A stretch of DNA of 64,000 bases from Desulforamulus ruminis DSM 2154 (GTDB taxonomy: Bacteria > Bacillota > Desulfotomaculia > Desulfotomaculales > Desulfotomaculaceae): NCBI RefSeq assembly GCF_000215085.1, contig NC_015589.1, forward strand, positions 1,178,001 through 1,242,000. Reading direction: 5' to 3'. A program made the position numbers and the translations under genes. Positions 1 to 64,000 of this stretch are shown here, one piece after another; positions within the stretch are counted from its first letter, which is position 1, and each line of letters starts with the position of its first letter. Under the pieces are notes generated by a model. The model did no database searches, was not told the DNA's origin, and was given only the letters and a program-made list of their open reading frames with translations.

Positions 1-135
1 GGGACCGCACTGATCAATGGTGAGCGGATTGATGTGGTTACCGAGGGCGAATTTATCGCCCCGGGCACCCCGGTGCTGGTGGTTAAAGTGGAAGGAACCC
101 GGGTGGTTGTAAAGGCAGCAGCGAAAGAGGTTTAA
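1..135 (+). CDS. NfeD-family membrane protein, C-terminal end only
   Basis: Only the last 44 codons are in the window, read in frame 1 to a TAA at 133-135. The tail reads as a small beta-barrel (OB-type) domain, with alternating hydrophobic residues such as IAPGTPVLVVKVEGTRVVV. This is typical of the C-terminal domain of NfeD proteins. The gene sits 33 bp upstream of the flotillin-like floA gene, and nfeD-floA pairing is common in Firmicutes membrane-microdomain operons. The assignment rests on this domain pattern and neighbour; the protease and membrane parts, if any, lie outside the window. Confidence 0.7.
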   Translation, partial: GTALINGERIDVVTEGEFIAPGTPVLVVKVEGTRVVVKAAAKEV

Positions 136-168
136 ATAACCCAAAATCATATAAAGGAGGAATTGCGT

Positions 169-1173
169 GTGTTGGGTACCGGTAGTCTTGCTTTTTTATT
201 GGTAGTCATGCTGTGTATCGTTTTTCTGGTGGTGCTTTTGAGTTTTATCCCGGTGGGCTTGTGGATTTCGGCCCTGGCCGCAGGAGTCAGGGTAGGGATT
301 GTTACGCTGATCGGTATGAGGCTGCGCAGGGTGCCCCCGGCATTAATTGTTAATCCCCTGATTAAAGCCGATAAAGCAGGGATTGATATTACGGTGGATC
401 AACTGGAGGCCCATTATCTGGCCGGGGGCAATGTAGACCGGGTGGTGGATGCTTTAATCGCCGCGGAGCGGGCCAATATTCCCCTGCAGTTTGAGCGGGC
501 CGCGGCCATTGATTTGGCCGGCCGGAATGTTTTGGAAGCGGTGCAGATGAGCGTAAATCCAAAGGTCATCGAAACCCCTGTAATTAGTGCGGTGGCCAAG
601 GACGGTATTGAACTGAAGACGGTGGCACGAGTTACCGTAAGGGCCAATATTGACCGTCTGGTGGGCGGCGCCGGGGAAGAAACCATCATTGCCAGGGTTG
701 GTGAGGGGGTTGTGACCAGTTGCGGTTCTACTTCCAGCCACAAGCAGGTTTTAGAAAATCCCGATAATATTTCCAAAACGGTTTTGTCCAAGGGCCTGGA
801 TGCGGGAACGGCCTTTGAGATCCTTTCCATTGATATTGCCGATGTGGACATTGGACGCAACATCGGAGCGCAACTGCAGACCGATCAGGCGGAGGCCGAT
901 AAAAATATTGCCCAGGCCAAGGCCGAAGAGCGCCGGGCCATGGCAGTGGCCCAGGAACAGGAAATGAAGGCCAGGGTGCAGGAAATGAGGGCCAAGGTGG
1001 TAGAGGCGGAGTCCGAGGTGCCCAGGGCCATGGCCGAGGCTTTCCGCTCCGGCAGGCTGGGTGTCATGGATTATTATAATATGCAAAATATCCTGGCCGA
1101 CACCAAGATGAGGGAATCCATTTCTTCCGGGCCCCAGCAGAACCCGATGAATCGTAAGCAAGATACAGAGTAA
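169..1173 (+). CDS. floA: Flotillin-like protein FloA
   Basis: This is a 334-residue flotillin-like scaffold protein of the UPF0365/YqfA family, which organises functional membrane microdomains. The sequence shows a hydrophobic N-terminus (about residues 5-45) that would anchor it in the membrane. An SPFH-like central part follows, containing [16 protein letters not shown], and then an Ala/Glu-rich coiled region ([18 protein letters not shown]) typical of flotillin oligomerisation. The frame is open from a TTG at 163, but that lies only 2 bases from the AAAGGAGG at 153-160. The GTG at 169 has an 8-base gap and is chosen. It is probably co-transcribed with the preceding nfeD gene. Confidence 0.92.
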
Positions 1174-1187
1174 GGAAGTGATGCTTC

Positions 1188-1616
1188 ATGAATACCCTAA
1201 TACTGATATTGATCCTCTGGAGCATCTTTAAGGCCTTATCCGGCCGTGACAAGCCGGGAATACCCCCTGAAGGGGATACTGAGGAAATTCCGCAGTACCG
1301 TCTGCCGCCGGACCTCCGAGGTAAATGGGGGCCGCCGGAAGAAAAGAAGAAGCCCGGGAATGTGGTTTTAGCCCCTCCCGCGGCAGCCCCTGCGGAATAT
1401 AAGCTGCAAGAAAAGCCGGCGCCAAAGAGAGCGGTCAAAAACCGACCTCTGCCTGCTTTAAAAGATCCGGTCTGTGCAGAAGGCAGTGGCGTTGTTTCGC
1501 TGGAACAACGGCTGCAAGAGGGGGAAATAACCCCCGGCATGCTGAAAAGCGGTATTATCCTTTCCGAGATTTTGGGGCCTCCCCTGGCCCGCCGCAGTAG
1601 AAACAGATACCATTAA
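1188..1616 (+). CDS. Uncharacterised protein downstream of floA, N-terminal hydrophobic segment
   Basis: This 142-residue protein is not recognised. Its N-terminus (MNTLILILILWSIFKAL) is hydrophobic and could be a membrane anchor. The middle is rich in proline, lysine and glutamate (PPEEKKKPG, APPAAAPAEY) and probably disordered. The last 40 residues (SLEQRLQEGEITPGMLKSG, ending SRNRYH) look like a short conserved tail. It starts at an ATG 15 bp after floA with an AAGGAAG ribosome site, so it is likely part of the nfeD-floA operon. A role in membrane organisation is only a guess from position. Confidence 0.7.
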   Translation: MNTLILILILWSIFKALSGRDKPGIPPEGDTEEIPQYRLPPDLRGKWGPPEEKKKPGNVVLAPPAAAPAEYKLQEKPAPKRAVKNRPLPALKDPVCAEGSGVVSLEQRLQEGEITPGMLKSGIILSEILGPPLARRSRNRYH

Positions 1617-1671
1617 TTAGTAATTTTCCCTTCCCGGAGTGCATAAAGTTATTCCGAGGAGGGGATTTTTT

Positions 1672-1971
1672 ATGTCCTTACGGGATTTGCAGAAAAGGTT
1701 AAAAAAACAGGTTTCTGATTTTTTAGAAATTCCCAGCGATATTATGTTGGACTTGCCTAAGATTGTTTTGGTGGGCAATATGCAGGTTTTTATTGAAAAC
1801 CACAGGGGGATTGTGGAATATACCTCCGACAAGGTGCGGGTTAAAGTTGGCGAAGGGGAAGTGGGTATTTCCGGCGCAACCTTGATGCTCCGCAATATAA
1901 AAACCGATGAAATTTGTGTGGAAGGCCGGATCAAAGCCCTTGCTTTTCTTGAGCCCGGGGAGGTGTGGTAA
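1672..1971 (+). CDS. yqfC: Sporulation protein YqfC
   Basis: This 99-residue protein matches YqfC, a small sporulation protein made in the mother cell in Bacillus. Features seen are the N-terminal LRDLQKRLKKQVSDFLEIP, the block DLPKIVLVGNMQVFIENHRG and the downstream YTSDKVRVKVGEG, which together are characteristic. The open frame begins at 1639, but the ATG at 1672 follows GAGGAGGGG with a good gap and gives the usual family length. The stop overlaps the start of yqfD (TAATG), so the two are translationally coupled. With yqfD it marks the organism as a spore former. Confidence 0.92.
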   Translation: MSLRDLQKRLKKQVSDFLEIPSDIMLDLPKIVLVGNMQVFIENHRGIVEYTSDKVRVKVGEGEVGISGATLMLRNIKTDEICVEGRIKALAFLEPGEVW

Positions 1972-3239
1972 TGATACGGATTAAATTACTTTCTCTTTTA
2001 ACCGGATATGTTTCTCTGATGGTGCAGGGGGAGTCCCTGGAAAAATTCGTAAACATGGCTGCGGGCAGGGGCATCTTTCTCTGGGACATTGTCCGCTTAA
2101 ACAACCATGCCATCCAGGCCAAGGTCCGCATTTCGGAGGTTCGGCCCTTACGGCACATCGCCAAGACAACCGGAAGTCGTTTTAAAATTGTGGAGCGGCG
2201 GGGCTTGCCTTTCTTTAGCCACCGGTTGCGCCAACGGAAGCTGCTGGCCATTGGAGCGGTGGTTTTTCTGGTAACCCTGTACCTTTTGTCTTCCTTTGTC
2301 TGGTTTATTGATGTAACTGGGACAGACAAGCTATCGCCTCAACAAATCAAGGGAATTGCCTCCCAAGCGGGGCTCAGGCCGGGCATGGCCAAATGGAACC
2401 TGGACGTGAAAGCCGTTGAAAAAGAAATCCGGGACCAACTGCCTTCGGTGGCCTGGGCCGGTATTACGGTGGAAGGAACCCGGGTTACCATTGAAATTGC
2501 GGAACGGAAACTGGTGACGGAGGATGTCAATAAAGGCCCTGCCCATATTATTGCCGGCAAAGCAGGCTTGATTAAAGAAGTGTTGGTGCTAAAGGGGCAG
2601 GCTATGGTCAAAGAGGGAGATACGGTATTACCGGGGCAGGTGCTGATTAGCGGGGAAACCCAAGAGGAAATAAAGCCGGAGCCCAGCACGCAGCCTCTTC
2701 CGGAAGGACAGGAACCGCCGGAACCCAAATATATCAGCCATTTTGTCCAGGCCAAGGGCATTGTGCGGGCCAGGGTTTGGTATGAGGGCTATGGCGAATG
2801 CCTGCTTAGAGAAACGATGGAGGAGTTTTCAGGACAAGAAAAAACATCGGTTCGTATTAAATTTGGGTCCAAGGAAATAATCATATCAGGCCCCAAGAGT
2901 TCTCCGTACCAGCATGACGAGACCAAACAATTGGTTAAAAGACTTCCCCAATGGAGGAATATCCAATTTCCCGTCGAACTTAGTACTGTGCGCTACCGGG
3001 AGAAAATCATTCACCGGTTAAATCATGGTTCTGCCGGGGCCAAAAAGATTGCTGAGCAAAGGGCCATGGAAGAACTCCGTGCAAAACTGCCGGAAGGCGC
3101 CAAAATAACCCAACAGCGTCTGGAAGAAATTAATACCGGACGATTGGAAGAACTGGTACGGATAAAGGTTTTCGTGGAAACCGTTGAGGATATCGGCCAG
3201 ACGAAACCCTTTAAAGTCAATGAGGAGGATATGTATTGA
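1971..3239 (+). CDS. yqfD: Sporulation protein YqfD (stage IV type)
   Basis: This 422-residue YqfD-family protein is a membrane protein needed late in sporulation. One transmembrane segment is visible near residues 90-110 (LLAIGAVVFLVTLYLLSSFVWF). It is followed by an extracytoplasmic POTRA-like region (GTDKLSPQQIKGIASQAGL) and a long beta-rich domain containing VLPGQVLISGE. The start ATG overlaps the yqfC stop codon. The frame also contains a GTG six bases upstream, but the ATG fits the coupling. The 3' end overlaps phoH by 4 bases, placing it in one operon with yqfC, phoH, pgpH, ybeY and dgkA. Confidence 0.92.
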   Translation: MIRIKLLSLLTGYVSLMVQGESLEKFVNMAAGRGIFLWDIVRLNNHAIQAKVRISEVRPLRHIAKTTGSRFKIVERRGLPFFSHRLRQRKLLAIGAVVFLVTLYLLSSFVWFIDVTGTDKLSPQQIKGIASQAGLRPGMAKWNLDVKAVEKEIRDQLPSVAWAGITVEGTRVTIEIAERKLVTEDVNKGPAHIIAGKAGLIKEVLVLKGQAMVKEGDTVLPGQVLISGETQEEIKPEPSTQPLPEGQEPPEPKYISHFVQAKGIVRARVWYEGYGECLLRETMEEFSGQEKTSVRIKFGSKEIIISGPKSSPYQHDETKQLVKRLPQWRNIQFPVELSTVRYREKIIHRLNHGSAGAKKIAEQRAMEELRAKLPEGAKITQQRLEEINTGRLEELVRIKVFVETVEDIGQTKPFKVNEEDMY

Positions 3240-4198
3240 CCGAGCGAACAGAGGCAAAGATGGTAATGAACGATATTGAAGCCGCAGCCGCCCTTTTTGG
3301 CAAACAGGACGAGCACCTGAACTTGATTGAACAAAGCTTGAATGTTAAGGTGGTGGTCCGGGGCGAAGAGCTTACCATCATGGGTTCTGCAGAACAGGTT
3401 GAGCAGGGTAAAGAGGTTTTTTCACAATTGTTGGATTTCTATAAAGCCGGCAACCACCTGGGAAGGCATGAAATTTTATATGCCCTCCGTTCGGTTAAAT
3501 CCGGAATTAAACAGCCGCTGACCAGCTTAGCCAAAGACGTGGTGCTGGTAAACGCCCGGGGCAAGCAGGTAAAGCCGAAAACCCTGGGGCAGAAGGATTA
3601 CATTGAAAATATTAAAAGCCATGACATTGTATTTGCCATTGGCCCTGCCGGGAGCGGTAAAACCTACCTGGCGGTGGCCATGGCTGTTAATGCTTTAAGA
3701 AGGAAAGAAGTCAACCGTATTATTTTAACCAGACCGGCTGTTGAGGCCGGTGAAAAGCTTGGCTTTTTGCCCGGAGACCTGCAGGAGAAAATCGACCCTT
3801 ACCTGAGGCCCCTGTACGACAGCTTGTATGATATTCTAGGTTCCGACCATACCCAAAAATATGTGGAAAGAAGCATTATTGAGATTGCCCCTTTAGCCTA
3901 TATGCGGGGCAGGACTCTGGAGGATTCCTTTATTATTTTGGATGAAGCGCAGAACACCACGCCGGAACAAATGAAGATGTTTCTAACCCGCCTGGGGTTT
4001 GGCTCCAAGGCGGTTATTACCGGGGACATAACCCAAATTGACCTGCCTAAGGGGCAGAGCTCCGGTTTAGTGGATGCCAAGCGTGTGCTTGAAGCGGTAC
4101 CGGGGATTGCTTTTCAATGGATGTCTGCCGCAGATATTGTGCGGCATCCCCTGGTAGTGGAAATTATCCGGGCTTATGAACAACAGGCGGAACTTTAG
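3236..4198 (+). CDS. phoH: PhoH family ATPase (YqfE/PhoL type)
   Basis: This 320-residue PhoH-like protein is a cytoplasmic P-loop ATPase linked by genomic context to RNA metabolism and YbeY. A KH-like N-terminal part precedes the Walker A motif GPAGSGKT at about residues 136-143. The Walker B motif FIILDEAQN is near residue 233, followed by FLTRLGFGSKAVITGD. The TTG start at 3236 overlaps the yqfD stop and has an AGGAGG about 8 bases upstream; an ATG occurs nine codons in. The yqfCD-phoH-pgpH-ybeY order is conserved in Firmicutes and supports the call. Confidence 0.95.
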   Translation: MTERTEAKMVMNDIEAAAALFGKQDEHLNLIEQSLNVKVVVRGEELTIMGSAEQVEQGKEVFSQLLDFYKAGNHLGRHEILYALRSVKSGIKQPLTSLAKDVVLVNARGKQVKPKTLGQKDYIENIKSHDIVFAIGPAGSGKTYLAVAMAVNALRRKEVNRIILTRPAVEAGEKLGFLPGDLQEKIDPYLRPLYDSLYDILGSDHTQKYVERSIIEIAPLAYMRGRTLEDSFIILDEAQNTTPEQMKMFLTRLGFGSKAVITGDITQIDLPKGQSSGLVDAKRVLEAVPGIAFQWMSAADIVRHPLVVEIIRAYEQQAEL

Positions 4199-4233
4199 GC
4201 AAAGCCTGATTGTCAGGTCAGGGAGTGAAAAAT

Positions 4234-6393
4234 ATGCTTTCATTACGCCATGTGGGTGGGGGTCTGCTAAAGGGCCTTTCCCTGCTATGGAAAAATAAAA
4301 ACTTTAGACGGTATTTAGCTGCAGCTTTGTTTTTTGTACTGATCACCCTGCTGGTTTCCTTTGATTTTGTGCCGCAAAAAGTAAACCTGCAGGTGGGTGA
4401 AATCTCTCCTTCCACCATATACGCCCCTAGAAACGTCATTTACGTGGATCAGGAAAAAACCGCCGAGGAGCGGCAGAAGGCCATGGAGAAAGTGCCTCAG
4501 GTTCCTGAAATGAATCAGGAAATCTCGGCGGCGGTCCGGCGGGATATCAACCAGTTGCTGGATGATGTTAAACAGATCCAGGCCAATACCGACGCAGAGA
4601 TTAGCGAGAGGGCGTCCCAGTTAAAAGCCCTCCTGCCCTTTAGCCTCAGCGAGGAAGTGCTTACAGCCCTGGCCGGCGGCAATCCGGCCAGCACCGATCA
4701 ATTGGCTGAGGGAATTACCATTGTTTTAACGGAAGTGATGGATCAGGGAGAAGGGATTACCAGCGACCAGTTAGAGGGGGCCAAGACCCAGGCTGCTTCC
4801 AAAATTGCCGCCAGACAGTTTCAGGAGCCCTATAAGGCTTTGGGGCAGGCTCTGGTAAAGCATTCCCTTCGGGCCAATGCCTTTTTTGACGAGGAAAAAT
4901 ACCACATGCTGCAGCAGGAAGCAGCGGAGAGTGTTCCTCCGGTGCGGGTAAACATCCAGTTCCGGGAACGGATCATCACCCAGGGAGACGTGGTGACCGA
5001 AGAACACATCGCTAAGCTCCAGGCTCTAGGACTTTCCAGGCCGGAGCATACCTTTAACACCCTTTTTGGCACCGGTCTGCTGGTAGCTCTGCTGATGGCG
5101 GTCACCCTTCTGTATACTTATATTCATCAGAAGAGCATTTACCAAAATATCAGTTACCTGAATTTGATCGGCATTATTGTTGTGATCGTTTTGTTTGTAT
5201 CCCGCTCCATTATGGCCATTAATATCAGCCAGTGGCCGGAATTGGGCGCGCTGTTAGGTTATGTGGCTCCTTTGGCTGCAGCCGGGATGCTGATTACCAT
5301 TTTGTTAGAATCCAGATTGGCCTTGCTGGTGGTAATGAATTTAGCTCTTTTGCTGGGTGTCATGTCCGGAAACCAGTTTGACTTTGGCCTGGTGGCCTTT
5401 GTGGGGGGAGTCAGCGGGGTTTTCAGTGTTTCTAAATTAAGTCAGCGGGGGGACCTGGTCCGGGCAGGAATTTACGTAGGAATCGCCAATGTGGTGATTA
5501 TTGCTATTGCCGGTCTGCTGAGCGGGCTTCCCTGGTATCTACTGATTACTTCCGCCCTGGCCCTGGGGATTGCCAACGGCCTTTTATCCTCCATCCTCAC
5601 CAACGGTGCCCTGCCTTATTTGGAAACTAGTTTTGGCATAACTTCCACAGTAAGGCTGCTGGAGCTTTCCAATCCCAATAATCCCTTGCTGAAGCAATTG
5701 ATGACCGATGCGCCCGGAAGCTATCATCACAGTATTTTGGTGGGGAACCTGGCCGAGGCGGCGGCGGAAGTTGTGGGAGCGGAACCCCTGGTGGTGCGGG
5801 TGGGGGCCTATTACCACGATATCGGCAAAATCAAGCGTCCCTTCTTTTTTATTGAAAACCAACTGGGCGGGGATAACCCCCATGATAAAATCGCCCCTTC
5901 TCTGAGCACCTTGATTCTGACCTCCCATGTTAAGGATGGGGTGGAACTGGCCAGAGAACACAAGCTTCCCCAGCCCATTATTGATATTATTGAGCAGCAC
6001 CATGGCCAGAGTCTGGTGAGTTATTTTTATCATAAGGCACTGGAAGGGGATCGCAACGAAACCATCAACGAGGAGGATTTCCGTTACGAAGGGCCCAAAC
6101 CCAGAACCAAAGAAGCGGCCATTGTGATGTTGGCCGACAATATCGAAGCAGCCGTCCGGTCTTTGCAGAACCCCACCGCAGGCAGGGTGGAAGGGCTGGT
6201 CCGGAAAATTATCAAAGACCGCCTGATGGACGGACAACTGGACGAATGCAACCTAACCTTTAAGGATCTGGACGCCATTGCCAACAGCTTTGTAAGGGTG
6301 CTATCGGGTATATTCCACACCCGCATTGAGTATCCTGACATGAAACAAGAGATGGAAAGGAGAAAGACCCGACATGCCGGTGCTCGTAAGTAA
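4234..6393 (+). CDS. pgpH: 7TM-HD cyclic-di-AMP phosphodiesterase PgpH
   Basis: This 719-residue membrane protein has the PgpH/YqfF layout. It has one N-terminal transmembrane segment, a large extracytoplasmic 7TMR-HDED domain, seven membrane helices from about residue 285 to 470, and a C-terminal HD domain. The HD part shows SYHHSILVGNLAEAAA and AYYHDIGKIKRP, the metal-binding His and HD residues. The family hydrolyses c-di-AMP to pApA and affects osmotic and potassium balance. The chosen ATG follows GGGAG by 8 bases; upstream TTG/GTG codons lack a good ribosome site. The last 20 bases overlap ybeY. Confidence 0.95.
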   Translation: MLSLRHVGGGLLKGLSLLWKNKNFRRYLAAALFFVLITLLVSFDFVPQKVNLQVGEISPSTIYAPRNVIYVDQEKTAEERQKAMEKVPQVPEMNQEISAAVRRDINQLLDDVKQIQANTDAEISERASQLKALLPFSLSEEVLTALAGGNPASTDQLAEGITIVLTEVMDQGEGITSDQLEGAKTQAASKIAARQFQEPYKALGQALVKHSLRANAFFDEEKYHMLQQEAAESVPPVRVNIQFRERIITQGDVVTEEHIAKLQALGLSRPEHTFNTLFGTGLLVALLMAVTLLYTYIHQKSIYQNISYLNLIGIIVVIVLFVSRSIMAINISQWPELGALLGYVAPLAAAGMLITILLESRLALLVVMNLALLLGVMSGNQFDFGLVAFVGGVSGVFSVSKLSQRGDLVRAGIYVGIANVVIIAIAGLLSGLPWYLLITSALALGIANGLLSSILTNGALPYLETSFGITSTVRLLELSNPNNPLLKQLMTDAPGSYHHSILVGNLAEAAAEVVGAEPLVVRVGAYYHDIGKIKRPFFFIENQLGGDNPHDKIAPSLSTLILTSHVKDGVELAREHKLPQPIIDIIEQHHGQSLVSYFYHKALEGDRNETINEEDFRYEGPKPRTKEAAIVMLADNIEAAVRSLQNPTAGRVEGLVRKIIKDRLMDGQLDECNLTFKDLDAIANSFVRVLSGIFHTRIEYPDMKQEMERRKTRHAGARK

Positions 6394-6835
6394 TCTGCAG
6401 GAAGAATTACCCGTGGAGGAAAGCCTGATCAAACTGGTTGAAGCGGTTGTTCTCCAGTGTCTTAAGTCCGAGGACTATTCTCCCGAGGCGGAAGTGGGAT
6501 TGATTTTTGTTGACGACGCCTACATCCAAAGCCTGAATGCTGAATACCGGGGTGTGGACAGGCCTACGGACGTTTTATCCTTTGCGATGAATGAAGGAGA
6601 AGCGATGCCGGAGGAGGAGGACTCGGAGGACCTGCTGGGAGATATTGTTATTTCCTTGCCGACCGCCCAGCGACAAGCCTTGGAATACGGCCACAGTTTT
6701 GAGCGGGAAGTGGCCTACCTTACGGCCCATGGTTCCCTGCATCTCTTGGGTTACGATCATGAAGACGATGTAGGCAGAAAAGTGATGAGGGATAAAGAGG
6801 AGGCTGTGTTGAACCGCCTCCATATTACCAGGTGA
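6374..6835 (+). CDS. ybeY: Endoribonuclease YbeY (rRNA maturation factor)
   Basis: This 153-residue zinc-dependent endoribonuclease acts in 16S rRNA 3'-end maturation and ribosome quality control. The family signature HGSLHLLGYDHED is present at about residues 117-129 with three zinc-binding histidines. The RPTDVLSFAM block characteristic of the family lies near residue 62. Its start overlaps the end of pgpH and its stop overlaps dgkA. The phoH-ybeY association is a well-known conserved context. Confidence 0.96.
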   Translation: MPVLVSNLQEELPVEESLIKLVEAVVLQCLKSEDYSPEAEVGLIFVDDAYIQSLNAEYRGVDRPTDVLSFAMNEGEAMPEEEDSEDLLGDIVISLPTAQRQALEYGHSFEREVAYLTAHGSLHLLGYDHEDDVGRKVMRDKEEAVLNRLHITR

Positions 6836-7197
6836 TGATTTTGTCTCGGAAACCTTTTTACCGCAGTTTTTTATACGCTCTGGCCGGAATCCTGCATGCC
6901 TTAAAAACCCAAAGAAATATGAAGGTTCACATGGTTGCAACCTTTCTGGTGGTGACGGTGGGCCTTTTTTTGCGTTTGTCCCGGGGAGAGTGGCTGGCAA
7001 TCACTTTTGCTGTTTTTCTGGTTCTAATGGCCGAAATGCTGAACACAGCCATCGAAGCCGCCCTGGACCTGTACTGCCCCCGGCAGCACCCCCTGGCCAA
7101 AATTGCCAAGGACTGCGCCGCCGGAGCCGTATTACTGGCCGCCATCAATTCAATCATTGTGGCCTATCTGGTACTGTGGCCGAAGATGGCCGGCTAG
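6835..7197 (+). CDS. dgkA: Diacylglycerol/undecaprenol kinase
   Basis: This 120-residue small integral membrane kinase belongs to the DgkA family. In Gram-positive bacteria this family usually phosphorylates undecaprenol and recycles the lipid carrier. Three hydrophobic segments and the signature FLVLMAEMLNTAIEAALDL are visible, including the catalytic glutamate and conserved asparagine; HPLAKIAKDCAAGAVLL follows. Start is an ATG overlapping the ybeY stop (TGATG); a GTG three bases earlier is also possible. The usual order continues with cdd and era downstream, but a repeat array separates them here. Confidence 0.93.
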   Translation: MILSRKPFYRSFLYALAGILHALKTQRNMKVHMVATFLVVTVGLFLRLSRGEWLAITFAVFLVLMAEMLNTAIEAALDLYCPRQHPLAKIAKDCAAGAVLLAAINSIIVAYLVLWPKMAG

Positions 7198-7215
7198 CCT
7201 TACGGGTCCTGTAGA

Positions 7216-7317
7216 AAATGGAATAAGACCCAATGGAATACGTATAGTCTAGCAACAGGACCCGAAAGCAAGGCCTGTAAGGCCAACAACGGGACCCCGA
7301 AGAAACGCCTTTGAGGC
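7216..7317. repeat. Three tandem units of a 34-bp repeat upstream of cdd
   Basis: Two clear units lie at 7250-7283 and 7284-7317, with a weaker one at 7216-7249. Each unit runs from a (T/C)A(G/A)CAAC-type start, through GGACCC, to an end AAGGC or GAGGC. The units abut with no spacers. Reverse-complement copies lie just downstream of cdd at 7739-7832 and more same-strand copies at 7861-7928. The array fills most of the dgkA-cdd gap. Its function is unknown. Confidence 0.8.
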
Positions 7318-7352
7318 TAGAATACCCCCTAAGCAAAGAAGGAGTTGATTAA

Positions 7353-7739
7353 ATGAGTATCGCTGCGGAAAGACTTATCCATATGGCCCTGGAGGCCAGA
7401 GAAAAGGCCTATGTGCCTTATTCCAAGTTTAAAGTGGGTGCTGCCCTGGCCACCAGCGACGGTCGTATTTTTACCGGCTGTAATGTAGAGAATGCTTCCT
7501 ACGGACTTACCTGCTGCGCCGAGCGGACGGCTCTTTTTAAAGCCATATCCGAGGGCTGCCGAGAGTTTGATTCCATTGCCGTGGTGGCCGATGTACCGGA
7601 CCTGTGCAGCCCCTGCGGCGCCTGCCGCCAGGTATTGTCTGAATTTGGCGGCCATATTAAAGTGCATATGGCCAACTTGAAAGGAGAATATAAAACCGTT
7701 ACTGTGGACGAACTTTTACCGGGAGCGTTTAAACTATAG
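7353..7739 (+). CDS. cdd: Cytidine deaminase
   Basis: This 128-residue cytidine deaminase converts cytidine and deoxycytidine to the uridine forms in pyrimidine salvage. It has the standard zinc motif CAERTALFKAI with the catalytic glutamate near residue 54, and PCGACRQVLSEF near 88-99 supplying two further cysteines. VPYSKFKVGAAL near the N-terminus is also typical. ATG start with GAAGGAG upstream. The gene lies between dgkA and era, as in Bacillus, but both flanks are filled with 34-bp repeats that could base-pair across it. Confidence 0.96.
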   Translation: MSIAAERLIHMALEAREKAYVPYSKFKVGAALATSDGRIFTGCNVENASYGLTCCAERTALFKAISEGCREFDSIAVVADVPDLCSPCGACRQVLSEFGGHIKVHMANLKGEYKTVTVDELLPGAFKL

Positions 7740-7928
7740 GGTATTTCTCCGGGGTCCCGTTGTTAGCCTTTGGAGCATTTCCCCGGGTCCTGTTATTAGT
7801 CTATGAGGTGTTCCTGAAGGGTCCTGTAAGGGATCAAGCTCAAAAGAAATACCCGTACACTAACAACTGGACCCATGAGTAGTGCTTATAAGGCTAACAA
7901 CTAGACCCATAAGCAATACCCATAAGGC
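7739..7928. repeat. Bidirectional 34-bp repeat array between cdd and era
   Basis: From 7739 to about 7832 three units run in one orientation (GGGTCCTGTTATTAG-type ends). After a partial unit at 7845-7860, two units run in the opposite orientation at exactly 7861-7894 and 7895-7928. Adjacent units abut directly. The two halves are inverted relative to each other, so the transcript could fold into long hairpins. The downstream half is the same orientation as the array upstream of cdd. The last unit ends two bases before the ribosome site of era. Confidence 0.82.
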
Positions 7929-7944
7929 AAGAGGAGGTTATTCA

Positions 7945-8853
7945 ATGTTCAATACGCCCGAGGGATACCGTTCGGGTTTTGTGGCCTTGGTAGGGCGGCC
8001 CAATGTAGGAAAATCAACTTTGTTAAATAAGCTGGTGGGTCAAAAGGTGGCTATTATGTCCGATAAACCTCAGACCACCCGGCATAAAATACATTCGGTG
8101 CTGAGCAGGAACGACGCGCAAATTATTTTTCTGGATACACCGGGGATTCACAAACCCCGTCACAAGCTGGGCGAACATCTGGTGGATGTGGCCCTGGGCG
8201 CGCTCAAAGAAGTGGACGTGGTGCTGTTTCTGGCAGAAGCCAGCGATCCGCCGGGGGCCGGAGATCAGTATATCGCCGAGCAGCTTAAAGGGCTAAAAAC
8301 CCCGGTTTTTTTGCTTTTAAATAAAATTGACCTGATCAAAAAAGAGGAAATACTGGAGCGGATTCATCAATACAAGGACCTGGCGCCTTTCGCAGAGATT
8401 GTGCCGGTTTCCGCCCTGGCCGGAGAAAATGTGGACCGGCTCATTGACGTGATTATTCGGTACCTGCCGGAAGGCCCCCAATATTACCCGGCGGAAATGG
8501 TAACCGACCGCCCGGAGCGGTTTATTATGGCTGAGATTGTCCGGGAAAAGGTTTTACACCTGACCAGTGAAGAGATTCCCCATTCGGTGGCAGTGGTGGT
8601 TGAACAAATGCAAAAGCGCAGCAACGGTCTGGTGGCGGTCAATGCAGTCATTTATACCGAGCGGGATTCCCAAAAGGCCATTTTAATTGGCAAAGGCGGT
8701 AAAATGTTAAAGGAAGTGGGCCGGCGGGCCAGAGAAGAAATTGAAAACCTGCTGGGCTCCAAAGTATATCTGGAGCTTTGGGTTAAAGTGAAGAAGGATT
8801 GGCGCAATAAAGTGGGGGATCTTAAAAATTTTGGCCTTTTTGAAGAGGAATAG
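7945..8853 (+). CDS. era: GTPase Era
   Basis: This 302-residue Era GTPase assists 16S rRNA and 30S subunit assembly. It has G1 GRPNVGKSTLLN near residue 14, G3 DTPGIH, G4 NKIDLI, and a C-terminal KH RNA-binding domain with the AILIGKGGKMLKEVG loop. An open frame extends upstream to 7882, but that part lies in the repeat array. The ATG at 7945 follows GAGGAGG with a proper gap and gives the family N-terminus. It is followed 15 bases later by mgtE. Confidence 0.97.
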   Translation: MFNTPEGYRSGFVALVGRPNVGKSTLLNKLVGQKVAIMSDKPQTTRHKIHSVLSRNDAQIIFLDTPGIHKPRHKLGEHLVDVALGALKEVDVVLFLAEASDPPGAGDQYIAEQLKGLKTPVFLLLNKIDLIKKEEILERIHQYKDLAPFAEIVPVSALAGENVDRLIDVIIRYLPEGPQYYPAEMVTDRPERFIMAEIVREKVLHLTSEEIPHSVAVVVEQMQKRSNGLVAVNAVIYTERDSQKAILIGKGGKMLKEVGRRAREEIENLLGSKVYLELWVKVKKDWRNKVGDLKNFGLFEEE

Positions 8854-8868
8854 GACTGGGGTGAAAGT

Positions 8869-10218
8869 GTGGCACAGCGGGCAGCCGAATCTATTCAGGT
8901 GATTGAAGCGTGTTTGGGACAAATCAATGAAAACAAGCTGAAGGATTGTCTGAAAGACCTGCACCCGGCGGACATTGCGGAAGCTCTGTCCCGGGTACCC
9001 CTGGCCCAAAGGATCCGGGTGATGCGGGCGGCCGGTCCCGAGAGGGCCGCCCTGGTTTTGTACGAGCTGGACCGGGATATGATTTCTCCCCTGCTGGAGG
9101 CCTTAGGTCCCAAGCGATTGGCCGATGTGCTAAATGCCATGTCCGATGATGATGCGGCGGATATCCTGGGAGAATTACCGGAAAATCAAAAGGACCAGCT
9201 TCTAAGCTTAATGGAGGCTTCCGAGGCCCAGGATGTCCGGGAGCTTTTAAAATACGGCGAAGATACCGCCGGTGGGATTATGACCACCGAATATGTCTCC
9301 CTGAAAGAGGAAGTTACGGCGGCCGAAGCCCTGGAGTATCTGCGGCAAGTAGGTTCCGAGGTGGAGACCGTTTATCACATTTATTTAATCAATGAGCAGG
9401 CCCAGTTGACCGGGGTCATCTCCCTGCGAGAGTTGATCATGGCTCCTCCGGAGGCCCGCATGGAACAGGTGATGAACCGGCGGGTCATTTATGCCAACGT
9501 CTGGGATGACCAGGAGAAAGTGGCCAAAATGGTGGCCAAATATGACTTTATCTCTATTCCGGTGGTCAATGATCGAGATCAGTTACTGGGCATTGTCACG
9601 GTGGATGACGTGCTGGATGTTCTGGAGGAAGAGGCCACGGAAGATATTCTGAAGCTGGCCAACCTGGATGCGGAGGATCAGGATCTGGTGGAAACCGGGG
9701 CCTGGCAGCGGGCTTTCCGTAGATTGCCCTGGTTGATTGCCCTGCTGTTCGGAGGATTGATCGCGGGGAATGTGATTAAAGGATTTTCAGGGACTCTGGA
9801 ACAGGTAACGGCCCTGGCCTTTTTTATCACCGCCATGGCCGGAGGGCCGGGCAATGCCGCCACCCAGTCCCTAACCCTGGTGGTCCGGGGGCTGGCCACC
9901 GGAGAAGTAGATCAGCGCAAGCTGCTGAAGGCCATTTTAAAGGAAGCCCAGGTAGGGCTTATTATCGGCCTGGTGGCGGGTTCGGTGCTGGCCCTGGTGG
10001 CCTTCCTGTGGCAGGGAAGCCCGCTGCTGGGATTAGTGGTGGGGCTGGCCCTGACCGTGAACATCACCATCTCCACCATGCTGGGAAGTTTTTTCCCGGT
10101 GGTCATGAACCGTCTGGGCTTTGACCCCGCCGTGGCTTCCGGTCCTTTTATCGCCACCTTTATGGATGTAACCAGCATGTTCATTTATTTCAGTTTGGCT
10201 ACGTTATTGCTATTGTAA
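8869..10218 (+). CDS. mgtE: Magnesium transporter MgtE
   Basis: This 449-residue MgtE-type magnesium channel/transporter has an N-terminal helical magnesium-sensing domain (LKDLHPADIAEAL, ADILGELP). It is followed by two CBS domains (about residues 135-255, including VTVDDVLDVLEEEATEDI) and about five membrane helices from residue 285 on. The pore signature AGGPGNAATQSLTLVVRGLA is intact. Start is a GTG; no magnesium riboswitch fits into the 15-base gap after era. It is convergent with ubiX, and a long palindromic repeat lies between them. Confidence 0.95.
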   Translation: MAQRAAESIQVIEACLGQINENKLKDCLKDLHPADIAEALSRVPLAQRIRVMRAAGPERAALVLYELDRDMISPLLEALGPKRLADVLNAMSDDDAADILGELPENQKDQLLSLMEASEAQDVRELLKYGEDTAGGIMTTEYVSLKEEVTAAEALEYLRQVGSEVETVYHIYLINEQAQLTGVISLRELIMAPPEARMEQVMNRRVIYANVWDDQEKVAKMVAKYDFISIPVVNDRDQLLGIVTVDDVLDVLEEEATEDILKLANLDAEDQDLVETGAWQRAFRRLPWLIALLFGGLIAGNVIKGFSGTLEQVTALAFFITAMAGGPGNAATQSLTLVVRGLATGEVDQRKLLKAILKEAQVGLIIGLVAGSVLALVAFLWQGSPLLGLVVGLALTVNITISTMLGSFFPVVMNRLGFDPAVASGPFIATFMDVTSMFIYFSLATLLLL

Positions 10219-10236
10219 TCAACCGGGCTAATAAGA

Positions 10237-10340
10237 AATAGAACGCGGATTGAACGGATGATACGGATTTACACGGATTTTTATTAAAAATGATAAAATC
10301 CGCGAGAATCCGTGAAAATCCGAAAAATCCGCGTTCTATT
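10237..10340. repeat. Palindromic CGGATT-rich repeat element
   Basis: Two arms of about 45 bases (10237-10281 and 10295-10340) are reverse complements with few mismatches. Each arm begins or ends with AATAGAACGCGGATT and contains CGGATT repeated about every 10-13 bases. The short loop is AT-rich. It sits between the convergent genes mgtE and ubiX and could form a large stem in DNA or RNA. A shorter relative is found at 57870-57929, suggesting a dispersed family. Confidence 0.8.
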
Positions 10341-10414
10341 ATTTTTTGAAAAATAAAGGGCTGCGCAATCCAACCATCCCGGGTTCTTCTGCAACAGCCT
10401 CGGTTATATAAGGA

Positions 10415-10972
10415 CTAAGACCACCTTTTAACCAGATCATTCTCAAGGCCCAGCCGGTCCAGGATGCGGCCGACGGTTTGATCCACAATGTCCTGGAGGG
10501 TGGCGGGGTGTTGATAAAAGGCCGGCATGGGGGGAAGGATTACCGCTCCAGCCCGGGTCAGCCGCAGCATGTTTTCCAGGTGAATGGTATTCAAGGGGGT
10601 TTCCCGGGGAACAAGGATCAGGGGACGGCCTTCCTTTAAAGTAACGTCCCCGGCGCGAACAATCAGGTTTTCAGCGTAACCGTGGGCCAGCCCGGCCAGA
10701 GTCTTCATGCTGCAGGGGGCAATAACCATGCCGTGATGCCGGAAGGATCCACTGGATACGGCTGCGGCCAGGTTTTCTTCGGCATGTTCCACGTGGGCCA
10801 GCGCCGACACCTGTTCAACGGTATAAGAAGTTTCCAATTCAATGGTATGGCGGGCCCACCGGCTGAGGATCAGGTGAGTTTCCACTTCCATTTTTTTCAG
10901 TTGTCCCAAGAGGGTTATGCCATAAATGACACCGGTGGCTCCGGTAATTGCCACCACAATTCGCACGGTCAT
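10415..10972 (-). CDS. ubiX: Flavin prenyltransferase UbiX
   Basis: This 185-residue flavin prenyltransferase makes prenylated FMN, the cofactor of UbiD-type decarboxylases. It has the N-terminal FMN-binding VVAITGATGVIYG, the block APCSMKTLAGLAHGYAENLI and the phosphate/prenyl-binding VPRETPLNTIHLENM. The frame is open for 18 more codons, but the ATG at 10972 is preceded by GGAGAGGTG and matches the family start. No UbiD partner is in the window. It lies alone, convergent with mgtE and divergent from recO. Confidence 0.95.
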   Translation of the reverse strand: MTVRIVVAITGATGVIYGITLLGQLKKMEVETHLILSRWARHTIELETSYTVEQVSALAHVEHAEENLAAAVSSGSFRHHGMVIAPCSMKTLAGLAHGYAENLIVRAGDVTLKEGRPLILVPRETPLNTIHLENMLRLTRAGAVILPPMPAFYQHPATLQDIVDQTVGRILDRLGLENDLVKRWS

Positions 10973-11085
10973 CACCTCTCCACCATTGTACAGGCCCGCC
11001 GGGCTATTTGCAAAGTAAAAGTACATTTCAATTTGCCTGGAGAACCGTTATACTTGCCATATATGATAAATGAAAGGTGCATGCC

Positions 11086-11892
11086 ATGAAGACCTACAAA
11101 GTGGACGCCGTTGTTTTGAAATCCAGGGATATGAGAGAAGCGGACAAAATTTTAACCCTTTATTCCGTTCAGCGTGGGAAACAGCGGGTGGTGGCCCACG
11201 GGGCCGCGAAACCAAACAGCCGCAAGCGGGGAGCAGTGCAGCCCTTTTGTTATTCATCCTTCATGCTGCACCGGGGAAGAGAACTGGATTCCATCAGTCA
11301 GGCGGATCTCCTGGACGCCTTCCCTGATTTGCGGGGAGACCTGGACCGGCTGACTGCCGCTGCTTACGTGGCCGATTTATTGGACGGGTTTACCGGAGAA
11401 GGAGAAGCCAACCCGTACCTTTTCGGACTTCTCCTGGGTACGCTGCACCTGGTGTCCGGAGGCCACCGGGAGATGGCCCTGCGGGCTTTTGAAGCGAAAC
11501 TTATGGAATTGGCCGGGTTTAAGCCTGAATTGGAGCACTGTTCCGCCTGCGGAGCTTCCCTGGTGGAAACCAAGCTCTGGTTTTCTTCCCGGCAGGGCGG
11601 GCTGCTCTGCCGGGAATGCGCGGGTATGGAAAACAAAACCCAGATTTTTAACCGGGGAACCCTGGAGTCCTTAAAGATTCTTTACCGCTGGGAGCTGTCC
11701 AAACTGCACCAGCTTAAACTGCCGGAGATGTTAAGGAAGGAACTAAAAGCCCTTTTAGGAGCATATATTGAATATTATCTGGAAAAGAGACTAAAGTCCG
11801 CGGATTTTCTGGAACAACTGTATAAAAATAACCCGGGTGGGGGTACAAATAATACAAAGGATTTGAAAGGAGGACCATCCGGTGACCAGTGA
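11086..11892 (+). CDS. recO: DNA repair protein RecO
   Basis: This 268-residue RecO loads RecA at single-strand gaps together with RecFR. An N-terminal OB fold is seen (VDAVVLKSRDMREADKILTLYS), and the zinc site is present as CSACGASL near residue 147 and LCREC near 170. The ATG at 11086 lies 8 bases after AAAGG; a GTG three codons upstream is too close. The era-recO-glyQS order is common in Firmicutes, with mgtE and ubiX inserted here. The end overlaps the next gene by 11 bases. Confidence 0.94.
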   Translation: MKTYKVDAVVLKSRDMREADKILTLYSVQRGKQRVVAHGAAKPNSRKRGAVQPFCYSSFMLHRGRELDSISQADLLDAFPDLRGDLDRLTAAAYVADLLDGFTGEGEANPYLFGLLLGTLHLVSGGHREMALRAFEAKLMELAGFKPELEHCSACGASLVETKLWFSSRQGGLLCRECAGMENKTQIFNRGTLESLKILYRWELSKLHQLKLPEMLRKELKALLGAYIEYYLEKRLKSADFLEQLYKNNPGGGTNNTKDLKGGPSGDQ

Positions 11893-12331
11893 GTTGGAAA
11901 AAATTGATCTAATCCGTGCCCGGCTTGGTGTCGGATACAAGGAGGCAAAGGAAGCTCTGGATGACGCCGAAGGGGACGTGGTTCAGGCTTTAATAAGGTT
12001 AGAGCAGAAAAATCGGGACTGGAATGAGAAGATTCATGGCAAGGGAACGGAATTTGTAAGTCAAATTAAAACCATGGTGGAAAAAGGGCATAAGACCAAG
12101 GTAAAGGTGAAAAAAGACGACCGCACGGTGGTTGAATTCCCCGCTACCGTAGGTGCGCTAGGGGTCTTGGGCGCCATGGCCAGCACTCCCATACTGATTG
12201 TGGGGGCCATTGGAACCATTGCCGGACTGGCCAATAACTACCGGCTGGAATTTGATAATGATAAAGACCGTTGGGAGCCGGAAGTGGAGGTGCCCGAACC
12301 GCCCTTTGACGCTTCGGAACCAAAGCATTAA
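11882..12331 (+). CDS. UBA-like plus DUF4342 domain protein
   Basis: This 149-residue protein begins with a UBA/TS-N-like three-helix domain, about residues 3-45, containing LGVGYKEAKEALDDAEGDVV. A DUF4342-type region follows (VKVKKDDRTVVEFPATVG, then a hydrophobic AMASTPILIVGAIGTIAG stretch). The UBA-like part resembles the start of EF-Ts, but no EF-Ts core follows. GTG start with AAAGGAGG 8 bases upstream, overlapping the recO end, so it is translationally coupled. Its function is not known; the hydrophobic stretch suggests membrane association. Confidence 0.85.
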   Translation: MTSELEKIDLIRARLGVGYKEAKEALDDAEGDVVQALIRLEQKNRDWNEKIHGKGTEFVSQIKTMVEKGHKTKVKVKKDDRTVVEFPATVGALGVLGAMASTPILIVGAIGTIAGLANNYRLEFDNDKDRWEPEVEVPEPPFDASEPKH

Positions 12332-12335
12332 GTTC

Positions 12336-12364
12336 TTGACAAGAAGCTGTTCCTTTGGTAAATT
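12336..12364 (+). promoter_or_regulatory. SigA-type promoter for glyQS
   Basis: TTGACA at 12336-12341 and TAAATT at 12359-12364 are separated by 17 bases. Transcription would begin near 12371, giving a leader of about 280 bases that contains the T-box. The -35 box starts only 5 bases after the stop codon of the DUF4342 gene. Confidence 0.7.
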
Positions 12365-12370
12365 TTTGGG

Positions 12371-12626
12371 TATATAACTCAAAAACTGGTGATGACGGAA
12401 AAATGATTGGGGATTTTTGTTTTTAAAGCGAGCCGGGCGGGTGGAAGCCGGCAAAACAAACCGGATCATGGGATTCCTGAGCCGCAGGGGGAAAGCCCTC
12501 AAGGGTAAGTAAATCCTGCAGTCAATGAAGGTGGACTGGGCAACAGTCAAACAGGGTGGAACCGCGGGAAGCATCTCCCGTCCCTGACGTTATGTCAGTG
12601 ACGGGAGTTTTGTATTTTTATGCACT
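12371..12626 (+). promoter_or_regulatory. T-box riboswitch leader of glyQS
   Basis: The conserved T-box sequence AGGGTGGAACCGCGG lies at 12553-12567, followed by the leader terminator. Upstream, GCGAGCCGGGCGGGTGGAAG and the following bases look like the distal loop of stem I. T-box leaders read uncharged tRNA and let transcription continue when charging is low. The genes downstream are glyQS, so tRNA-Gly is the expected ligand. I could not place the specifier codon with certainty. Confidence 0.92.
12575..12620 (+). terminator. T-box-controlled terminator before glyQ
   Basis: CTCCCGTC..CTGAC pairs with GTCAG..GACGGGAG across a short loop, and the stem is followed by a T-rich stretch (TTTTGTATTTTT). 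The T-box sequence just upstream can pair with the left arm to form the antiterminator. Confidence 0.9.
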
Positions 12627-12653
12627 GTTTAAATTAAAGGAGGAATAGGAATT

Positions 12654-13541
12654 TTGAACTTCCAAGAGCTTATTTTGGCCCTGAATCAATTTTGGGCCGA
12701 GCAAAACTGCATCATTCAACAGCCCTACGACATGGAAAAGGGTGCCGGGACCATGAACCCCGCCACTTTTTTGCGAGCCCTGGGCCCGGAGCCCTGGCGG
12801 GTAGCCTATGTGGAGCCCTCCCGTCGTCCTACCGACGGACGCTATGGCGAAAACCCCAACCGCCTGCAGCACTATTTTCAATATCAGGTGATTTTAAAAC
12901 CCTCTCCGGACGAGGTGATTCCCATTTATTTGGATTCCCTGCGGGCCATTGGCATTGATCCCGACAAGCACGACATCCGCTTTGTGGAAGATAACTGGGA
13001 GTCCCCCACCCTGGGCGCCTGGGGGCTGGGCTGGGAAGTATGGCTGGACGGCATGGAAGTGACCCAGTTTACCTACTTCCAGCAATGCGGCGGCATTGAC
13101 TGCCATCCGGTCAGCGCGGAAATTACCTATGGCCTGGAGCGGTTGGCCATGTTTGTGCAGCAAAAGGACCGGGTGTTTGATATTGTCTGGGTAGGGGATA
13201 TTACCTACGGAGATGTTTACCATCAAAACGAAGTGGAGCAGTCCGGCTATAATTTTGAGGTGGCCGATACGGAAATGCTTTTTGATCTCTTTGACATGTA
13301 TGAAACCGAAGCCAACCGGATTTTGGAAAAGAATCTGGTATTGCCGGCCTATGATTACGTATTGAAATGCTCCCATACTTTTAACCTGCTGGATGCCCGG
13401 GGGGCCATCAGTGTTTCCGAGCGCCAGGGCTTTATCGCCAGGGTGCGCCAAATGGCCAGGGCTTGTGCCCAGGTCTATGTGGAACAGCGGGAAAGATTAG
13501 GATTTCCTTTGTTAAAGAAAGGGGGCAGCCTAAATGGCTAA
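12654..13541 (+). CDS. glyQ: Glycyl-tRNA synthetase alpha subunit
   Basis: This 295-residue catalytic alpha subunit of the bacterial two-subunit glycyl-tRNA synthetase starts [14 protein letters not shown]. It contains the family blocks [34 protein letters not shown] and [20 protein letters not shown], parts of the class II active site. TTG start with AAAGGAGG 10 bases upstream. It overlaps glyS by 8 bases and is controlled by the T-box leader. Confidence 0.98.
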
Positions 13542-15618
13542 GGATTTTTTATTGGAAATTGGCATTGAAGAAATGCCCGCTCGTTTTTTAAACCCTGCTT
13601 TAGATCAACTGAAGGAACTGGCCGGTAAAATATTTCATGAAAAACGAATGACTCATGGGGAGATTGCCGCCTACGGAACGCCCCGTCGTCTGGTGCTGCT
13701 GGTAAAGGAACTGGCGGAAAGGCAGGAACCCCTGGAAAAGGAAGTAAAGGGTCCGGCTAAAAAGGCCGCCTTTGATGTGGACGGCAATCCCACCAAAGCC
13801 ATCCAGGGTTTTCTTCGTTCCCAGGGGGCCCGTTTAGAAGATCTGGTGGTTAGAAACATCGGTCAGGTGGAATATCTTTACGCTGTGAAACGGGAAGAAG
13901 GCCAGCCTACGGATAAGGTCCTGGCGGAAATTGCCCCCGGGCTGATTACCGGCCTGAACTTCCCCAAGCCCATGCGCTGGGGATCTTTGGAGATGCGCTT
14001 TGCCCGCCCCATTCGCTGGCTGCTGGCTCTTTACGGCGATCAAGTGGTACCCTTTAAACTGGCCGGCCTGCAGTCCGGCAGAAGCACCTATGGCCATCGC
14101 TTTCTGTCTAAGGGATCCCTGGACATTGCCCAGCCGGCAGAGTATTGGGTCAAAATCCGGGAAGCTTATGTGCTGGTGGACCCGGCGGAACGCAAGGAAC
14201 TGATCCGGCAGCAGGTGCAGGAACTGGCTCAAGGGGAAGGGGGCCGGGTGCAACTGGACGAAGATTTACTGGATGAGATCACCAATATTGTTGAGTGGCC
14301 CACCGCCCTGTGCGGCAGTTTTGACCGGAATTACCTGGAGCTGCCCGCTGCGGTGCTGATAACCCCCATGCAGGAACACCAGCGCTATTTTCCGGTTTTG
14401 GGTTCAGGGGGAGAACTTTTAAATAAATTTATTGCTGTCAGAAATGGCACCAAGGAGTATATTGACATCGTTGCAGCGGGGAACGAAAAGGTGCTCCGGG
14501 CCAGACTGGCGGATGCCAAATTCTTCTTTGAGGAGGATTTAAAACAACCGCTGTCCGGCAAGGTGAACGGTTTGAAAAAGGTGGTTTTCCTGGAGGGACT
14601 GGGATCAATGGCCGATAAGATTGACCGGATCGGCGCCCTGGCGGATCATTTAGGGGCGTCTCTAGGGGCCGATGAAGCTCAGCAGGAAAAGATCCAGCGG
14701 GCGGTTTTGCTGGCCAAGGCGGACCTGGTGACCAATATGGTTTACGAGTTTCCGGAACTGCAGGGAGTCATGGGCCGGGAATACGCTATCCGCAACGGGG
14801 AAGAGGCCCTGGTGGCGGAGGCGGTTTTTGAACATTACCTGCCCCGGTTTGCCGGAGACCGGCTGCCGGAAACCCTGGCCGGACGGATTTTGAGCCTGGC
14901 GGATAAGATGGATACCATTGTAGGGTGTTTTTCCATCGGCATTCAACCCACCGGTTCCCAGGATCCCTATGCCCTGCGGCGGCAGGCACTGGGCATCTGC
15001 CACATTTGTATCGAAGGAAAACTGCATCTTTCCCTGAAGGAACTGATCGCCTGGTCCTATCAGGGCTATTGTGAGGGCGTGGAACTGAAATTCAGCCTGG
15101 AACAGGTTACTTCCGAGATTGAAGAATTTTTTAAACAGCGTCTCAAGGGAATCTTAAATGACCGGGGCCTGTCCTATGATACGGTAGAGGCTGTACTGGC
15201 CGCCGGTTTTGATGATGTCACCGATGTGCTGGACCGGGGGCTGGCTTTGGCTTCCTTCCGCGAACAGCCGGCTTTTGCAGCTCTGATGCTGGCTTTTAAC
15301 CGGGCCAACAATCTGGCCAAACACGCTGCGGGCGACGCTATTGAAGAGTCCCGTCTGGAGCATTCGGCCGAACAGGAATTGTACCGGCAGTTAACTTCCC
15401 TGGCCAACCGGGTTGAACCCCTGCAGGAGGAGCGGCGTTATACAGAGATCCTGGCCCTGGTGACCACTATCCAGCAGCCTCTGAACAGCTTTTTTGAGCA
15501 GGTGATGGTAATGGTGGAGGATGAGAAGGTGAAGGCCAACCGTTTGGCATTGTTAAAAAGGATCGTTCATTTGAGCAATCGTGTGGCTGATTTTAGTAAA
15601 ATTGTGGTAGAGGGTTAA
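13534..15618 (+). CDS. glyS: Glycyl-tRNA synthetase beta subunit
   Basis: This 694-residue beta subunit is required with GlyQ to charge tRNA-Gly. It begins with the signature [18 protein letters not shown] and includes [19 protein letters not shown] and [21 protein letters not shown] central HD-like stretch ([13 protein letters not shown]) is also typical. The C-terminal DALR-like anticodon-binding part ends in [15 protein letters not shown]. It overlaps glyQ, giving stoichiometric expression. No terminator is obvious in the 121-base AT-rich gap before ccpN. Confidence 0.98.
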
Positions 15619-15739
15619 AATAATCCAGGAGTTATAAAAAAATTTCCACAAAAGAAGGGATTTTTTAATTAATATAATATATATTATAAGTATTGGTTTA
15701 TGTAATTAGTATGTCATAATTCCTTTTGGGAGTGATGGG

Positions 15740-16375
15740 ATGGAACTTTCAAAAAGGCAGGAAACCATCATTGAGATTGTTAAAAAGAATGGCCCCATCA
15801 CTGGCGAACAGATCGCAGAAAAACTGAATTTAACCCGGGCCACCCTGAGACCCGATTTGGCCATACTAACCATGGCCGGGCTGCTGGATGCAAGACCCAG
15901 AGTAGGGTACTTTTACAGCGGTAAGTCCACCGATCGGGTATTGGCGGAGAAAATTACCGGCATCAAAGTAGGGGATGTTAAGTCGGTTCCCATTGTTGTC
16001 CCCGAAAGCTGCACCGTTTATGACGCAGTAGTCACCATGTTTATCGAGGATGTGGGTACGCTGTATGTGGTGCGGGAAGGCGGGCTGCTGGAAGGGGTTG
16101 TTTCCCGGAAAGATCTGCTGAAGACAACCCTTGGGGGCCACGACATCAATAAACTGCCGGTGGGAGTCATTATGACCCGTATGCCCAATGTGCACTTTGC
16201 TTTGGAAAATGACTCCGTTTGGCTGGCGGCTTATAAGCTATTGACCCACGAGGTTGATTCCCTGCCGGTAGTCAAGCCTGTGCCGGAGGTAAATGAAAAG
16301 CAGTTCGAGGTAGTGGGGAGATTGAGTAAGACCAACGTTACCCGGATATTTGTGGAGCTGGGAGAAGGATCATGA
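15740..16375 (+). CDS. ccpN: CcpN-type HTH/CBS transcriptional regulator
   Basis: This 211-residue regulator has an N-terminal winged helix-turn-helix ([20 protein letters not shown], residues 18-37) and two CBS domains (about 70-200). This is the layout of CcpN/YqzB, which in Bacillus represses gluconeogenic genes and senses ATP/ADP. It directly precedes ppsR and ppdK, a conserved association with control of PEP/pyruvate interconversion. The start ATG has TTGGGAGTGATGGG upstream. The AT-rich region at 15660-15715 probably holds the promoter, though I cannot fix its boxes. Confidence 0.88.
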
Positions 16376-17225
16376 GGAGGGGTTAATCATCATCGCGCCC
16401 AAGAACGATACTCCGGTGGTCTATATTGTTTCCGATTCCATCGGCGAAACGGCCGAACTGGTGGCTAAAGCGGCTGTGAGCCAGTTTAACGGTGGGAATG
16501 TGCAGATCCGGAGGGTTCCCTATGTTAATGATCCCCAGGATATCGTCAATATTGTTGACGAAGCCCGGGGCGAAAATTGTATTATTGCCTTTACCCTGGT
16601 ATTGCCGGAATTGAGGGAGGTCCTGGTTCGGGAAGCCGACAAGCACCATATCCCCATGGTAGACATTATGGGCCCCTTCCTGGATGCCCTGACCCTGATT
16701 ACATCGGGTCCTCCCAAACTGGAGCCGGGTTTGGTGCGCAAGCTGGATGAGGAATACTTCCGGCGGGTAGAGGCCATTGAATTTGCCGTAAAATATGATG
16801 ACGGCAAGGATCCCCGGGGAATTTTACGGGCCGATTTGGTGGTTTTAGGGGTGTCCCGGACCTCCAAAACGCCCTTGAGCATGTATTTGGCTCATAAAAG
16901 GATTAAGGCGGCCAATGTCCCGCTGGTGCCTGAAGTGGCGCCGCCCCAGGAGATTTTTAACCTGCCGCCCCATAAAACCATTGGCTTAACCATTAAGCCC
17001 GGACAGTTAAATATTATCCGCACCGAACGTTTAAAAACTCTGGGCCTGACTTCCCATGCGGATTATGCCAGCCCCGAACGGATTTTAAAGGAACTGGAAT
17101 ATGCCGAATCCATTATGAAGCGGGTTGGTTGTCCCATCATTGATGTAACCAATAAGGCCGTGGAAGAAACCGCCAGCAAAGTCCTGGAGATTTATTACCG
17201 GGGCGAACGGCATAACCACCGGTAA
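16350..17225 (+). CDS. ppsR: Pyruvate, phosphate dikinase regulatory protein (kinase/phosphorylase, DUF299)
   Basis: This PpsR/YqfL-family enzyme inactivates PPDK by ADP-dependent phosphorylation of a threonine and reverses it by phosphorolysis. It contains [20 protein letters not shown] near the start, the P-loop-like [17 protein letters not shown] and a C-terminal [18 protein letters not shown] block. The start is a problem: the only canonical codon in frame is a TTG at 16350, inside ccpN and without a ribosome site. A strong GAGGAGGGG at 16374-16382 is followed in frame by TTA-ATC-ATC-ATC. Translation may really begin at one of the ATC codons (16386-16392), giving the expected family N-terminus. 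Confidence 0.92.
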
Positions 17226-17317
17226 AGGACACCATTTCTTAAACTAACCGGGCTCTTGTTTCACATCGCCCTTTTTTGGCCGGAGTCCGTTTCAAGTTAG
17301 AATAGGAGGGAATTCAA

Positions 17318-19975
17318 TTGTCGTCCAAAAAATATGTTTATACTTTCTCCGAGGGAAGGGCGGAAATGAAAGGTCTTCTGGGGGGGAAAGGAGCCAACCT
17401 GGCGGAGATGACCAATATCGGGCTGCCGGTACCGCCCGGTTTTACCATTACCACAGAGGCCTGCAAAGAATTTTATAAAGCCGGCCGCAAGTTTCCCGAG
17501 GGCATGGAGTCGGAAGTCCAGGAAAAGGTAGACTGGCTGGAACAGATTCTGGATAAAAAGTTTGGCGACCCCAACGGGCCCCTGCTGGTATCCGTGCGTT
17601 CCGGGGCGGTTATTTCCATGCCGGGGATGATGGATACCGTTTTAAATCTGGGTTTAAACGATCAGACGGTGATCGGTCTGGCCGCCAGCAGCGGCAATCC
17701 CCGCTGGGCCTATGACTGCTACCGGCGTTTTATTCAAATGTTTGGTAATGTGGTGCTGGATGTGGAGCACCACCGGTTTGAAGGGGTCTTAGAGGATCAA
17801 AAACATAAACGCGGGGTGCAGTACGACAATCAATTAACTGCCGAAGACTGGCAGGAAGTGATTGATCAGTATAAGGCCATCGTACGCAGGGAAACCGGTA
17901 AGGAATTCCCTCAAGATCCTGTGCAGCAGCTTTATCAGGCTATTTTTGCCGTGTTTAACTCCTGGGAAAATGACCGGGCCATTGTTTACCGTAAAATTCA
18001 TAAAATTTCCGACGACTTAGGCACCGCCGTGAATGTTCAGGCCATGGTTTTCGGCAATATGGGCGACGACTGCGGTACCGGCGTGGCCTTTACCCGCAAC
18101 CCGTCCACCGGTGAAAGCATTCTTTATGGCGAGTATTTAACCAATGCCCAGGGAGAAGATGTGGTGGCGGGGATCCGCACCCCCCAGCCCATTGCCAAAC
18201 TGGCGGAAGAAATGCCCGATGTATACCAGCAGTTTACCCGGACCTGCACCCTGCTGGAAAATCATTATAAAGATATGCAGGACATTGAATTTACTATTGA
18301 ACGAAACAAACTGTGGATGCTGCAGACCCGCAACGGTAAACGGACCGCCCAGGCAGCCATCCGCATTGCGGTAGAAATGGTGGAAGAAGGACTGATTGAT
18401 AAAGAAAAAGCCATTGGGCGGATTGATCCCGCACAATTGGACCAACTGCTGCACCGCCGCATTGATCCCGGCGTAAAGCTGGATGTTATCGCCAAGGGGC
18501 TGCCCGCTTCGCCGGGTTCCGCCTTCGGCGCGGTGGTCTTCAGCGCCGATCTGGCGGAGAAATTGGGCGAACAGGGGCAAAAGGTGATCCTGGTAGGGAC
18601 GGAAACCACCCCGGACGATATTCACGGTATGGTGGCGGCCCAGGGCATTCTGACGTCCCGGGGCGGCATGACCAGCCATGCCGCCGTGGTGGCCAGGGGC
18701 ATGGGGAAACCCTGCGTCTGTGGCTGCGAAGCCATTAAAATTGATTACGAGAATGAACAATTCCTGGTAGGCAATCAGGGGATCAAGGCCGGAGAAGTGA
18801 TTTCCATTGACGGATCCACCGGGCAGGTTATGCTGGGCGAGGTGTCCATGATTGAGCCGGAGTTATCGAAGGAATTTCTGCAGCTATTGGAGTGGGCCGA
18901 CGAAATCCGCACGCTGGATGTCCGGGCCAATGCCGATACACCGGAGGATGCGGCCAGGGCCAGAGAATTTGGTGCCGGGGGGATTGGTTTGACCCGCACC
19001 GAGCATATGTTTATGGCTCAGGACCGCTTACCCATTGTTCAGGAAATGATTCTTGCCGCCGATCTGGAGGAGAGAGCGGAGGCTTTGGCCAAGCTTCTAC
19101 CTATGCAGGAAGAAGATTTTTACGGAATTTTAAAGGCCATGGAAAGCCTGCCGGTATGCATCCGGCTGTTGGATCCGCCTCTGCATGAATTTTTACCCAA
19201 TGCCGAGGAACTGTCGGTGGAAATTGCCCGGCTGAAGCTTACCAACGGCGATGCCGGAGAATTGAAAGCCAAAGAGGAGCTATTACGGAAAGTCCGTTCC
19301 CTGTCGGAATTCAATCCCATGCTGGGCCACCGGGGCTGCCGGTTGGGCATTACCTGGCCGGAGGTTTACGCCATGCAGGCCCGGGCCGTCTTCCAGGCCA
19401 CTGCTCGCCTGGTGAGCGAAGGATACCGGGTGGAGCCGGAGGTGGAAATCCCGCTGGTGATTGAAGTGAAAGAGCTGGCTTACCTGCGTCAACTGGTGGA
19501 GCAAGTGGCGGAAGAGGTAAAAGAAGCCACCGGAGTGGATTTCCATTACACGGTAGGCACCATGATCGAGGTTCCCCGAGCGGCTCTGTTGGCGGATGAG
19601 ATTGCTTCCCAGGCCGAGTTCTTTTCCTTTGGCACCAACGACTTAACTCAGACCACCCTGGGTTTTTCCAGGGATGATGCCGAGGGTAAATTTATGCACC
19701 ACTATCTGGACAAAAAAATCCTTGCGGAAAATCCCTTTGTGGTGTTGGACCGCAAGGGTGTGGGTAAGCTCATGCAATGGACCGTTGAAAACGTCCGCCG
19801 GGTAAAACCAAACCTGCTGATCGGCATTTGCGGGGAGCATGGCGGAGAGCCTAGTTCCATTGAGTTTTGCCACCTGATCGGGCTGGATTATGTAAGTTGT
19901 TCACCCTACCGGGTTCCCATCGCCCGGCTGGCTGCGGCTCAGGCCGCTGTTAACAACAAGGGCCAATCGAAGTAA
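17318..19975 (+). CDS. ppdK: Pyruvate, phosphate dikinase
   Basis: This 885-residue PPDK interconverts pyruvate, ATP and phosphate with PEP, AMP and pyrophosphate. Domains seen are an N-terminal ATP-grasp region (GGKGANLAEMTNIGLPVPPG, SVRSGAVISMPGMMDTVLNL) and a central phosphohistidine domain with LTSRGGMTSHAAVVARGMGK (catalytic His and the regulatory Thr/Ser next to it). The C-terminal PEP-binding barrel has SFGTNDLTQTTLGFSRDDA and GICGEHGGEP. TTG start with AGGAGGG upstream. It follows ppsR, its likely regulator, with a 92-base gap. Confidence 0.98.
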   Translation: MSSKKYVYTFSEGRAEMKGLLGGKGANLAEMTNIGLPVPPGFTITTEACKEFYKAGRKFPEGMESEVQEKVDWLEQILDKKFGDPNGPLLVSVRSGAVISMPGMMDTVLNLGLNDQTVIGLAASSGNPRWAYDCYRRFIQMFGNVVLDVEHHRFEGVLEDQKHKRGVQYDNQLTAEDWQEVIDQYKAIVRRETGKEFPQDPVQQLYQAIFAVFNSWENDRAIVYRKIHKISDDLGTAVNVQAMVFGNMGDDCGTGVAFTRNPSTGESILYGEYLTNAQGEDVVAGIRTPQPIAKLAEEMPDVYQQFTRTCTLLENHYKDMQDIEFTIERNKLWMLQTRNGKRTAQAAIRIAVEMVEEGLIDKEKAIGRIDPAQLDQLLHRRIDPGVKLDVIAKGLPASPGSAFGAVVFSADLAEKLGEQGQKVILVGTETTPDDIHGMVAAQGILTSRGGMTSHAAVVARGMGKPCVCGCEAIKIDYENEQFLVGNQGIKAGEVISIDGSTGQVMLGEVSMIEPELSKEFLQLLEWADEIRTLDVRANADTPEDAARAREFGAGGIGLTRTEHMFMAQDRLPIVQEMILAADLEERAEALAKLLPMQEEDFYGILKAMESLPVCIRLLDPPLHEFLPNAEELSVEIARLKLTNGDAGELKAKEELLRKVRSLSEFNPMLGHRGCRLGITWPEVYAMQARAVFQATARLVSEGYRVEPEVEIPLVIEVKELAYLRQLVEQVAEEVKEATGVDFHYTVGTMIEVPRAALLADEIASQAEFFSFGTNDLTQTTLGFSRDDAEGKFMHHYLDKKILAENPFVVLDRKGVGKLMQWTVENVRRVKPNLLIGICGEHGGEPSSIEFCHLIGLDYVSCSPYRVPIARLAAAQAAVNNKGQSK

Positions 19976-20055
19976 GGCTTGAAATGATATAGATAAAGCT
20001 CTCAAAACTGGGATACGTACAAAAATTAGGAGTGTCTGGTTCTAGGTAATGTTAC

Positions 20056-20099
20056 CCGCCGATAAAGGTATTGAAAAAGCATCTTTATCGGCGGTTTTT
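20056..20099 (+). terminator. Terminator downstream of ppdK
   Basis: CCGCCGATAAAG pairs with CTTTATCGGCGG, a 12-base perfect stem, followed by TTTTTA. It lies about 80 bases after ppdK. The remaining 120 bases up to the toxin-antitoxin promoter show no gene. Confidence 0.9.
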
Positions 20100-20219
20100 A
20101 TGTTCTATAAAAGGATAGGACAAAACCGCTTTGTTAACGGCTATTTGAGACGAAGTGGGGTAAATAAAAGGATTTAGTGCTGATAGAACTCCCGGTGTAT
20201 AGGGGATAGCAGCATATTA

Positions 20220-20279
20220 TAGACAAATCGATTCGGCGGTAGTATAATAAGCATACAATAAGGGTATATTATTGCTACC
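20220..20279 (+). promoter_or_regulatory. Promoter and probable operator of the first toxin-antitoxin pair
   Basis: TAGACA at 20220-20225 and TATAAT at 20243-20248 are 17 bases apart. An imperfect inverted repeat, GGTAGTATAATA against TATTATTGCTACC (about 20238-20279), covers the -10 box and start region. Phd/YefM antitoxins usually bind such palindromes to repress their own operon. Confidence 0.55.
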
Positions 20280-20295
20280 GAGAAAGGTGATTTGT

Positions 20296-20583
20296 ATGAT
20301 GAATATTAAGCCGTCCGCAGCAATCCGCAAAAATTATAATGAGATCTCCGAATTGTGCAAGCGGTCAGGAGAACCGGTTTATCTTACGAAAAACGGAGAA
20401 GGGGATCTTGTGGTCATGGATATAGAAACTTTTGCAAGAAGGGAAAGTATGCTTCGGCTAAGAGAAAATCTGGTTGCTGCAGAAGAAGGCAGGTTGAATG
20501 GAAAACCAGGTTATTCCATTGACGAGGTCTCTGCTATGATGAAAGCAGCAGTCCGAGAGGTGCTGGATGGACAGCGAAAATAA
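20296..20583 (+). CDS. Phd/YefM family antitoxin
   Basis: This 95-residue antitoxin-like protein has the Phd/YefM N-terminus IKPSAAIRKNYNEISELCK and a central VYLTKNGEGDLVVMDIETF, which forms the DNA-binding fold. The C-terminal part (EEGRLNGKPGYSIDEVSAMM) would bind the toxin. The open frame begins at 20272, but the ATG at 20296 lies 8 bases after AAAGG. It overlaps the toxin gene by 17 bases, the usual antitoxin-first layout. The pair is isolated between terminators, consistent with horizontal gain. Confidence 0.9.
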   Translation: MMNIKPSAAIRKNYNEISELCKRSGEPVYLTKNGEGDLVVMDIETFARRESMLRLRENLVAAEEGRLNGKPGYSIDEVSAMMKAAVREVLDGQRK

Positions 20584-20884
20584 ACGGTACACCGTAGTTG
20601 TTTCCGATGAGGCCAAGCAAATGCTGGTATCACACGTACAGTTTCTGGCACAGGTTAGTGAGCATGCAGCTATGCGGTTAATTGAAGACTTTCAGGTAAG
20701 GGCAAAGTCATTGGAACAGTTCCCGGAAAGAAATCCATGGCTGGTTGACCGGCTGATTCCGTCAGGGAAATACCGAAAACTCTTATTGGAGAAAAGGTAT
20801 TTATTGGTCTATCAGATCAAGGAAAGCACCGTATATGTGGACGCGGTTGTCGATACGCGCCAAGATTATGGCTGGTTATTGTAG
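20567..20884 (+). CDS. RelE/ParE family toxin
   Basis: This 105-residue protein has the RelE/ParE fold pattern: VVVSDEAKQMLVSHVQFLAQ at the N-terminus, then helices. It ends with the beta-strand block SGKYRKLLLEKRYLLVYQIK and YVDAVVDTRQDY. Toxins of this family cleave ribosome-bound mRNA or inhibit gyrase; which applies cannot be told. Start ATG lies inside the antitoxin gene, giving translational coupling. A terminator follows at 21028. Confidence 0.88.
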   Translation: MDSENKRYTVVVSDEAKQMLVSHVQFLAQVSEHAAMRLIEDFQVRAKSLEQFPERNPWLVDRLIPSGKYRKLLLEKRYLLVYQIKESTVYVDAVVDTRQDYGWLL

Positions 20885-21027
20885 GCTGGATAAACAAATT
20901 GACATTAAAAACGAAGGTCGCCCATAAGATTACAAGAAGTGTTCCATAATAGTCAAAAATGGTGATTGGTCTATTTTGATAGCAGTTTACCAGGCCAAGA
21001 TCAAGAACGGGTAAGGATAAAAGTGAT

Positions 21028-21062
21028 AAAACAGGGCAATATTCTAGCTGCCCTGTTTTTTT
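21028..21062 (+). terminator. Terminator after the first toxin gene
   Basis: AAACAGGGCA pairs with TGCCCTGTTT, followed by a run of T. It lies in a 337-base gap (20885-21221) in which I see no credible gene. A 75-codon open frame crossing this terminator is not convincing. Confidence 0.85.
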
Positions 21063-21221
21063 GCGTCAAGGAACAAAATGACGCGAAAAAGCAGGTGGAA
21101 AGGGGAAAAATCCATTTACTCCAGGCACAAGGGGTAAATCTTACAAAAACAGACCTTTACAAAAAAGGAATTTTCATTTTTGCCGTCGAATAATTTCTAT
21201 CCATAAGTAAAGGAGAAAACC

Positions 21222-21812
21222 GTGAAAAAACTCAGGCTGTTTATAGCCATTGGGTTACCGGACCCGTTGAAACAAAAATTAGCCGAGATCCAAAGAAGTT
21301 TACCCGGAGCCCATGTAAAATGGGTAGTCCCGGAGAACTTTCATCTTACCCTGAAGTTTCTGGGAGATACTCCGGTCTCACAATGCCCTTCCTTGGTAGA
21401 AGGGATGAGACAAGCAGCGGAGGGGACTGCCGCCTTTGATCTGACTCTGAAGGGTGTGGGTACCTTTCCCCGACAGGGTAGGCCCAAGGTCCTCTGGGCC
21501 GGAATTCACGGCCCGGTGGAAAAACTGCTGGGGCTGCAGGGCGACCTGGAGCAAGGGCTGGAAAATCTGGGTTTCACCCGGGAAAAACGTCCCTTTTCTC
21601 CCCATTTAACCTTGGGCAGAACCAAAGAGTTTGGTTCTACAGAGGCATTACAGCAGCAAATCTTTCAACTGAAACAAACCCTGTTCGGCAGTTGGTCGGT
21701 TGCTTCGATTCAACTGATGCAAAGTGAACTCAGGCCTTCCGGACCGGTCTATACCCTTTGGGATGAGGTCTTTCTGGCAAAGGCCGGTCTAAAGAAAGGA
21801 TCCTTGACATAA
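21222..21812 (+). CDS. thpR: RNA 2',3'-cyclic phosphodiesterase (2'-5' RNA ligase family)
   Basis: This 196-residue member of the 2H phosphoesterase family acts on RNA 2',3'-cyclic phosphate ends. Both catalytic HxTx motifs are present: HLTLKFLG near residue 42 and HLTLGRTK near 128. The N-terminus LRLFIAIGLPDPLKQKL is typical. Start codon GTG has AAAGGAG upstream. It stands as a short single gene or heads a small set with the flavoprotein and dgt downstream. Confidence 0.93.
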   Translation: MKKLRLFIAIGLPDPLKQKLAEIQRSLPGAHVKWVVPENFHLTLKFLGDTPVSQCPSLVEGMRQAAEGTAAFDLTLKGVGTFPRQGRPKVLWAGIHGPVEKLLGLQGDLEQGLENLGFTREKRPFSPHLTLGRTKEFGSTEALQQQIFQLKQTLFGSWSVASIQLMQSELRPSGPVYTLWDEVFLAKAGLKKGSLT

Positions 21813-21854
21813 AGTTTTATAACTCTTGCTGAAACTTTTTTGAGGAGGATCATC

Positions 21855-22463
21855 ATGTTAATTGTTGGTTTAAACGGAAGCCCCAACGCCGATGGCAATA
21901 CCGCCTTTCTATTGAAGGAAGCCCTGAGGGCGGCGGAAGAATTGGGAGCAGAAACCAAGCTGGTTCAGGTTGCTGAAATTGTAATAACCGCCGATCCATT
22001 ATTCTGTGATGCCTGTACCACTCCTTGTGCCGGGGTTTGCTATGAAGGAACCCCTTTGCAGGAGCTCTTTACGCTCCTGCAAAGTGCGGACGGCATTATC
22101 ATGGGGAGCCCGGTTTATTTTGGAACGGTGGCCTCTCCCTTAAAACTTCTCTGGGATAAAAGCCGTGCCCTGCGCAAAGAAAAAGCGCTGGTGGATGTGG
22201 TGGGAGCCGCTGTAGCCGTGGGAACTTCTCGTTTTGGAGGACAGGAAAGCACCGTCCGGGCCCTGCAGGAGATCATGCTGGTTCACGGCATGACGGTTGT
22301 GGGTGACGGTTCTTACCATACCGATCCGGGACATCAGGGAGTCTGCGTTCAGAAACCGGCCGCGAAGGACCCCGAAGGAGCCAAACGCTGTCGTATTTTA
22401 GGGAGCCGGGTCCTGGAAGTGTCCCAGGCCACATTGCCCTTGAGGGAACGAAAAAGAGGTTGA
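21855..22463 (+). CDS. NADPH-dependent FMN reductase / flavodoxin-like protein
   Basis: This 202-residue flavodoxin-fold protein has the FMN phosphate loop GLNGSPNADGNTAFLL at residues 5-20 and the second flavin-contact block GSPVYFGTVASPLK. Cysteines in FCDACTTPCAGVC resemble the cysteine region of iron-sulfur flavoprotein relatives, though spacing alone does not prove a cluster. The start ATG at 21855 follows GAGGAGG. The redox substrate is unknown. It lies 5 bases before dgt. Confidence 0.85.
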   Translation: MLIVGLNGSPNADGNTAFLLKEALRAAEELGAETKLVQVAEIVITADPLFCDACTTPCAGVCYEGTPLQELFTLLQSADGIIMGSPVYFGTVASPLKLLWDKSRALRKEKALVDVVGAAVAVGTSRFGGQESTVRALQEIMLVHGMTVVGDGSYHTDPGHQGVCVQKPAAKDPEGAKRCRILGSRVLEVSQATLPLRERKRG

Positions 22464-22468
22464 CCTAA

Positions 22469-23473
22469 ATGAAAGACATCCGACTGCAGACGGAGGAACT
22501 GGAACAGCAAATACTCTCTCCCTTTGCCTGCCAAAGCAGGGAAAGCAGGGGCAGAGAGCGACCGGAGGAACCTTGCCCGGTTCGTACGGTATTCCAGCGG
22601 GACCGTGACAGGATTATCCACTCCAAGGCTTTCCGGCGTTTAAAATTAAAAACCCAGGTATTTATTATCCCCGAAGGGGATCATTACCGCACCCGCCTGA
22701 CCCATACCCTGGAAGTGGCCCAGATTGCCAGAACCTGCGCCAAAGCCCTTCGTCTAAATGAAGATTTAACCGAGGCCATTGCTCTGGGCCATGATTTGGG
22801 ACATACTCCCTTTGGGCATGCGGGCGAGCAGGTGCTGAACCGGGTTTTTGCACCGGGATTCCGGCATAATGAACAGAGCCTCCGGGTGGTGGAGCGGCTG
22901 GAAGGCGGCCATGGGTTAAACCTGACCAAAGAGGTCCGGGACGGCATTTTAAATCATACCGGACCCATGAAGCCTTTAACCCTGGAAGGGCAGGTGGTGA
23001 AAATTGCCGACCGCATTGCCTACATTAATCACGACATTGATGACGCCCTACGGGCGGGAGTGATCCAACAGGCGCAACTGCCGCCGGACTGCCTGGAGGT
23101 TTTGGGCCTTCGCCACAGTCAAAGAATCAACACCATGGTGTTGGATTTAATTCGTTCCAGCCAGGACCAAGGGGAAATTAAGATGAGCCCGGAAGTTCGA
23201 GGAGCGGTAGATAAACTACGAACCTTTATGTTTGAAAATGTATATATTGGTTCCGAAGCTAAAATGGAAGAAAACAAAGCGCGTTATATTGTGGAAAGTC
23301 TCTTTGCTTATTTCTGTAAACAACCGGCAGCTCTTCCCCGGGATCTTTTAATTAGGACAAATTCTGAGGAGATACCCAGGGTGGTGGTGGATTACATTGC
23401 CGGAATGACCGACCGGTTTGCTGTAGCGCTTTATAAAAAATTGTTTATTCCCGAGGGATTTCCCCTGGATTAA
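22469..23473 (+). CDS. dgt: Deoxyguanosinetriphosphate triphosphohydrolase-like protein
   Basis: This 334-residue HD-domain dNTPase removes triphosphate from dGTP or other dNTPs. The signature runs FQRDRDRIIHSKAFRRLK, then YRTRLTHTLEVAQIAR, and the HD pair in AIALGHDLGHTPFGHAGE. It further has KIADRIAYINHDIDDALRAG, which supplies another metal ligand. In Firmicutes dgt often lies just before dnaG-sigA, as here. Length and motifs are complete. Confidence 0.94.
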   Translation: MKDIRLQTEELEQQILSPFACQSRESRGRERPEEPCPVRTVFQRDRDRIIHSKAFRRLKLKTQVFIIPEGDHYRTRLTHTLEVAQIARTCAKALRLNEDLTEAIALGHDLGHTPFGHAGEQVLNRVFAPGFRHNEQSLRVVERLEGGHGLNLTKEVRDGILNHTGPMKPLTLEGQVVKIADRIAYINHDIDDALRAGVIQQAQLPPDCLEVLGLRHSQRINTMVLDLIRSSQDQGEIKMSPEVRGAVDKLRTFMFENVYIGSEAKMEENKARYIVESLFAYFCKQPAALPRDLLIRTNSEEIPRVVVDYIAGMTDRFAVALYKKLFIPEGFPLD

Positions 23474-23535
23474 ATCCCGATGAGATATAGAGATTGCAAA
23501 TATTGGTAATAATAAAGTTGTTGTGAAGAGAAAAA

Positions 23536-23543
23536 TTGTCGAA
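23536..23543 (+). promoter_or_regulatory. Possible Spo0A box upstream of dnaG-sigA
   Basis: TTGTCGAA matches the core 0A box bound by phosphorylated Spo0A. It lies in the 203-base AT-rich gap between dgt and dnaG, about 135 bases upstream of dnaG. In Bacillus the dnaG-sigA operon has sporulation-linked promoters. The match is short and could be chance. Confidence 0.3.
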
Positions 23544-23676
23544 GTGTTGCAGGAAATATTCCAGTGACAGCGAATAGTCTTTAAACTGTAGCCCAATTCC
23601 GAGATATTCCATTAGCAGGAAATACATCCCGGGATGTAGAATTTTATTTTTATTTGCTACATCTGAGGGTGAGTTT

Positions 23677-25500
23677 ATGAGTTCATTGATCTCGGAAGAT
23701 ATTATTGAAGACATCAAACAAAAATCGGATATTGTCGAAGTAATTTCGCAATATCTCTCTTCGGAGAGGCGTGGCAAAAACTTTGTGGCTCGATGCCCCT
23801 TTCACCAGGAAAAAACGCCTTCCTTCAACATTAATCCCGAAAAACAAATATTTCATTGTTTTGGGTGTGGTGTTGGCGGTAACGTTTTTAAATTTATTAT
23901 GATGGTGGAAGGTCTTTCTTTCCCTGAAGCGGTTCGCTTTCTGGGAGCGAAAGCCGGGGTAATGATCCCGGAAGAGCGTTCCCCAAGGGACCTGGCCCGT
24001 CAGAACAAAAAAAACCGGGCCCTGGAAATTTATGGCCTGGTGAGAGATGTCTTTCGTTTTTGGCTGTCAAAGGAGGTTGGCCTGAGTGCTGTTCAGTATT
24101 TGGAGAAACGCAACCTTTCTCAGGAAGTCAGGGAAACCTTTCAGCTAGGCTACTCCTTGCCAGGCTGGGATCATCTGGTCCGCTTTTTAAACTCAAAGGA
24201 CATCTCCAGTGAGGAATTAGCCAAATTGGGGCTGATCCAGGCCAAGGAGACTGGAAGGTACTTTGACCGGTTTAGGGACAGGATTATGTTTCCCATTTGG
24301 GATACCCAGGGCAGAGTGGTAGGCTTTGGCGGAAGAACTCTGGGAGACGATACCCCCAAATATCTCAACTCCCCTGAAGGCGAATATTTTAATAAAGGTC
24401 AATTATTATACGGGCTGCACATCGCCCGGCGGGGAATTCGTGAACAAGGGTTCGCCGTCTTAATGGAAGGTTACCTCGATGTTGTTTCCACTTATCAACA
24501 TGGGGTAACCAATGCCGTTGCCTCACTGGGAACAGCCTTTACCCGGGAACAGGGTAAGCTGTTAATGAACTACACCCATCAAGCGGTTGTTGCCTATGAT
24601 GCCGATGAAGCGGGGATCAAGGCAGCCATAAGAGCATCGGAAATACTGCAGGAACTGGGCTGCCAGGTCCGCATCGCCAGTATACCGGAATATAAGGACC
24701 CCGACGAGTTTATTCAGCGTCATGGCTTGGCGGGTTGGTCTAAAATCATTGATGCCGCTCTTCCTCTGGTTCATTTCAAGTTAACGCAGGCTGTGAAGAA
24801 GGTGGGCCTGAAAAACAGCACGGCAAAAAGAAGTATTCTACAGGAGGTGCTACCCAACTTGGCTGCAGTGGCCAGTCCATTGGAATTGGAAGAGGCGGTT
24901 CGTTATACGGCCACGGTTTTGCAATTAAATTGGGAGACCGTGCTGGCCGAAATAAAGGCTTACAAGGCAAATAACAGAAAAAAATACCAAAATCGGCATA
25001 ATACTGCAGAAAATAGCCATAATATAGCAAGTAATTCCCATCACAGAATGCAACAAACCCCCCAGGATGCCAGGACTGCGGCGGAAGCAGGTTTGTTACG
25101 GCTGGCTCTGGAAGACAAAACCTGGCTGGATCGCATGGTTGCTGAATTGGGCAAAGATTTTTTTCAAAATCCGGTTTATCAGGAAATTTTCAATAGAATC
25201 CTCAACCAAAATTTAGGACAGGATCTTTTAAATCGGATGGATCAATTAGAGGAATCTCAGCAGAGGGTTCTAAGTAAATTATTAGTACAGGAAATACCCA
25301 GAGATGATCTGGTTCAAATATTCAGTGATTTTGTTTTAACCATAAAAAAATCCAGTCAAAAAGCAAGGCTGGAGGACTTACTGGTGCAATTGGCCACGGC
25401 GGAAAGGCTTGGCGATACCGAGAAAGTCCTTTTCCTAAGGCGGCAAGTTAATTTAACCATCATGAAATCCGAGGGGCCCGAAAGGGGAGTGGCAACGTGA
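23677..25500 (+). CDS. dnaG: DNA primase DnaG
   Basis: This 607-residue primase starts with the CHC2 zinc domain ([19 protein letters not shown] and [10 protein letters not shown], residues 38-66). The RNA-polymerase TOPRIM region follows ([29 protein letters not shown]), then a DnaB-binding C-terminal part. A stretch near residues 430-465, rich in Asn and His ([18 protein letters not shown]), is a linker. It overlaps sigA by 4 bases, reproducing the classical macromolecular synthesis operon without rpsU. Confidence 0.97.
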
Positions 25501-26597
25501 GGGACGAAGTGAAAGTTGAACTGGTTAAAGAACTAATAGAAAAAAGCAAAAAACGCGGCGTCTTATCTTATAATGAAATCATGGACGGTCTGCAGGGTGC
25601 CGATTTAACAGCGGATCAGATTGATGACATATACGAAAAAATTGCCAGTATGGGTATTGAAGTCGTCCCGGAAGTTACGGATCTGGAGCCACTGGAAGTA
25701 GACGACGCTGCCGACGGTCCCGCTGAAGAAGTAGAGGTAGAGGTTGACTTAAGCATTCCCGAGGGCATTGGCATTGATGACCCGGTGAGAATGTACCTCA
25801 AAGAAATTGGACGTGTACCGCTGCTGTCCCCGGAAGAGGAAGTGGAACTGGCCGAACGGATGGAAGCGGGAGATGAAGAAGCTAAACGCCGTCTGGCCGA
25901 GGCCAACCTTCGCCTGGTGGTCAGCATTGCCAAACGCTATGTGGGCAGAGGCATGCTTTTCCTGGATTTAATTCAGGAAGGCAACCTGGGCTTGATCAAA
26001 GCGGTAGAGAAATTTGATTACCGCAAGGGCTTTAAGTTCAGCACCTACGCTACCTGGTGGATCCGCCAGGCCATCACCAGGGCCATCGCGGATCAGGCGC
26101 GCACCATACGGATTCCGGTACACATGGTGGAAACCATTAATAAGCTGATTCGGGTTTCCCGACAGTTGCTTCAAGAACTGGGCCGGGAGCCCAGTCCCGA
26201 AGAAATTGCCAAGGAAATGGAAATTTCCGGGGAAAAAGTACGGGAAATTATGAAAATTGCCCAGGAACCGGTATCCCTGGAAACACCCATTGGTGAGGAA
26301 GAAGACTCACATCTGGGAGATTTCATTGAAGACGCGGACGCCAGAGCTCCTGCTGAAGAAGCATCTTTTACCCTACTCAGGGAACAATTGGATGAGGTAT
26401 TAAAGACTTTAACCGACCGGGAGCAAAAGGTACTGCGCCTGCGTTTTGGACTGGACGACGGCCGTGCCCGGACCCTGGAAGAAGTGGGTCAAAAATTTGG
26501 CGTCACCAGGGAACGGATCCGCCAGATCGAAGCCAAAACCCTGCGCAAGCTGAGACATCCCAGCCGCAGTAAAAAACTCAAGGATTATCTTGATTAA
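25497..26597 (+). CDS. sigA: Primary sigma factor SigA (RpoD)
   Basis: This 366-residue housekeeping sigma factor has a short region 1.1, an acidic linker and region 1.2 ([17 protein letters not shown]). Region 2 is intact ([36 protein letters not shown]), as are region 3 and region 4 ([20 protein letters not shown]). The GTG start overlaps the dnaG stop. Promoters seen nearby (TTGACC-N17-TATAAT at the tRNA operon) match what SigA would use. The tRNA operon starts shortly after its stop. Confidence 0.98.
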
Positions 26598-26662
26598 TTC
26601 AAACCGGATTAAAAGGCGGGTAGAAAACTGTAAAAAGTTTAGGAACTACCCGCAAGAAGATA

Positions 26663-26691
26663 TTGACCTGATCCGGTTATTTTAGTATAAT
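26663..26691 (+). promoter_or_regulatory. SigA promoter of the tRNA operon
   Basis: TTGACC at 26663-26668 and a perfect TATAAT at 26686-26691 are 17 bases apart. Transcription would begin near 26698, about 13 bases before the tRNA-Asn gene. Confidence 0.88.
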
Positions 26692-26710
26692 AACTCTCGC
26701 ATGGTAATGC

Positions 26711-26785
26711 TCCTCGATAGCTCAATGGTAGAGCAACCGGCTGTTAACCGGTAGGTTGTAGGTTCGAATCCTACTCGGGGAGCCA
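26711..26785 (+). tRNA. tRNA-Asn (GTT)
   Basis: A full cloverleaf can be drawn. The acceptor stem TCCTCGA pairs with TCGGGGA allowing one G-T pair, the anticodon loop CTGTTAA has anticodon GTT, and the T loop is GGTTCGAATCC. The 3' CCA is encoded. It is the first gene of a four-tRNA operon. Confidence 0.97.
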
Positions 26786-26795
26786 AAATTATCAA

Positions 26796-26870
26796 GGGCC
26801 TATAGCTCAATGGTAGAGCATCCGGCTCATAACCGGCTGGTTCCAGGTTCGAATCCTGGTGGGCCCACCA
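26796..26870 (+). tRNA. tRNA with CAT anticodon (Met or lysidine-modified Ile2)
   Basis: The acceptor stem GGGCCTA pairs with TGGGCCC, the anticodon stem-loop CCGGCTCATAACCGG carries CAT, and CCA is encoded. It is not an initiator by its normal first base pair. Elongator Met and Ile2 cannot be told apart by eye. Confidence 0.94.
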
Positions 26871-26919
26871 GTTTGGAGTTCCGGGACCTTTCAAATTGCT
26901 TATTGGATTTTTAAGATAC

Positions 26920-26995
26920 GGCCCCTTGGTCAAGCGGCCTAAGACACCGCCCTTTCACGGCGGTAACACGGGTTCGAATCCCGTAGGGGTCACCA
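26920..26995 (+). tRNA. tRNA-Glu (TTC)
   Basis: The acceptor arms GGCCCCT and AGGGGTC pair with one G-T, the anticodon stem-loop CCGCCCTTTCACGGCGG carries TTC, and CCA is encoded. Third gene of the operon. Confidence 0.96.
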
Positions 26996-26999
26996 TTCC

Positions 27000-27101
<102 letters not shown>

Positions 27102-27115
27102 TTTTTTTATTGAGT

Positions 27116-27142
27116 AAAACAGGGCCTTTGAGGCCCTGTTTT
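27116..27142 (+). terminator. Second hairpin after the tRNA operon
   Basis: AAAACAGGGCC pairs with GGCCCTGTTTT, a symmetrical stem that could end transcription on either strand. It backs up the first terminator and shields the operon downstream. Confidence 0.8.
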
Positions 27143-27235
27143 ACTTTCTGATTCGGCAATTTAAGACAAAGTTAGTCATAATAAAACATATTTTTTTATT
27201 ATTCAAAATTAACATAAAATTATGGTTGGTATTTA

Positions 27236-27264
27236 TTGTTATAGTGTGTCATGATTAGTATAAT
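27236..27264 (+). promoter_or_regulatory. SigA promoter of the type III CRISPR-like operon
   Basis: TTGTTA at 27236-27241 and TATAAT at 27259-27264 are exactly 17 bases apart in an AT-rich gap. The predicted start is near 27271, leaving an untranslated leader of about 90 bases before the first gene. No operator palindrome is evident. Confidence 0.75.
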
Positions 27265-27362
27265 AGCTATATTAAACAATGAAATATCTGCAAAGATCGG
27301 CAAGAGATTTAGAATATTATCGTTCCGCTTGAACGCTATCATGGAACATAGAAAAGGAAGAG

Positions 27363-28442
27363 GTGGGTAATCTGGACATTAAGACATTAACACCTTTATG
27401 GACCGGTGGGGTCGGAGGAAAAGTGGACCGTATCCATGAAACGGGTCTTTTGGGCAGCATGCGTTGGTGGTATGAAGCGTTGGTGCGGGGGCTGGGCGGT
27501 GAGGTTCACGGTGGTCCCGGATTGGATTATTGTAATTTTAAAGCAGATCAATATAGAAATTTTGAGATAGAGAATGAAACCGAATATTTAAGGGCGGCCG
27601 GCTTGTGCGACGTATGCCAGATATTTGGGGCAACGGGATGGAAGCGGCGCTTTTATTTGTCCATAGTAGAAAAGGATATTAAAAACGAAAAAATTCAACA
27701 TCCGATCAAAGCTATCCAAAGGAAATATACAAATGATGAAGGAAAAGAGCGGATCCCTACTTGGTACTTTCCAGAATCCGACTTAAAAGGAGCTCCACCT
27801 AATACGCCTAAAACCGGAACTTTTGAGATGCAGATACAAAGCCGGGATCATAGATTTTCGCCGGATATTATTGGCGGACTGATTCAGTTTATAGCCGACT
27901 GGGGGGCACTGGGAGCCAGAAGCCAAATGGGGTTTGGAATTATTGAGCCGGTGAACGGTCCCTTTGACACCCGACCGTTATACCGGAGGCTTGTTGCCGC
28001 TTCCGGCAGTCGAAGCTATGCCGGATATCCTTCCTTAAAAAATATCTTTTGGACTTGTATCAGGACGAAGAAAACCGGAAAAGAGGAAACTTTCAATTTG
28101 AAATATGATTTGCGGCGGTTATTCTCCGATGATCCAAAAGTACGTCATTTTGTCATGGGGACTTCACTTAAAAGCGGAGAGCGAATGGCGTCCAAGGTGA
28201 AAATATCCCGTCCCTACGGCGACGGGCGAATACGCATTTGGGGCTGGATTCCGGAAAAAGCGAATTGCTATGGGAAAGCATGGGACCGGAACAGGATTGT
28301 TGAAAGAATCTATCGTTATTTAACTGAAAAATATAACCTGGAGTTTTGGCGGGAGATGGACAATTCACGGGATTCCGTTACGCCGAATACCGGTGATGCC
28401 CGACGATTTTTGCAGAGCCTGCTGGGCATTAAGGAGGGATAA
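27363..28442 (+). CDS. Cmr1-like RAMP protein of a type III CRISPR effector
   Basis: This 359-residue RAMP-superfamily protein begins DIKTLTPLWTGGVGGK, the Cmr1 opening, followed by GLLGSMRWWYEALVRGLGG (RAMP helix). The block LCDVCQIFGATGWKRRF has a CxxC pair. Cmr1 sits at the head of the type III-B complex and touches target RNA. A RAMP glycine-rich loop (GALGARSQMGFGIIEP) is seen near residue 185. GTG start close to an AAGGAAG. It is the first gene of the operon, and a nine-codon open frame with an ATG at 27341 overlaps its start. Confidence 0.85.
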   Translation: MGNLDIKTLTPLWTGGVGGKVDRIHETGLLGSMRWWYEALVRGLGGEVHGGPGLDYCNFKADQYRNFEIENETEYLRAAGLCDVCQIFGATGWKRRFYLSIVEKDIKNEKIQHPIKAIQRKYTNDEGKERIPTWYFPESDLKGAPPNTPKTGTFEMQIQSRDHRFSPDIIGGLIQFIADWGALGARSQMGFGIIEPVNGPFDTRPLYRRLVAASGSRSYAGYPSLKNIFWTCIRTKKTGKEETFNLKYDLRRLFSDDPKVRHFVMGTSLKSGERMASKVKISRPYGDGRIRIWGWIPEKANCYGKAWDRNRIVERIYRYLTEKYNLEFWREMDNSRDSVTPNTGDARRFLQSLLGIKEG

Positions 28443-28443
28443 C

Positions 28444-29802
28444 ATGCCGCTGGATTATTATGCTTTTCAAAAGACCGGAATAACCGAAAATGCTATGGGG
28501 TTCCGGGAACCACATCTGGCCTATTTATACGAAGCGTTGGATCATAATGAGAATGGCTCTGTACGCAAAAAATGGCAGAAAAGCTTAAAGGTCGAAATGA
28601 ACCCCTGGCAGGAAAAGCATTACGATTTTTGTAAAATACCCGATGCATTCAGCTTTGTTCCGGATATATCCGCAATTCAGCAAATGCCTTGGTTTAGCTT
28701 CCTGCTTCAAATACCTTTTAAGCTGCGGAAGCCTTATCTTAGCAAAAATGAGGAAGCTTTTTACCTTTTAGAAAACCCGCTGCGGCGGGAAAAAATATTT
28801 AAGACGCCCATGGAGGCTGCCTCCGGCTGGAAGGGCGCACTGCGGGCGGCGATGCTGCAGCAGCTGGCCCGGTGGTGGACGGGGCTGGAAACATTGGAAA
28901 AGGCGGAACGTGTCAACCGTAAAAAATTTGTTTCCCGACGCTTACAACTGATAAGGCTGTTCGGTACGGAACGAGGTTTTTATGAAAAGGACAACCGGTA
29001 TCTGGATAAGCTGGGAGGGAAGCTCCAAACCTGCTGGTTTCAACGATGCTTAAGATTTTCCATGACCGACAGCGGCTTTATTGCCGGTAGGCTCCACTTT
29101 TTCCCGACTTTCTTTCAGGAAGTGGGACTGGAAGTGATCAATCCTCATGATTCTAAAACCGGAACAGGAAGCGAAAAAGGGCCGATTTTACTGGAGTGTG
29201 TGCCCCAAAAGGCCGAGGGAGTATTTACCCTTTTATATGTGCCCGTGGGTTCCTTTGATACAAACTGCAGGAAAGAAGTAGCCCGGGATTTGGAATTCTT
29301 AGCAGACGGGATAAAAGCCATGCTGACCCAATATGGTTTTGGCGCTAAAACCGGCAGCGGCTTCGGGATTGCGGAAGAACGCTTGAATGGAGAAGGCAGG
29401 CTGACCCTTAAATGGGACTGGCCGAACAAAGCGATTGAAGAGGAAGGAACAACGGGACCGGCTCCGGGCCTGCCCCGTTATCTGGAGGCACCTAACCGGT
29501 TGATTGAAGAACTACACTGCCCCGATAACAGCTTAAAGGAAGAAGCGGCGTACCGGCAGTGGTTGGAAGACCGGGGCCGTACATATAATAAGGAGAAAAA
29601 ACAGCTCTATAGCAAGGCGAAAGCCTGGTGGGAAAGGGAAGGGGGATTGCTTCCGGAAGCAGCCTCCCGGGACGGAGAAAAGGGAAGGCCTTCTCAAAAC
29701 CAGCTGCCGGTGGCAACGGAGGTTACTTTTAACACATTGGAAAATCTCCGCAGTCAGGCCCGAAAGATTGCCGACCGCCTGAAGGAGGGAGGGACCGTAT
29801 GA
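28444..29802 (+). CDS. Cmr6-like RAMP protein
   Basis: This 452-residue protein carries RAMP features. GWKGALRAAMLQQLARWW is the conserved helix after a Gly/Lys turn. The block VGLEVINPHDSKTGTG resembles the Cmr6 D-x-x-NPH motif, and YGFGAKTGSGFGIAE is the glycine-rich loop near the RAMP end. The last 120 residues are charged and helical and are longer than in usual Cmr6. ATG with GGAGG 6 bases upstream. Its stop overlaps the cas10-like start (ATGA). Family membership is likely; the exact Cmr6 equivalence is an inference. Confidence 0.65.
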   Translation: MPLDYYAFQKTGITENAMGFREPHLAYLYEALDHNENGSVRKKWQKSLKVEMNPWQEKHYDFCKIPDAFSFVPDISAIQQMPWFSFLLQIPFKLRKPYLSKNEEAFYLLENPLRREKIFKTPMEAASGWKGALRAAMLQQLARWWTGLETLEKAERVNRKKFVSRRLQLIRLFGTERGFYEKDNRYLDKLGGKLQTCWFQRCLRFSMTDSGFIAGRLHFFPTFFQEVGLEVINPHDSKTGTGSEKGPILLECVPQKAEGVFTLLYVPVGSFDTNCRKEVARDLEFLADGIKAMLTQYGFGAKTGSGFGIAEERLNGEGRLTLKWDWPNKAIEEEGTTGPAPGLPRYLEAPNRLIEELHCPDNSLKEEAAYRQWLEDRGRTYNKEKKQLYSKAKAWWEREGGLLPEAASRDGEKGRPSQNQLPVATEVTFNTLENLRSQARKIADRLKEGGTV

Positions 29803-32642
29803 ACAACCTGATTATCCTGGAAGAAAACCGTGCGTCTTTATTGCTGGCGGAAGCCGTAGGCTGGCTGCATGACTATTTTAAATGTTCTGAGGAGTTTTTG
29901 CAGGAGCAATTTTCTAACAGCAAAGAGAATAATGAAAGGGAAAAACTTTTAAAGACAAGCTTGGTGGTAGAAATTATTAATAAAAATGAAAAAGATTTAG
30001 GTGAAATACAGCTTTCTTTTCCTATAGGGGAAAAATTGACCGCTCCCATCCCGAAGCTTTTGCATGCTAGTTTCTATAGGAGCGCCTTAGGTGAAAAATG
30101 GGAAAAGGATGGCTTACTAGGCTACCTCTCCCGCTGTCATCGTACATCCCATTTCGACAAACAAAGACGGAATGGGGGGAAGCAATCTTACCCGGGAACT
30201 AAGATTAGTACGCCCTTCGGCTCTGAAAAAGATGTCCCGAATTGTTTGACTGAAAGACTAAGGGCGCTGCCCTGGAATGACCTGCTGGATTATAATCCTG
30301 AAAAACGGAAAAAACTGCGTGAGAAACTGGAAGCGCTATTTTCTGAGGCATTGGCCGATACCCGCCGACCTATTAATGAGGTGGATCTGTGGAGCTGGGG
30401 GTTGCTGGTAGGCTCGTTGTATAAAGCCGCTTTGGCCGGAGCACTGCTTACGGAAGATGTCAAAAAGCAGGATGAACTTACATGGCGGCTGCTGGGGGTC
30501 CGGTTCAAAGGCCTGGACTATATCTCGGAGGTATCCCGCATTCCCGATCTGCTGGCCCGGCAAAATTTGTTGCGGCATGGCCTGGACAGGGTGCGTGAGC
30601 TGCTGGAGGTTACCTATCCGCTGGGGAGTGAAGTCTACCGGGACGAAAACGGCAGTGTTTATGTGGTGCCGGATCTGGAGGACTTGCTGCAAAGGACGGA
30701 CGGAAACGGTAAAAGTCTGGAAACTTTGATAAAGGAAACATTTCAGAAGGATCCTGGGGAACAGAATGTTAAACTCCAAGTTGAGGGTGAGATTCAGCCC
30801 CATATTAAATTGGAAGAAAAGTCTTGGCATGGACAAGACCCTAAAGACTGGAGGAAATATCAGTTACCTGAAATTGGAAAGTTTCTTTCCGCTGTGCCTA
30901 TATCACAGGCGGATCCCAATAAAATAAGGCATTTTTGGCAGCAGCACACTGCGGATGTTTGCGCCGTATGCGGTTTGAGGCCCCAAGGGCCGGGAAGAAA
31001 ATCCACGCAGCGTTCGGTATGTGATGTTTGTGAAAAGCGGCGTTCGGACCGTTCCAAGAATTGGGCGGAAAATTTGCAAGAAACCATCTGGACGGAAGAA
31101 GTGGCCGATGTAAACGGCCGTGTAGCCCTGGTGGTAGGACAGTTTGAGCTAACCCACTGGCTGGACGGCGTATTTTTAAGTTCCCTTTTTGTCATTGAAC
31201 CCGATCCCGGCAAACAGGAACAACAAGAAGTCAGCAAAACGCCTTCTTTCAGCCGCCTGCGGCGTATTTGGGAAACAACACGCCGGTTCTGGCAGGAAGT
31301 GCGGGATGAAGTTCTGGAAACCTCTTGTACCAAGCAGCCGCGGCTTAAAATTTACCTCAGCGCGGAACCCAAGCTGGGGGACTACCATGTCTATGATTTG
31401 GTTCTGGGCTCCGTGGACCTGGACGTGGTTTGGATACCGTCGGATAAAGGGACGGGCTGTCTTCTCAGCGCTGCCAATCTGGAGTATATTGCCCGTCGGT
31501 TGGGAGCGAAAGAAACGGAAAACCACCTGCCGGAAAAGGCCGCGGACTATATAAAAAAATGCCTTGAGCAGTTGTACGCCGGCCAACCGGTGCTGCGGAA
31601 CCCCGAAGGCCGAACCGATCGAAAAAGCCCAAACCTTTTGGAGGGTATAACCATTACCCGTATAGACTATGAGGAGACCCCCTATGCGCCTGTTATCCCT
31701 TTGCTGGCGGAGCCCCGTGCTTTTATGATGCTTGTGCCGGCCTGCAGCAGTCTTCGGATTATAGAGAAAATTAAAGAAAAATATGAGCGGGAAATGGGCA
31801 AAGTAAAGGATCGCCTGCCCCTGAGTTTGGGCCTTGTCCATGCCGGGCGTCGTATACCGGTCCGTTCCCTGCTGGAAGCGGGACGGGCCCTGCTGGATAA
31901 ATCCGTTTCTTTCGAGATTTGGCGGGTTGGAAAAGATCAAAACGGCAAGTCCGAAATCGGAGCTTCCATGGAAGGCCGGTCCCTCCTGATTTTGGAGCAG
32001 GATCGACCTCCTTTCAGACGTCATTTTCCCTTTAATATGAAAGACAAAAATCCCAAGGACCCCTGGTATCCGTATCTCTTCCTGGCGCAAAAGCGGACTG
32101 GAAAAAACGGGGAGGCCGTGAAAAGGAGGGAAGCGGAAGCGACGCTGCCGCTGGGGAAAAATCAAACAAGGCCCAACCGGGTTGTTCACGCAGCGAATGT
32201 GGAAGAAGGCGATCAGATTTATTTTTATCCGTCCACCTTTGACTTTGAATTTTTGGATACCAATGGCCGCCGTTTTGAAATTTACTATGATCAGGAGGGG
32301 CGTCGTCCCCGCCGCACCCGGCCTTTCTATTTAGAGGGTCTGGACTGTTTCAAAACCATATGGAACTGCCTGCAGCACCTGTCCAAAACTCAGCGCCATC
32401 AGTTGATCCGCACCATTGAATGCGTCCGGGAAGACTGGTATGGGCAGGATGCCGGGGGGGTGTCCTACGTTGATGAAGTATTTTCCCGTTTTGTTGCCGA
32501 CACCTTGGCCGGAGCAGCCTGGCCCCGGGGGAAAAAATGGGAGGAGATTCCCGAAAGGATACAAAGAAAATTGGTTAAGGCCGGGGTATGGGGTGAACTG
32601 GCTGATCTGGCCGAACTGCATATGGAGATTTTGAAACAATAA
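29799..32642 (+). CDS. Csx11/Cas10-like large subunit lacking GGDD cyclase motif
   Basis: This 947-residue protein has the size, position and layout of the type III large subunit. An N-terminal HD-like dyad, LHDYFK, is at residues 23-28 (H24, D25). A treble-clef zinc motif uses C388, C391, C408 and C411. A first palm-like block VALVVGQFELTHWLDG lies near 443, and a second palm domain near 635-700 ends in LPLSLGLVHAGRRIPVRSLL. Where active Cas10 has GGDD, this protein reads MMLVPACSSL (about 643-652), so cyclic oligoadenylate synthesis is unlikely. This matches Csx11-type subunits linked to subtype III-C. The HD dyad may still bind metal. Confidence 0.78.
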   Translation: MNNLIILEENRASLLLAEAVGWLHDYFKCSEEFLQEQFSNSKENNEREKLLKTSLVVEIINKNEKDLGEIQLSFPIGEKLTAPIPKLLHASFYRSALGEKWEKDGLLGYLSRCHRTSHFDKQRRNGGKQSYPGTKISTPFGSEKDVPNCLTERLRALPWNDLLDYNPEKRKKLREKLEALFSEALADTRRPINEVDLWSWGLLVGSLYKAALAGALLTEDVKKQDELTWRLLGVRFKGLDYISEVSRIPDLLARQNLLRHGLDRVRELLEVTYPLGSEVYRDENGSVYVVPDLEDLLQRTDGNGKSLETLIKETFQKDPGEQNVKLQVEGEIQPHIKLEEKSWHGQDPKDWRKYQLPEIGKFLSAVPISQADPNKIRHFWQQHTADVCAVCGLRPQGPGRKSTQRSVCDVCEKRRSDRSKNWAENLQETIWTEEVADVNGRVALVVGQFELTHWLDGVFLSSLFVIEPDPGKQEQQEVSKTPSFSRLRRIWETTRRFWQEVRDEVLETSCTKQPRLKIYLSAEPKLGDYHVYDLVLGSVDLDVVWIPSDKGTGCLLSAANLEYIARRLGAKETENHLPEKAADYIKKCLEQLYAGQPVLRNPEGRTDRKSPNLLEGITITRIDYEETPYAPVIPLLAEPRAFMMLVPACSSLRIIEKIKEKYEREMGKVKDRLPLSLGLVHAGRRIPVRSLLEAGRALLDKSVSFEIWRVGKDQNGKSEIGASMEGRSLLILEQDRPPFRRHFPFNMKDKNPKDPWYPYLFLAQKRTGKNGEAVKRREAEATLPLGKNQTRPNRVVHAANVEEGDQIYFYPSTFDFEFLDTNGRRFEIYYDQEGRRPRRTRPFYLEGLDCFKTIWNCLQHLSKTQRHQLIRTIECVREDWYGQDAGGVSYVDEVFSRFVADTLAGAAWPRGKKWEEIPERIQRKLVKAGVWGELADLAELHMEILKQ

Positions 32643-32656
32643 AGGAGGCGAAAACA

Positions 32657-33691
32657 ATGGCTACTTATAGACGGCAGCGCTATCTTTTTATGTCCACCGA
32701 TCCGGTGCATGTGGGCACGGGCGGGTACCGCCTGGGGAGGGTGGACAACAGCATTGTCCGGGAACCGGGCACACGGGTCCCCAAAATTCCCGGTACCAGC
32801 CTGCACGGCGCAGCCCGGTCCAATGCGGCCCGGCTTTACGAAAATCCGGCTGCCGCCGGAAGAGATCACGGTAAAGTGGACAAGCCGCAGGGGGATCCGA
32901 TATGCTACACCTTCGGTTATATTCAACAGGCAGATGGTTCGAGGGAGGAGGTTCGCGCCTATTCCGGCGTGGTTAATATTTTTGACGCCTTGGTTCTTGC
33001 TTTTCCGGTATATTCCATGGCCGGCCCCGTTTGGATCAGCACCTACGAACGTCTAAAAGAAGCCGGATTTCGCATCAGTAATCCTGAACAGGGGAATAAA
33101 CCGGAAGAATGGACTCCGCCTGAAAATTGGGAGGCCGGCAAGGTTTTCTTAACCTGGCAGCGCAGCGATATTCTCAACTTGGGATGGCTGATGATGGAAG
33201 TGGGCGGTGGGGTTTCGGTGCAAGCGCCATCAAATTGGAACAATGAAACACGATGGAAAGCCATTGCCGATCATTTGGTATTGGTAAAGGAATCGATTTT
33301 CAGCCAAATAGTCAACAGCAATCTGGAAGTACGTACCTCGGTAGCCATTGACCCTGAGCGGGGGGCAGCCGAGGAAGGGGCCTTATTTACCTATGAGGCT
33401 TTGCCCCGGGCCACCTTTCTTACCGCCGAAGTGGTGCTGGACGACGACCGTATGGATTGGCCGCTGAAAACAGAAGAACGTCAGCGGAAGACATTCAAAG
33501 ACAAGGCTTTACCCGGAGGCTGCTGGAACGGACCGCTGGCGGTGGTACAGTCCGGTTTGCGTCTGATAGAGTGGCTGGGAGTAGGCGGCATGGGTACCCG
33601 TGGTTTTGGGCGCATGGCCATGATCGGTGATCCTGTTGAAGAAACTTACGGAGGGAGAGACGGCGATGCACAGCCCGGCGACAATTCTTAA
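32657..33691 (+). CDS. Cmr4-like backbone RAMP (Cas7 family)
   Basis: This 344-residue Cas7-type backbone subunit opens LFMSTDPVHVGTGGYRLGRV and continues with DNSIVREPG and IPGTSLHGAARSNAARLYE, the standard Cmr4 pattern. D30 lines up with the catalytic aspartate that cuts target RNA in Cmr4 of Pyrococcus, so RNA cleavage appears retained. The glycine-rich loop WLGVGGMGTRGFGRM is near the C-terminus. AAAGGAGG upstream of the ATG. It overlaps the Cmr5-like gene by 26 bases, so translation is coupled. Confidence 0.85.
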   Translation: MATYRRQRYLFMSTDPVHVGTGGYRLGRVDNSIVREPGTRVPKIPGTSLHGAARSNAARLYENPAAAGRDHGKVDKPQGDPICYTFGYIQQADGSREEVRAYSGVVNIFDALVLAFPVYSMAGPVWISTYERLKEAGFRISNPEQGNKPEEWTPPENWEAGKVFLTWQRSDILNLGWLMMEVGGGVSVQAPSNWNNETRWKAIADHLVLVKESIFSQIVNSNLEVRTSVAIDPERGAAEEGALFTYEALPRATFLTAEVVLDDDRMDWPLKTEERQRKTFKDKALPGGCWNGPLAVVQSGLRLIEWLGVGGMGTRGFGRMAMIGDPVEETYGGRDGDAQPGDNS

Positions 33692-34067
33692 TTTGGATCG
33701 ATTGGCGGCTAAGCACGGACAAGCCGTTATTGGACGGTTGGTTGACGAAAAAAAGATAAAAGCCGGCGATGTGGACAATAGCGTCACCAAGGCTTTGGGC
33801 GTATTACAGGAAAACGGCGTTTATGCCTGCTTTCTCTACCTTTTGGCTAAAGAAAAAAATAACGGCGGCATTGTGGTGCAGGAAATGCTTAATCTGCTGG
33901 AGAATCTGGGATATGGCTGGGGAAAACCGGTCGACCAAAAGCCGGATACGGTACTGGCCTACCTTACTGATAAAGTGACAAAGCAGCTGGAACCCTTGCT
34001 TCTGGCCAAAGAAACTCTGGAAAAAATGTTGATTTACGCCCGGTATGGGGCGAAAGCCAAGGAGTGA
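33666..34067 (+). CDS. Cmr5-like small subunit (Cas11)
   Basis: This 133-residue, mostly helical protein lies directly after the Cmr4-like gene, the usual place of Cmr5. The segment LDRLAAKHGQAVIGRLVDEK near the start and VTKALGVLQENGVYACFLYL are consistent with the small alpha-helical subunit that lines the effector filament. The open frame starts at 33627, but the ATG at 33666 follows GGAGGGAG by 8 bases. The stop overlaps the start region of the next gene. Confidence 0.8.
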   Translation: MHSPATILNLDRLAAKHGQAVIGRLVDEKKIKAGDVDNSVTKALGVLQENGVYACFLYLLAKEKNNGGIVVQEMLNLLENLGYGWGKPVDQKPDTVLAYLTDKVTKQLEPLLLAKETLEKMLIYARYGAKAKE

Positions 34068-34072
34068 TGGCA

Positions 34073-34942
34073 GTGGCCTGGCAGATGTATAAGGTAATAT
34101 TGCGGTTGTGTTCTCCCCTGCATATCGGATGCGGTAAAATCGGAAACCTGCAGCGCACCTATCCTTATGTAACCGGTAGAGTCATGTGGGGTGCATTAAC
34201 CATGCGCCTGACCCGGGATAAATGCAAAGGAAATGAGATTAATGATTCCAGCATCTATCAAGAGGTTGGTGAACAGGTTCATCGGGAACTGGCTTTTACC
34301 TATTTTTATCCGGTTCTTTCATCGGGAAATCACTATCAGATAGAATGGCCTTGGAAGGACCAAAGGGCATTCCGGTATCGCTTTCTGAGCAGCTATGCCG
34401 GAACGGCTCTGGACTATCCTCAGCAGTCCGCGGCCCGGGGCATGCTGCGGGAGACGGAATTTATTTCTCCTTATACCTTGGATGAGGGCAAGCGTGTGTT
34501 TTTACAGGGCTATATTTTTGAAAAGAAAGGGTGTACCCTTTCTTGGCAAGAGGCTGTAAAACGGCTGCAGTTTGGGGGTGAACGGAGCTATGGTTGGGGC
34601 AAGGTTAAACCTGTAGCGATCAATCCATGCAGGGAGGATGACAAGCTGTTTGATAAAGGAATAAAATTTCTAAAATCAGACGAAAGGCCAAGGGTGTGCC
34701 TGCCGGCCAAAGCGAGACTATTAGCCCATACGGTTGCTGCCGAAAATCCATTTGCCGACGGCCCAATCGAGCCTCTGGCGGGGCGTGAATGGCGTCCAAA
34801 TCAAAAGGGCAATGCTTATGTGGGGCAGCATATTGCATTTAATGAGATTTGTTTTGCTCCCGGAAGTGTCCTAGTAAATAATGATAACCATTATGATTTT
34901 CGGATTGATCCTTTTGGCGTTTGGAGGTTAAGTGAAAAATAG
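34073..34942 (+). CDS. RAMP-superfamily subunit, possibly Cmr3/Csx10-like (Cas5 group)
   Basis: This 289-residue RAMP protein opens KVILRLCSPLHIGCGKIGNL, with YVTGRVMWGALTMRLTRDK as the RAMP helix. It has FISPYTL and a second glycine loop, FGGERSYGWGKVKPV. The last pattern recalls the GGE-type loop of Cas5-group RAMPs such as Cmr3 and Csx10, so it may take the 5'-handle-binding role; no other gene here fits that role. It is shorter than usual Cmr3. The GTG at 34073 lies 8 bases after AAGGAG; an ATG six bases earlier is too close. Last gene of the operon. Confidence 0.6.
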   Translation: MAWQMYKVILRLCSPLHIGCGKIGNLQRTYPYVTGRVMWGALTMRLTRDKCKGNEINDSSIYQEVGEQVHRELAFTYFYPVLSSGNHYQIEWPWKDQRAFRYRFLSSYAGTALDYPQQSAARGMLRETEFISPYTLDEGKRVFLQGYIFEKKGCTLSWQEAVKRLQFGGERSYGWGKVKPVAINPCREDDKLFDKGIKFLKSDERPRVCLPAKARLLAHTVAAENPFADGPIEPLAGREWRPNQKGNAYVGQHIAFNEICFAPGSVLVNNDNHYDFRIDPFGVWRLSEK

Positions 34943-35080
34943 ATAAAACTGTCTTCTGCCTAAATTTAGTGAAATTGATACAGAAAGAGACCTCTTTTCG
35001 TCTTACCCCGCCTATCCCTTTAAAGTACTGGATATCCCGGACGGGTTGGAATATAATAAAATAAAAATTGTTATAAGGAA

Positions 35081-35365
35081 ATGATGAACATGCTGGTGGA
35101 AATACAACAGAAATCTCAGGTGACGATTCCCAAGGAATTATTAAAAAAACTTAAACTGAAACCCGGCGATAAGCTGCAGGTGGAAGAGAAGGACGGCCGT
35201 CTGATTATTACTCCGGTTGCCATTATTCCCCGGGACCAGATGTGGTTTTATTCTAAAGAATGGCAGACGGAGGAAATGAAAGTCGAACAACAAGTACGGG
35301 AAGGCCGGGTAAAAACGGCTAAAAGCAAAGAGGAACTGCTAAAAGGGTTGGGGTTGAATGAATGA
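35081..35365 (+). CDS. AbrB/MazE-type antitoxin-like DNA-binding protein
   Basis: This 94-residue protein has a SpoVT/AbrB swapped-hairpin domain (VEIQQKSQVTIPKELLKKLK, then PGDKLQVEEKDGRLIITPV, residues 4-47). Its C-terminal helical tail would contact the toxin. ATG codons occur at 35081, 35084 and 35090; AAGGAA directly precedes the first, so the third may be used. A TATAAT about 35 bases upstream could be its -10 box. It overlaps the toxin gene by 4 bases. Confidence 0.85.
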   Translation: MMNMLVEIQQKSQVTIPKELLKKLKLKPGDKLQVEEKDGRLIITPVAIIPRDQMWFYSKEWQTEEMKVEQQVREGRVKTAKSKEELLKGLGLNE

Positions 35366-35628
35366 TAAACCTGTACTATTCTGAGTTTTTTGCGGATAAG
35401 GTTAAGCGGCTTTCCTTAGAGGAAAGAAGAGTATTGAAGAAAAAACTTGAGTTTTTGATGGAGAACCCTCGCCATCCCTCACTTCGTACCAAGAAAATTC
35501 AGGGACAGGACCGCATATTCGAGGCAAGTATTACGATGGAAATTCGTATGACCTGGGAATATATGGAGGACGGCGGCATTCTATTGCGGAATATCGGAGA
35601 ACATGATAAAACACTGAAGAGTCCGTAG
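35362..35628 (+). CDS. RelE-like mRNA interferase toxin
   Basis: This 88-residue RelE-superfamily protein has LYYSEFFADKVKRLSLEER, a central HPSLRTKKIQGQDRIFEASI, and the C-terminal RNIGEHDKTLKSP, a pattern seen in YafQ/RelE-like toxins. ATG overlaps the antitoxin stop. The pair lies between the type III operon and the second tRNA-Val copy, inside the repeat-bounded segment, and may stabilise it against loss. Confidence 0.85.
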   Translation: MINLYYSEFFADKVKRLSLEERRVLKKKLEFLMENPRHPSLRTKKIQGQDRIFEASITMEIRMTWEYMEDGGILLRNIGEHDKTLKSP

Positions 35629-35676
35629 AGTTTATTGTATAGGCATTTATTATATATAAAGGCGTTATTTGTACCG

Positions 35677-35778
<102 letters not shown>

Positions 35779-35792
35779 CTTTTGCTTTGATT

Positions 35793-35818
35793 AAACAGGG
35801 ACCTTTGGTCCCTGTTTT
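35793..35818 (+). terminator. Second hairpin after tRNA-Val copy 2
   Basis: AAACAGGGACC pairs with GGTCCCTGTTT and is followed by TT. It corresponds to the hairpin at 27116-27142, with compensating changes in the stem (GGCC to GACC and back). Confidence 0.82.
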
Positions 35819-35895
35819 GCTGCTTTAAACTACCTAAATACAGATTGTCATCAAATAGACAAAATTGTTGTCGTTGCTGAGACATTGTGAAATAT

Positions 35896-35963
35896 CCCTC
35901 TAATGGTAAATTTAATAATAGTCTGAATTATTACTAATTTATTATATTCTTACTATTAGAGGG
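35896..35963 (+). promoter_or_regulatory. Inverted repeat covering the ribosome site of the MCP gene
   Basis: CCCTCTAATGGTAA at 35896-35909 pairs with TTACTATTAGAGGG at 35950-35963, 13 of 14 positions. The right arm contains the AGAGGG that serves as ribosome site for the GTG at 35975. It could be an operator or an RNA hairpin hiding the ribosome site. Confidence 0.55.
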
Positions 35964-35974
35964 GTGGTACGGAG

Positions 35975-37864
35975 GTGTTTCAAAGCATCCGAACAAAAAT
36001 GCTGGTGCCGCTGGTCATTCTGGTGTGTGTATCCCTGGTGGCGCTGGTTCTTTCGGGGTACAGGCAAATGCGCACGGCCATATTGGAGCAGGAGCAGGTA
36101 CAATACCGGAATATAGAGTCCCTAATCCGCAATGATCTGGAGGCGGTGTTTACTTCAACCCGAATGGGGCTGGCCAGTGTGACGGCCATGCCCGGTATCC
36201 AGGAGGCCTTTGCCAAAAGGGAACGGGAAAAGCTGCTGACCTTAACCTCCGGTGTGTTTGAACAAGCAAAAAAGGACGGTATTGAGCAGTTTCAGTTTCA
36301 CCTGCCCCCGGCCGTTTCCTTCCTTCGTCTGCACCAGCAGGATAAATATGGTGACGATTTGTCTTCTTTCCGGAACACGGTGGTACAGTGCAATCAAAGC
36401 CAAAAGGTGGTGGCCGGATTGGAGGAAGGCCGGGGAGGCTACGGGTTCCGGGTGGTTGCCCCGGTTTTTTATCAGGGCCAGCATGTGGGCAGTGTGGAAT
36501 ACGGAATGGGTTTTAATGCGGAATTACTGGCCCGATGGAAGAAGCAGCTTGGGGGGGATTTTTTTATGTATCCCTATGCCAGCTCCGGTGTAGCCTGGGC
36601 CAAGGTAGATCAGAGCAAGCCCTTGGCGGGAACGGCAGCCCGGGACGGTCTTACTGTTTCTCCTCAAATCATTAAAGAAGCCATGGCCGGGAAAAATTAC
36701 CATGCTGTGTACATGGCCGATGCCTCCGCGGTGGCGGTGATTATTCCGGTTTTTGATTACAGCGGAAAACCCATTAGTTATGTGAAAGCCAATCTGGACC
36801 GAACCCAGGTTTTGGGACAACTGCAAGGGGTCCTAAGGGACAGTCTGCTGCTGCTGATTTTATCCATTTTGGTCATGGCAGCGGTAATGTATTTTGTCAC
36901 CGGGAAAGCGCTGAAGCCTCTGGTATGGATTTCCGAAGAAGTGTCTTTAATCGCCCGGGGAGATTTAACCCGAAACTTTAATTTCAAAGGGAAGGATGAA
37001 ATTGCTGCCTTGGGGCAGGCGTTAAATACCATGCTGAGCAACTTCCGGCAGTTAATCGGAGAAACCCGCAGTGTTTCCGATCAGTTGGAAGAGTCCAGCA
37101 AATCCCTGACGCAGTCCTCTGAAGAAACCAGTTCTGCTGTTCAGGAGGTTACCACCCAGGTGACGCAACTGGCCGGATCTCTGGAGGAACTGGGAACCAT
37201 TGCCCGGGACGCAGCCGGCTATTCCGGCCAGGCTTCTCAAGCGGCCCAGGAAGGGCAGCAGGCCGTAGGACAGACCACGGAGCAAATGAACCTTTTGCAT
37301 ACCATGATGGAGGGTCTGGCCCTGGAAACCGGTGGGCTGGGCCAAAGAATCGGGGATATTGAGAAGTTTGTGCAATTGATCGGAGAAATTGCCGAACAAA
37401 CCAACCTCCTGGCTTTAAATGCCGCCATTGAGTCTGCCAGAGCCGGTGAACAAGGCCGCGGGTTTGCGGTGGTGGCCCAGGAGATTCGACAGTTGGCAGA
37501 TCGCTCCAATCTGGCGGCCGAGGACGTAAAGGCTATTATCCTGGAGATCGGCAAACAGTCCGAGGGGGTTATCCGTAAAATGAATGAAGGTTTAAAAGAA
37601 GTGCGATCCGGGCACCGGCTTATTGACCAAACAGGAGAAAAATTTAGCCGTATCAAAGAAACCGTTGATCTGCTGGTGGAGCAATCCGCCGCGGTAGCCG
37701 AAGCCAGTGCGCAAGCCACAGCCAGTGGTTCTGAGATTGCCGCTGCCACTGAGCAGCAGTTGGCCTCTATCCAACAGGTGACCGTGGCCGCCGGATTGCT
37801 GGAACAACTGGCCTGTAATTTGCACCAACATATCGGTAAATTTAAAAATGATTCCTCCTGTTAA
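35975..37864 (+). CDS. Methyl-accepting chemotaxis protein with Cache-like sensor
   Basis: This 629-residue chemoreceptor has an N-terminal membrane segment ([20 protein letters not shown]) and an extracytoplasmic Cache-like sensor with [21 protein letters not shown] second membrane helix lies near 290-310, followed by HAMP and a long signalling coiled coil. The tip [20 protein letters not shown] and [18 protein letters not shown] are intact for CheA/CheW contact. GTG start. The ligand is unknown. The matching MotAB and CheAW genes lie at 60-64 kb. Confidence 0.93.
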
Positions 37865-37877
37865 TGGGATGAAAGCT

Positions 37878-37914
37878 TTAAAACCCCGGTTTATGGGATA
37901 ACCGGGGTTTTAAA
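37878..37914 (+). terminator. Terminator after the MCP gene
   Basis: TAAAACCCCGGTT pairs with AACCGGGGTTTTA, separated by a short loop. The stem is nearly symmetrical and ends in TTTTAA. Confidence 0.88.
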
Positions 37915-38028
37915 CTGAGAGATACGAAATAATTTAAGGAAAAATGGCTATGCTTTTATAGGAAAAGATCTACTCCAAAAGGATTTTTTATGGGAACCGG
38001 CGAATTATGGGAATACGAGGTAGGTACC

Positions 38029-38721
38029 ATGATAAAACTAAGTAACCGGTTGAAACTTCTGGCCAGTTATGTTCCACAGGAAAGTATTGTTGCGGATATC
38101 GGCACTGATCACGGGTATTTACCCGTTTATCTTGTGTTAAAGGGAATTTGCCCCCGGGCGGTGGCGGCGGATATTAACCAAGGGCCTCTGGAGGCAGCCC
38201 GGTCCAATATACTGGAGCATAAGGCTTCCGGTTTAATTGAACTTCGGCTGGGCAACGGCCTGGAGGTTTTACAGCCGGGGGAGGTTGAAACCATCATCAT
38301 TGCCGGCATGGGCGGCGGCACCATCCGGGATATTTTAACCGCTTCCCCGGAAGTGGCCGGAACGGTGAAACGTTTGATTTTACAGCCCATGGCCGACGAA
38401 ATGGAGCTCCGCCAGTATTTATTAAAAAGCGGCTGGACTCTGAGGGAGGAAGATTTACTGCTGGAAGACGGCAGACTGTATGTGGTGATGGTGGCCGAGA
38501 GAGGCCACGAACGGGTAGAGAATCCGGTATTGCTGGAACTGGGCCCCCGTTTGGTAGAGAAGAAACATCCCCTGCTGGGGCTGTTCATTGCTAAACGAAA
38601 AGAAAAATACCATAAAATATTAGCCGGGTTAGCCCAAAGCACACTGCCCGAAGCCAGGGAAAAAGCGGTGGGAATCCGGAAAAAGTTGCAGGAGATAGAG
38701 GGGGTTGAGGCATGTCTGTAA
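38029..38721 (+). CDS. trmK: tRNA (adenine22-N1)-methyltransferase TrmK
   Basis: This 230-residue methyltransferase makes m1A22 in tRNA. It has the SAM-binding VADIGTDHGYLPVYLVLKG near residue 22 and AVAADINQGPLEAARSNI. The catalytic-region motif IAGMGGGTIRDIL is typical of the YqfN/TrmK family. The ATG at 38029 lies 8 bases after GAGG. It overlaps the Nif3-like gene by 10 bases, the conserved Firmicutes arrangement downstream of sigA. Confidence 0.94.
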   Translation: MIKLSNRLKLLASYVPQESIVADIGTDHGYLPVYLVLKGICPRAVAADINQGPLEAARSNILEHKASGLIELRLGNGLEVLQPGEVETIIIAGMGGGTIRDILTASPEVAGTVKRLILQPMADEMELRQYLLKSGWTLREEDLLLEDGRLYVVMVAERGHERVENPVLLELGPRLVEKKHPLLGLFIAKRKEKYHKILAGLAQSTLPEAREKAVGIRKKLQEIEGVEACL

Positions 38722-39830
38722 CCGGTCAGGAAATCGTTAAAGTGGTGGAAGCGCTGGCCCCTAGATGGCTGGCGGAAGCTTGGGACAACAGCGGCTGGCA
38801 GGTCGGCGACCCCGGCGCCCGGGTAGACAAGGTGCTGCTGGCTCTGGATGTGGACCACACGGTGGCAAAGGAGGCCTTGGAAAAGAAGGCCCAATTGATT
38901 ATTTGCCATCACCCCTTGCTGATGAAAGGAATAAAAAGCATTCGCCTGGATGATCCTCAGGGCGTCCTGCTGGCGGATTTAATTCAAAACAATATTGGTG
39001 TTTATGCCGTCCATACCAACCTGGACAGCGCTGCCGACGGTGTAAATGCTTTGCTGGCGGAACGGATGGGTTTAACGGACCTGGAGGTTTTGCAGCCTGC
39101 AGCGGGGGAAAGATACAATAAGCTGGTGGTCTTTGTTCCTGTAGAGCAGGTTGAAGCGGTTAGTGAAGCGATGGCGCGGGCCGGGGCCGGGCATATCGGC
39201 AATTACTGTCACTGTACCTTCCGGACCCAAGGCACCGGGACTTTTTACCCCTTGGCAGGAGCCCGGCCTTTTATCGGTCAGCCGGGTCAGTTGGCAAAGG
39301 TGGATGAAATCCGCCTGGAGACCATTGTACCGGTAAGCAAGGTTTCTGCAGTGCTGCAAGCCATGCTGTCGGCCCACCCCTATGAAGAAGTGGCTTATGA
39401 CCTTTATCCTCTGGAAAACCGCAGCGGCTCCCTGGGACTTGGCCGGGTGGGTGTTCTGGAAGAAGCCTTAGGGTTTGCGGACCTGGTCATTAAGGTGAAA
39501 GAAGTGTTGGGGCTGACCACGGCCCGGGTTGGCGGCAGTATGTGGAAGGAAGTTCGCAGAATCGCTGTATGCGGCGGGTCCGGAGCGGAGCTATGGCCTG
39601 TTGCCGCCGCCAAAGGGGCGGAAGTGTTTATTACCGGGGATATCAAGTATCACACCGCCCAGGATATGCTGGCAGCGGGTCTGAATTTTATTGACGCAGG
39701 TCATTTTGCCACCGAGTATTTCATGATACCGGAGCTTCAGAATAAACTGGCGGAAACATGCCGCCAAAGAGGTTGGGCTGTAGATTTTTTGACCACCAAA
39801 CGCCAATCCGATCCATTTACGTATCTATAG
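38712..39830 (+). CDS. Nif3-like dinuclear metal-center protein (GTP cyclohydrolase I type 2 homologue)
   Basis: This 372-residue YqfO/Nif3-family protein has LAPRWLAEAWDNSGWQVGD at the start and the metal-binding LIICHHPLLMKGIKSI. VYAVHTNLDSAADGVN follows, and the C-terminal GDIKYHTAQDMLAAGLNFID and DAGHFATEY supply more ligands. A central CutA/PII-like insertion (about 125-230) is present, as in Bacillus YqfO. The biochemical role is unresolved in the family. It overlaps trmK. Confidence 0.93.
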   Translation: MSVTGQEIVKVVEALAPRWLAEAWDNSGWQVGDPGARVDKVLLALDVDHTVAKEALEKKAQLIICHHPLLMKGIKSIRLDDPQGVLLADLIQNNIGVYAVHTNLDSAADGVNALLAERMGLTDLEVLQPAAGERYNKLVVFVPVEQVEAVSEAMARAGAGHIGNYCHCTFRTQGTGTFYPLAGARPFIGQPGQLAKVDEIRLETIVPVSKVSAVLQAMLSAHPYEEVAYDLYPLENRSGSLGLGRVGVLEEALGFADLVIKVKEVLGLTTARVGGSMWKEVRRIAVCGGSGAELWPVAAAKGAEVFITGDIKYHTAQDMLAAGLNFIDAGHFATEYFMIPELQNKLAETCRQRGWAVDFLTTKRQSDPFTYL

Positions 39831-39870
39831 GGGAACAGGGACCAATGGTAGTCCCTGTCCCTTTTATTTT
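39831..39870 (+). terminator. Terminator after the Nif3-like gene
   Basis: GGGAACAGGGAC pairs with GTCCCTGTCCC and is followed by TTTTATTTTT. It separates trmK-nif3 from the zinc-ribbon gene. Confidence 0.88.
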
Positions 39871-39888
39871 TATAGGAGTGTGATAAAA

Positions 39889-40611
39889 ATGTCGGAGATG
39901 CAAAAGCTCTGGCGGCTGCAAATGCTGGAGGAAGAACAAAGGAAAGCCAATGTCAAGGGGGAAAAGGATCAGGGGCAAATCAAGCAGTTGAAAGCATTAA
40001 AGGGTGTCATTGAATCTTCTCAAAACCAATTGAGAGAATTAAAGGGGCAGCACGATGGACTGAAGGGGAGGGTGGGACAAATGGCCGGTCTGGCCCAGGA
40101 GACCCGGGGAAAGATCAAAGAGGTTACTGAAAAAATCTATGACGGGTCCCTGCAGATGAAGGAAATTGCCACTTACCAGCAAAGATTGGGCGCCCTGCAA
40201 AGTGAACTGAAACAGTTGGAAGACCGGGAGCTGGGTCACATGGAACAGCGGGAAGAAATCAAGCAGCAATGGCAGCAGATACAAAACCGACATAAACAGG
40301 ATACGGATCAATACAAAGAACTTCACCGGCAGTATCTCCAGAACAAGGAAGAAGTAAAGGAGCAGGTGCAGGTTTTGGAAAAGCAGATCCGGGAAATTCT
40401 CAGTTCTCTGGATGGAGTGCTGTTGAAGGAATACCGGCGGATAAAGCAGCGGTACGAGAATCCGGTGGGCAGGGTGACCCGGGATGTTTGTTCGGGGTGT
40501 CATTTGGCCATTAACTTCGATAAGTTAAAACAGTTAAAGTATGGGCTTCCTCCGGTCTTTTGCAGCAATTGCGGCCGCATGCTTTTTTGGGACCCGGCGG
40601 AAGAAAAATAA
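39889..40611 (+). CDS. Coiled-coil protein with C4-type zinc ribbon
   Basis: This 240-residue protein has a long Gln/Glu/Lys-rich coiled coil for about residues 5-190. A C-terminal zinc ribbon follows, with CSGCHLAINFDK and VFCSNCGRMLFW, four cysteines in two CxxC pairs. This is the C4-type zinc ribbon family (DUF164/zf-RING_7), often next to nif3 as here; the biochemical role is unclear. ATG at 39889 has AGGAG 10 bases upstream. It is convergent with pepF. Confidence 0.9.
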   Translation: MSEMQKLWRLQMLEEEQRKANVKGEKDQGQIKQLKALKGVIESSQNQLRELKGQHDGLKGRVGQMAGLAQETRGKIKEVTEKIYDGSLQMKEIATYQQRLGALQSELKQLEDRELGHMEQREEIKQQWQQIQNRHKQDTDQYKELHRQYLQNKEEVKEQVQVLEKQIREILSSLDGVLLKEYRRIKQRYENPVGRVTRDVCSGCHLAINFDKLKQLKYGLPPVFCSNCGRMLFWDPAEEK

Positions 40612-40634
40612 AAAGGTGAGGATAACCCTCACCT
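40608..40634 (-). terminator. Terminator for pepF on the minus strand
   Basis: AGGTGAGG and CCTCACCT form a stem. Read on the minus strand it is followed by TTTTTATTTTT, so it ends pepF transcription. It overlaps the stop of the zinc-ribbon gene. Confidence 0.8.
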
Positions 40635-40651
40635 AAGCATAGAGACGATGA

Positions 40652-42442
40652 TCAATGGGGAACCTGTATAGCCATTTCAAGACGCTGACCAAAGGTACGC
40701 AGGCATTCCTCCACAGGCTGCGGAGTTTCCATATTGACTCCGGCTTTCTTGAGCAGTTCAAGGGGATAATCCTTGCCGCCGCTGGACAGGAACTCCAGGT
40801 AGCGGGCCCGCGCTTCCGGTTCGCCGCTTAAAATTTGGTTGGCCAGGGCCACCGCGGCACTGAAGCCGGTGGCATATTTATAAACATAAAAGGCGTTATA
40901 GAAATGGGGAATCCTGGCCCACTCCATGGCAATTTCATCATCCAGCACCACGCCCTGATAATAAAACTTATTCAAGTCGTAATACATTTCGCATAGACTG
41001 TCCGGAGTAAGACTGCCTCCCTGTTCAACCCGTTCATGAATCATTTTTTCAAACTCCGCAAACATGGTTTGCCGGTAGACGGTGGTTCGATATTGTTCCA
41101 GATTATAATTCAACAAAAATAATTTTTCTTTGGGTTGAGTGGTTTGGCCCAGCAGGTAATGAATTAATAGGTTTTCATTCAGGGTGGAAGCCACCTCGGC
41201 CAGAAAAATGGTATAGCTGGCATTGCGGTAGGGCTGGTTCCGGTGTGAATAGTAGGTGTGCATGGCGTGTCCTGCTTCATGGGCCAGGGTAAACACATCG
41301 TTCATGGTATGGTTGAAATTCAAAAGAATATAGGGATGGCTGCCGTAAGCGCCGGTGGAATAAGCGCCGGAGGTTTTGCCCTTGTTTTCAAAGACATCCA
41401 CCCAGCCGTTTTCAAGGCCCTGCTTTAAATCCTGAAGATAGGTTTCACCCAGGTGGCTTAAGCCCTGATACATGGTTTCCACCGCTTCTTCATAGGAATA
41501 TTCTTTATTTAATTCCGTAACCAGGGGTACATACAGGTCGTACATGTGCAGTTCCGGCAGTTTCATTACCTGCCTGCGGAAGTCAATGTACTTGTGCAGG
41601 TAGCCAATGTTGTTGTGGACCGCCTGGATCAACTGTTGATAGACGGAAACACTGACATTATCCGCAAAAAGGCTGGCTTCCAGAGCGCTGTTGTGTTTCC
41701 TCAGGCGGGCCCATAGGCAGTCCTTTTTAACGGAATTGCCAAGGGTTTGGGCAATGGTGTTTTTAAAGGAGGTATACACCCGGTATAATTCATTGTAAGC
41801 CGCTTGGCGAACCTTCCGGCTGCCGCTTTGCATGAAGAGCTGGTAGCGGCCGTGAGTTAGTTCCAGAGGTTCGTTTTTCTCATTAGTGACGGTGCCAAAC
41901 TTGAGATCCGCATTGTTTAGGATTTGGAAGATGCTTTTGGGCGCGCCCGCCAGTTCGCCGAAGGAAGATAAAATTCTTTCTTCGCTTTCAGAGAGAATGT
42001 GTTCTTTGTTGCGGCCGATTTCTTTTATAAAGTGGCGGTAATCCTGAAATTTCTCCTCTTGGCCATAGCTCTGCAGATGAGCGTAATCCAGTTTCATCAA
42101 CTCCGGGATAAAGAAGCTGAAGGTTTCGCTGTAGAATACATAAAGAGTCTTTACCTGATCGAACAGGGCCAGTGATTCGGTGTTGGTATTGTCCTGGTCC
42201 AACCGCATGTGGGCAAAGGTATAACATTTTTCCATCAATTGATCGCACTGATCCTGCAGCAGCAGTGCCTCCAGGATAGTTTCCCGGTTATCCAGGCGGC
42301 CGCCGTAGCTTTTAAATTGTTCCAGTAATTCCTGCACTTTGGCCATGTCCTGCTTTACTTCTTCAAGGCTCTTGTACATGGCTCCAAGGTTCCATTTATA
42401 CCTGTCCTCAATCTCATCGCGGTTTTTAATGTTACTGTTCAA
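40652..42442 (-). CDS. pepF: Oligoendopeptidase F (M3 family)
   Basis: This 596-residue zinc metallopeptidase of family M3 degrades peptides in the cytoplasm. The catalytic HExxH is present in TLAHEAGHAMHTYYSHRN near residue 385, with the third ligand region SYTIFLAEVASTLNENLL following. N-terminal RYKWNLGAMYKSLEEVKQD is typical. TTG start with GGAGG 7 bases upstream. It is a single gene on the minus strand, ending in a terminator. Confidence 0.96.
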   Translation of the reverse strand: MNSNIKNRDEIEDRYKWNLGAMYKSLEEVKQDMAKVQELLEQFKSYGGRLDNRETILEALLLQDQCDQLMEKCYTFAHMRLDQDNTNTESLALFDQVKTLYVFYSETFSFFIPELMKLDYAHLQSYGQEEKFQDYRHFIKEIGRNKEHILSESEERILSSFGELAGAPKSIFQILNNADLKFGTVTNEKNEPLELTHGRYQLFMQSGSRKVRQAAYNELYRVYTSFKNTIAQTLGNSVKKDCLWARLRKHNSALEASLFADNVSVSVYQQLIQAVHNNIGYLHKYIDFRRQVMKLPELHMYDLYVPLVTELNKEYSYEEAVETMYQGLSHLGETYLQDLKQGLENGWVDVFENKGKTSGAYSTGAYGSHPYILLNFNHTMNDVFTLAHEAGHAMHTYYSHRNQPYRNASYTIFLAEVASTLNENLLIHYLLGQTTQPKEKLFLLNYNLEQYRTTVYRQTMFAEFEKMIHERVEQGGSLTPDSLCEMYYDLNKFYYQGVVLDDEIAMEWARIPHFYNAFYVYKYATGFSAAVALANQILSGEPEARARYLEFLSSGGKDYPLELLKKAGVNMETPQPVEECLRTFGQRLEMAIQVPH

Positions 42443-42579
42443 ACTGATGCCTCCGATCTTTTTTCGAATAGGTTATGGTCCATTATATAATATGGCCCTA
42501 TAAATATTCACCATGCCTGATCTGAAATTTTCTTTTTATCTTCTAAAATCAGTCAATTGAACCCTAAGGAGTGAAAAAA

Positions 42580-43572
42580 ATGAATTTTAAAAAGGTTTCA
42601 CTGGTTTCCATGGAGCGGACGCCGCTGCAGTTTTTGCCCAGGCTGAGCCGGCATCTGGGCGGTCCCCGGATTTATATCAAACGGGAGGATATGAACGGTT
42701 GCCTGGGGCTGGCCGGAAACAAAATCCGCAAGCTTGAATACCTGCTGGCAGAGGCTTTGGAGCAGGGATGCGATACGGTGATTACCACCGGGGGCTTACA
42801 GTCTAATCACGCCAGGGCCACCGTGGCAGCCTGCCGCAAACTGGACCTCAAACCGGTATTGGTTCTGGTGGGGAAAGCACCGGAGGGATTTCTTTCCGGC
42901 AACCTGCTGCTGGGTCATTTAATGGGTGCGGAAATGGTATTTACCGGAAGCGGCGATTTTAGCCTGCTAGAAGCGAAAGTGGCTGAGACAGCGGAAAAAT
43001 TAGCAGCCCGGGGTCATCGACCCTATGTCATTCCCATGGGCGCTTCCAACCCGCTGGGCACCTTAGGCTTTGTGGCAGCCCAAAGGGAACTAGGGGAACA
43101 GTTAAGGGAAGAGGCCGTTGCACCCACCTGGCAGGTGGCAACGGCCGGCTCCGGCGGTACCTACGCCGGAATTCTGCTGGGAGCCCTGCTGGAGCAGCAG
43201 GCTAACCGGGTACTGGGATTTTCCGTATTGTTTCCGGTGGAGGAAATCAGCCATAAAATAAAAGAACTGGCCCTGGCAGCCAGTCATTTATTAAAAGGGA
43301 ATATGGCCGAAGAAAAAATCCAAAAGGAAATTCGTATTGACAGCCACTATATCGGGGCCGGTTACGGCATTCCCACCGAAGAAGGCCTAAAGGCCATCAA
43401 GCTGTTGGCGGAACTGGAGGGGATTCTTTTGGATCCCACCTATACGGGAAAAGCCATGGCCGGGCTGCTGGATTATATTCAAAAAGGAATCATCGGCCCG
43501 AAAGACACCGTTGTTTTTTGGCATACCGGCGGGCAGGTAGGACTGTTCAACCGGCCTTTGTTTAAAATCTAG
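42580..43572 (+). CDS. D-cysteine desulfhydrase / ACC deaminase-family PLP enzyme
   Basis: This 330-residue fold-type II PLP enzyme has RIYIKREDMNGCLGLAGNKI, where the lysine of GNKIRKLEYLL would bind PLP. TTGGLQSNHARATVAACRKL and the phosphate-binding ATAGSGGTYAG are also seen. Members act as D-cysteine desulfhydrase, ACC deaminase or L-cysteate lyase. The substrate cannot be fixed, but D-cysteine or a similar sulfur amino acid is a fair guess. The frame is open from a GTG at 42571, but the ATG at 42580 lies 8 bases after AAGGAG. Confidence 0.88.
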   Translation: MNFKKVSLVSMERTPLQFLPRLSRHLGGPRIYIKREDMNGCLGLAGNKIRKLEYLLAEALEQGCDTVITTGGLQSNHARATVAACRKLDLKPVLVLVGKAPEGFLSGNLLLGHLMGAEMVFTGSGDFSLLEAKVAETAEKLAARGHRPYVIPMGASNPLGTLGFVAAQRELGEQLREEAVAPTWQVATAGSGGTYAGILLGALLEQQANRVLGFSVLFPVEEISHKIKELALAASHLLKGNMAEEKIQKEIRIDSHYIGAGYGIPTEEGLKAIKLLAELEGILLDPTYTGKAMAGLLDYIQKGIIGPKDTVVFWHTGGQVGLFNRPLFKI

Positions 43573-43581
43573 GGAAGAGGG

Positions 43582-44052
43582 TTAAACCCGGACACGAATA
43601 TCCGGCGGCAGATCCGGTTGTTTAGAAGCCTCCACCGCCAACTGGTCGCAACGCTCGTTTTCCGGATTCCCCGAGTGTCCCCGAACCCAGAGGAATTTTA
43701 CTTTATGGTATTGGCATAGGGTTAAAAGCCGCTCCCAGAGGTCCGGGTTGAGGGCCGGTTCCTTTTTGTTCCGCATCCAGCCGTTGGCCCGCCACTTTTT
43801 GGCCCAGCCTTTTTCCATGGCATTGACAAGATACTGGGAGTCGGTATAGAGGGTTACGCTGCATTTTTCCTTCAGGGCCTCCAGGCTGGCAATGGCTGCC
43901 ATGATTTCCATGCGGTTGTTGGTGGTATCCCTGAAGCCGGCCGAAAGCTCCCGACGGTGCCCTTGATACAGCATAACCGCACCGTAACCCCCGGGTCCCG
44001 GATTGCCGGAACAGGCTCCGTCCGTATAAATAATGACTTCTTTATCGCTCAC
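43582..44052 (-). CDS. rnhA: Ribonuclease HI
   Basis: This 156-residue RNase HI cuts the RNA strand of RNA-DNA hybrids. Catalytic residues are visible in [17 protein letters not shown] (Asp), [18 protein letters not shown] (Glu) and [16 protein letters not shown] (Asp). The last is in [21 protein letters not shown] start with AAGAGG upstream. It is convergent with the PLP enzyme and divergent from the next gene. Confidence 0.97.
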
Positions 44053-44154
44053 TTAAAAACCTCTTTCCAATCTTGATCTCGCTTTGCCTGCTTATTATAC
44101 CATGTGGTTGGCAGGGCAGGAAACTCATGGTATGATGAACGGGAGGTGATTTGT

Positions 44155-44718
44155 TTGAAGAAGCTGATATCTTTGGTTTTAGTATTCTGTCTGGTTTTTC
44201 TGGTGGCATCCCCGGCCCTGGCTAAAAGATCCGGCGGCTTTGGCGGAGGCGGATTGGCTAAACCCAAAAGCCCTCCCAAGACAACCCAGAGCAGCCCGGA
44301 TAAAACCGATGCCGCAACCGGTTCCGGCGAAAAAATTCCTTACACCAACCTGCCTGCCGGCAAAAAGACCGCTGCCGGTGGTACGGCGGCAGCCACAGGC
44401 CCCATGGCGGGACGATCCAATTTCAGCGGTTTTTCCATTTCTCCCTTCTCGGGGAACTTTTGGATGTGGATGTTTTTAATGAACAGCTTTGGCCACAGTC
44501 AACCGGCGGCGGCCCAAACGGCGGAAAGCGGGGAAAGCAGCGGGTCCCAGGCCAAGGACAGTGAAAATCAGGAGGTTCTATACACACCCGGCGTTGGCGA
44601 ATACTGGGCGGCAGATCCCTTTACCAATACCGTGTCCACACTGTTATTGGTGGCTGTGGTGGCTGTGCCCGTCTGGTTTATATGGCGGTGGAGAAAAAGA
44701 ATGGCAGCCTTAAGATAA
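44155..44718 (+). CDS. Secreted/membrane Gly- and Ala-rich protein of unknown function
   Basis: This 187-residue protein has a clear signal peptide (KKLISLVLVFCLVFLVASPALA) followed by a Gly-rich KRSGGFGGGGLAKPKSPPK segment. A low-complexity middle follows, and a C-terminal membrane helix TLLLVAVVAVPVWFIWRW ends in basic residues. The layout suggests an anchored extracytoplasmic protein. The TTG at 44155 lies 7 bases after GGGAGGTG; the upstream in-frame ATG would put 17 extra residues before the signal peptide. A terminator follows. I do not recognise the family. Confidence 0.78.
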   Translation: MKKLISLVLVFCLVFLVASPALAKRSGGFGGGGLAKPKSPPKTTQSSPDKTDAATGSGEKIPYTNLPAGKKTAAGGTAAATGPMAGRSNFSGFSISPFSGNFWMWMFLMNSFGHSQPAAAQTAESGESSGSQAKDSENQEVLYTPGVGEYWAADPFTNTVSTLLLVAVVAVPVWFIWRWRKRMAALR

Positions 44719-44724
44719 GAGGGC

Positions 44725-44760
44725 AGAAGCTCCCCGGTTTCCGGGAAGCTTCTTGTATTT
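44725..44760 (+). terminator. Terminator after the Gly-rich protein gene
   Basis: AGAAGCTTCCC-type right arm (GGGAAGCTTCT) pairs with AGAAGCTCCCC on the left. It is followed by TGTATTTTT. Confidence 0.85.
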
Positions 44761-44863
44761 TTGGGAACAAGCGCAATCAATTTGTAATAAATTTTTATTC
44801 TTTGTTCTATAAACTTGTCTAATTATAAATGATATAGTAATACTAATTATAAAGGAGGGATTT

Positions 44864-46054
44864 ATGTTGTCTGCCGTAGAAATTTTATCCAATATCTATT
44901 GGGTGGGGGCGGTTGACTGGAACATCCGCTATTTTCACGGACCGGCATTTTCCACCCACCAGGGCACAACCTATAATGCTTACCTCATTAAAGATGAGAA
45001 AACCGCTCTGGTGGATACGGTTTACCAACCCTTTACCCAGGATTTAATTAAAAACATTGAAGAAGTCAGCAGCCTGTCCAGCATTGACTACATTGTGGTC
45101 AACCATATTGAGTCGGACCATTCCGGCGCTTTTCCGGAAATTATGAGACTGGCCCCTCAGGCCCAGGTTTACTGTACCCAAAAGGCGGCCGAAGGGTTAA
45201 ACAAGCTTTATGGCGGCAATTGGGAGTTTAACATCATTAAGACCGGGGATGAGATCTCTCTGGGAGGCAAAACCTTGAGATTTATTGAGGCCCCCATGCT
45301 GCACTGGCCCGACAGCATGTTTACCTACTGCCCGGAAGCCAGCCTGCTGCTGCCCAATGATGCCTTTGGCCAGCACATTGCCTCTTCTTCCCGGTTTGAT
45401 GACGGCGTGGATCTGCCCCAGTTAATGGACGAGGCGGCCAAATATTACGCCAATATTTTATACCCTTTCAGTGCGCTGGTGGCCCGGAAGCTCAATGAAC
45501 TTTCGGGGCTGGAGATTAAGATGATTGCACCCAGCCATGGGGTTATCTGGCGGTCCCATCCGGATAAAATTGTTGAGGCCTACAGCCGCTGGTCCGGCGG
45601 CAAGTCTAAACCCAAAGCGGTGGTGGTCTATGATACCATGTGGGGCAGCACCGAGAAAATGGCCTTGACTCTTCTGGATACCCTGATGGAGCAAGGGGTG
45701 GAGGCCAAATTGGTAAAGATGTCCATCAGCGACCGTAACGATGTAATTAAAGAAATTTTAGACGCTAAAGCCCTGCTGGTAGGCTCCCCCACCTTCAACC
45801 GAGATTTTCTGCCGTCCCTCTCGGCCTTTTTGGATGATGTTAAAGGCTTAAAACCAAAATCAAAAATCGGGGCGGCCTTTGGCTCCTTCGGTTGGGGCGG
45901 CGGCGCTCTGAAAGGCATTGAAGAGAAGCTGCAGGAGGCCGGCGTGGAACTGATACAGCCGGGAATCGGCGTTAAGTGGGCTCCCACCGAAGAGGAACTG
46001 ACAAGCTGCCGGGAGCTGGCCATGAAGGTTGCCGAACGGCTGAACCGGGAGTAA
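44864..46054 (+). CDS. fprA: Flavodiiron protein (FprA, oxygen/NO reductase)
   Basis: This 396-residue flavodiiron protein reduces oxygen or nitric oxide in anaerobes. The N-terminal metallo-beta-lactamase domain has the diiron ligands in VVNHIESDHSGAFPE (HxExDH) and APMLHWPDSMF. The C-terminal flavodoxin domain (from about residue 250) has VVYDTMWGSTEKMALTLLD, binding FMN, and FGSFGWGGGALKG. ATG with AAAGGAGG upstream. The AT-rich region at 44780-44850 must hold the promoter. The next gene encodes its likely electron donor. Confidence 0.95.
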   Translation: MLSAVEILSNIYWVGAVDWNIRYFHGPAFSTHQGTTYNAYLIKDEKTALVDTVYQPFTQDLIKNIEEVSSLSSIDYIVVNHIESDHSGAFPEIMRLAPQAQVYCTQKAAEGLNKLYGGNWEFNIIKTGDEISLGGKTLRFIEAPMLHWPDSMFTYCPEASLLLPNDAFGQHIASSSRFDDGVDLPQLMDEAAKYYANILYPFSALVARKLNELSGLEIKMIAPSHGVIWRSHPDKIVEAYSRWSGGKSKPKAVVVYDTMWGSTEKMALTLLDTLMEQGVEAKLVKMSISDRNDVIKEILDAKALLVGSPTFNRDFLPSLSAFLDDVKGLKPKSKIGAAFGSFGWGGGALKGIEEKLQEAGVELIQPGIGVKWAPTEEELTSCRELAMKVAERLNRE

Positions 46055-46085
46055 AAGAAAGTTTTGGGGGAGAGAAGGAGATCCT

Positions 46086-46832
46086 ATGATGACGCAATGG
46101 CGCTGCACAGTGTGCGACTATATTCATGAAGGGCCGGAGCCGCCGGAGGAGTGTCCCGTTTGTGGCGTGGATGCATCCCATTTTGTAAAGGTTGAATCCG
46201 CCGCGGGATCCGGTGAAGAATGCAGGAATGCCGTAAAAAAAGCCCTGCGGCAGATTTCCTATGGTTTGTATGTCATTTCATCCCGTAAGGACGGCCGGTT
46301 TAACGGTCAGTGTGCCAATTCGGTTTTCCAAGTAACTTCCGAGCCGGTACAACTGGCTGTGGGAATTAATAAAAACAATTTAACCCATGAATATATCATG
46401 GACAGCCGGGTTTTTGTAGTTTCTGTGCTGAATCCCAAGGGCTTGGATTTGGTAAAGCGATTTGGTTTTCAAAGCGGCCGAAAGGTTGACAAGTTTGCAG
46501 ATACTCCCTTTGATCTGGGGGAGGTGGAGGTGCCTTTACTGCGGGATTGCCTGGCCAACCTGGAATGCAGGGTGGTGAACACCCTGGATGTGGGGACCCA
46601 CACCTTGTTTGTGGGAGAGGTTGTTTGTGCCAAGGAAAGGGCGGCAGGAGAACCCATGACCTATGCCCTTTACCATCGCCTAAAGAATACAGCGGTGAGC
46701 CCGGCGGCGGAATCCCGATCCCTGACCCAGTGGCGGTGCAAGGTATGCGGGTATGTTCACCAGGGTGAGCAGCCCCCTGAGATTTGTCCGGTATGCGGTG
46801 TTGGACCGGAAGAATTTGAAAAACTGCTTTAA
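46086..46832 (+). CDS. hrb: High-molecular-weight rubredoxin: flavin reductase flanked by two rubredoxin domains
   Basis: This 248-residue protein has a short rubredoxin-like domain at the N-terminus (QWRCTVCDYIH, EECPVCGVD; C7, C10, C23, C26). A flavin reductase-like FMN-binding domain lies in the middle (about 45-200). A second rubredoxin-like domain is at the C-terminus (WRCKVCGYVHQG, EICPVCGVG; C218, C221, C234, C237). Hrb of Moorella, with a single C-terminal rubredoxin, passes electrons from NADH to FprA. The same adjacency is seen here. The extra N-terminal domain is unusual. Confidence 0.88.
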   Translation: MMTQWRCTVCDYIHEGPEPPEECPVCGVDASHFVKVESAAGSGEECRNAVKKALRQISYGLYVISSRKDGRFNGQCANSVFQVTSEPVQLAVGINKNNLTHEYIMDSRVFVVSVLNPKGLDLVKRFGFQSGRKVDKFADTPFDLGEVEVPLLRDCLANLECRVVNTLDVGTHTLFVGEVVCAKERAAGEPMTYALYHRLKNTAVSPAAESRSLTQWRCKVCGYVHQGEQPPEICPVCGVGPEEFEKLL

Positions 46833-46837
46833 CCAAG

Positions 46838-46866
46838 AAGGACTCTCTGGTACAGGGAGTCCTTTT
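46838..46866 (+). terminator. Terminator after hrb
   Basis: AAGGACTC pairs with GAGTCCTT across a short loop, followed by TTTTGC. It ends the fprA-hrb transcript. Confidence 0.82.
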
Positions 46867-46914
46867 GCATGGAGATCCCGGGCCGGGGGTAAGCTAAAGC
46901 TGGGAGCGGAGGTG

Positions 46915-47058
46915 ATGACGATTAATTTTCGCAGAAACTTTGCCCATAAAAAACTATATCTTACCAATCAAAGGCATTTAAACGGAATGATGCACCAGCA
47001 GGGGGCCTTTAGCGGTATTGCCACTTACAGCCCGCTGGGCCAACAGAAGACAAAGTAA
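46915..47058 (+). CDS. Possible small protein of 47 residues
   Basis: An ATG follows GGAGGTG by only 2 bases and opens a 47-codon frame (MTINFRRNFAHKKLYL...) rich in basic residues and glutamine. The strong ribosome site argues for a real gene, but the gap to the ATG is short and nothing is recognised. It lies in the 290-base gap between hrb and the lipoprotein gene. An open frame continuing upstream is interrupted by the hrb terminator. Confidence 0.3.
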   Translation: MTINFRRNFAHKKLYLTNQRHLNGMMHQQGAFSGIATYSPLGQQKTK

Positions 47059-47122
47059 AATTTTATCCCTACCCCTTCAATTTTTTTCCTTTTATGTTAT
47101 GATGTTGCTGAGGGGGGATTGG

Positions 47123-47554
47123 ATGAAAACAAGCAAAGGGCTGGCTTTAATCATCATGGTTTTGTTGCTGCTACTGTCCCAGGGTTGCATGACGAAAAAA
47201 GCTGTGGAGCAAAAAGAACCGGTAAAAATGGATAGTATCATCGGCAAAATCCGCCTGGAGTCCTTAGTATGCCGGAAGGAAACCAATTGGGTAAGAGTAA
47301 CCGGAGCGGTAAAAAACAACTCCGAATATCCGGTAACTTCTGTAGAAAGTCGAATCACTTTGACCGGAGAAGGGGAAATCTTTGATTCAAGGCTGATTAC
47401 CCTGGCCTTGGGCAAAAGGCTGGAACCCGGTGAGGTGATTACCTTTGACAGCAGCTTTGATTATGGAGAAAAAGAAATTCCTGAGCTTTTGGCAGAAGGT
47501 GAAATTATAAAATTGCGTGTTTTGGAGCAGCCCCAAACGGCAAACGCGGAATAA
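47123..47554 (+). CDS. Putative lipoprotein with FxLYD-like domain
   Basis: This 143-residue protein has a lipoprotein signal peptide, LALIIMVLLLLLSQGC, with a lipobox ending at Cys22. A single small beta-rich domain follows, similar to FxLYD domains: VRVTGAVKNNSEYPVTSVES, then a LEPGEVITFDSSF turn. It would sit on the outer face of the membrane. The open frame starts at 47018, but the ATG at 47123 after GAGGGGGG gives the signal peptide. Function is unknown; such domains often bind other surface proteins. Confidence 0.78.
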   Translation: MKTSKGLALIIMVLLLLLSQGCMTKKAVEQKEPVKMDSIIGKIRLESLVCRKETNWVRVTGAVKNNSEYPVTSVESRITLTGEGEIFDSRLITLALGKRLEPGEVITFDSSFDYGEKEIPELLAEGEIIKLRVLEQPQTANAE

Positions 47555-47602
47555 TACAAAAAGGTCGTGTTGAAACAAGTTTCAACACGACCTTTTTGTA
47601 TT
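47553..47602. terminator. Long perfect hairpin, bidirectional terminator
   Basis: A 24-base left arm ending GTCGTGTTGAAAC pairs perfectly with a right arm starting GTTTCAACACGAC over a two-base loop. The arms are flanked by A-rich and T-rich ends, so it can terminate both the lipoprotein gene and the convergent coat-like gene. It overlaps the last two bases of the lipoprotein stop. Confidence 0.92.
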
Positions 47603-47618
47603 ATTTTGAAGATGGCTG

Positions 47619-48080
47619 TTACTTTTCAGGATCCTTTTTAGCATCCATGGTTCCCATATGACCCATGTATCCACCCATGGGACCATAGCCCATGTAGGGC
47701 CCCATACCCATGCCGGGCTTGCATTCGTCCATAGGGCAGCCGGGCATATCCATGCCGGGACTGACCGGGAAGGAAGGCTGGAAAGGCTGCGGGGCGGGGC
47801 AGATGTCATTCATGGCGCCGGTCGCGGTGACAGCGCAAATCATCCACATTGGGACAATGGTAACATTGGATTGAGCGGTGGTTCCAGTGACCAGTTCAAT
47901 ATAATCCTGCCCAACGGCATTCAGAGTACCGGTAACCGGAGCAGACCCTTGACAGCAGTTAAGGAAGACCGATACATTCCTGTTCATCAGTTCGCAAAGG
48001 CGCTGCATAAAGGTAGGAGCTACCATGCCATGGTGCGGAGAAGACATTTTACCACCTTTTACTTCCATTTGATTACTCAT
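47619..48080 (-). CDS. Met/Gly/Pro-rich protein, possibly spore-coat related
   Basis: This 153-residue protein has a compact middle (LCELMNRNVSVFLNCCQGSA, then PVTGTLNAVGQDYIELVTG) resembling the small beta-barrel of DUF2642-like spore proteins. A C-terminal tail of about 50 residues is rich in Met, Gly, Pro and Tyr (GPYMGYGPMGGYMGHMG). Cysteines are adjacent at NCC. The frame is open 38 codons further upstream, but the ATG at 48080 has GGAGG 7 bases before it. A spore-surface role is a guess from composition. Confidence 0.72.
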   Translation of the reverse strand: MSNQMEVKGGKMSSPHHGMVAPTFMQRLCELMNRNVSVFLNCCQGSAPVTGTLNAVGQDYIELVTGTTAQSNVTIVPMWMICAVTATGAMNDICPAPQPFQPSFPVSPGMDMPGCPMDECKPGMGMGPYMGYGPMGGYMGHMGTMDAKKDPEK

Positions 48081-48418
48081 TGATAAACCTCCCATGAGAG
48101 TTTTACTATAAAGTATTAGGAAAAATGTAAAAAGGTTCCAAAAAGGAGGAAACAGAATTCCCATTTTTTTAAAGGAATTTTTAAGGTAAATCATCTTTAA
48201 ATAAAAAAGAACAAAAAAATAAACATACTATACAGTTTATAAATATACAATTCTGTCCAGAAATGCCTACAAAATAAAACAAACTGATGAAGGAATGTTC
48301 AATTTTTTGGCGAATAAAAAATAATGCTGTTTGCTCGTTTGATTTTGTTAAGAGGAGGGGAGACAAGCCAAAAAAAGCCGAATCTTTTGTTTGGGATATA
48401 AAGAGAGGAGATGCCATT

Positions 48419-49999
48419 GTGCGCAAGAAAAATTTCCTATTTGCGTTTATGATCCTGTTATTAGCCTTCTCAGTGGTTGGCTGTGGCGGCGGCGATAAGG
48501 AAGGAGCCGCAGACAATGCCAAACCAAAGGTCTTTGTGTTTGGTCAGGGAGCGGACCCCCGGGGATTAGATCCTGCTTTTGTGGATGACGGCGAATCGGC
48601 CATCCCTATTGTGAATATTTATGATACGCTTGTTCGTTACAAAGAAGGCAGTACGGAGATTGAGCCGGCGCTGGCCACCGAATGGTCCTCTTCCCCGGAC
48701 GGCAAAGAGTGGACCTTCAAACTGCGCCAGGGCGTTAAATTCCACGACGGAACACCCTTTAACGCTGATGCTGTAGTGTTCAGCGTATCCCGGCAGTTGC
48801 CTCCCAATCGCACGGATGCTATGCCTTATGCCTCCTTCACCTTTGGCCCGGTGCAAAAGGTAGAGAAGGTTGACGACTATACCGTAAAATTCATTCTCAA
48901 CGAGCCCTACGCTCCGTTCCTGGCCAATCTGGCCATGGCGCTGGCCGCGCCCATTGTCAGCCCTGCGGCTGTGGAAAAATACGGTGATGATTTTATTGAA
49001 CATCCCGTAGGCACCGGCCCCTTCAAATTTATTGAATGGAAAAAGGGCCAGCAAATTGTTTTGGAAGCCAACAAAGAATACTGGGACGGCGCGCCCAAAC
49101 TAGATAAACTGGTCTTCCGCATCATTAAAGAAAACTCCGTCCGGGCGGCCGAGTTGAAGACCGGATCCATCCAAGGGATGAACGGTGTGGACCCCAATGA
49201 TGTGAAGATGCTGGAAGAAGCCGGCCTGAAGGTAATTAAAAACCCCGGCATGAACATTAACTATCTGGCTTTCTTCTGTAATAACAAACCTTTTAATGAT
49301 CCCAAGCTGCGCCAGGCGGTAAGTCACGCCATTAACCGTGAAAACCTGATCAATTTCCTGTACCAGGGCCTGGCTGAACTGCCCAACGGGGTTCTGCCGA
49401 GCTTCATGCCCGGCTATGACAAAAGCCTGGCTCCTTATGAATACAACCCGGAAAAGGCCAAACAATTGCTGGCCGAAGCCGGATACCCCAACGGCTTAAA
49501 AGTTACTTTGCTAACTTATTCCGTTGTTCGCCCCTACAATCCGGTGGGCGGGGATAAACTGGCCGCCGCCATTCAGGCGGACCTGCGCAAGGTAGGCATT
49601 GAGGTTGAGATTAAGACCTATCCCTGGAAGGAATTTAAAGAAATCTATACTCCGGAAATTGTTAAAGACGGGGACTTCATGCTTTATGGCTGGATCGGCG
49701 ATAACGGCGATCCGGATAACTTCCTGTCCCTGCTGGAAACCAAAGAAATTAAGACCACTTTGAATACCGCCAAATACTCCAATGCCAAAGTGGACGAACT
49801 GCTGGTAAAGGGCCGCACTGCCCTGACCATGGAAGAGCGGAATGCTGCCTACAGCGAGCTGCAAAAGATTGTTCAAGAGGAAGCGCCCTGGGTCTTCCTG
49901 GGTCACAGCAAGGATATGGCGGCCATCGGCAAGAATGTTGAAGGCTTTGACCTGCACCCGGTGGGAGTTATCTTCTTCCATAATGCAGATCTGAAGTAA
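48419..49999 (+). CDS. Oligopeptide/dipeptide ABC transporter substrate-binding lipoprotein
   Basis: This 526-residue extracellular binding protein (SBP_bac_5 family) has signal peptide FLFAFMILLLAFSVVGC with a lipobox. It has the family blocks VNIYDTLVRYKEGSTEIEPA, WTFKLRQGVKFHDGTPFNAD and GTGPFKFIEWKKGQQIVLE. It would deliver peptides, or possibly another small ligand such as nickel, to the permease pair downstream. The GTG at 48419 follows GAGAGGAG by 8 bases; the frame is open 44 codons more. First gene of a five-gene transporter set. Confidence 0.92.
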   Translation: MRKKNFLFAFMILLLAFSVVGCGGGDKEGAADNAKPKVFVFGQGADPRGLDPAFVDDGESAIPIVNIYDTLVRYKEGSTEIEPALATEWSSSPDGKEWTFKLRQGVKFHDGTPFNADAVVFSVSRQLPPNRTDAMPYASFTFGPVQKVEKVDDYTVKFILNEPYAPFLANLAMALAAPIVSPAAVEKYGDDFIEHPVGTGPFKFIEWKKGQQIVLEANKEYWDGAPKLDKLVFRIIKENSVRAAELKTGSIQGMNGVDPNDVKMLEEAGLKVIKNPGMNINYLAFFCNNKPFNDPKLRQAVSHAINRENLINFLYQGLAELPNGVLPSFMPGYDKSLAPYEYNPEKAKQLLAEAGYPNGLKVTLLTYSVVRPYNPVGGDKLAAAIQADLRKVGIEVEIKTYPWKEFKEIYTPEIVKDGDFMLYGWIGDNGDPDNFLSLLETKEIKTTLNTAKYSNAKVDELLVKGRTALTMEERNAAYSELQKIVQEEAPWVFLGHSKDMAAIGKNVEGFDLHPVGVIFFHNADLK

Positions 50000-50026
50000 T
50001 CCTTAACAAGTTCTACTTTGTTTTAA

Positions 50027-50059
50027 AACACGAATATGGCCCTGGGCCATATTCGTGTT
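50027..50059 (+). terminator. Hairpin between binding-protein and permease genes, no T-tract
   Basis: AACACGAATATGGCC pairs with GGCCATATTCGTGTT, 15 perfect pairs. The stem is followed by CTTCATG rather than a run of T. Such a stem usually stabilises the upstream mRNA and lowers expression of the permease genes relative to the binding protein. Confidence 0.7.
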
Positions 50060-50112
50060 CTTCATGTATTGATCGAAGTTTTCTGCTGGAAATTTTTTAA
50101 AGAGGGATAACC

Positions 50113-51117
50113 ATGTTAAATTACATTATAAAAAGAATCCTGCTGTTGTTTCCGGTACTCTTTGGAATAAGCCTTTTCGTGTTTCTGGTGCTGCGCCTTT
50201 TCACTGCGGACCCGGCGGCCATGATGCTGGGCCAGCATGCCACCGCCGAGCAGGTGGCCTCCCTGCGGGAGGAACTGGGCTTCAACAAGCCTCTGTACGT
50301 TCAGTTTGGAGTATTTTTAAGCCAGATTGTTCAGGGGGACTTTGGCCGTTCCCTAATGACCCGGGCGCCGGTTACCGATGAGCTGCTGACCCGCTTTCCG
50401 GCCACCATTGAGCTGGCCGTGGCCGCCATGCTGATTGCCATTGTGGTGGGGGTTACCATCGGTGTCATTTCCGCGGTAAAACAATATTCATTTTTTGATT
50501 ATTTTAGTATGGTGGGTGCCTTGCTGGGTGTTTCCATGCCCATCTTCTGGCTGGGCTTGATGCTGATCATCCTGTTTTCCGTCACCCTGGGCTGGCTGCC
50601 GGTGTCCGGCCGTATCGCGGTGGGTATGGAACCGGCCACCATCACTCACTTTTATCTGCTGGACAGCCTGTTAACCGGCAATTGGTATGCCTTTAAATCG
50701 GCCCTCAGTCATTTAATCCTGCCGGCCGTGGCGCTGGCTTCCTATTCCATGGCCATTATCGCCCGGATGACCCGGTCCGCCATGCTGGAAGTGATCCGCC
50801 AGGATTACATCCGCACCGCCCGCTCCAAAGGGCTGGTGGAGACCGTGGTGGTTTTTAAACACGCTCTGCGCAATGCTCTGGTTCCGGTGGTAACGGTGAT
50901 CGGGCTGCAGATGGGATCTCTGCTGGGCGGCGCGGTGTTGACGGAAACGGTATTTTCCTGGCCGGGCATTGGCAGCTTTGTGGTAAATGCTATTTTAGCC
51001 GGTGATTTTCCGGTGGTTCAGGGAGGCGTCATCATGGTGGCCACGGTTTTTGTGGTGGTGAACCTGATTGTGGATGTACTTTATGCCTACCTGGATCCCC
51101 GCATTAAATATTCTTAG
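50113..51117 (+). CDS. Peptide ABC transporter permease (DppB family)
   Basis: This 334-residue inner-membrane permease has six membrane helices and starts with IIKRILLLFPVLFGISLFVF, typical of DppB/OppB. The conserved EAA loop VIRQDYIRTARSKGLVETVV is near residue 235, which contacts the ATPases. GGAVLTETVFSWPGIGSFV follows. It is separated from the binding-protein gene by a stable hairpin and from its partner permease by 20 bases. Confidence 0.95.
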   Translation: MLNYIIKRILLLFPVLFGISLFVFLVLRLFTADPAAMMLGQHATAEQVASLREELGFNKPLYVQFGVFLSQIVQGDFGRSLMTRAPVTDELLTRFPATIELAVAAMLIAIVVGVTIGVISAVKQYSFFDYFSMVGALLGVSMPIFWLGLMLIILFSVTLGWLPVSGRIAVGMEPATITHFYLLDSLLTGNWYAFKSALSHLILPAVALASYSMAIIARMTRSAMLEVIRQDYIRTARSKGLVETVVVFKHALRNALVPVVTVIGLQMGSLLGGAVLTETVFSWPGIGSFVVNAILAGDFPVVQGGVIMVATVFVVVNLIVDVLYAYLDPRIKYS

Positions 51118-51137
51118 ACCGGAAGGAGGAAGTTGCC

Positions 51138-52028
51138 ATGTCTCAAGCAAATGCAGTCTTAACAACCGATGATCCAATGGAGCAGGCCTACTCTCCCCTG
51201 ACGGATTTCTGGCGCCGGCTGCGCAAAAATAAACTGGCCATGGTGAGCCTGGTATTTCTGGTGGCTTTAACCCTGGTGGCGGTTTTCGCCCCCCTGGTGG
51301 CACCCTATGACCCTTACTTAAGCGATTTACCCACTGCCCTGGAGGGACCCAGCGCCAGTCACCTGCTGGGGAACGACGAATTGGGCCGGGATATCTTCAG
51401 CCGCATTATCTTCGGCGCCCGGGTTTCCCTGAAGGTGGGCCTCATTGCCGTGGGCATTGCCCTGTCGGTGGGCCTGGTGCTTGGTTCCTTGGCCGGGTAC
51501 TACGGAGGGCGACTGGATAATGTCATCATGCGCTTTATGGACATTATGCTGGCCTTTCCCTCCCTGCTGCTGGCCATTGCCCTGCTGGCCATTTTAGGCC
51601 GGGGTGTGGAGAACGCCATTATTGCCATCGGGATTGTGTCCATTCCCGAATATGCCCGGATTGTCCGGGGGTCCGTACTATCCATAAAAGAAAATGAGTA
51701 TGTACAGGCGGCCCGGGCCATTGGAAACCGGGATTTACAAATCATTTTCAAACACATTCTGCCCAACGTCATTGCCCCCATCATTGTCCGGGCCACCCTG
51801 GGCATCTCCACCGCCATTCTGGAAACCTCCGCCCTGGGTTTTCTGGGGCTGGGTGTGGCGCCGCCCATTGCCGAGTGGGGCACCATGCTGGGAAGCGGAC
51901 GTGGTTATATGAATAATGCACCGCATCTGGTGTTTTTCCCCGGTATTGCAATTACCCTGACGGTTATGGCCTTTAACCTGCTGGGTGACGGACTGCGGGA
52001 TGCACTGGATCCCCGGTTGAAACGCTAG
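51138..52028 (+). CDS. Peptide ABC transporter permease (DppC family)
   Basis: This 296-residue DppC/OppC-type permease has an N-terminal tail ([20 protein letters not shown]) and [20 protein letters not shown], the family signature. The EAA loop [20 protein letters not shown] is near residue 200. [20 protein letters not shown] follows. AAGGAGGAAG precedes the ATG. It forms the channel with the DppB-type subunit. Confidence 0.95.
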
Positions 52029-52039
52029 GAGGTGGGAAG

Positions 52040-53020
52040 ATGACAGAAACATTGCTGCAAGTGAAAGACCTGAAAACCCACTTTTTCCTGGAGGACGGGG
52101 TGGTGCCGGCGGTGGACGGAGTCTCCTTTCATTTAAACCGGGGAGAGACCCTGGCGGTGGTGGGGGAATCCGGAAGCGGCAAAAGCATTACGGCTACTTC
52201 CATCATGCGTTTGATTCCCAGTCCGCCGGGACGGATCGTAGAGGGCGAAATTTTATTTAACGGCAATGACTTGCTGAAAATGACCGAGAAGGAAATGAGA
52301 GGAATCCGGGGCAACCGCATCTCTATGATTTTTCAGGAACCCATGACCTCCTTGAACCCGGTTTTTCGGGTGGGGCAGCAGATTTCCGAATCTCTTATCC
52401 TGCATCAGGGTTTAAACAAAAAAGAGGCTTTGGAGAAGAGTGTTGAAATGCTGCGGCTTACCGGAATTCCCTCGCCGGAGAAAAGGGTGCATGATTTTCC
52501 CCACCAGATGAGCGGAGGCATGCGCCAGCGGGTAATGATCGCTATGGCTCTCTGCTGTCGTCCGGAGCTGTTGATTGCCGATGAGCCCACCACCGCTCTG
52601 GATGTGACCATTCAGGCCCAAATCCTGGAACTGATGCTGGAGCTGAAGGAACAACTGGGCATGGCCATCATGATGATTACCCACGACCTGGCGGTGGTGG
52701 CCGAGATGGCCGATCGGGCCGTGGTGATGTACTGCGGCAAACTGGTGGAGGAATCCCCGGTCTTGAATTTGTTTGATAAGCCGCTGCATCCTTATACCCG
52801 GGGATTGTTAAAATCCATTCCCGGTGTTGAGGATCAGAAGGAGAAACTTTATATGATCGAGGGCATGGTACCGCCCCTGACCCATCTGCCCGCCGGCTGC
52901 GCCTTTGCTCCCCGCTGTCCGGAGGCCCAACCCCGCTGCCATCAAGAACGGCCAACCCTCCGGGAAATATCGCCCGGCCGCAGGGTCAGTTGTTGGCTGT
53001 ATGAAGGGGGGGCTGAATAA
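52040..53020 (+). CDS. Peptide ABC transporter ATP-binding protein (DppD family)
   Basis: This 326-residue ABC ATPase has Walker A GESGSGKS near residue 41, Q-loop [12 protein letters not shown], signature [15 protein letters not shown], Walker [13 protein letters not shown] and the H-loop. A C-terminal oligopeptide-transporter extension carries [15 protein letters not shown], cysteines seen in members that bind an iron-sulfur cluster. Its stop overlaps the start of the partner ATPase (TAATG). Confidence 0.95.
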
Positions 53021-53994
53021 TGTCGGTACTGGTCCATGTAAACAACCTGACCAAATATTTTCCTGTGCACCGGGGCATGTTTGGTAAAGAGGTGGGGCAG
53101 GTAAAGGCGGTAGACGGCCTGACCTTTGACATTCGGGAGGGGGAAACCCTCGGCCTGGTGGGAGAGAGCGGCTGCGGCAAGTCCACCACCGGCCGCCTGA
53201 TTTTGCGCCTGCTGGAGCCTACGGCCGGCAGTGTGACATTTGCCGGGCAGAATGTTTTTGAGGCCGGCTCCAAAGAGATGCGAAACCTGCGCAGAGATAT
53301 GCAGATTATCTTTCAGGACCCTTACGCCTCCCTGAATCCCCGCATGTCGGTGGGAGATATTATTGCCGAGCCCATCCGGCTGCATAAGCTGGCTGCGGGG
53401 CCCGAGGTGCAAAAAAAGGTGGAACATCTGTTATCCTGTGTGGGTTTGGCTGCTTACCAGGCCCGCCGCTACCCCCACGAGTTCAGCGGCGGTCAGCGTC
53501 AAAGGGTGGGGATTGCCAGAGCCCTGGCGCTAAACCCCAGGCTGATCATCTGTGACGAACCGGTTTCAGCCCTGGATGTATCCATCCAGTCCCAGGTATT
53601 AAACCTGTTGAAGGATCTGCAGCAGGAGTTCGGCCTGACTTACTTGTTTATTGCCCATGGTTTAAACGTGGTAAAACACGTCAGCGACCGTGTTGGAGTG
53701 ATGTACCTGGGTAAGATGGTGGAACTGGCCGGAGACGAAGAATTATACCAAAATCCGCTGCATCCTTATACCCAGGCGCTGCTTTCAGCCATTCCGGTAG
53801 CCAATCCCAGGGTTAAAAAGGAACGGATCATTCTGGCCGGGGATGTGCCCAGTCCGGTTAACCCGCCTCAAGGCTGCCGTTTTCATACCCGCTGTTTTAA
53901 CTGCCAGGATGTCTGCCGGCATCACGAGCCGGTATTTAAAAGAATTAAACCCGGTCACTGGGTGGCCTGCCATCTGGTCCGGGAAGAAATATAA
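53020..53994 (+). CDS. Peptide ABC transporter ATP-binding protein (DppF family)
   Basis: This 324-residue second ATPase of the transporter has Walker [10 protein letters not shown] near residue 48, Q-loop [12 protein letters not shown], signature [15 protein letters not shown], Walker [13 protein letters not shown] and a C-terminal region with [14 protein letters not shown]. The last motif also has four cysteines. It is translationally coupled to the DppD-type gene and closes the operon before a terminator. Confidence 0.95.
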
Positions 53995-54000
53995 AAGTGA

Positions 54001-54034
54001 AGACCCCTCGCTAAGATTGATTGCGAGGGGTCTT
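54001..54034. terminator. Bidirectional terminator after the transporter operon
   Basis: AGACCCCTCGC pairs with GCGAGGGGTCT. It is followed by TTAAAAA on the plus strand and by TCACTTTTA-like sequence on the minus strand. It touches the stop codon of the convergent GGDEF gene. Confidence 0.85.
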
Positions 54035-55052
54035 AAAAATCAGGGGCGATCAATTTATTGCGACCGCCGGTCTTAGCCATGTATAAGGCGGTATCCGCCA
54101 GTTTCAACAGGTGATCGCTATCCCGGGAATGGGTAGGAAAATGGGCAATGCCCAGGGAGGCGGTAACTTGGCGCAGGGGGAAGGTTCGGCTCTCAATGGC
54201 CCGGCGGATTTTTTCACCCAGGGCGATGCCTTCCTGCAGACTAGTATGGGGAAGGATAAAGGCGAACTCCTCTCCGCCGTACCGAGCTACAATGTCTTTG
54301 GGACGAATATTTTCGGTAAAGGTTTTGGCCATAATTTTTAAGACTTCATCGCCGGCGGGATGTCCGTAAGTATCGTTATAACCTTTAAAATCATCTACAT
54401 CCAGCATCATCAGGCACATTTCCCCGGCGGTTTTACAACAGGTGTTTAATTCCAAATGAAGGCGTTCCACGAAATAACGGTGATTATAGAGACCGGTTAA
54501 GGCATCGGTAATGGACAGGTTCTTCAGCTTTTTATTGAGCAGGGCGTTTTCCAGAGCCAGACTGACCTGGATGGTAAATAATTCTAAAATCATGGTATTT
54601 TCTTCATTATACCGGGGCGGTTCAAAATGATGAGCGCATAGAATGGCCAGAGGATTACCGTCCCTGCCGTTCAGATGATAGATTTGTAAATTGCGGATCG
54701 GACAATGCTCCTGACAACCGGAACAATAGTCAGAATGGGGAAAAGATAATTCATTAAGGGCGAGCTTGCTTTGCTGGGAAAAGATTTCCCTGGAGGACGG
54801 ACAAGTGCAAAAGGAATTATTCTCCAGGCAACGTTTCACAATATCCAGGAACTTGCCGTTTTCATCCAAAAGAATAAAATGGCAGCCTGGAACCTCGGCG
54901 ATCTGCATGAAGCCGTTTAAAATTAAATTATACATGGTATGAAGATTGTTTTCCCCTGCCACTTGAGCTACGATCCAGTGTAGCTGTGTCAACTTCTCAT
55001 TCATCTGGACCAACGCTTTTACCTTGTTCACCACTTCATTCGTCAGGTTCAT
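54033..55052 (-). CDS. GAF-GGDEF diguanylate cyclase with cysteine-rich sensor
   Basis: This 339-residue protein has a GAF-like sensor (about residues 20-170) and a GGDEF domain with LTGLYNHRYFVERLHLEL and an intact active motif RYGGEEF at 257-263. It should make c-di-GMP. The sensor contains clustered cysteines: C75, C82, C84, C110, C113, C117 and C139 (CTC, then CSGCQEHC), a spacing suggestive of metal or Fe-S binding. The frame opens 78 codons further upstream, but the ATG at 55052 follows GGGGGC and starts the conserved part. The region upstream is shared with the divergent ppaX. Confidence 0.88.
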   Translation of the reverse strand: MNLTNEVVNKVKALVQMNEKLTQLHWIVAQVAGENNLHTMYNLILNGFMQIAEVPGCHFILLDENGKFLDIVKRCLENNSFCTCPSSREIFSQQSKLALNELSFPHSDYCSGCQEHCPIRNLQIYHLNGRDGNPLAILCAHHFEPPRYNEENTMILELFTIQVSLALENALLNKKLKNLSITDALTGLYNHRYFVERLHLELNTCCKTAGEMCLMMLDVDDFKGYNDTYGHPAGDEVLKIMAKTFTENIRPKDIVARYGGEEFAFILPHTSLQEGIALGEKIRRAIESRTFPLRQVTASLGIAHFPTHSRDSDHLLKLADTALYMAKTGGRNKLIAPDF

Positions 55053-55274
55053 TTTCTGCCCCCAAGCTTTTCTTGTGAAAGGAATTGCCTTTTGACCAAA
55101 AGTATAAAGAATAATTCTACTTCTATGAGGACTATTCCTTGTATAATAAGTTAAATCTTTGTAAGGCTGGTGGCGAATATTTTGAGAAATAATGTTGAAT
55201 AAAGTTAAAAATTGTTCTTGGAAACAGGAGGGTTTGATGGTAAAATATTCAAATCTATAAGTTTGGAGGATTTT

Positions 55275-55907
55275 ATGACCATCCATACCGTATTGTTTGA
55301 CCTGGACGGCACTTTAATTGATTCACTGCCGCTTATTCAAAAGACCTATCAAAAAGTTTTTGATCTGATGCAAATCCCCTGGGGCAATGCCGAGGTGATG
55401 ACATTAATCGGTCTTCCCCTCAAGGAGATTGCCGTTCAATTTGCCGGAGAGGACCGTTGGGAGGATTTTTTAAAACGCTACCAGTATCATTATGCTCTTG
55501 AGCATGATGAAATGACCCGTATGTATCCCGGTACCCTGGAAATGCTGGAGGTCTTAAAAGATAAAGGCTGTTCCATGGGAATTGTAACGTCCAAAAGCCG
55601 TGCCGGAGCCCTGCGCAGTACCAGCTATCTAGGGTTGGACCGGTATATGGAAGTTATCATTACCGCAGAAGACGTCACCCGGCATAAGCCCCAGCCAGAC
55701 CCGGTTTTAAAGGCCCTTGAAGAGATGAAGGCCCAAGCCCAAACCACCGCTTATGTAGGGGACAGCCCCTTTGACATTCTGGCCGCAAAGCAGGCTGAAG
55801 TGGTTTCCATTGGGGTTACCTGGGGCATGGCCGAGGGGAAACAACTGGCCCGGCATGAACCCGACCATCTTTTAGAAGGCTGGGAGGATTTATTTGGCCT
55901 GATTTAA
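55275..55907 (+). CDS. ppaX: HAD-family pyrophosphatase (PpaX-like)
   Basis: This 210-residue HAD hydrolase has the nucleophile motif VLFDLDGTLIDSLPLI, motif II VTSKSR near residue 102, and motif IV YVGDSPFDILAAK. It resembles PpaX, which hydrolyses pyrophosphate released by HPr kinase/phosphorylase; phosphoglycolate phosphatase is an alternative. The ATG follows GGAGG; the frame is open 21 codons more without support. No hprK is nearby, so the PpaX name rests on sequence pattern only. Confidence 0.8.
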   Translation: MTIHTVLFDLDGTLIDSLPLIQKTYQKVFDLMQIPWGNAEVMTLIGLPLKEIAVQFAGEDRWEDFLKRYQYHYALEHDEMTRMYPGTLEMLEVLKDKGCSMGIVTSKSRAGALRSTSYLGLDRYMEVIITAEDVTRHKPQPDPVLKALEEMKAQAQTTAYVGDSPFDILAAKQAEVVSIGVTWGMAEGKQLARHEPDHLLEGWEDLFGLI

Positions 55908-55978
55908 GCTCCGGCTTCTCACCGATGCCTATGGAACCTCATACCCTGTAGCAAGCAGAGAAAAAGAGGGTGTGGGGT

Positions 55979-56740
55979 TTGATTATTTTTATCCACGGCA
56001 TGGGGCATAACCCCAGCCGAGAATACTGGAGCGGGTGGGCTAAAAACCTCCGGCCTCATTTAATAGAGCAGGGAGTGCAAGCCAGAGATCTTTGTTTTGA
56101 CGGAATTTATTATTATGATCTGGTTCCCCAACCCGGAGACGGTTGGAAAAAGTTGATTTCTCTGTTTTCCCGGGATTTTTTTGAGGAAATGAAAGAGGAT
56201 GTTTGGCAAAATATGACCCGGGAGGAGTTATTGCGATTAACGAAACGGGGCCCCCTGGATGCCCTGATTGATCTGGTGGTGGATCATTTTGGCGATATTT
56301 TCTGCTACCTGCTGGACGATAAAACCTATGTTGCGGTGAACCAAAGGGTTTACCAGACCCTGGAGCAGACCGGAAGGCCGGTAACCCTGGTAGCCTACAG
56401 TCTGGGTTCCATGGTGGCCTTTTGCGCCCTGCAGCGAAACAAGCAAATTCACCCTCGGATTAAACATTTCATTACCGTTGGCAGCCCGGTTTTCTGGTTC
56501 CGCCGTTGGATACGCAGGCGAGCCGATCTGGGCCAAAAACCGCTTCCCGCCCCCTGGACCAATTTGGCCGGTCGGCTGGACATTGCCTGCCCCCACTTGT
56601 TGAGCCTGAACTGCCGGCCGGACGCTCAGGTGGAGTGCCTGTTGGATCAATACAATCCAATTAAGGGCCACCTGGCTTATATTCACCACCCCCAGGGATT
56701 AAAAACACTGGCCCGTGCCGTGGCCGGGAAAAAAGAATAG
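55979..56740 (+). CDS. Alpha/beta hydrolase-like protein of unknown function
   Basis: This protein of about 253 residues begins IIFIHGMGHNPSREYWSGW, the oxyanion-type HG motif of alpha/beta hydrolases. It carries the nucleophile elbow VAYSLGSMVAF (S in G/Y-x-S-x-G form) near residue 141. A later histidine in KGHLAYIHHPQ could complete a triad. The TTG at 55979 lies 8 bases after AAGAGGG; a GTG at 55970 is also in frame. Substrate unknown; lipase/esterase-like activity is possible. Confidence 0.75.
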   Translation: MIIFIHGMGHNPSREYWSGWAKNLRPHLIEQGVQARDLCFDGIYYYDLVPQPGDGWKKLISLFSRDFFEEMKEDVWQNMTREELLRLTKRGPLDALIDLVVDHFGDIFCYLLDDKTYVAVNQRVYQTLEQTGRPVTLVAYSLGSMVAFCALQRNKQIHPRIKHFITVGSPVFWFRRWIRRRADLGQKPLPAPWTNLAGRLDIACPHLLSLNCRPDAQVECLLDQYNPIKGHLAYIHHPQGLKTLARAVAGKKE

Positions 56741-56804
56741 AGGATTGTAATCTCCTTTATAAGGTGGCAGAATAAATAAAAAACCTTTTATTCCAGGGGG
56801 AAAT

Positions 56805-57206
56805 ATGCATACATTAGTGGTTACGGCCGCCGTTATTTTTAAAGGGGATCAAGTGCTGATCGCCCAGCGCAAAAAGAATGCCGATCACGGGTTGAAATGG
56901 GAGTTTCCCGGCGGAAAACTCGGTTACGGCGAGGAACCCAGGGAGGGGCTGCGCCGGGAAATCCGAGAAGAACTGGGCATGGAGATTGAGGTGGGCGACA
57001 TCTTTGAAGTGGTTTCCCATCTTTATGGTGAGCGTCATATTTTGCTGCTGTGTTATTCCTGCCGCTGGCTGGGGCAAGCTCCGGAAACCAGGGACTGTAA
57101 GGATTTCCGCTGGTTAACCCCGGAAGAAATGACCGGTTACAATTTTACCGAGGCAGACCTGCCGGTGGTTCAAAAATTACAAAGGCGAACAAATTGGGCA
57201 CGATAA
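56805..57206 (+). CDS. mutT: MutT-type Nudix hydrolase (8-oxo-dGTP diphosphatase)
   Basis: This 133-residue Nudix protein has the full box GGKLGYGEEPREGLRREIRE followed by ELG. The N-terminus VVTAAVIFKGDQVLIAQRKK and WEFPGGK are typical of MutT, which removes 8-oxo-dGTP. Similar proteins act on other nucleotides, including CTP, so the substrate is an inference. ATG with CAGGGGG upstream. Confidence 0.9.
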   Translation: MHTLVVTAAVIFKGDQVLIAQRKKNADHGLKWEFPGGKLGYGEEPREGLRREIREELGMEIEVGDIFEVVSHLYGERHILLLCYSCRWLGQAPETRDCKDFRWLTPEEMTGYNFTEADLPVVQKLQRRTNWAR

Positions 57207-57336
57207 ATTTTTAACCAAGGCCTTTATGATATAATACTTGTATCCAGAGCATAGGAATATAAAAATCGTCTGTACCCGGGTCAGCACTGCGGGTATTGTT
57301 TTGGGGATTTTTCTTTAGGCCAAAGGGGAGATTGAT

Positions 57337-57843
57337 TTGCACAAACAGGTGGTTTTCCCGGAATTTCTGGGAGAATCGGAACTGGCTGTGGTGGTTGTTA
57401 TTCCATCCCTCAAGGAGGACATGAGCCACTTATTTAAGCGTTTTCATGCCGGAGAAGAGATTGATTATTGGTTTTCCTGGGACCTGGTGGTTACCGACAG
57501 TGCCGAATATCTGGTCCTGTTAGAAATGAACTGGGATCAGGAAGAAAGTCTGGTGGTGGCCTTTAACCGGGAAATGTGGGAGTTTCTCAATGTAATGGCC
57601 GAAAAACAAAGCATGGTTTTGATGGCGGACTGGCAAATCGTTGATGAGGGGGCGCCGGACCTTTTACGGGAAGAAGAGTTTAAGCCCTACGCACTGCTGA
57701 TTCGCAATGTACATACAGGTTTAGATAAACTTTACAATCATGTCAAAGAACTGGTTGGAGTAAACGAAGGCATTGAAGAGCTGATCCAATTACAGCTCAT
57801 TTTAGAGGGGACCCAGTTTCCTAAACCCACAACGCTGCACTAA
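57337..57843 (+). CDS. Uncharacterised acidic protein
   Basis: This 168-residue protein has no recognised domain. It is acidic, and contains LAVVVVIPSLKEDMSHLFKR and YWFSWDLVVTDSAEYLVLLE, suggesting a mixed alpha/beta fold, with a helical C-terminus (IEELIQLQLILEG). No signal peptide or membrane segment. TTG start with AAAGGGGAG upstream. It is followed immediately by a second strong ribosome site and a dispersed repeat. Confidence 0.7.
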   Translation: MHKQVVFPEFLGESELAVVVVIPSLKEDMSHLFKRFHAGEEIDYWFSWDLVVTDSAEYLVLLEMNWDQEESLVVAFNREMWEFLNVMAEKQSMVLMADWQIVDEGAPDLLREEEFKPYALLIRNVHTGLDKLYNHVKELVGVNEGIEELIQLQLILEGTQFPKPTTLH

Positions 57844-57869
57844 AGGAGGGCGTATTGAAACAACGGACC

Positions 57870-57929
57870 AATAGAACACGGATTGGACAGATTTTAGAGA
57901 TTTAAAAAATCGGTAAAAATGGTGTTCTA
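57870..57929. repeat. Shorter relative of the CGGATT palindromic element
   Basis: AATAGAACACGGATTG at the left matches the outer arm of the element at 10237 with one change. TAGAACAC pairs with GTGTTCTA at the right end, 57922-57929. The interior is AT-rich and less repetitive. It lies between two convergent hypothetical genes. Confidence 0.6.
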
Positions 57930-57940
57930 GATTTTTAAAA

Positions 57941-57993
57941 AGGGTTGCTGCAAAATGAACACAGTATGGTTCTTTTTGCAGCAACCCTTTTTT
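57941..57993. terminator. Hairpin between convergent hypothetical genes
   Basis: AGGGTTGCTGCAAAA pairs with TTTTTGCAGCAACCCT, followed by TTTTT on the plus strand. It can end both the gene at 57337 and the minus-strand gene at 57999. Confidence 0.88.
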
Positions 57994-57998
57994 GCCAT

Positions 57999-58847
57999 TT
58001 ATCCTGTTTCACTGGATGGTTTACTTTGTTCAAAGCAGTGAAGATGCCCGCACACTAATTTATTATCCTTATAGGCGTAAAAAGTCCGTTGTCCGGGTTC
58101 CACCGCCTCACCGCAGATAGAGCAGTGAATTTCTTCGGGGCAGGGGACAATCACTCCGGTCAGTTTGTTGCCCTTCCACTGAACTTCCAGTTGGTCCAAC
58201 TGAGTTTTCAACGGTTTGGTGGGACTGCATTCCGGATGAAAAAAGGCCCTGATTTTCCGCCCGTCCTTGCGGAACTTTAATTCCACCACCGGGCTGAAGG
58301 GTGGGATTTTTTTATTGCAATGCTGGCAGGTTCGGCTGGTACGCAGGTTGCTTTTCAGTACATATCTGGGAACTGCGGGTTTTTTACGAACCTCCCGGTC
58401 TTTCCAATACTTTTGTTTCCTTTCAGGGTCCGAGGAAACCCATTTTTCAAGTTCCGTATAATAACTGCGGTAATCCCGTTCCTGCAGCCCCATGCCCGGA
58501 AAGCCCGCCTCCGCCGCCATTCGGTGAAACTCGCCTTCTGCCGCTTCGTGAGCCAGACCATCCATCTTGTGCGTTTCCCAGGTGTAGTTGTGATCTGTCA
58601 GCCATTTGTGATAGGTATGAAAAATATTTCCCGAGCACACCAGATACTGATCATGAATGGTGGCCTGGGCCTGGTCCATAAGCTTTATCATCAATTGGCA
58701 GACCAATTCTTCCCAACCCATCTTATGATTCCAGGTGACGGGTACCGTGGCCGAGTATACTTCACCGGTTTCCTCGCATACCAGAACTAAAATTTCTCCA
58801 AAGGCCCGGCAGCCGCCACCGGCGTCCTCCACATACCAGGTTTTCAA
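57999..58847 (-). CDS. Unknown protein with two C-terminal zinc-finger-like modules
   Basis: This 282-residue protein has an N-terminal domain of about 160 residues (WYVEDAGGGCRAFGEILVLV opening) that I do not recognise. A basic linker (KYWKDREVRKKPAVPRY) leads to two zinc-finger-like modules: CQHCNKKIPPFSPVV...FFHPEC and CSICGEAVEPGQ...CGHLHC. The second shows a CxxC plus CxxxxC arrangement. The TTG at 58847 has GGGGGG 6 bases upstream and starts the conserved part; the frame is open 29 codons more. A nucleic-acid-binding role is possible but not shown. Confidence 0.72.
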   Translation of the reverse strand: MKTWYVEDAGGGCRAFGEILVLVCEETGEVYSATVPVTWNHKMGWEELVCQLMIKLMDQAQATIHDQYLVCSGNIFHTYHKWLTDHNYTWETHKMDGLAHEAAEGEFHRMAAEAGFPGMGLQERDYRSYYTELEKWVSSDPERKQKYWKDREVRKKPAVPRYVLKSNLRTSRTCQHCNKKIPPFSPVVELKFRKDGRKIRAFFHPECSPTKPLKTQLDQLEVQWKGNKLTGVIVPCPEEIHCSICGEAVEPGQRTFYAYKDNKLVCGHLHCFEQSKPSSETG

Positions 58848-58995
58848 TCTAATCCCCCCAAATAAAAACAGGTCCCTGTTGGCTTTAGAGACCGCCATAC
58901 CATACCCATTTCTATAATATATGCTTTGGCCCAACCTTACAACACGTAATAAAATAACGTGCCTGGCGATATTTCCCTTTAAATTGCGGAACTGC

Positions 58996-59811
58996 TTATA
59001 AGCAGGTGATTTTTCCTTCCCGGTAGACGGGAACTACGTCATAAAGATTAAGCTGGGCACAAAAGTTTAAATCAATGGAAAGGCCCATCTGGGCTAATTT
59101 TTGGCCGTGCAGTGCATCGTATAAAGCTCTTAAAGGCTTATGGCGGTAGGCTTCTGCCAGGCGCAGGGCGGCTACGGCGGCATCCTCCAGCAGCAGGCCG
59201 TTCTCGGGTAGCACCGGAACTTCCTCGGCATAGATGGGAACCGGATCAGCCTGCGGGCTGCAGGATTCCTCCGGGGCGGCATTATGCCGGCTATACCAGA
59301 GCTGAACCAGTTCGGCCACCACCAGACCGGCGGCAAAGGTGTCCTCCAAAGAAAATTTTCCCCGGGTTCCGGCACAGGCCAGAAGGATATCCTGCTCTGC
59401 TGCAAATAATTTATGGGCCACGGCGGAATAGTTCAACAGGCTGCCGATCAAAACCACGCCGTCTTCCCCGGCTGCCCGGCGGATGGCTTTGGTACCGTTG
59501 GTGGTGGTTAAAATAACGGTTTTATGGGCCACCACTTCCGGAGTATATTCCAGGGGAGAGTTGCCCAGATGAAATCCCGGTAACTTTACGGCACTTCTCT
59601 CCCCGCCCAGGATACAGGTGTCTTCCGGCAGCCTGCTGGCGATTGCCAGTGCCTCATCCACTTCAACCACCGGAATGACTTCTTGGCAGCCATTGGCCAA
59701 AGCTGTCGAAATTGTGCTGCTGGCTCTTAAGATATCGAACATGACAACCGATTTATTAACTATGTGTTCTCTGACAATATCATCGGCTGTGTGGATTACA
59801 GAAACTCTCAT
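58996..59811 (-). CDS. comB: 2-phosphosulfolactate phosphatase ComB
   Basis: This 271-residue ComB-family phosphatase converts 2-phosphosulfolactate to sulfolactate, a step toward coenzyme M in methanogens. Seen blocks are VVMFDILRASSTISTALANG, GGERSAVKLPGFHLGNSPLE, VILTTTNGTKAIRRA and ACAGTRGKFSLEDTFAAG, which form the acidic active site. In spore-forming bacteria the product may instead be a spore sulfolactate, but no ComA is seen here. The ATG at 59811 lies 10 bases after AAAGG; the frame is open 13 codons more. It is divergent from motA. Confidence 0.92.
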   Translation of the reverse strand: MRVSVIHTADDIVREHIVNKSVVMFDILRASSTISTALANGCQEVIPVVEVDEALAIASRLPEDTCILGGERSAVKLPGFHLGNSPLEYTPEVVAHKTVILTTTNGTKAIRRAAGEDGVVLIGSLLNYSAVAHKLFAAEQDILLACAGTRGKFSLEDTFAAGLVVAELVQLWYSRHNAAPEESCSPQADPVPIYAEEVPVLPENGLLLEDAAVAALRLAEAYRHKPLRALYDALHGQKLAQMGLSIDLNFCAQLNLYDVVPVYREGKITCL

Positions 59812-60123
59812 GGCATCAAAACCTTTCCGTGTTAGCGGTACCCGTGACATTATTATAGTATACTCCCAGGAGGTGTCAATTTTCTTGCCTTTTTAAAAGG
59901 GATGATTTTTTAAAGATAAAGCTCCGTGTAGCCAAACCATCGGAGTGCCGAGGTTTATACAGTTTGTTTCTCTTTTGTCGTGGCTGGGCGAATTCTTGAG
60001 AAAAATGGTAAATAATAAGTTATATTTTGGTAAAATGAAACCTGGACAGCAGGAATTCATACATAATAAGTCGTAGTTTTAGTTAATTAGGTAAGAGAAA
60101 TAAATTTATCTAAGGAAGTGACT

Positions 60124-60906
60124 TTGTTGGAAATAATGACTCCTTTTGGGATTATATTTGCCGTAATTTGCCTGGTCGGAGGATTTCTTTTGGAGGGTGG
60201 ACATGTCAGCGCCCTTCTAGCCCCTGCGGCTTTTATCATCGTTGTCGGCGGCACCATTGGAGCGACGGTGGTGTCCTTTTCCACCAGTGAAGTTTTATCC
60301 ATACCCGGACTCATTAAAACGGCCGTTACCAAGAAACTTCCGGATTTTTCCGAAACCATCAATCTGGTAGTGGATCTGGCTGAAAAGGCCCGCCGGGAAG
60401 GCCTGCTTTATTTGGATAGCCAATTACATACCATTGAAGATCCTTTTTTGCGTAAAGCCATGCAGCTTGTTGTGGACGGCACTGACCCCGAAATGGTGCG
60501 CAGCATTCTGGAAACCGAGGTCTATGCCGCCTATGAACGGCATCACGTAGGAGTCGGCATCTTTGAAGCTGCCGGCGGCTATGCCCCCACCATGGGGATT
60601 ATCGGCACAGTGATGGGTCTGGTGCACGTTTTGGGCAACTTGACGGACCCGGACAGCTTGGCCCCAGCCATTGCCATGGCTTTCATCGCTACTCTTTACG
60701 GCGTGGGCTCCGCCAACGTTTTCTGGCTGCCCGTGGCCGGGAAACTGAAAAACCTTAGTAAAAAAGAATTAATTTTGAGAGAAATGATGATTGAAGGGAT
60801 CCTGGCCCTGCAGGCCGGTTATAACCCCATTATTATCCGGGAAAGATTAAATGCCTTTATTCGGCCCGGGCAAGTAAAAAACCAATCGGATGAAGGTGAA
60901 GAATAA
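60124..60906 (+). CDS. motA: Flagellar motor stator protein MotA
   Basis: This 260-residue MotA/TolQ/ExbB-family stator subunit has four membrane helices: two near the start (IIFAVICLVGGFLLEGG, AFIIVVGGTIGATVVSF) and two late. The latter include YAPTMGIIGTVMGLVHVL and the proline-containing FIATLYGVGSANVFWLP. The cytoplasmic loop between carries charged residues that contact FliG. The TTG at 60124 has TAAGGAAG 7 bases upstream; a GTG six bases earlier is too close. It overlaps motB by one base. Confidence 0.94.
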   Translation: MLEIMTPFGIIFAVICLVGGFLLEGGHVSALLAPAAFIIVVGGTIGATVVSFSTSEVLSIPGLIKTAVTKKLPDFSETINLVVDLAEKARREGLLYLDSQLHTIEDPFLRKAMQLVVDGTDPEMVRSILETEVYAAYERHHVGVGIFEAAGGYAPTMGIIGTVMGLVHVLGNLTDPDSLAPAIAMAFIATLYGVGSANVFWLPVAGKLKNLSKKELILREMMIEGILALQAGYNPIIIRERLNAFIRPGQVKNQSDEGEE

Positions 60907-61673
60907 TGAAAAAACGGGGTAGGGGAGAGGCGGAAAAGGAAAATAGCGAGCGGTGGTTGATCACCTATTCCGACCTAATCACCCTGTTGCTGATCTTCTT
61001 TATTGTAATGTACAGCCTCAGTAAAATTGACGCCAGCAAATACCAGGCTATTGCCTCCTCCCTGGCGAAAACCATGGGAGGAAGCTCCAGTGTTCTGGAC
61101 AGCGGAGGGGCGTCCGTTGCTCCGGGGGTTCAGGAAAAGGAACTAAATCAGTCTACCGATAAAGCGGAACTGGAAAACATGGAAAATATCAGACGACAGA
61201 TTCAGGAATATGTTGACGAGAGCGGTCTGGCGGGCAAGGTTACGGTAGGAATTGAAGAAAGAGGGGTTGTGGTCAGCTTTCAGGATGTGGTCTTGTTTCC
61301 CCTTGGTGTAGCTGAATTAAGTTCTTCCGCCAATGAAATTGTTGACCAGGTGGGAGGGATTCTTAAGCAGACCAAGAACTATATCCGGGTAGAGGGGCAT
61401 ACGGACGACCTTCCTATCAATACTTATAAATATCCTTCCAACTGGGAGCTTTCGCTGATGCGTTCCGCCAGCGTGGTCCATCGTCTGGTAGGATACAGTC
61501 AGATTCCCGCGGACCGGTTATCCGCCACCGGTTATGGAGAATACAGGCCTAGAATGCCCAATAACTCCGATCTGAACCGCCAACAAAACAGGCGGGTTGA
61601 TATTGTTATATTAAGAACCAAGTTCCAGGAAGTAGAGCCGGAAGCGGTGAATAGCCAAACGACACAACCATAA
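60906..61673 (+). CDS. motB: Flagellar motor stator protein MotB
   Basis: This 255-residue MotB has one N-terminal membrane helix with the ion-carrying aspartate in TYSDLITLLLIFFIVMYSLS. A plug/linker follows, and a C-terminal OmpA-like peptidoglycan-binding domain with IRVEGHTDDLPINTYKYPSN and NRRVDIVILR. It anchors the stator to the cell wall. ATG overlaps the motA stop (TAATG). Whether the motor uses H+ or Na+ cannot be stated from this. Confidence 0.94.
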   Translation: MKKRGRGEAEKENSERWLITYSDLITLLLIFFIVMYSLSKIDASKYQAIASSLAKTMGGSSSVLDSGGASVAPGVQEKELNQSTDKAELENMENIRRQIQEYVDESGLAGKVTVGIEERGVVVSFQDVVLFPLGVAELSSSANEIVDQVGGILKQTKNYIRVEGHTDDLPINTYKYPSNWELSLMRSASVVHRLVGYSQIPADRLSATGYGEYRPRMPNNSDLNRQQNRRVDIVILRTKFQEVEPEAVNSQTTQP

Positions 61674-61694
61674 TAGGATAAGGAGTGATAAGCC

Positions 61695-62174
61695 TTGTCA
61701 GTCAGCACTCAGAGCATGCAGGAAGAGCAAGTGGTAGTATTTCAACTGATGGAACAAGTCTATGGCATAGATATTAATGCCGTTTACGAAATTATTCGTA
61801 TGGAGACAATCACCAAAATTCCCCGTACACCCGGTTTTATGGAAGGGGTTATCAACCTAAGGGGACGGATTATCCCCGTCATTGACCTGGGACTGCGTTT
61901 TGGGCTGGGGCAGGGTGAACGGACCACCGCCAGCCGCATTATTATTGTGGAGGTATCAGGTCAGACCATCGGCATGATTGTCGATGCGGTTCAGGAGGTG
62001 CTCCGGTTCCCATCCGGCAGCATTGAACCGGCCCCGCCGGTGGTCAATGGAGTGGATTCCGCTTACTTGCGCGGTATCGCGGTGCTGGAAGAAAGATTAA
62101 TTATCCTGCTGGATCAGAATAAAATACTCCAGGAGAAGGAGAAGGAAGAATTATTGCAGGCAAATATCGGTTAA
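61695..62174 (+). CDS. cheW: Chemotaxis coupling protein CheW
   Basis: This 159-residue CheW has a single CheW domain: VVFQLMEQVYGIDINAVYEI, IPRTPGFMEGVINLRGRIIP and SRIIIVEVSGQTIGMIVDAV. It links chemoreceptors to CheA. TTG start with AGGAGTG 8 bases upstream. It lies between motB and cheA in one operon. Confidence 0.95.
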   Translation: MSVSTQSMQEEQVVVFQLMEQVYGIDINAVYEIIRMETITKIPRTPGFMEGVINLRGRIIPVIDLGLRFGLGQGERTTASRIIIVEVSGQTIGMIVDAVQEVLRFPSGSIEPAPPVVNGVDSAYLRGIAVLEERLIILLDQNKILQEKEKEELLQANIG

Positions 62175-62196
62175 TTGGCAGGGAGGTGCGGTTTAA

Positions 62197-64000
62197 ATGT
62201 TTTCAGATATAGAAATTGGCGTGTTTATTGATGAACTGGAAGAAAAAATTCAGGTGATTAACGATGGCCTGCTGGTATTGGAGAAGGATGACGGAAATCA
62301 GGAGATTATCCAGGAAATCTTTCGGGCAGCCCATACCATTAAAGGATCTTCGGGGATTATGGGCTATCAAAACATGGCTTCCCTGACCCATGAAATGGAA
62401 AACCTGTTTGATAAAATCCGCCATGGCGAGATTCACGTTACCTCCGCCATGGTTAACGTGTTGTTTGAGGCTTTGGATGCTTTAAAGGCCCTTAAAGATG
62501 AAGTTACCGGCGATGGACCGGCCATGGACACCTCCTCTGTGGTTGCTAAAATAAGAGAGTTTGTTGAGGGTACGATCCAAGAGACGGCGGTGGCTGTTGA
62601 ACAGCAGGAAGCGGAGGCTGTTCCCAGCGTGGCGATTTCCGAACGGAGCTGGATGGAGATCAGCGAAGTGGAAGAAACGGTTATCCGGGAAGCGGAACTG
62701 AGGGGCTTTCAGTCCTACCGAGTAGCGGTGGACGTGGACCGGGACTGCCAGATGAAAAATGTCCGGGCTTTCCTGATTTTTGAAACCCTCCAGCAGATTG
62801 GGGAAATTATTAAAAGCGACCCGGTGGCGGAAGACCTCCAGGAAGGGAAATACGGCGCCGGATTCCAGGTGATATTAATTACCAAAGAGGATGCGGACCG
62901 GGTTAAAAACCTACTAATCACCATTTCCGAAGTGTCCGATGCGGAGATTCAGCCCCTAGTACTGCAGACTCAGGAGACCTTTGTGGAGGCGCCGAAATTA
63001 AAGACTGTGCAGCAGCAGAATGGGGCGTCCCAAGTCAAGGAAACCACCAATGGCAACGGAAATCACGAGTCCGATAAAAAAGCGGTAAAGACAGTCCGGG
63101 TGGATGTCAATAAGCTGGATAATTTGATGAACCTGGTGGGGGAACTGGTGATTGACCGCACCCGTCTGAACCGTTTTGCCGAGATCTTTGAATCCAAATT
63201 CGGCTCCGACGATCTGGTGGAATCCATTAGTGAAATCTCTAACCACCTGGGTCAGGTGACCGGGGATCTGCAGGAGCAAATTATGAAGGCGCGCATGCTG
63301 CCGGTAGCCCAGTTATTCAACCGCTTCCCCCGGATGGTTCGGGATACGGCCCAGAAATTAAACAAGGAAATTGATTTTGTGGTGGAAGGCAAGGAAACCG
63401 AGCTGGACCGGAACGTCATTGAAGTGATTGGCGATCCCCTGATTCACCTGATTCGCAACGCCATTGACCATGGCATTGAAATGCCTCAGGAACGTCTCGC
63501 TGCGGGGAAACCGTCCACTGGAACACTGCTGCTGAAGGCTTCCTATGCGGAAAGCCACATTGTGATTACCGTGAAGGATGACGGCAAGGGAATCGACGTT
63601 GACCATATCAGGAAAAAGGCGGTGGAAATGGATTTCATCGACCGGGAGACAGTGGAGCGGCTGAGCGACCGGGATATTCTCCAACTGATTTTTAAAGCGG
63701 GCTTTTCCACCAAAAATGATGCCGTCAGCGATCTTTCCGGCCGCGGCGTGGGCATGGACGTGGTGAGAACCGCCATTGAACAAATTAACGGTACCGTTGA
63801 ACTGGACACCAAACTGGGTGAGGGAACCCGCTTCACCATCCGCCTGCCTTTAACCCTGGCCATTATCCGGGCCTTGATGGTGACCCTGGGCAAGCAAGTG
63901 TACGCCTTCCCTCTAACCAACGTATCCGAAACCCTGCGGATTTCCCAGGAGGAAATTCGCCGTGTAGGCAATAATGAAGTCATTGTAGTGCGGGATAAAA
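62197..64000 (+). CDS. cheA: Chemotaxis histidine kinase CheA, 3' end missing
   Basis: The frame runs from an ATG at 62197 to the end of the window, 601 codons without a stop. Domains in order are Hpt with the phosphorylated histidine H46 in RAAHTIKGSSG, a P2-like domain (about 170-260) and a dimerisation helix pair (NKLDNLMNLVGELVID). The ATPase domain has LIHLIRNAIDHGIEMP, VKDDGKGIDV and GRGVGMDVV, and the CheW-like P5 domain has begun (LGKQVYAFPLTNVSE). GGAGGTG upstream. Only the last part of P5 lies beyond the window. Confidence 0.96.
   Translation, partial: MFSDIEIGVFIDELEEKIQVINDGLLVLEKDDGNQEIIQEIFRAAHTIKGSSGIMGYQNMASLTHEMENLFDKIRHGEIHVTSAMVNVLFEALDALKALKDEVTGDGPAMDTSSVVAKIREFVEGTIQETAVAVEQQEAEAVPSVAISERSWMEISEVEETVIREAELRGFQSYRVAVDVDRDCQMKNVRAFLIFETLQQIGEIIKSDPVAEDLQEGKYGAGFQVILITKEDADRVKNLLITISEVSDAEIQPLVLQTQETFVEAPKLKTVQQQNGASQVKETTNGNGNHESDKKAVKTVRVDVNKLDNLMNLVGELVIDRTRLNRFAEIFESKFGSDDLVESISEISNHLGQVTGDLQEQIMKARMLPVAQLFNRFPRMVRDTAQKLNKEIDFVVEGKETELDRNVIEVIGDPLIHLIRNAIDHGIEMPQERLAAGKPSTGTLLLKASYAESHIVITVKDDGKGIDVDHIRKKAVEMDFIDRETVERLSDRDILQLIFKAGFSTKNDAVSDLSGRGVGMDVVRTAIEQINGTVELDTKLGEGTRFTIRLPLTLAIIRALMVTLGKQVYAFPLTNVSETLRISQEEIRRVGNNEVIVVRDK

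Follow-up and report, generated by a model that had tools for sequence, protein, structure and literature searches.

The cytidine deaminase gene of Desulforamulus ruminis is flanked by abutting repeat units of about 34 bp that point in opposite directions, and these units might be a peculiarity of one gene, the remains of a mobile element or part of a wider system. The window analysed here is a stretch of 64,000 nucleotides (1178001-1242000) of the D. ruminis genome, a single contig of 3,969,014 bp with dnaA at base 130 (designated G000 in comparisons with other genomes).

Two palindromic elements flank cdd

The initial annotation had placed cdd at the centre of one array. The natural objects are instead two separate palindromes, at about 7185-7336 and 7733-7927, each a member of a genome-wide family. 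The first lies between an ORF at 6832-7197 and cdd, the second between cdd and era. The identities of ybeY, cdd and era were confirmed by NCBIfam; the ORF at 6832-7197 had no NCBIfam match, and "dgkA" is the name given to it by the initial annotation. The features of the locus are as follows.

7185-7218, minus strand: half-unit forming the left arm of the element in front of cdd; core at 7199-7212, PWM score 12
7216-7248, plus strand: degenerate unit with an AAGACCC core, seen by eye and missed by the PWM
7249-7282, plus strand: 34-bp unit, PWM score 37.7
7283-7316, plus strand: 34-bp unit, PWM score 33.6
7317-7336, plus strand: partial outer unit (CTAG..AATACCC), found by eye and repeat search, stopping just short of the cdd ribosome-binding site
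7353-7739, plus strand: cdd, cytidine deaminase gene (TIGR01354, 160 bits against a cut-off of 114)
7733-7766, minus strand: 34-bp unit, outer left arm, overlapping the cdd stop codon, PWM score 38.0
7766-7799, minus strand: 34-bp unit, left arm, PWM score 20.9
7800-7833, minus strand: 34-bp unit, inner left arm, with its GGGTCCTGTA end at the tip, PWM score 18.4
about 7841-7859, plus strand: half-unit (AAAGAAATACCC), inner right arm, found by repeat search and partly paired in the predicted fold
7860-7893, plus strand: 34-bp unit, right arm, PWM score 34.1
7894-7927, plus strand: 34-bp unit, outer right arm, PWM score 40.5
7733-7940, plus strand: the cdd-era element as RNA, predicted to form one imperfect hairpin, MFE -84.7 kcal/mol
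7945-8853, plus strand: era, GTPase gene, the downstream cistron (TIGR00436, 327 bits against a cut-off of 116)

As can be seen, the abutting 34-bp units are real (7249-7282, 7283-7316, 7860-7893 and 7894-7927). The two downstream units are 34 bp each, as first described, although their coordinates had been given one base too high (7861-7894 and 7895-7928). Three plus units had been reported upstream of cdd; two of them are clear and the third (7216-7248) is degenerate. The same cluster had been thought to have a single orientation, but the minus half-unit at 7185-7218 had been overlooked, and since it is present, this cluster is bipolar as well. The half-unit is weak, its score of 12 being under the catalogue threshold of 13; its 14-nt core (7199-7212) is 93% complementary to 7255-7268, and it is paired in the predicted fold of 7185-7345. 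Behind cdd, the three opposed units lie where they had been seen, on the minus strand at 7733-7766, 7766-7799 and 7800-7833. Both plus units reported in front of era also hold, but a further plus half-unit at about 7841-7859 had escaped notice. In both elements, then, minus units come first and plus units follow, although the first element has only the weak half-unit on its minus side.

When the window was searched with the pattern CTAACAACNGGACCC, allowing up to 3 mismatches, 11 matches were retrieved where 5.3 were expected; the 6 with 0-1 mismatch are without exception units flanking cdd. A period-10 tandem array (AAAATCCGCG, 4 copies) was seen at 10295-10333 of the window.

The units belong to a genome-wide family

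The initial annotation had proposed a search of the genome and of related species for the unit, and had reasoned that its absence elsewhere would point to local slippage. The pattern AACAACNNGACCC has 51 exact matches in the D. ruminis genome; with one mismatch allowed it becomes noisy (186 matches against 131 in a reversed control). A sequence-only unit model built from 64 units retrieved 182 matches in the genome at E<=1, and the unit PWM retrieved 120 against 8 in the reversed control (20 loci). The unit consensus is CTAACAACAGGACCCnAAAGnAATACCCnTAAGG. A slippage product confined to cdd would explain why tandem 34-mers abut without spacers, but the 182 genomic matches, together with matches in all 8 congeners searched, refute it as the whole explanation, and we give it practically no weight.

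Using a PWM threshold of 13, we catalogued 59 elements in 374,852 bases around unit matches, the window included. Both polarities are present in 52 of the 59 and one polarity in 7, and in none does a plus unit precede a minus unit; these counts exclude weaker matches overlapping a stronger opposite-strand match within 18 bp, as well as clusters of fewer than 3 matches none of which scores above 20. An element as a whole makes up a single large palindrome, with tandem 34-mers forming both arms. Its ends are sharp, as the consensus extends by about four further bases (CTAA/CTAG) before it breaks off. Of 137 same-strand spacings, 111 are 34 ± 1, and a minor peak lies at 27-28.

The module length follows the rule 27+7n, with n=1 in D. 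ruminis and a varying n in its relatives, whose arms are filled by arrays of heptamers. The density of tandem heptamers is 2.66 per 100 nt in the elements of a congener, G003, compared to 0.04 in those of D. ruminis. Because of this spacing rule and the heptamers of G003, the 34-mer can be read as a block of 27 nt to which a single heptamer is added.

Positions within the unit are unevenly kept. Per-position identity to the consensus ranges from 0.15 to 0.92 (chi2 391, 33 df) in 74 neighbour windows chosen by register out of 180, the other 106, with under 17 of 34 matches, being left out. The best-kept positions are C14, C8, C13, A22 and A32, so that C positions are among the best preserved. 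This unevenness suggests recognition of the sequence, though subfamilies, the 17-of-34 cut or detection bias may contribute; it would also be compatible with the binding of a protein to the array, which the initial annotation had considered.

Near-identical young copies are absent except for one duplicated segment. The same element occurs at 203978-204145 and 211986-212153 of the genome (L200), about 8 kb apart and in identical near surroundings, i.e., a segmental duplication.

Predicted RNA folding

The initial annotation had also suggested that the cdd message could fold into long stems. The segment 7733-7940 can indeed do so, with an MFE of -84.7 kcal/mol compared to -56.5 ± 4.1 for shuffled sequences (z -6.9, 0/200 as good), while the fold of the first element (7185-7345) is less favourable (-50.1, z -3.1). 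The pairing possible across cdd (93% over 27 nt) does not stand out, since arms taken from unrelated elements pair with each other just as well as the two arms of a single element.

Over 50 elements the mean fold z was -4.6, elements under 100 bp being left out. When arms were compared in 51 elements, without the duplicate at 211986, pairing was no stronger between cognate arms than between arms drawn from different elements (-64.8 vs. -63.0 kcal/mol); the summed cognate pairing was -3303.6, compared to -3212 ± 72 in permutations. Covariation therefore supports no RNA fold, and we do not claim a conserved RNA structure. The sense strand was predicted to fold better than the antisense strand in 38 of 50 elements. 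The same preference was found in 60/69 element-free gaps and 160/207 coding segments, and the advantage per 100 nt was -2.7 kcal/mol in 45 elements, -3.9 in the 69 element-free gaps and -2.6 in the 207 coding segments. The bias equals the background and was dropped as a sign of selection on RNA. Relative to transcription the two arms are alike, as expected of a palindrome at the DNA level.

Distribution and fillings in related genomes

At E<=0.1, unit matches were found in 17 of 41 genomes, including all nine of the genus (D. ruminis counted). Within the genus, G003 has 173, D. ruminis 155, G001 66 and G008 32, and the lowest number is 3; G009, a member of the same family, has 43. Of 113 genomes of the class, 21 contain an exact copy of the inner 18-mer box GGGTATTYCTTTNGGGTC, and none contains its reversed control. 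In an even sample of the phylum, 7 of 398 genomes contained it, 4 of them among the 383 genomes outside the order.

What stands beside the box differs. By eye, the fillings are heptamers (among them GGCCGTC, CTGTCTA, GTGGGAC, GGTTAGT and CGAACGT), runs of ACAGGATTA, or halves of a GGGGACACACCTC palindrome. In other genera another palindrome, GGGGACACACCTC..GAGGTATGTCCCC, was seen to be split by the 18-mer box, which looks as though it had been inserted at the tip of that palindrome (L210, L222, L227, L228 and L229).

In G003, spacings peak near 27, 34, 41, 47-48, 54-55 and 61-62. With spacings of 33-35 removed, 76 remain, of which 50 differ by no more than 1 from 27+7n, compared to 3/7 expected (p 5e-5). 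Of its 49 clusters, joined over up to 250 bp, 30 run minus-then-plus, 18 have one polarity and 1 reads +++---+.

Shared gaps with rewritten content

Proteins of G003 and D. ruminis are 81% identical, and their fourfold sites are 48% identical (3,913 sites). Nevertheless, many element gaps are common to these related species with largely diverged neutral sites. Of the 49 G003 elements, 21 share their gene gap with a D. ruminis element (19/47 without the two hand-picked cdd gaps). Twenty-four G003 element gene pairs are adjacent in the D. ruminis DNA compared, and 21 of these 24 gaps hold an element, a proportion that is inflated because the DNA compared consists of the surroundings of elements only; 21/49 is the floor. 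Without the two cdd gaps, 19/22 hold an element, compared to 56/287 gaps in the same DNA (Fisher p 2.5e-10).

The content of shared gaps is not shared. The likeness of orthologous elements was 2.23 ± 0.16, not higher than that of non-orthologous ones (2.34 ± 0.05), in 16 pairs, 3 of 19 being left out; orthologous elements were not more alike over all 19 pairs either (P 0.17). Within-genome likeness was 2.46 and 2.58, a small excess.

Inspection by eye of the recR and cdd gaps revealed elements with other fillings in G001, G006 and G008 and, partly, in G002 and G005. None was seen in these gaps of G004 and G007, and none at recR or cdd in G009, G010 and G036; in G002 no recR match was found. 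The cdd-era gap of G002 (L163), where D. ruminis has its 34-mer element, is occupied by an unrelated palindrome, GTAGGGGGCGATGCCCACATCGCCCC. A block like GTCATAAAGTTTGTCC..CCCCCTATAT is conserved genus-wide before the gene following recR, which we take to be BofA-like (L196; also L302-L306 and L310). The block resembles a sporulation-sigma promoter; in D. ruminis and G003 the repeat element stands just behind it.

Placement between co-directional genes

The elements occupy the space that separates a stop codon, which they follow directly, from the next ribosome-binding site, and with few exceptions the genes on either side are co-directional. Gene calls based on codon usage, which replaced a crude longest-ORF rule (48/59 co-directional), placed 54 of the 59 elements between co-directional, 4 between convergent and 1 between divergent genes. 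Among gaps of at least 100 bp in the same DNA, 1 of 56 with an element was divergent, compared to 22 of 106 without (Fisher p 6e-4). For elements that have both arms and lie between co-directional genes (n=47), the upstream stop codon is a median 4 nt away and the downstream start codon a median 32 nt.

Counted in quarters from dnaA, the elements number 32, 13, 9 and 5 in D. ruminis and 33, 7, 8 and 1 in G003. This origin-proximal bias may only mirror the location of conserved operons.

Comparison with known repeats

The initial annotation knew of no named element with this pattern, and we found none for the bipolar array; Rfam and the literature outside subscription likewise yielded no match. 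In 7150-7960 no Rfam family reached its gathering score (best 15.5 bits against 39). The plasmid collection gave no match and the phages one weak match (E 0.6). In the literature outside subscription, words of the box and unit sequences returned chance word matches only, and the topics of repeats and heptamers returned analogues only. In the passages of the D. ruminis genome paper covered (PMC3569383), "repeat" appears only as a CRISPR count and in one reference, and "intergenic" is absent.

REP/BIME sequences are described as extragenic, multi-copy palindromic units in alternating orientation (PMC2817692), and BIMEs inserted in operons affect downstream expression (PMC3049150). The family resembles them in being extragenic and in many copies. 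In contrast to REP/BIME, its arms consist of 34-mers in tandem and palindromy exists at the level of the whole array only: whereas a REP/BIME unit is a short (20-40 bp) imperfect palindrome with a conserved tag (GTAG/CGTC), the 34-bp unit itself is no palindrome. As to orientation, all 52 bipolar elements have one block of minus units followed by one block of plus units, without unit-by-unit alternation. A REPIN/RAYT system, in which copy number is tied to a Y1 transposase, does not fit either. The Y1 family PF01797 is present in 13 of 14 genomes, with 0 members in G010 (15 unit matches) and 7 in G007 (3 unit matches).

The pneumococcal BOX element (boxA-boxB(n)-boxC) is, by description, alike in its modularity only, both being modular intergenic repeats. 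BOX has a variable number of inner modules, folds if transcribed and is enriched between convergent genes, whereas D. ruminis elements lie between co-directional ones; the passages covered mention neither a 27+7n length rule nor identical modules in opposition for BOX (PMC3049150). Correia/NEMIS, ERIC and other MITE-like repeats are transcribed within operons and can direct RNase cleavage (PMC3049150). Here, in contrast, the arms are tandem arrays and no target duplication was found. At the edges of 52 elements the longest shared word was 4.42, compared to 4.31 in permutations (P 0.19), so that the target-site duplication that flanks the terminal inverted repeats of a MITE was not found, though old insertions could have lost it. 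A CRISPR array is discounted by units that abut, with a spacing equal to the unit length, on two opposed strands.

In Beggiatoaceae, TAACTGA heptamers form intergenic arrays, mostly near start codons and some inside ribosomal-protein operons; they are direct repeats with one inverted case (MacGregor 2015; PMC4679880). The D. ruminis unit contains one look-alike of that heptamer, TAACAAC. Unlike the Beggiatoaceae arrays, the heptamers here are bounded by a box of 18-27 nt and set as opposed arms. Cyanobacterial STRRs are another type of heptamer repeat. Tandem 7-nt arrays of that type are nearly lacking in D. ruminis and reach 2.66 per 100 nt in G003, and the 27+7n rule links both. By the features tested, the family cannot be filed under REP/BIME, MITE, CRISPR, terminator or Rfam.

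Discussion

D. ruminis carries about sixty modular, palindromic, intercistronic repeats. The family, its anatomy, its placement and the shared gaps are the firm part of our findings; how the repeats act and persist is a matter of weighing readings. The likeliest, which we nonetheless put at slightly under an even chance, is an old BIME/BOX-like repeat between cistrons that is transcribed and undergoes homogenisation genome by genome. The elements would be read through within the operon message, and a long imperfect hairpin would form between cistrons, working like REP/BIME or BOX as a 3' barrier for the upstream cistron or as a processing site. Modules would be homogenised by copying between elements and by gain or loss of 7-nt and 34-nt steps, and the core (C8, G11-C14, A19, A22, C26 and A32) may be kept because a factor, or the copying itself, recognises the sequence and not a precise fold. 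The points in favour are the bipolar layout of 52/59 elements, co-directional placement, stop-codon proximity, the fold z of -4.6, shared gaps, the 27+7n spacing, the missing extra likeness of orthologous elements and the uneven conservation of unit positions; against it count the lack of arm covariation, a strand bias at background level, the symmetry of the arms and the fact that no copying enzyme was found. Were such stems, stable and immediately past stop codons, intrinsic terminators or attenuators, a T-run should follow, but TTTT occurs within 15 nt past the 3' arm in only 2 of 45 co-directional elements, and the genes that the elements separate, cdd and era for instance, are co-directional and close together; we consider this highly improbable.

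A selfish or neutral non-autonomous mobile repeat (MITE/REPIN-like), spread by some transposase and surviving where it is harmless, behind stops in operons, is a possible but less likely account. It would sit well with the avoidance of divergent promoters, the lack of covariation between arms, the lineage-specific fillings, the box nested within other palindromes in other genera and the sharp ends at CTA(A/G). Gaps would then be shared because insertion recurred at the same tolerated sites or because loss was slow; yet 19/47 unselected elements share gaps between species, which would need strong hot spots, and there is neither a target-site duplication signal (P 0.19) nor a Y1 transposase linked to copy number, nor are there near-identical young copies beyond the one duplicated segment, nor matches beyond the weak phage one in the plasmid and phage collections. 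We think it rather unlikely that the units form a DNA-level binding-site array for a sequence-specific protein (a nucleoid organiser, or a replication or segregation factor), in which opposed units would join bound proteins at gene ends. The uneven conservation of unit positions, the strict spacing of 34 ± 1 (111/137), the symmetry of the arms and the strong origin-proximal bias (32/13/9/5 and 33/7/8/1) all speak for such an array, but the bias may have the cause given above, 34 bp would not be a whole number of B-DNA turns, unit number and filling vary freely among species, DNA binding does not require stop-codon placement or a co-directional bias, and no protein was identified.

It is rather unlikely, if conceivable, that a trans-acting sequence-specific factor recognises the opposed 27+7n modules in about sixty intercistronic positions that are ancestral and origin-biased; these positions would be fixed while their content is overwritten genome-wide by copying in 7-nt steps. 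If true, the family would exemplify concerted evolution of a bacterial dispersed repeat and not a decaying mobile element. Conserved sites with non-conserved content make the family a testable case for concerted evolution of dispersed bacterial repeats and tie isolated reports of heptamer repeats to a defined capped, palindromic architecture. If the intercistronic-repeat reading is right, dozens of operons in these sulfate reducers would contain a long structured intercistronic spacer that annotation ignores.

Follow-up and report, generated by a model that had tools for sequence, protein, structure and literature searches.

The window, a 64-kb stretch of the Desulforamulus ruminis genome (one contig, 3.97 Mb), carries a Cmr-type gene cluster and a toxin-antitoxin-like pair between two copies of a tRNA-Val gene, with the following features:

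27000..27101, + strand: tRNA-Val(TAC) and terminator, left copy of a 102-bp exact repeat
27363..28442, + strand: Cmr1, Cas7-type RAMP (TIGR01894 1.1e-18, above cut-off; PADLOC Cmr1)
28393..29802, + strand: Cmr6, Cas7-type RAMP (PADLOC Cmr6 3e-84)
29799..32642, + strand: Csx11/Cas10c, type III-C large subunit, 947 aa (TIGR02682, PADLOC Cas10c, AlphaFold2 model)
29865..29882, + strand: HD dyad LHDYFK (H24, D25) in Csx11 (family alignment)
30138..30158, + strand: H114, H118 and D120 of Csx11, probably the other half of the HD metal site (H118 retained only alongside the dyad)
30960..31031, + strand: Zn finger C388, C391, C408, C411 in Csx11 (alignment)
31710..31721, + strand: EPRA (residues 638-641), where active Cas10 has GGDD (HHalign; hairpin turn in the model; P639 in 82/83)
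31722..31754, + strand: FMMLVPACSSL, strand and helix start behind the cyclase site (translation, family alignment, HHalign, model)
32657..33691, + strand: Cmr4, backbone RNase (TIGR02580 8.4e-28)
32744-32746, + strand: D30, predicted catalytic Asp of Cmr4 (alignment with VDLPIQRE of solved Cmr4)
33627..34067, + strand: Cmr5, small subunit (PADLOC Cmr5 1.7e-42)
34064..34942, + strand: Cmr3, Cas5-type RAMP (PADLOC Cmr3 8e-95)
35081..35365, + strand: AbrB/MazE-type antitoxin-like protein (PF04014 4e-11)
35362..35628, + strand: 88-aa probable toxin partner, inferred (gene overlaps that of the antitoxin; matches no family)
35677..35778, + strand: tRNA-Val(TAC) and terminator, right copy of the 102-bp exact repeat

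The Cmr-type RAMP genes and Cmr5 share an operon with Csx11 (Cmr1, Cmr6, Csx11, Cmr4, Cmr5, Cmr3), and the predicted products make the locus a complete type III-C effector operon. The antitoxin-like pair at 35081-35628, inside the tRNA-Val bracket, has a G+C of 0.41, lower than the rest of the cassette.

The Csx11 ORF matched TIGR02682 with 436 bits (3.6e-130), above the cut-off of 248.95, and PADLOC Cas10c at 4.8e-227. Its AlphaFold2 model, built from an input alignment of 51 rows, reached a pLDDT of 87.4 and a pTM of 0.91 and aligned with solved Csm1/Cas10 chains over nearly its whole length (582 residues, Z 15.3, rmsd 4.1), in agreement with the preliminary description, according to which the fold around the cyclase site is kept. 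A sequence search found no solved Csx11 structure. Judged by these matches the gene is an ordinary large subunit of a known subtype, type III-C; Csx11 has been described as an inactivated Cas10 (Makarova 2011, PMC3150331). Membership in type III-B (Cmr2) was rejected on the ground that the large subunit has no GGDD-type motif, and TIGR02577 had no match in the genome.

To locate the lost cyclase motif, 83 Csx11 proteins were compared by HHalign with 15 canonical Cmr2 proteins, of which 14 carry GGDD and one SGDE. The two families aligned with a Prob of 95.6 and an E of 1.3e-8, and the GGDD columns fell on E638-P639-R640-A641, the pairing at palm2 being IPLLAEPRAFMMLVPA over SLIYSGGDDVLALVPL in short form and Csx11 IPLLAEPRAFMMLVPACSSL with Cmr2 SLIYSGGDDVLALVPLHKVL in the longer one. 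In the AlphaFold2 model residues 638-640 form the hairpin turn between strands 633-637 and 641-647, which is the position of GGDD in active Cas10. The preliminary description was thus right that the second palm-like region of this Cas10-like subunit has no GGDD, and its placement of the change needs correction: frame +1 of 31716-31800 translates to RAFMMLVPACSSLRIIEKIKEKYEREMG, residues 640-667, and the MMLVPACSSL read there as the replacement corresponds to VLALVPLHKVL in active Cmr2. MMLVPA is the next beta-strand, conserved throughout the family, and the residues that stand in place of GGDD are EPRA, slightly upstream. LPLSLGLVHAGRRIPVRSLL was found at 31815-31874.

The family set consisted of 83 distinct Csx11 proteins; an alignment-based scan of genome contigs yielded 80 loci and a single-protein scan none. 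Because P639 is kept in 82/83 homologues and GGDD occurs in none (0/83), the missing motif is not a matter of chance. The commonest strings at 638-641 are EPRT, SPDQ, EPST and EPAI. These data support the loss of the palm2 cyclase site from Csx11 with retention of the fold. That the palm makes a nucleotide signal using other residues appears highly improbable: although the palm2 fold, the strand, the helix and the LPLxLG segment are conserved across the family, the 83-protein alignment holds no conserved acidic pair in the hairpin or around it (an acidic residue stands at 640 in 18/83 and at 641 in 1/83), and a DD pair displaced to another part of the palm, named beforehand as the finding that would overturn the assignment, was sought and not found. 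When scanned with PADLOC, the cassette and 43 other proteins of the window showed no CARF, Csm6, Csx1 or other cyclic oligoadenylate (cOA) effector, as had been noted from the sequence before, and no such effector is known for type III-C (PMC11229360). The TIGR01897 CARF profile had no match in the whole genome with working controls, a result that leaves room for other CARF proteins outside the window. The earlier expectation that this complex probably does without cOA signalling is supported by the lost site and by the effector-free window.

Two acidic residues at 638-641 were seen in one row only, LTDE in L053. This divergent Csx11 (L053:6842-10567), whose palm2 matches PF22335 above the Pfam cut-off, could be a half-degraded intermediate of cyclase loss, its tree position being unsafe on a very long branch.

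The N-terminal HD dyad LHDYFK, also pointed out in the preliminary description, is present at 29865-29882 and accompanied by H114, H118 and D120. Among 81 scorable Csx11 rows the dyad is found in 52, and H118 occurs in 40/52 rows with the dyad and in 0/29 rows without it (Fisher 1.3e-12, only indicative as the rows are related), as expected of parts of a single metal site that are retained or lost together. A Csx11 tree, built by a quick method and rooted at the midpoint, requires 7 changes of the HD state, of which well-supported branches force at least 6. Cmr4 D30 aligns with the Asp of VDLPIQRE, which we take to be the catalytic Asp of Cmr4, and its equivalent is kept in 79/79 III-C loci checked, including all 29 without HD. 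The presence of both the Cmr4 Asp and the HD dyad is in line with the proposal that immunity would rely on Cmr4 RNA cutting and perhaps on HD. Our reading of the family is that RNA cutting is predicted to be constant and HD DNA cutting optional, the cyclase being gone. Were the HD domain inactive here too, the module would act only through RNA cutting by Cmr4, which is also the likely state of the HD-less III-C lineages. Such a state would fit the repeated loss of the dyad while the Cmr4 Asp stays, as well as the YFK in place of IGK behind the dyad (LHDYFK vs LHDIGK); we nevertheless consider it unlikely, as the Csx11 of the window retains the dyad together with H114, H118 and D120 and sits in a well-supported clade of ten rows that all (10/10) carry the dyad.

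No CRISPR array was found in the 64-kb window, and most III-C loci are without arrays (PMC12669027). Elsewhere in the genome, two arrays, of 33 and 59 repeats, belong to a I-C locus; a I-B locus encodes Cas6 and has an array of 49 repeats, the repeat of which starts GTTACTAGCCTACCTATAAGGATTTGA. In other genomes some III-C loci have arrays with similar repeats in their vicinity (L054 GTTTTTAGCCTACCTATC vs GTTACTAGCCTACCTATAAGG in Desulforamulus ruminis), which fits crRNA sharing in trans. We favor, with a probability of about 85%, a III-C (Csx11) module that combines crRNA-guided RNA cutting by Cmr4 with a target-activated HD DNase and makes no cOA, where we infer the activities, the crRNA source and the activation by target. 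The Cmr1-3-4-5-6 and Csx11 complex would take up crRNA probably processed by Cas6 of the I-B locus, presumably from the I-B array, and would bind complementary transcripts, which Cmr4 would cut. Target binding would switch on the N-terminal HD domain of Csx11 as a DNase, and palm2 would be structural only, so that no cOA would come from the III-C complex. Counter to this mechanism, the cell could carry the module but not express it.

The III-C and toxin-antitoxin-like cassette is bracketed by the exact 102-bp direct repeats, 8,677 bp from repeat to repeat. Seven congeneric genomes show the same rpoD - tRNA-Asn-Met-Glu-Val surroundings with one tRNA-Val, Csx11 and Cmr1 being absent; in 6/7 the same chemotaxis gene follows tRNA-Val and in the seventh other genes. 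The single tRNA-Val and the absence of the cassette in the congeners indicate that the module was probably inserted with duplication of the whole tRNA gene, and an insertion of this kind is the most likely origin of the III-C module. There is no integrase inside the bracket. The module may have entered either through an integrase acting in trans or by homologous recombination with donor DNA that has a tRNA-Val gene. In the seventh congener (L074:2594-10565, G398), which is without the chemotaxis gene, dehydrogenase- and transporter-like genes (by eye) lie between tRNA-Val and a TrmK-like gene, and the content of this site may thus vary among congeners.

A search with PF22335 located an apparent type III-D module on the same chromosome, 2.36 Mb from the III-C locus:

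C1:3565556-3574412 (L037:1556-10412): type III-D module with genes for Cas7_IIId, Csx19, a double-Cas7 protein, Cas5_IIId, Cas7_IIId, a 543-aa Cas10d and NucC

The NucC match adjoining Cas10d scored 1.9e-100. The Cas10 of this module carries AGDD (in IIFAGDDISFIVPG), one of the motif variants found with known effectors (PMC11229360), and lacks an N-terminal HD as judged by its length and sequence start. An AGDD Cas10 and NucC in the same genome suggest that the cell probably signals by cOA through the III-D module, that is, from a complex other than III-C. Another PF22335 match, at C1:3874811, was rejected as a Cas10, being a GGDEF-domain protein. A second, cyclase-type Cas10 was counted in 10/22 genomes with Csx11 vs 42/188 others (Fisher p 0.033; by eye from match tables at about E 1e-10, kinship ignored), which is only suggestive of its being commoner in Csx11 genomes. 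It is conceivable, if rather doubtful, that the two Cas10 complexes complement each other, perhaps with shared crRNAs, III-C having HD and no cyclase and III-D having an AGDD cyclase without HD that feeds NucC; if true, cutting and signalling would be divided between the two modules.

Among known systems the locus agrees with type III-C in its large subunit family, Cmr-type operon, lost cyclase motif, lack of a cOA effector, HD in part of the family and lack of an array beside the operon, and differs in nothing essential, the tRNA-Val bracket being particular to the D. ruminis genome among those examined. Type III-B shares homologous Cmr1, 3, 4, 5 and 6 and the large-subunit fold; unlike Csx11, its Cmr2 carries GGDD and usually comes with cOA effectors. 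In types III-G and III-H, too, the cyclase domain of Cas10 is inactivated and effectors have been lost (PMC12669027), but these types differ in gene content and form separate Cas10 clades. The cyclase loss is the published general state of type III-C, not a peculiarity of this locus, and finding it here is a rediscovery: III-C systems have neither cyclase sites nor effectors, and half of them have HD (PMC11229360), and the 2025 classification lists III-C among the subtypes with an inactivated cyclase domain (PMC12669027). A literature search for the phrase 'type III-C CRISPR' returned no paper containing it. New here are the exact site, the family-wide counts, the coupling of HD residues and the repeated HD loss with a constant Cmr4 Asp, together with the site of insertion and the complementary module of III-D type with NucC. 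The survey confirms on many sequences that III-C, as a branch of type III, is free of signalling; on our reading, Cmr4 RNA cutting would be its constant part, and loss of the HD nuclease has occurred repeatedly. Csx11 members with and without HD are good test cases for the contribution of each Cas10 activity.
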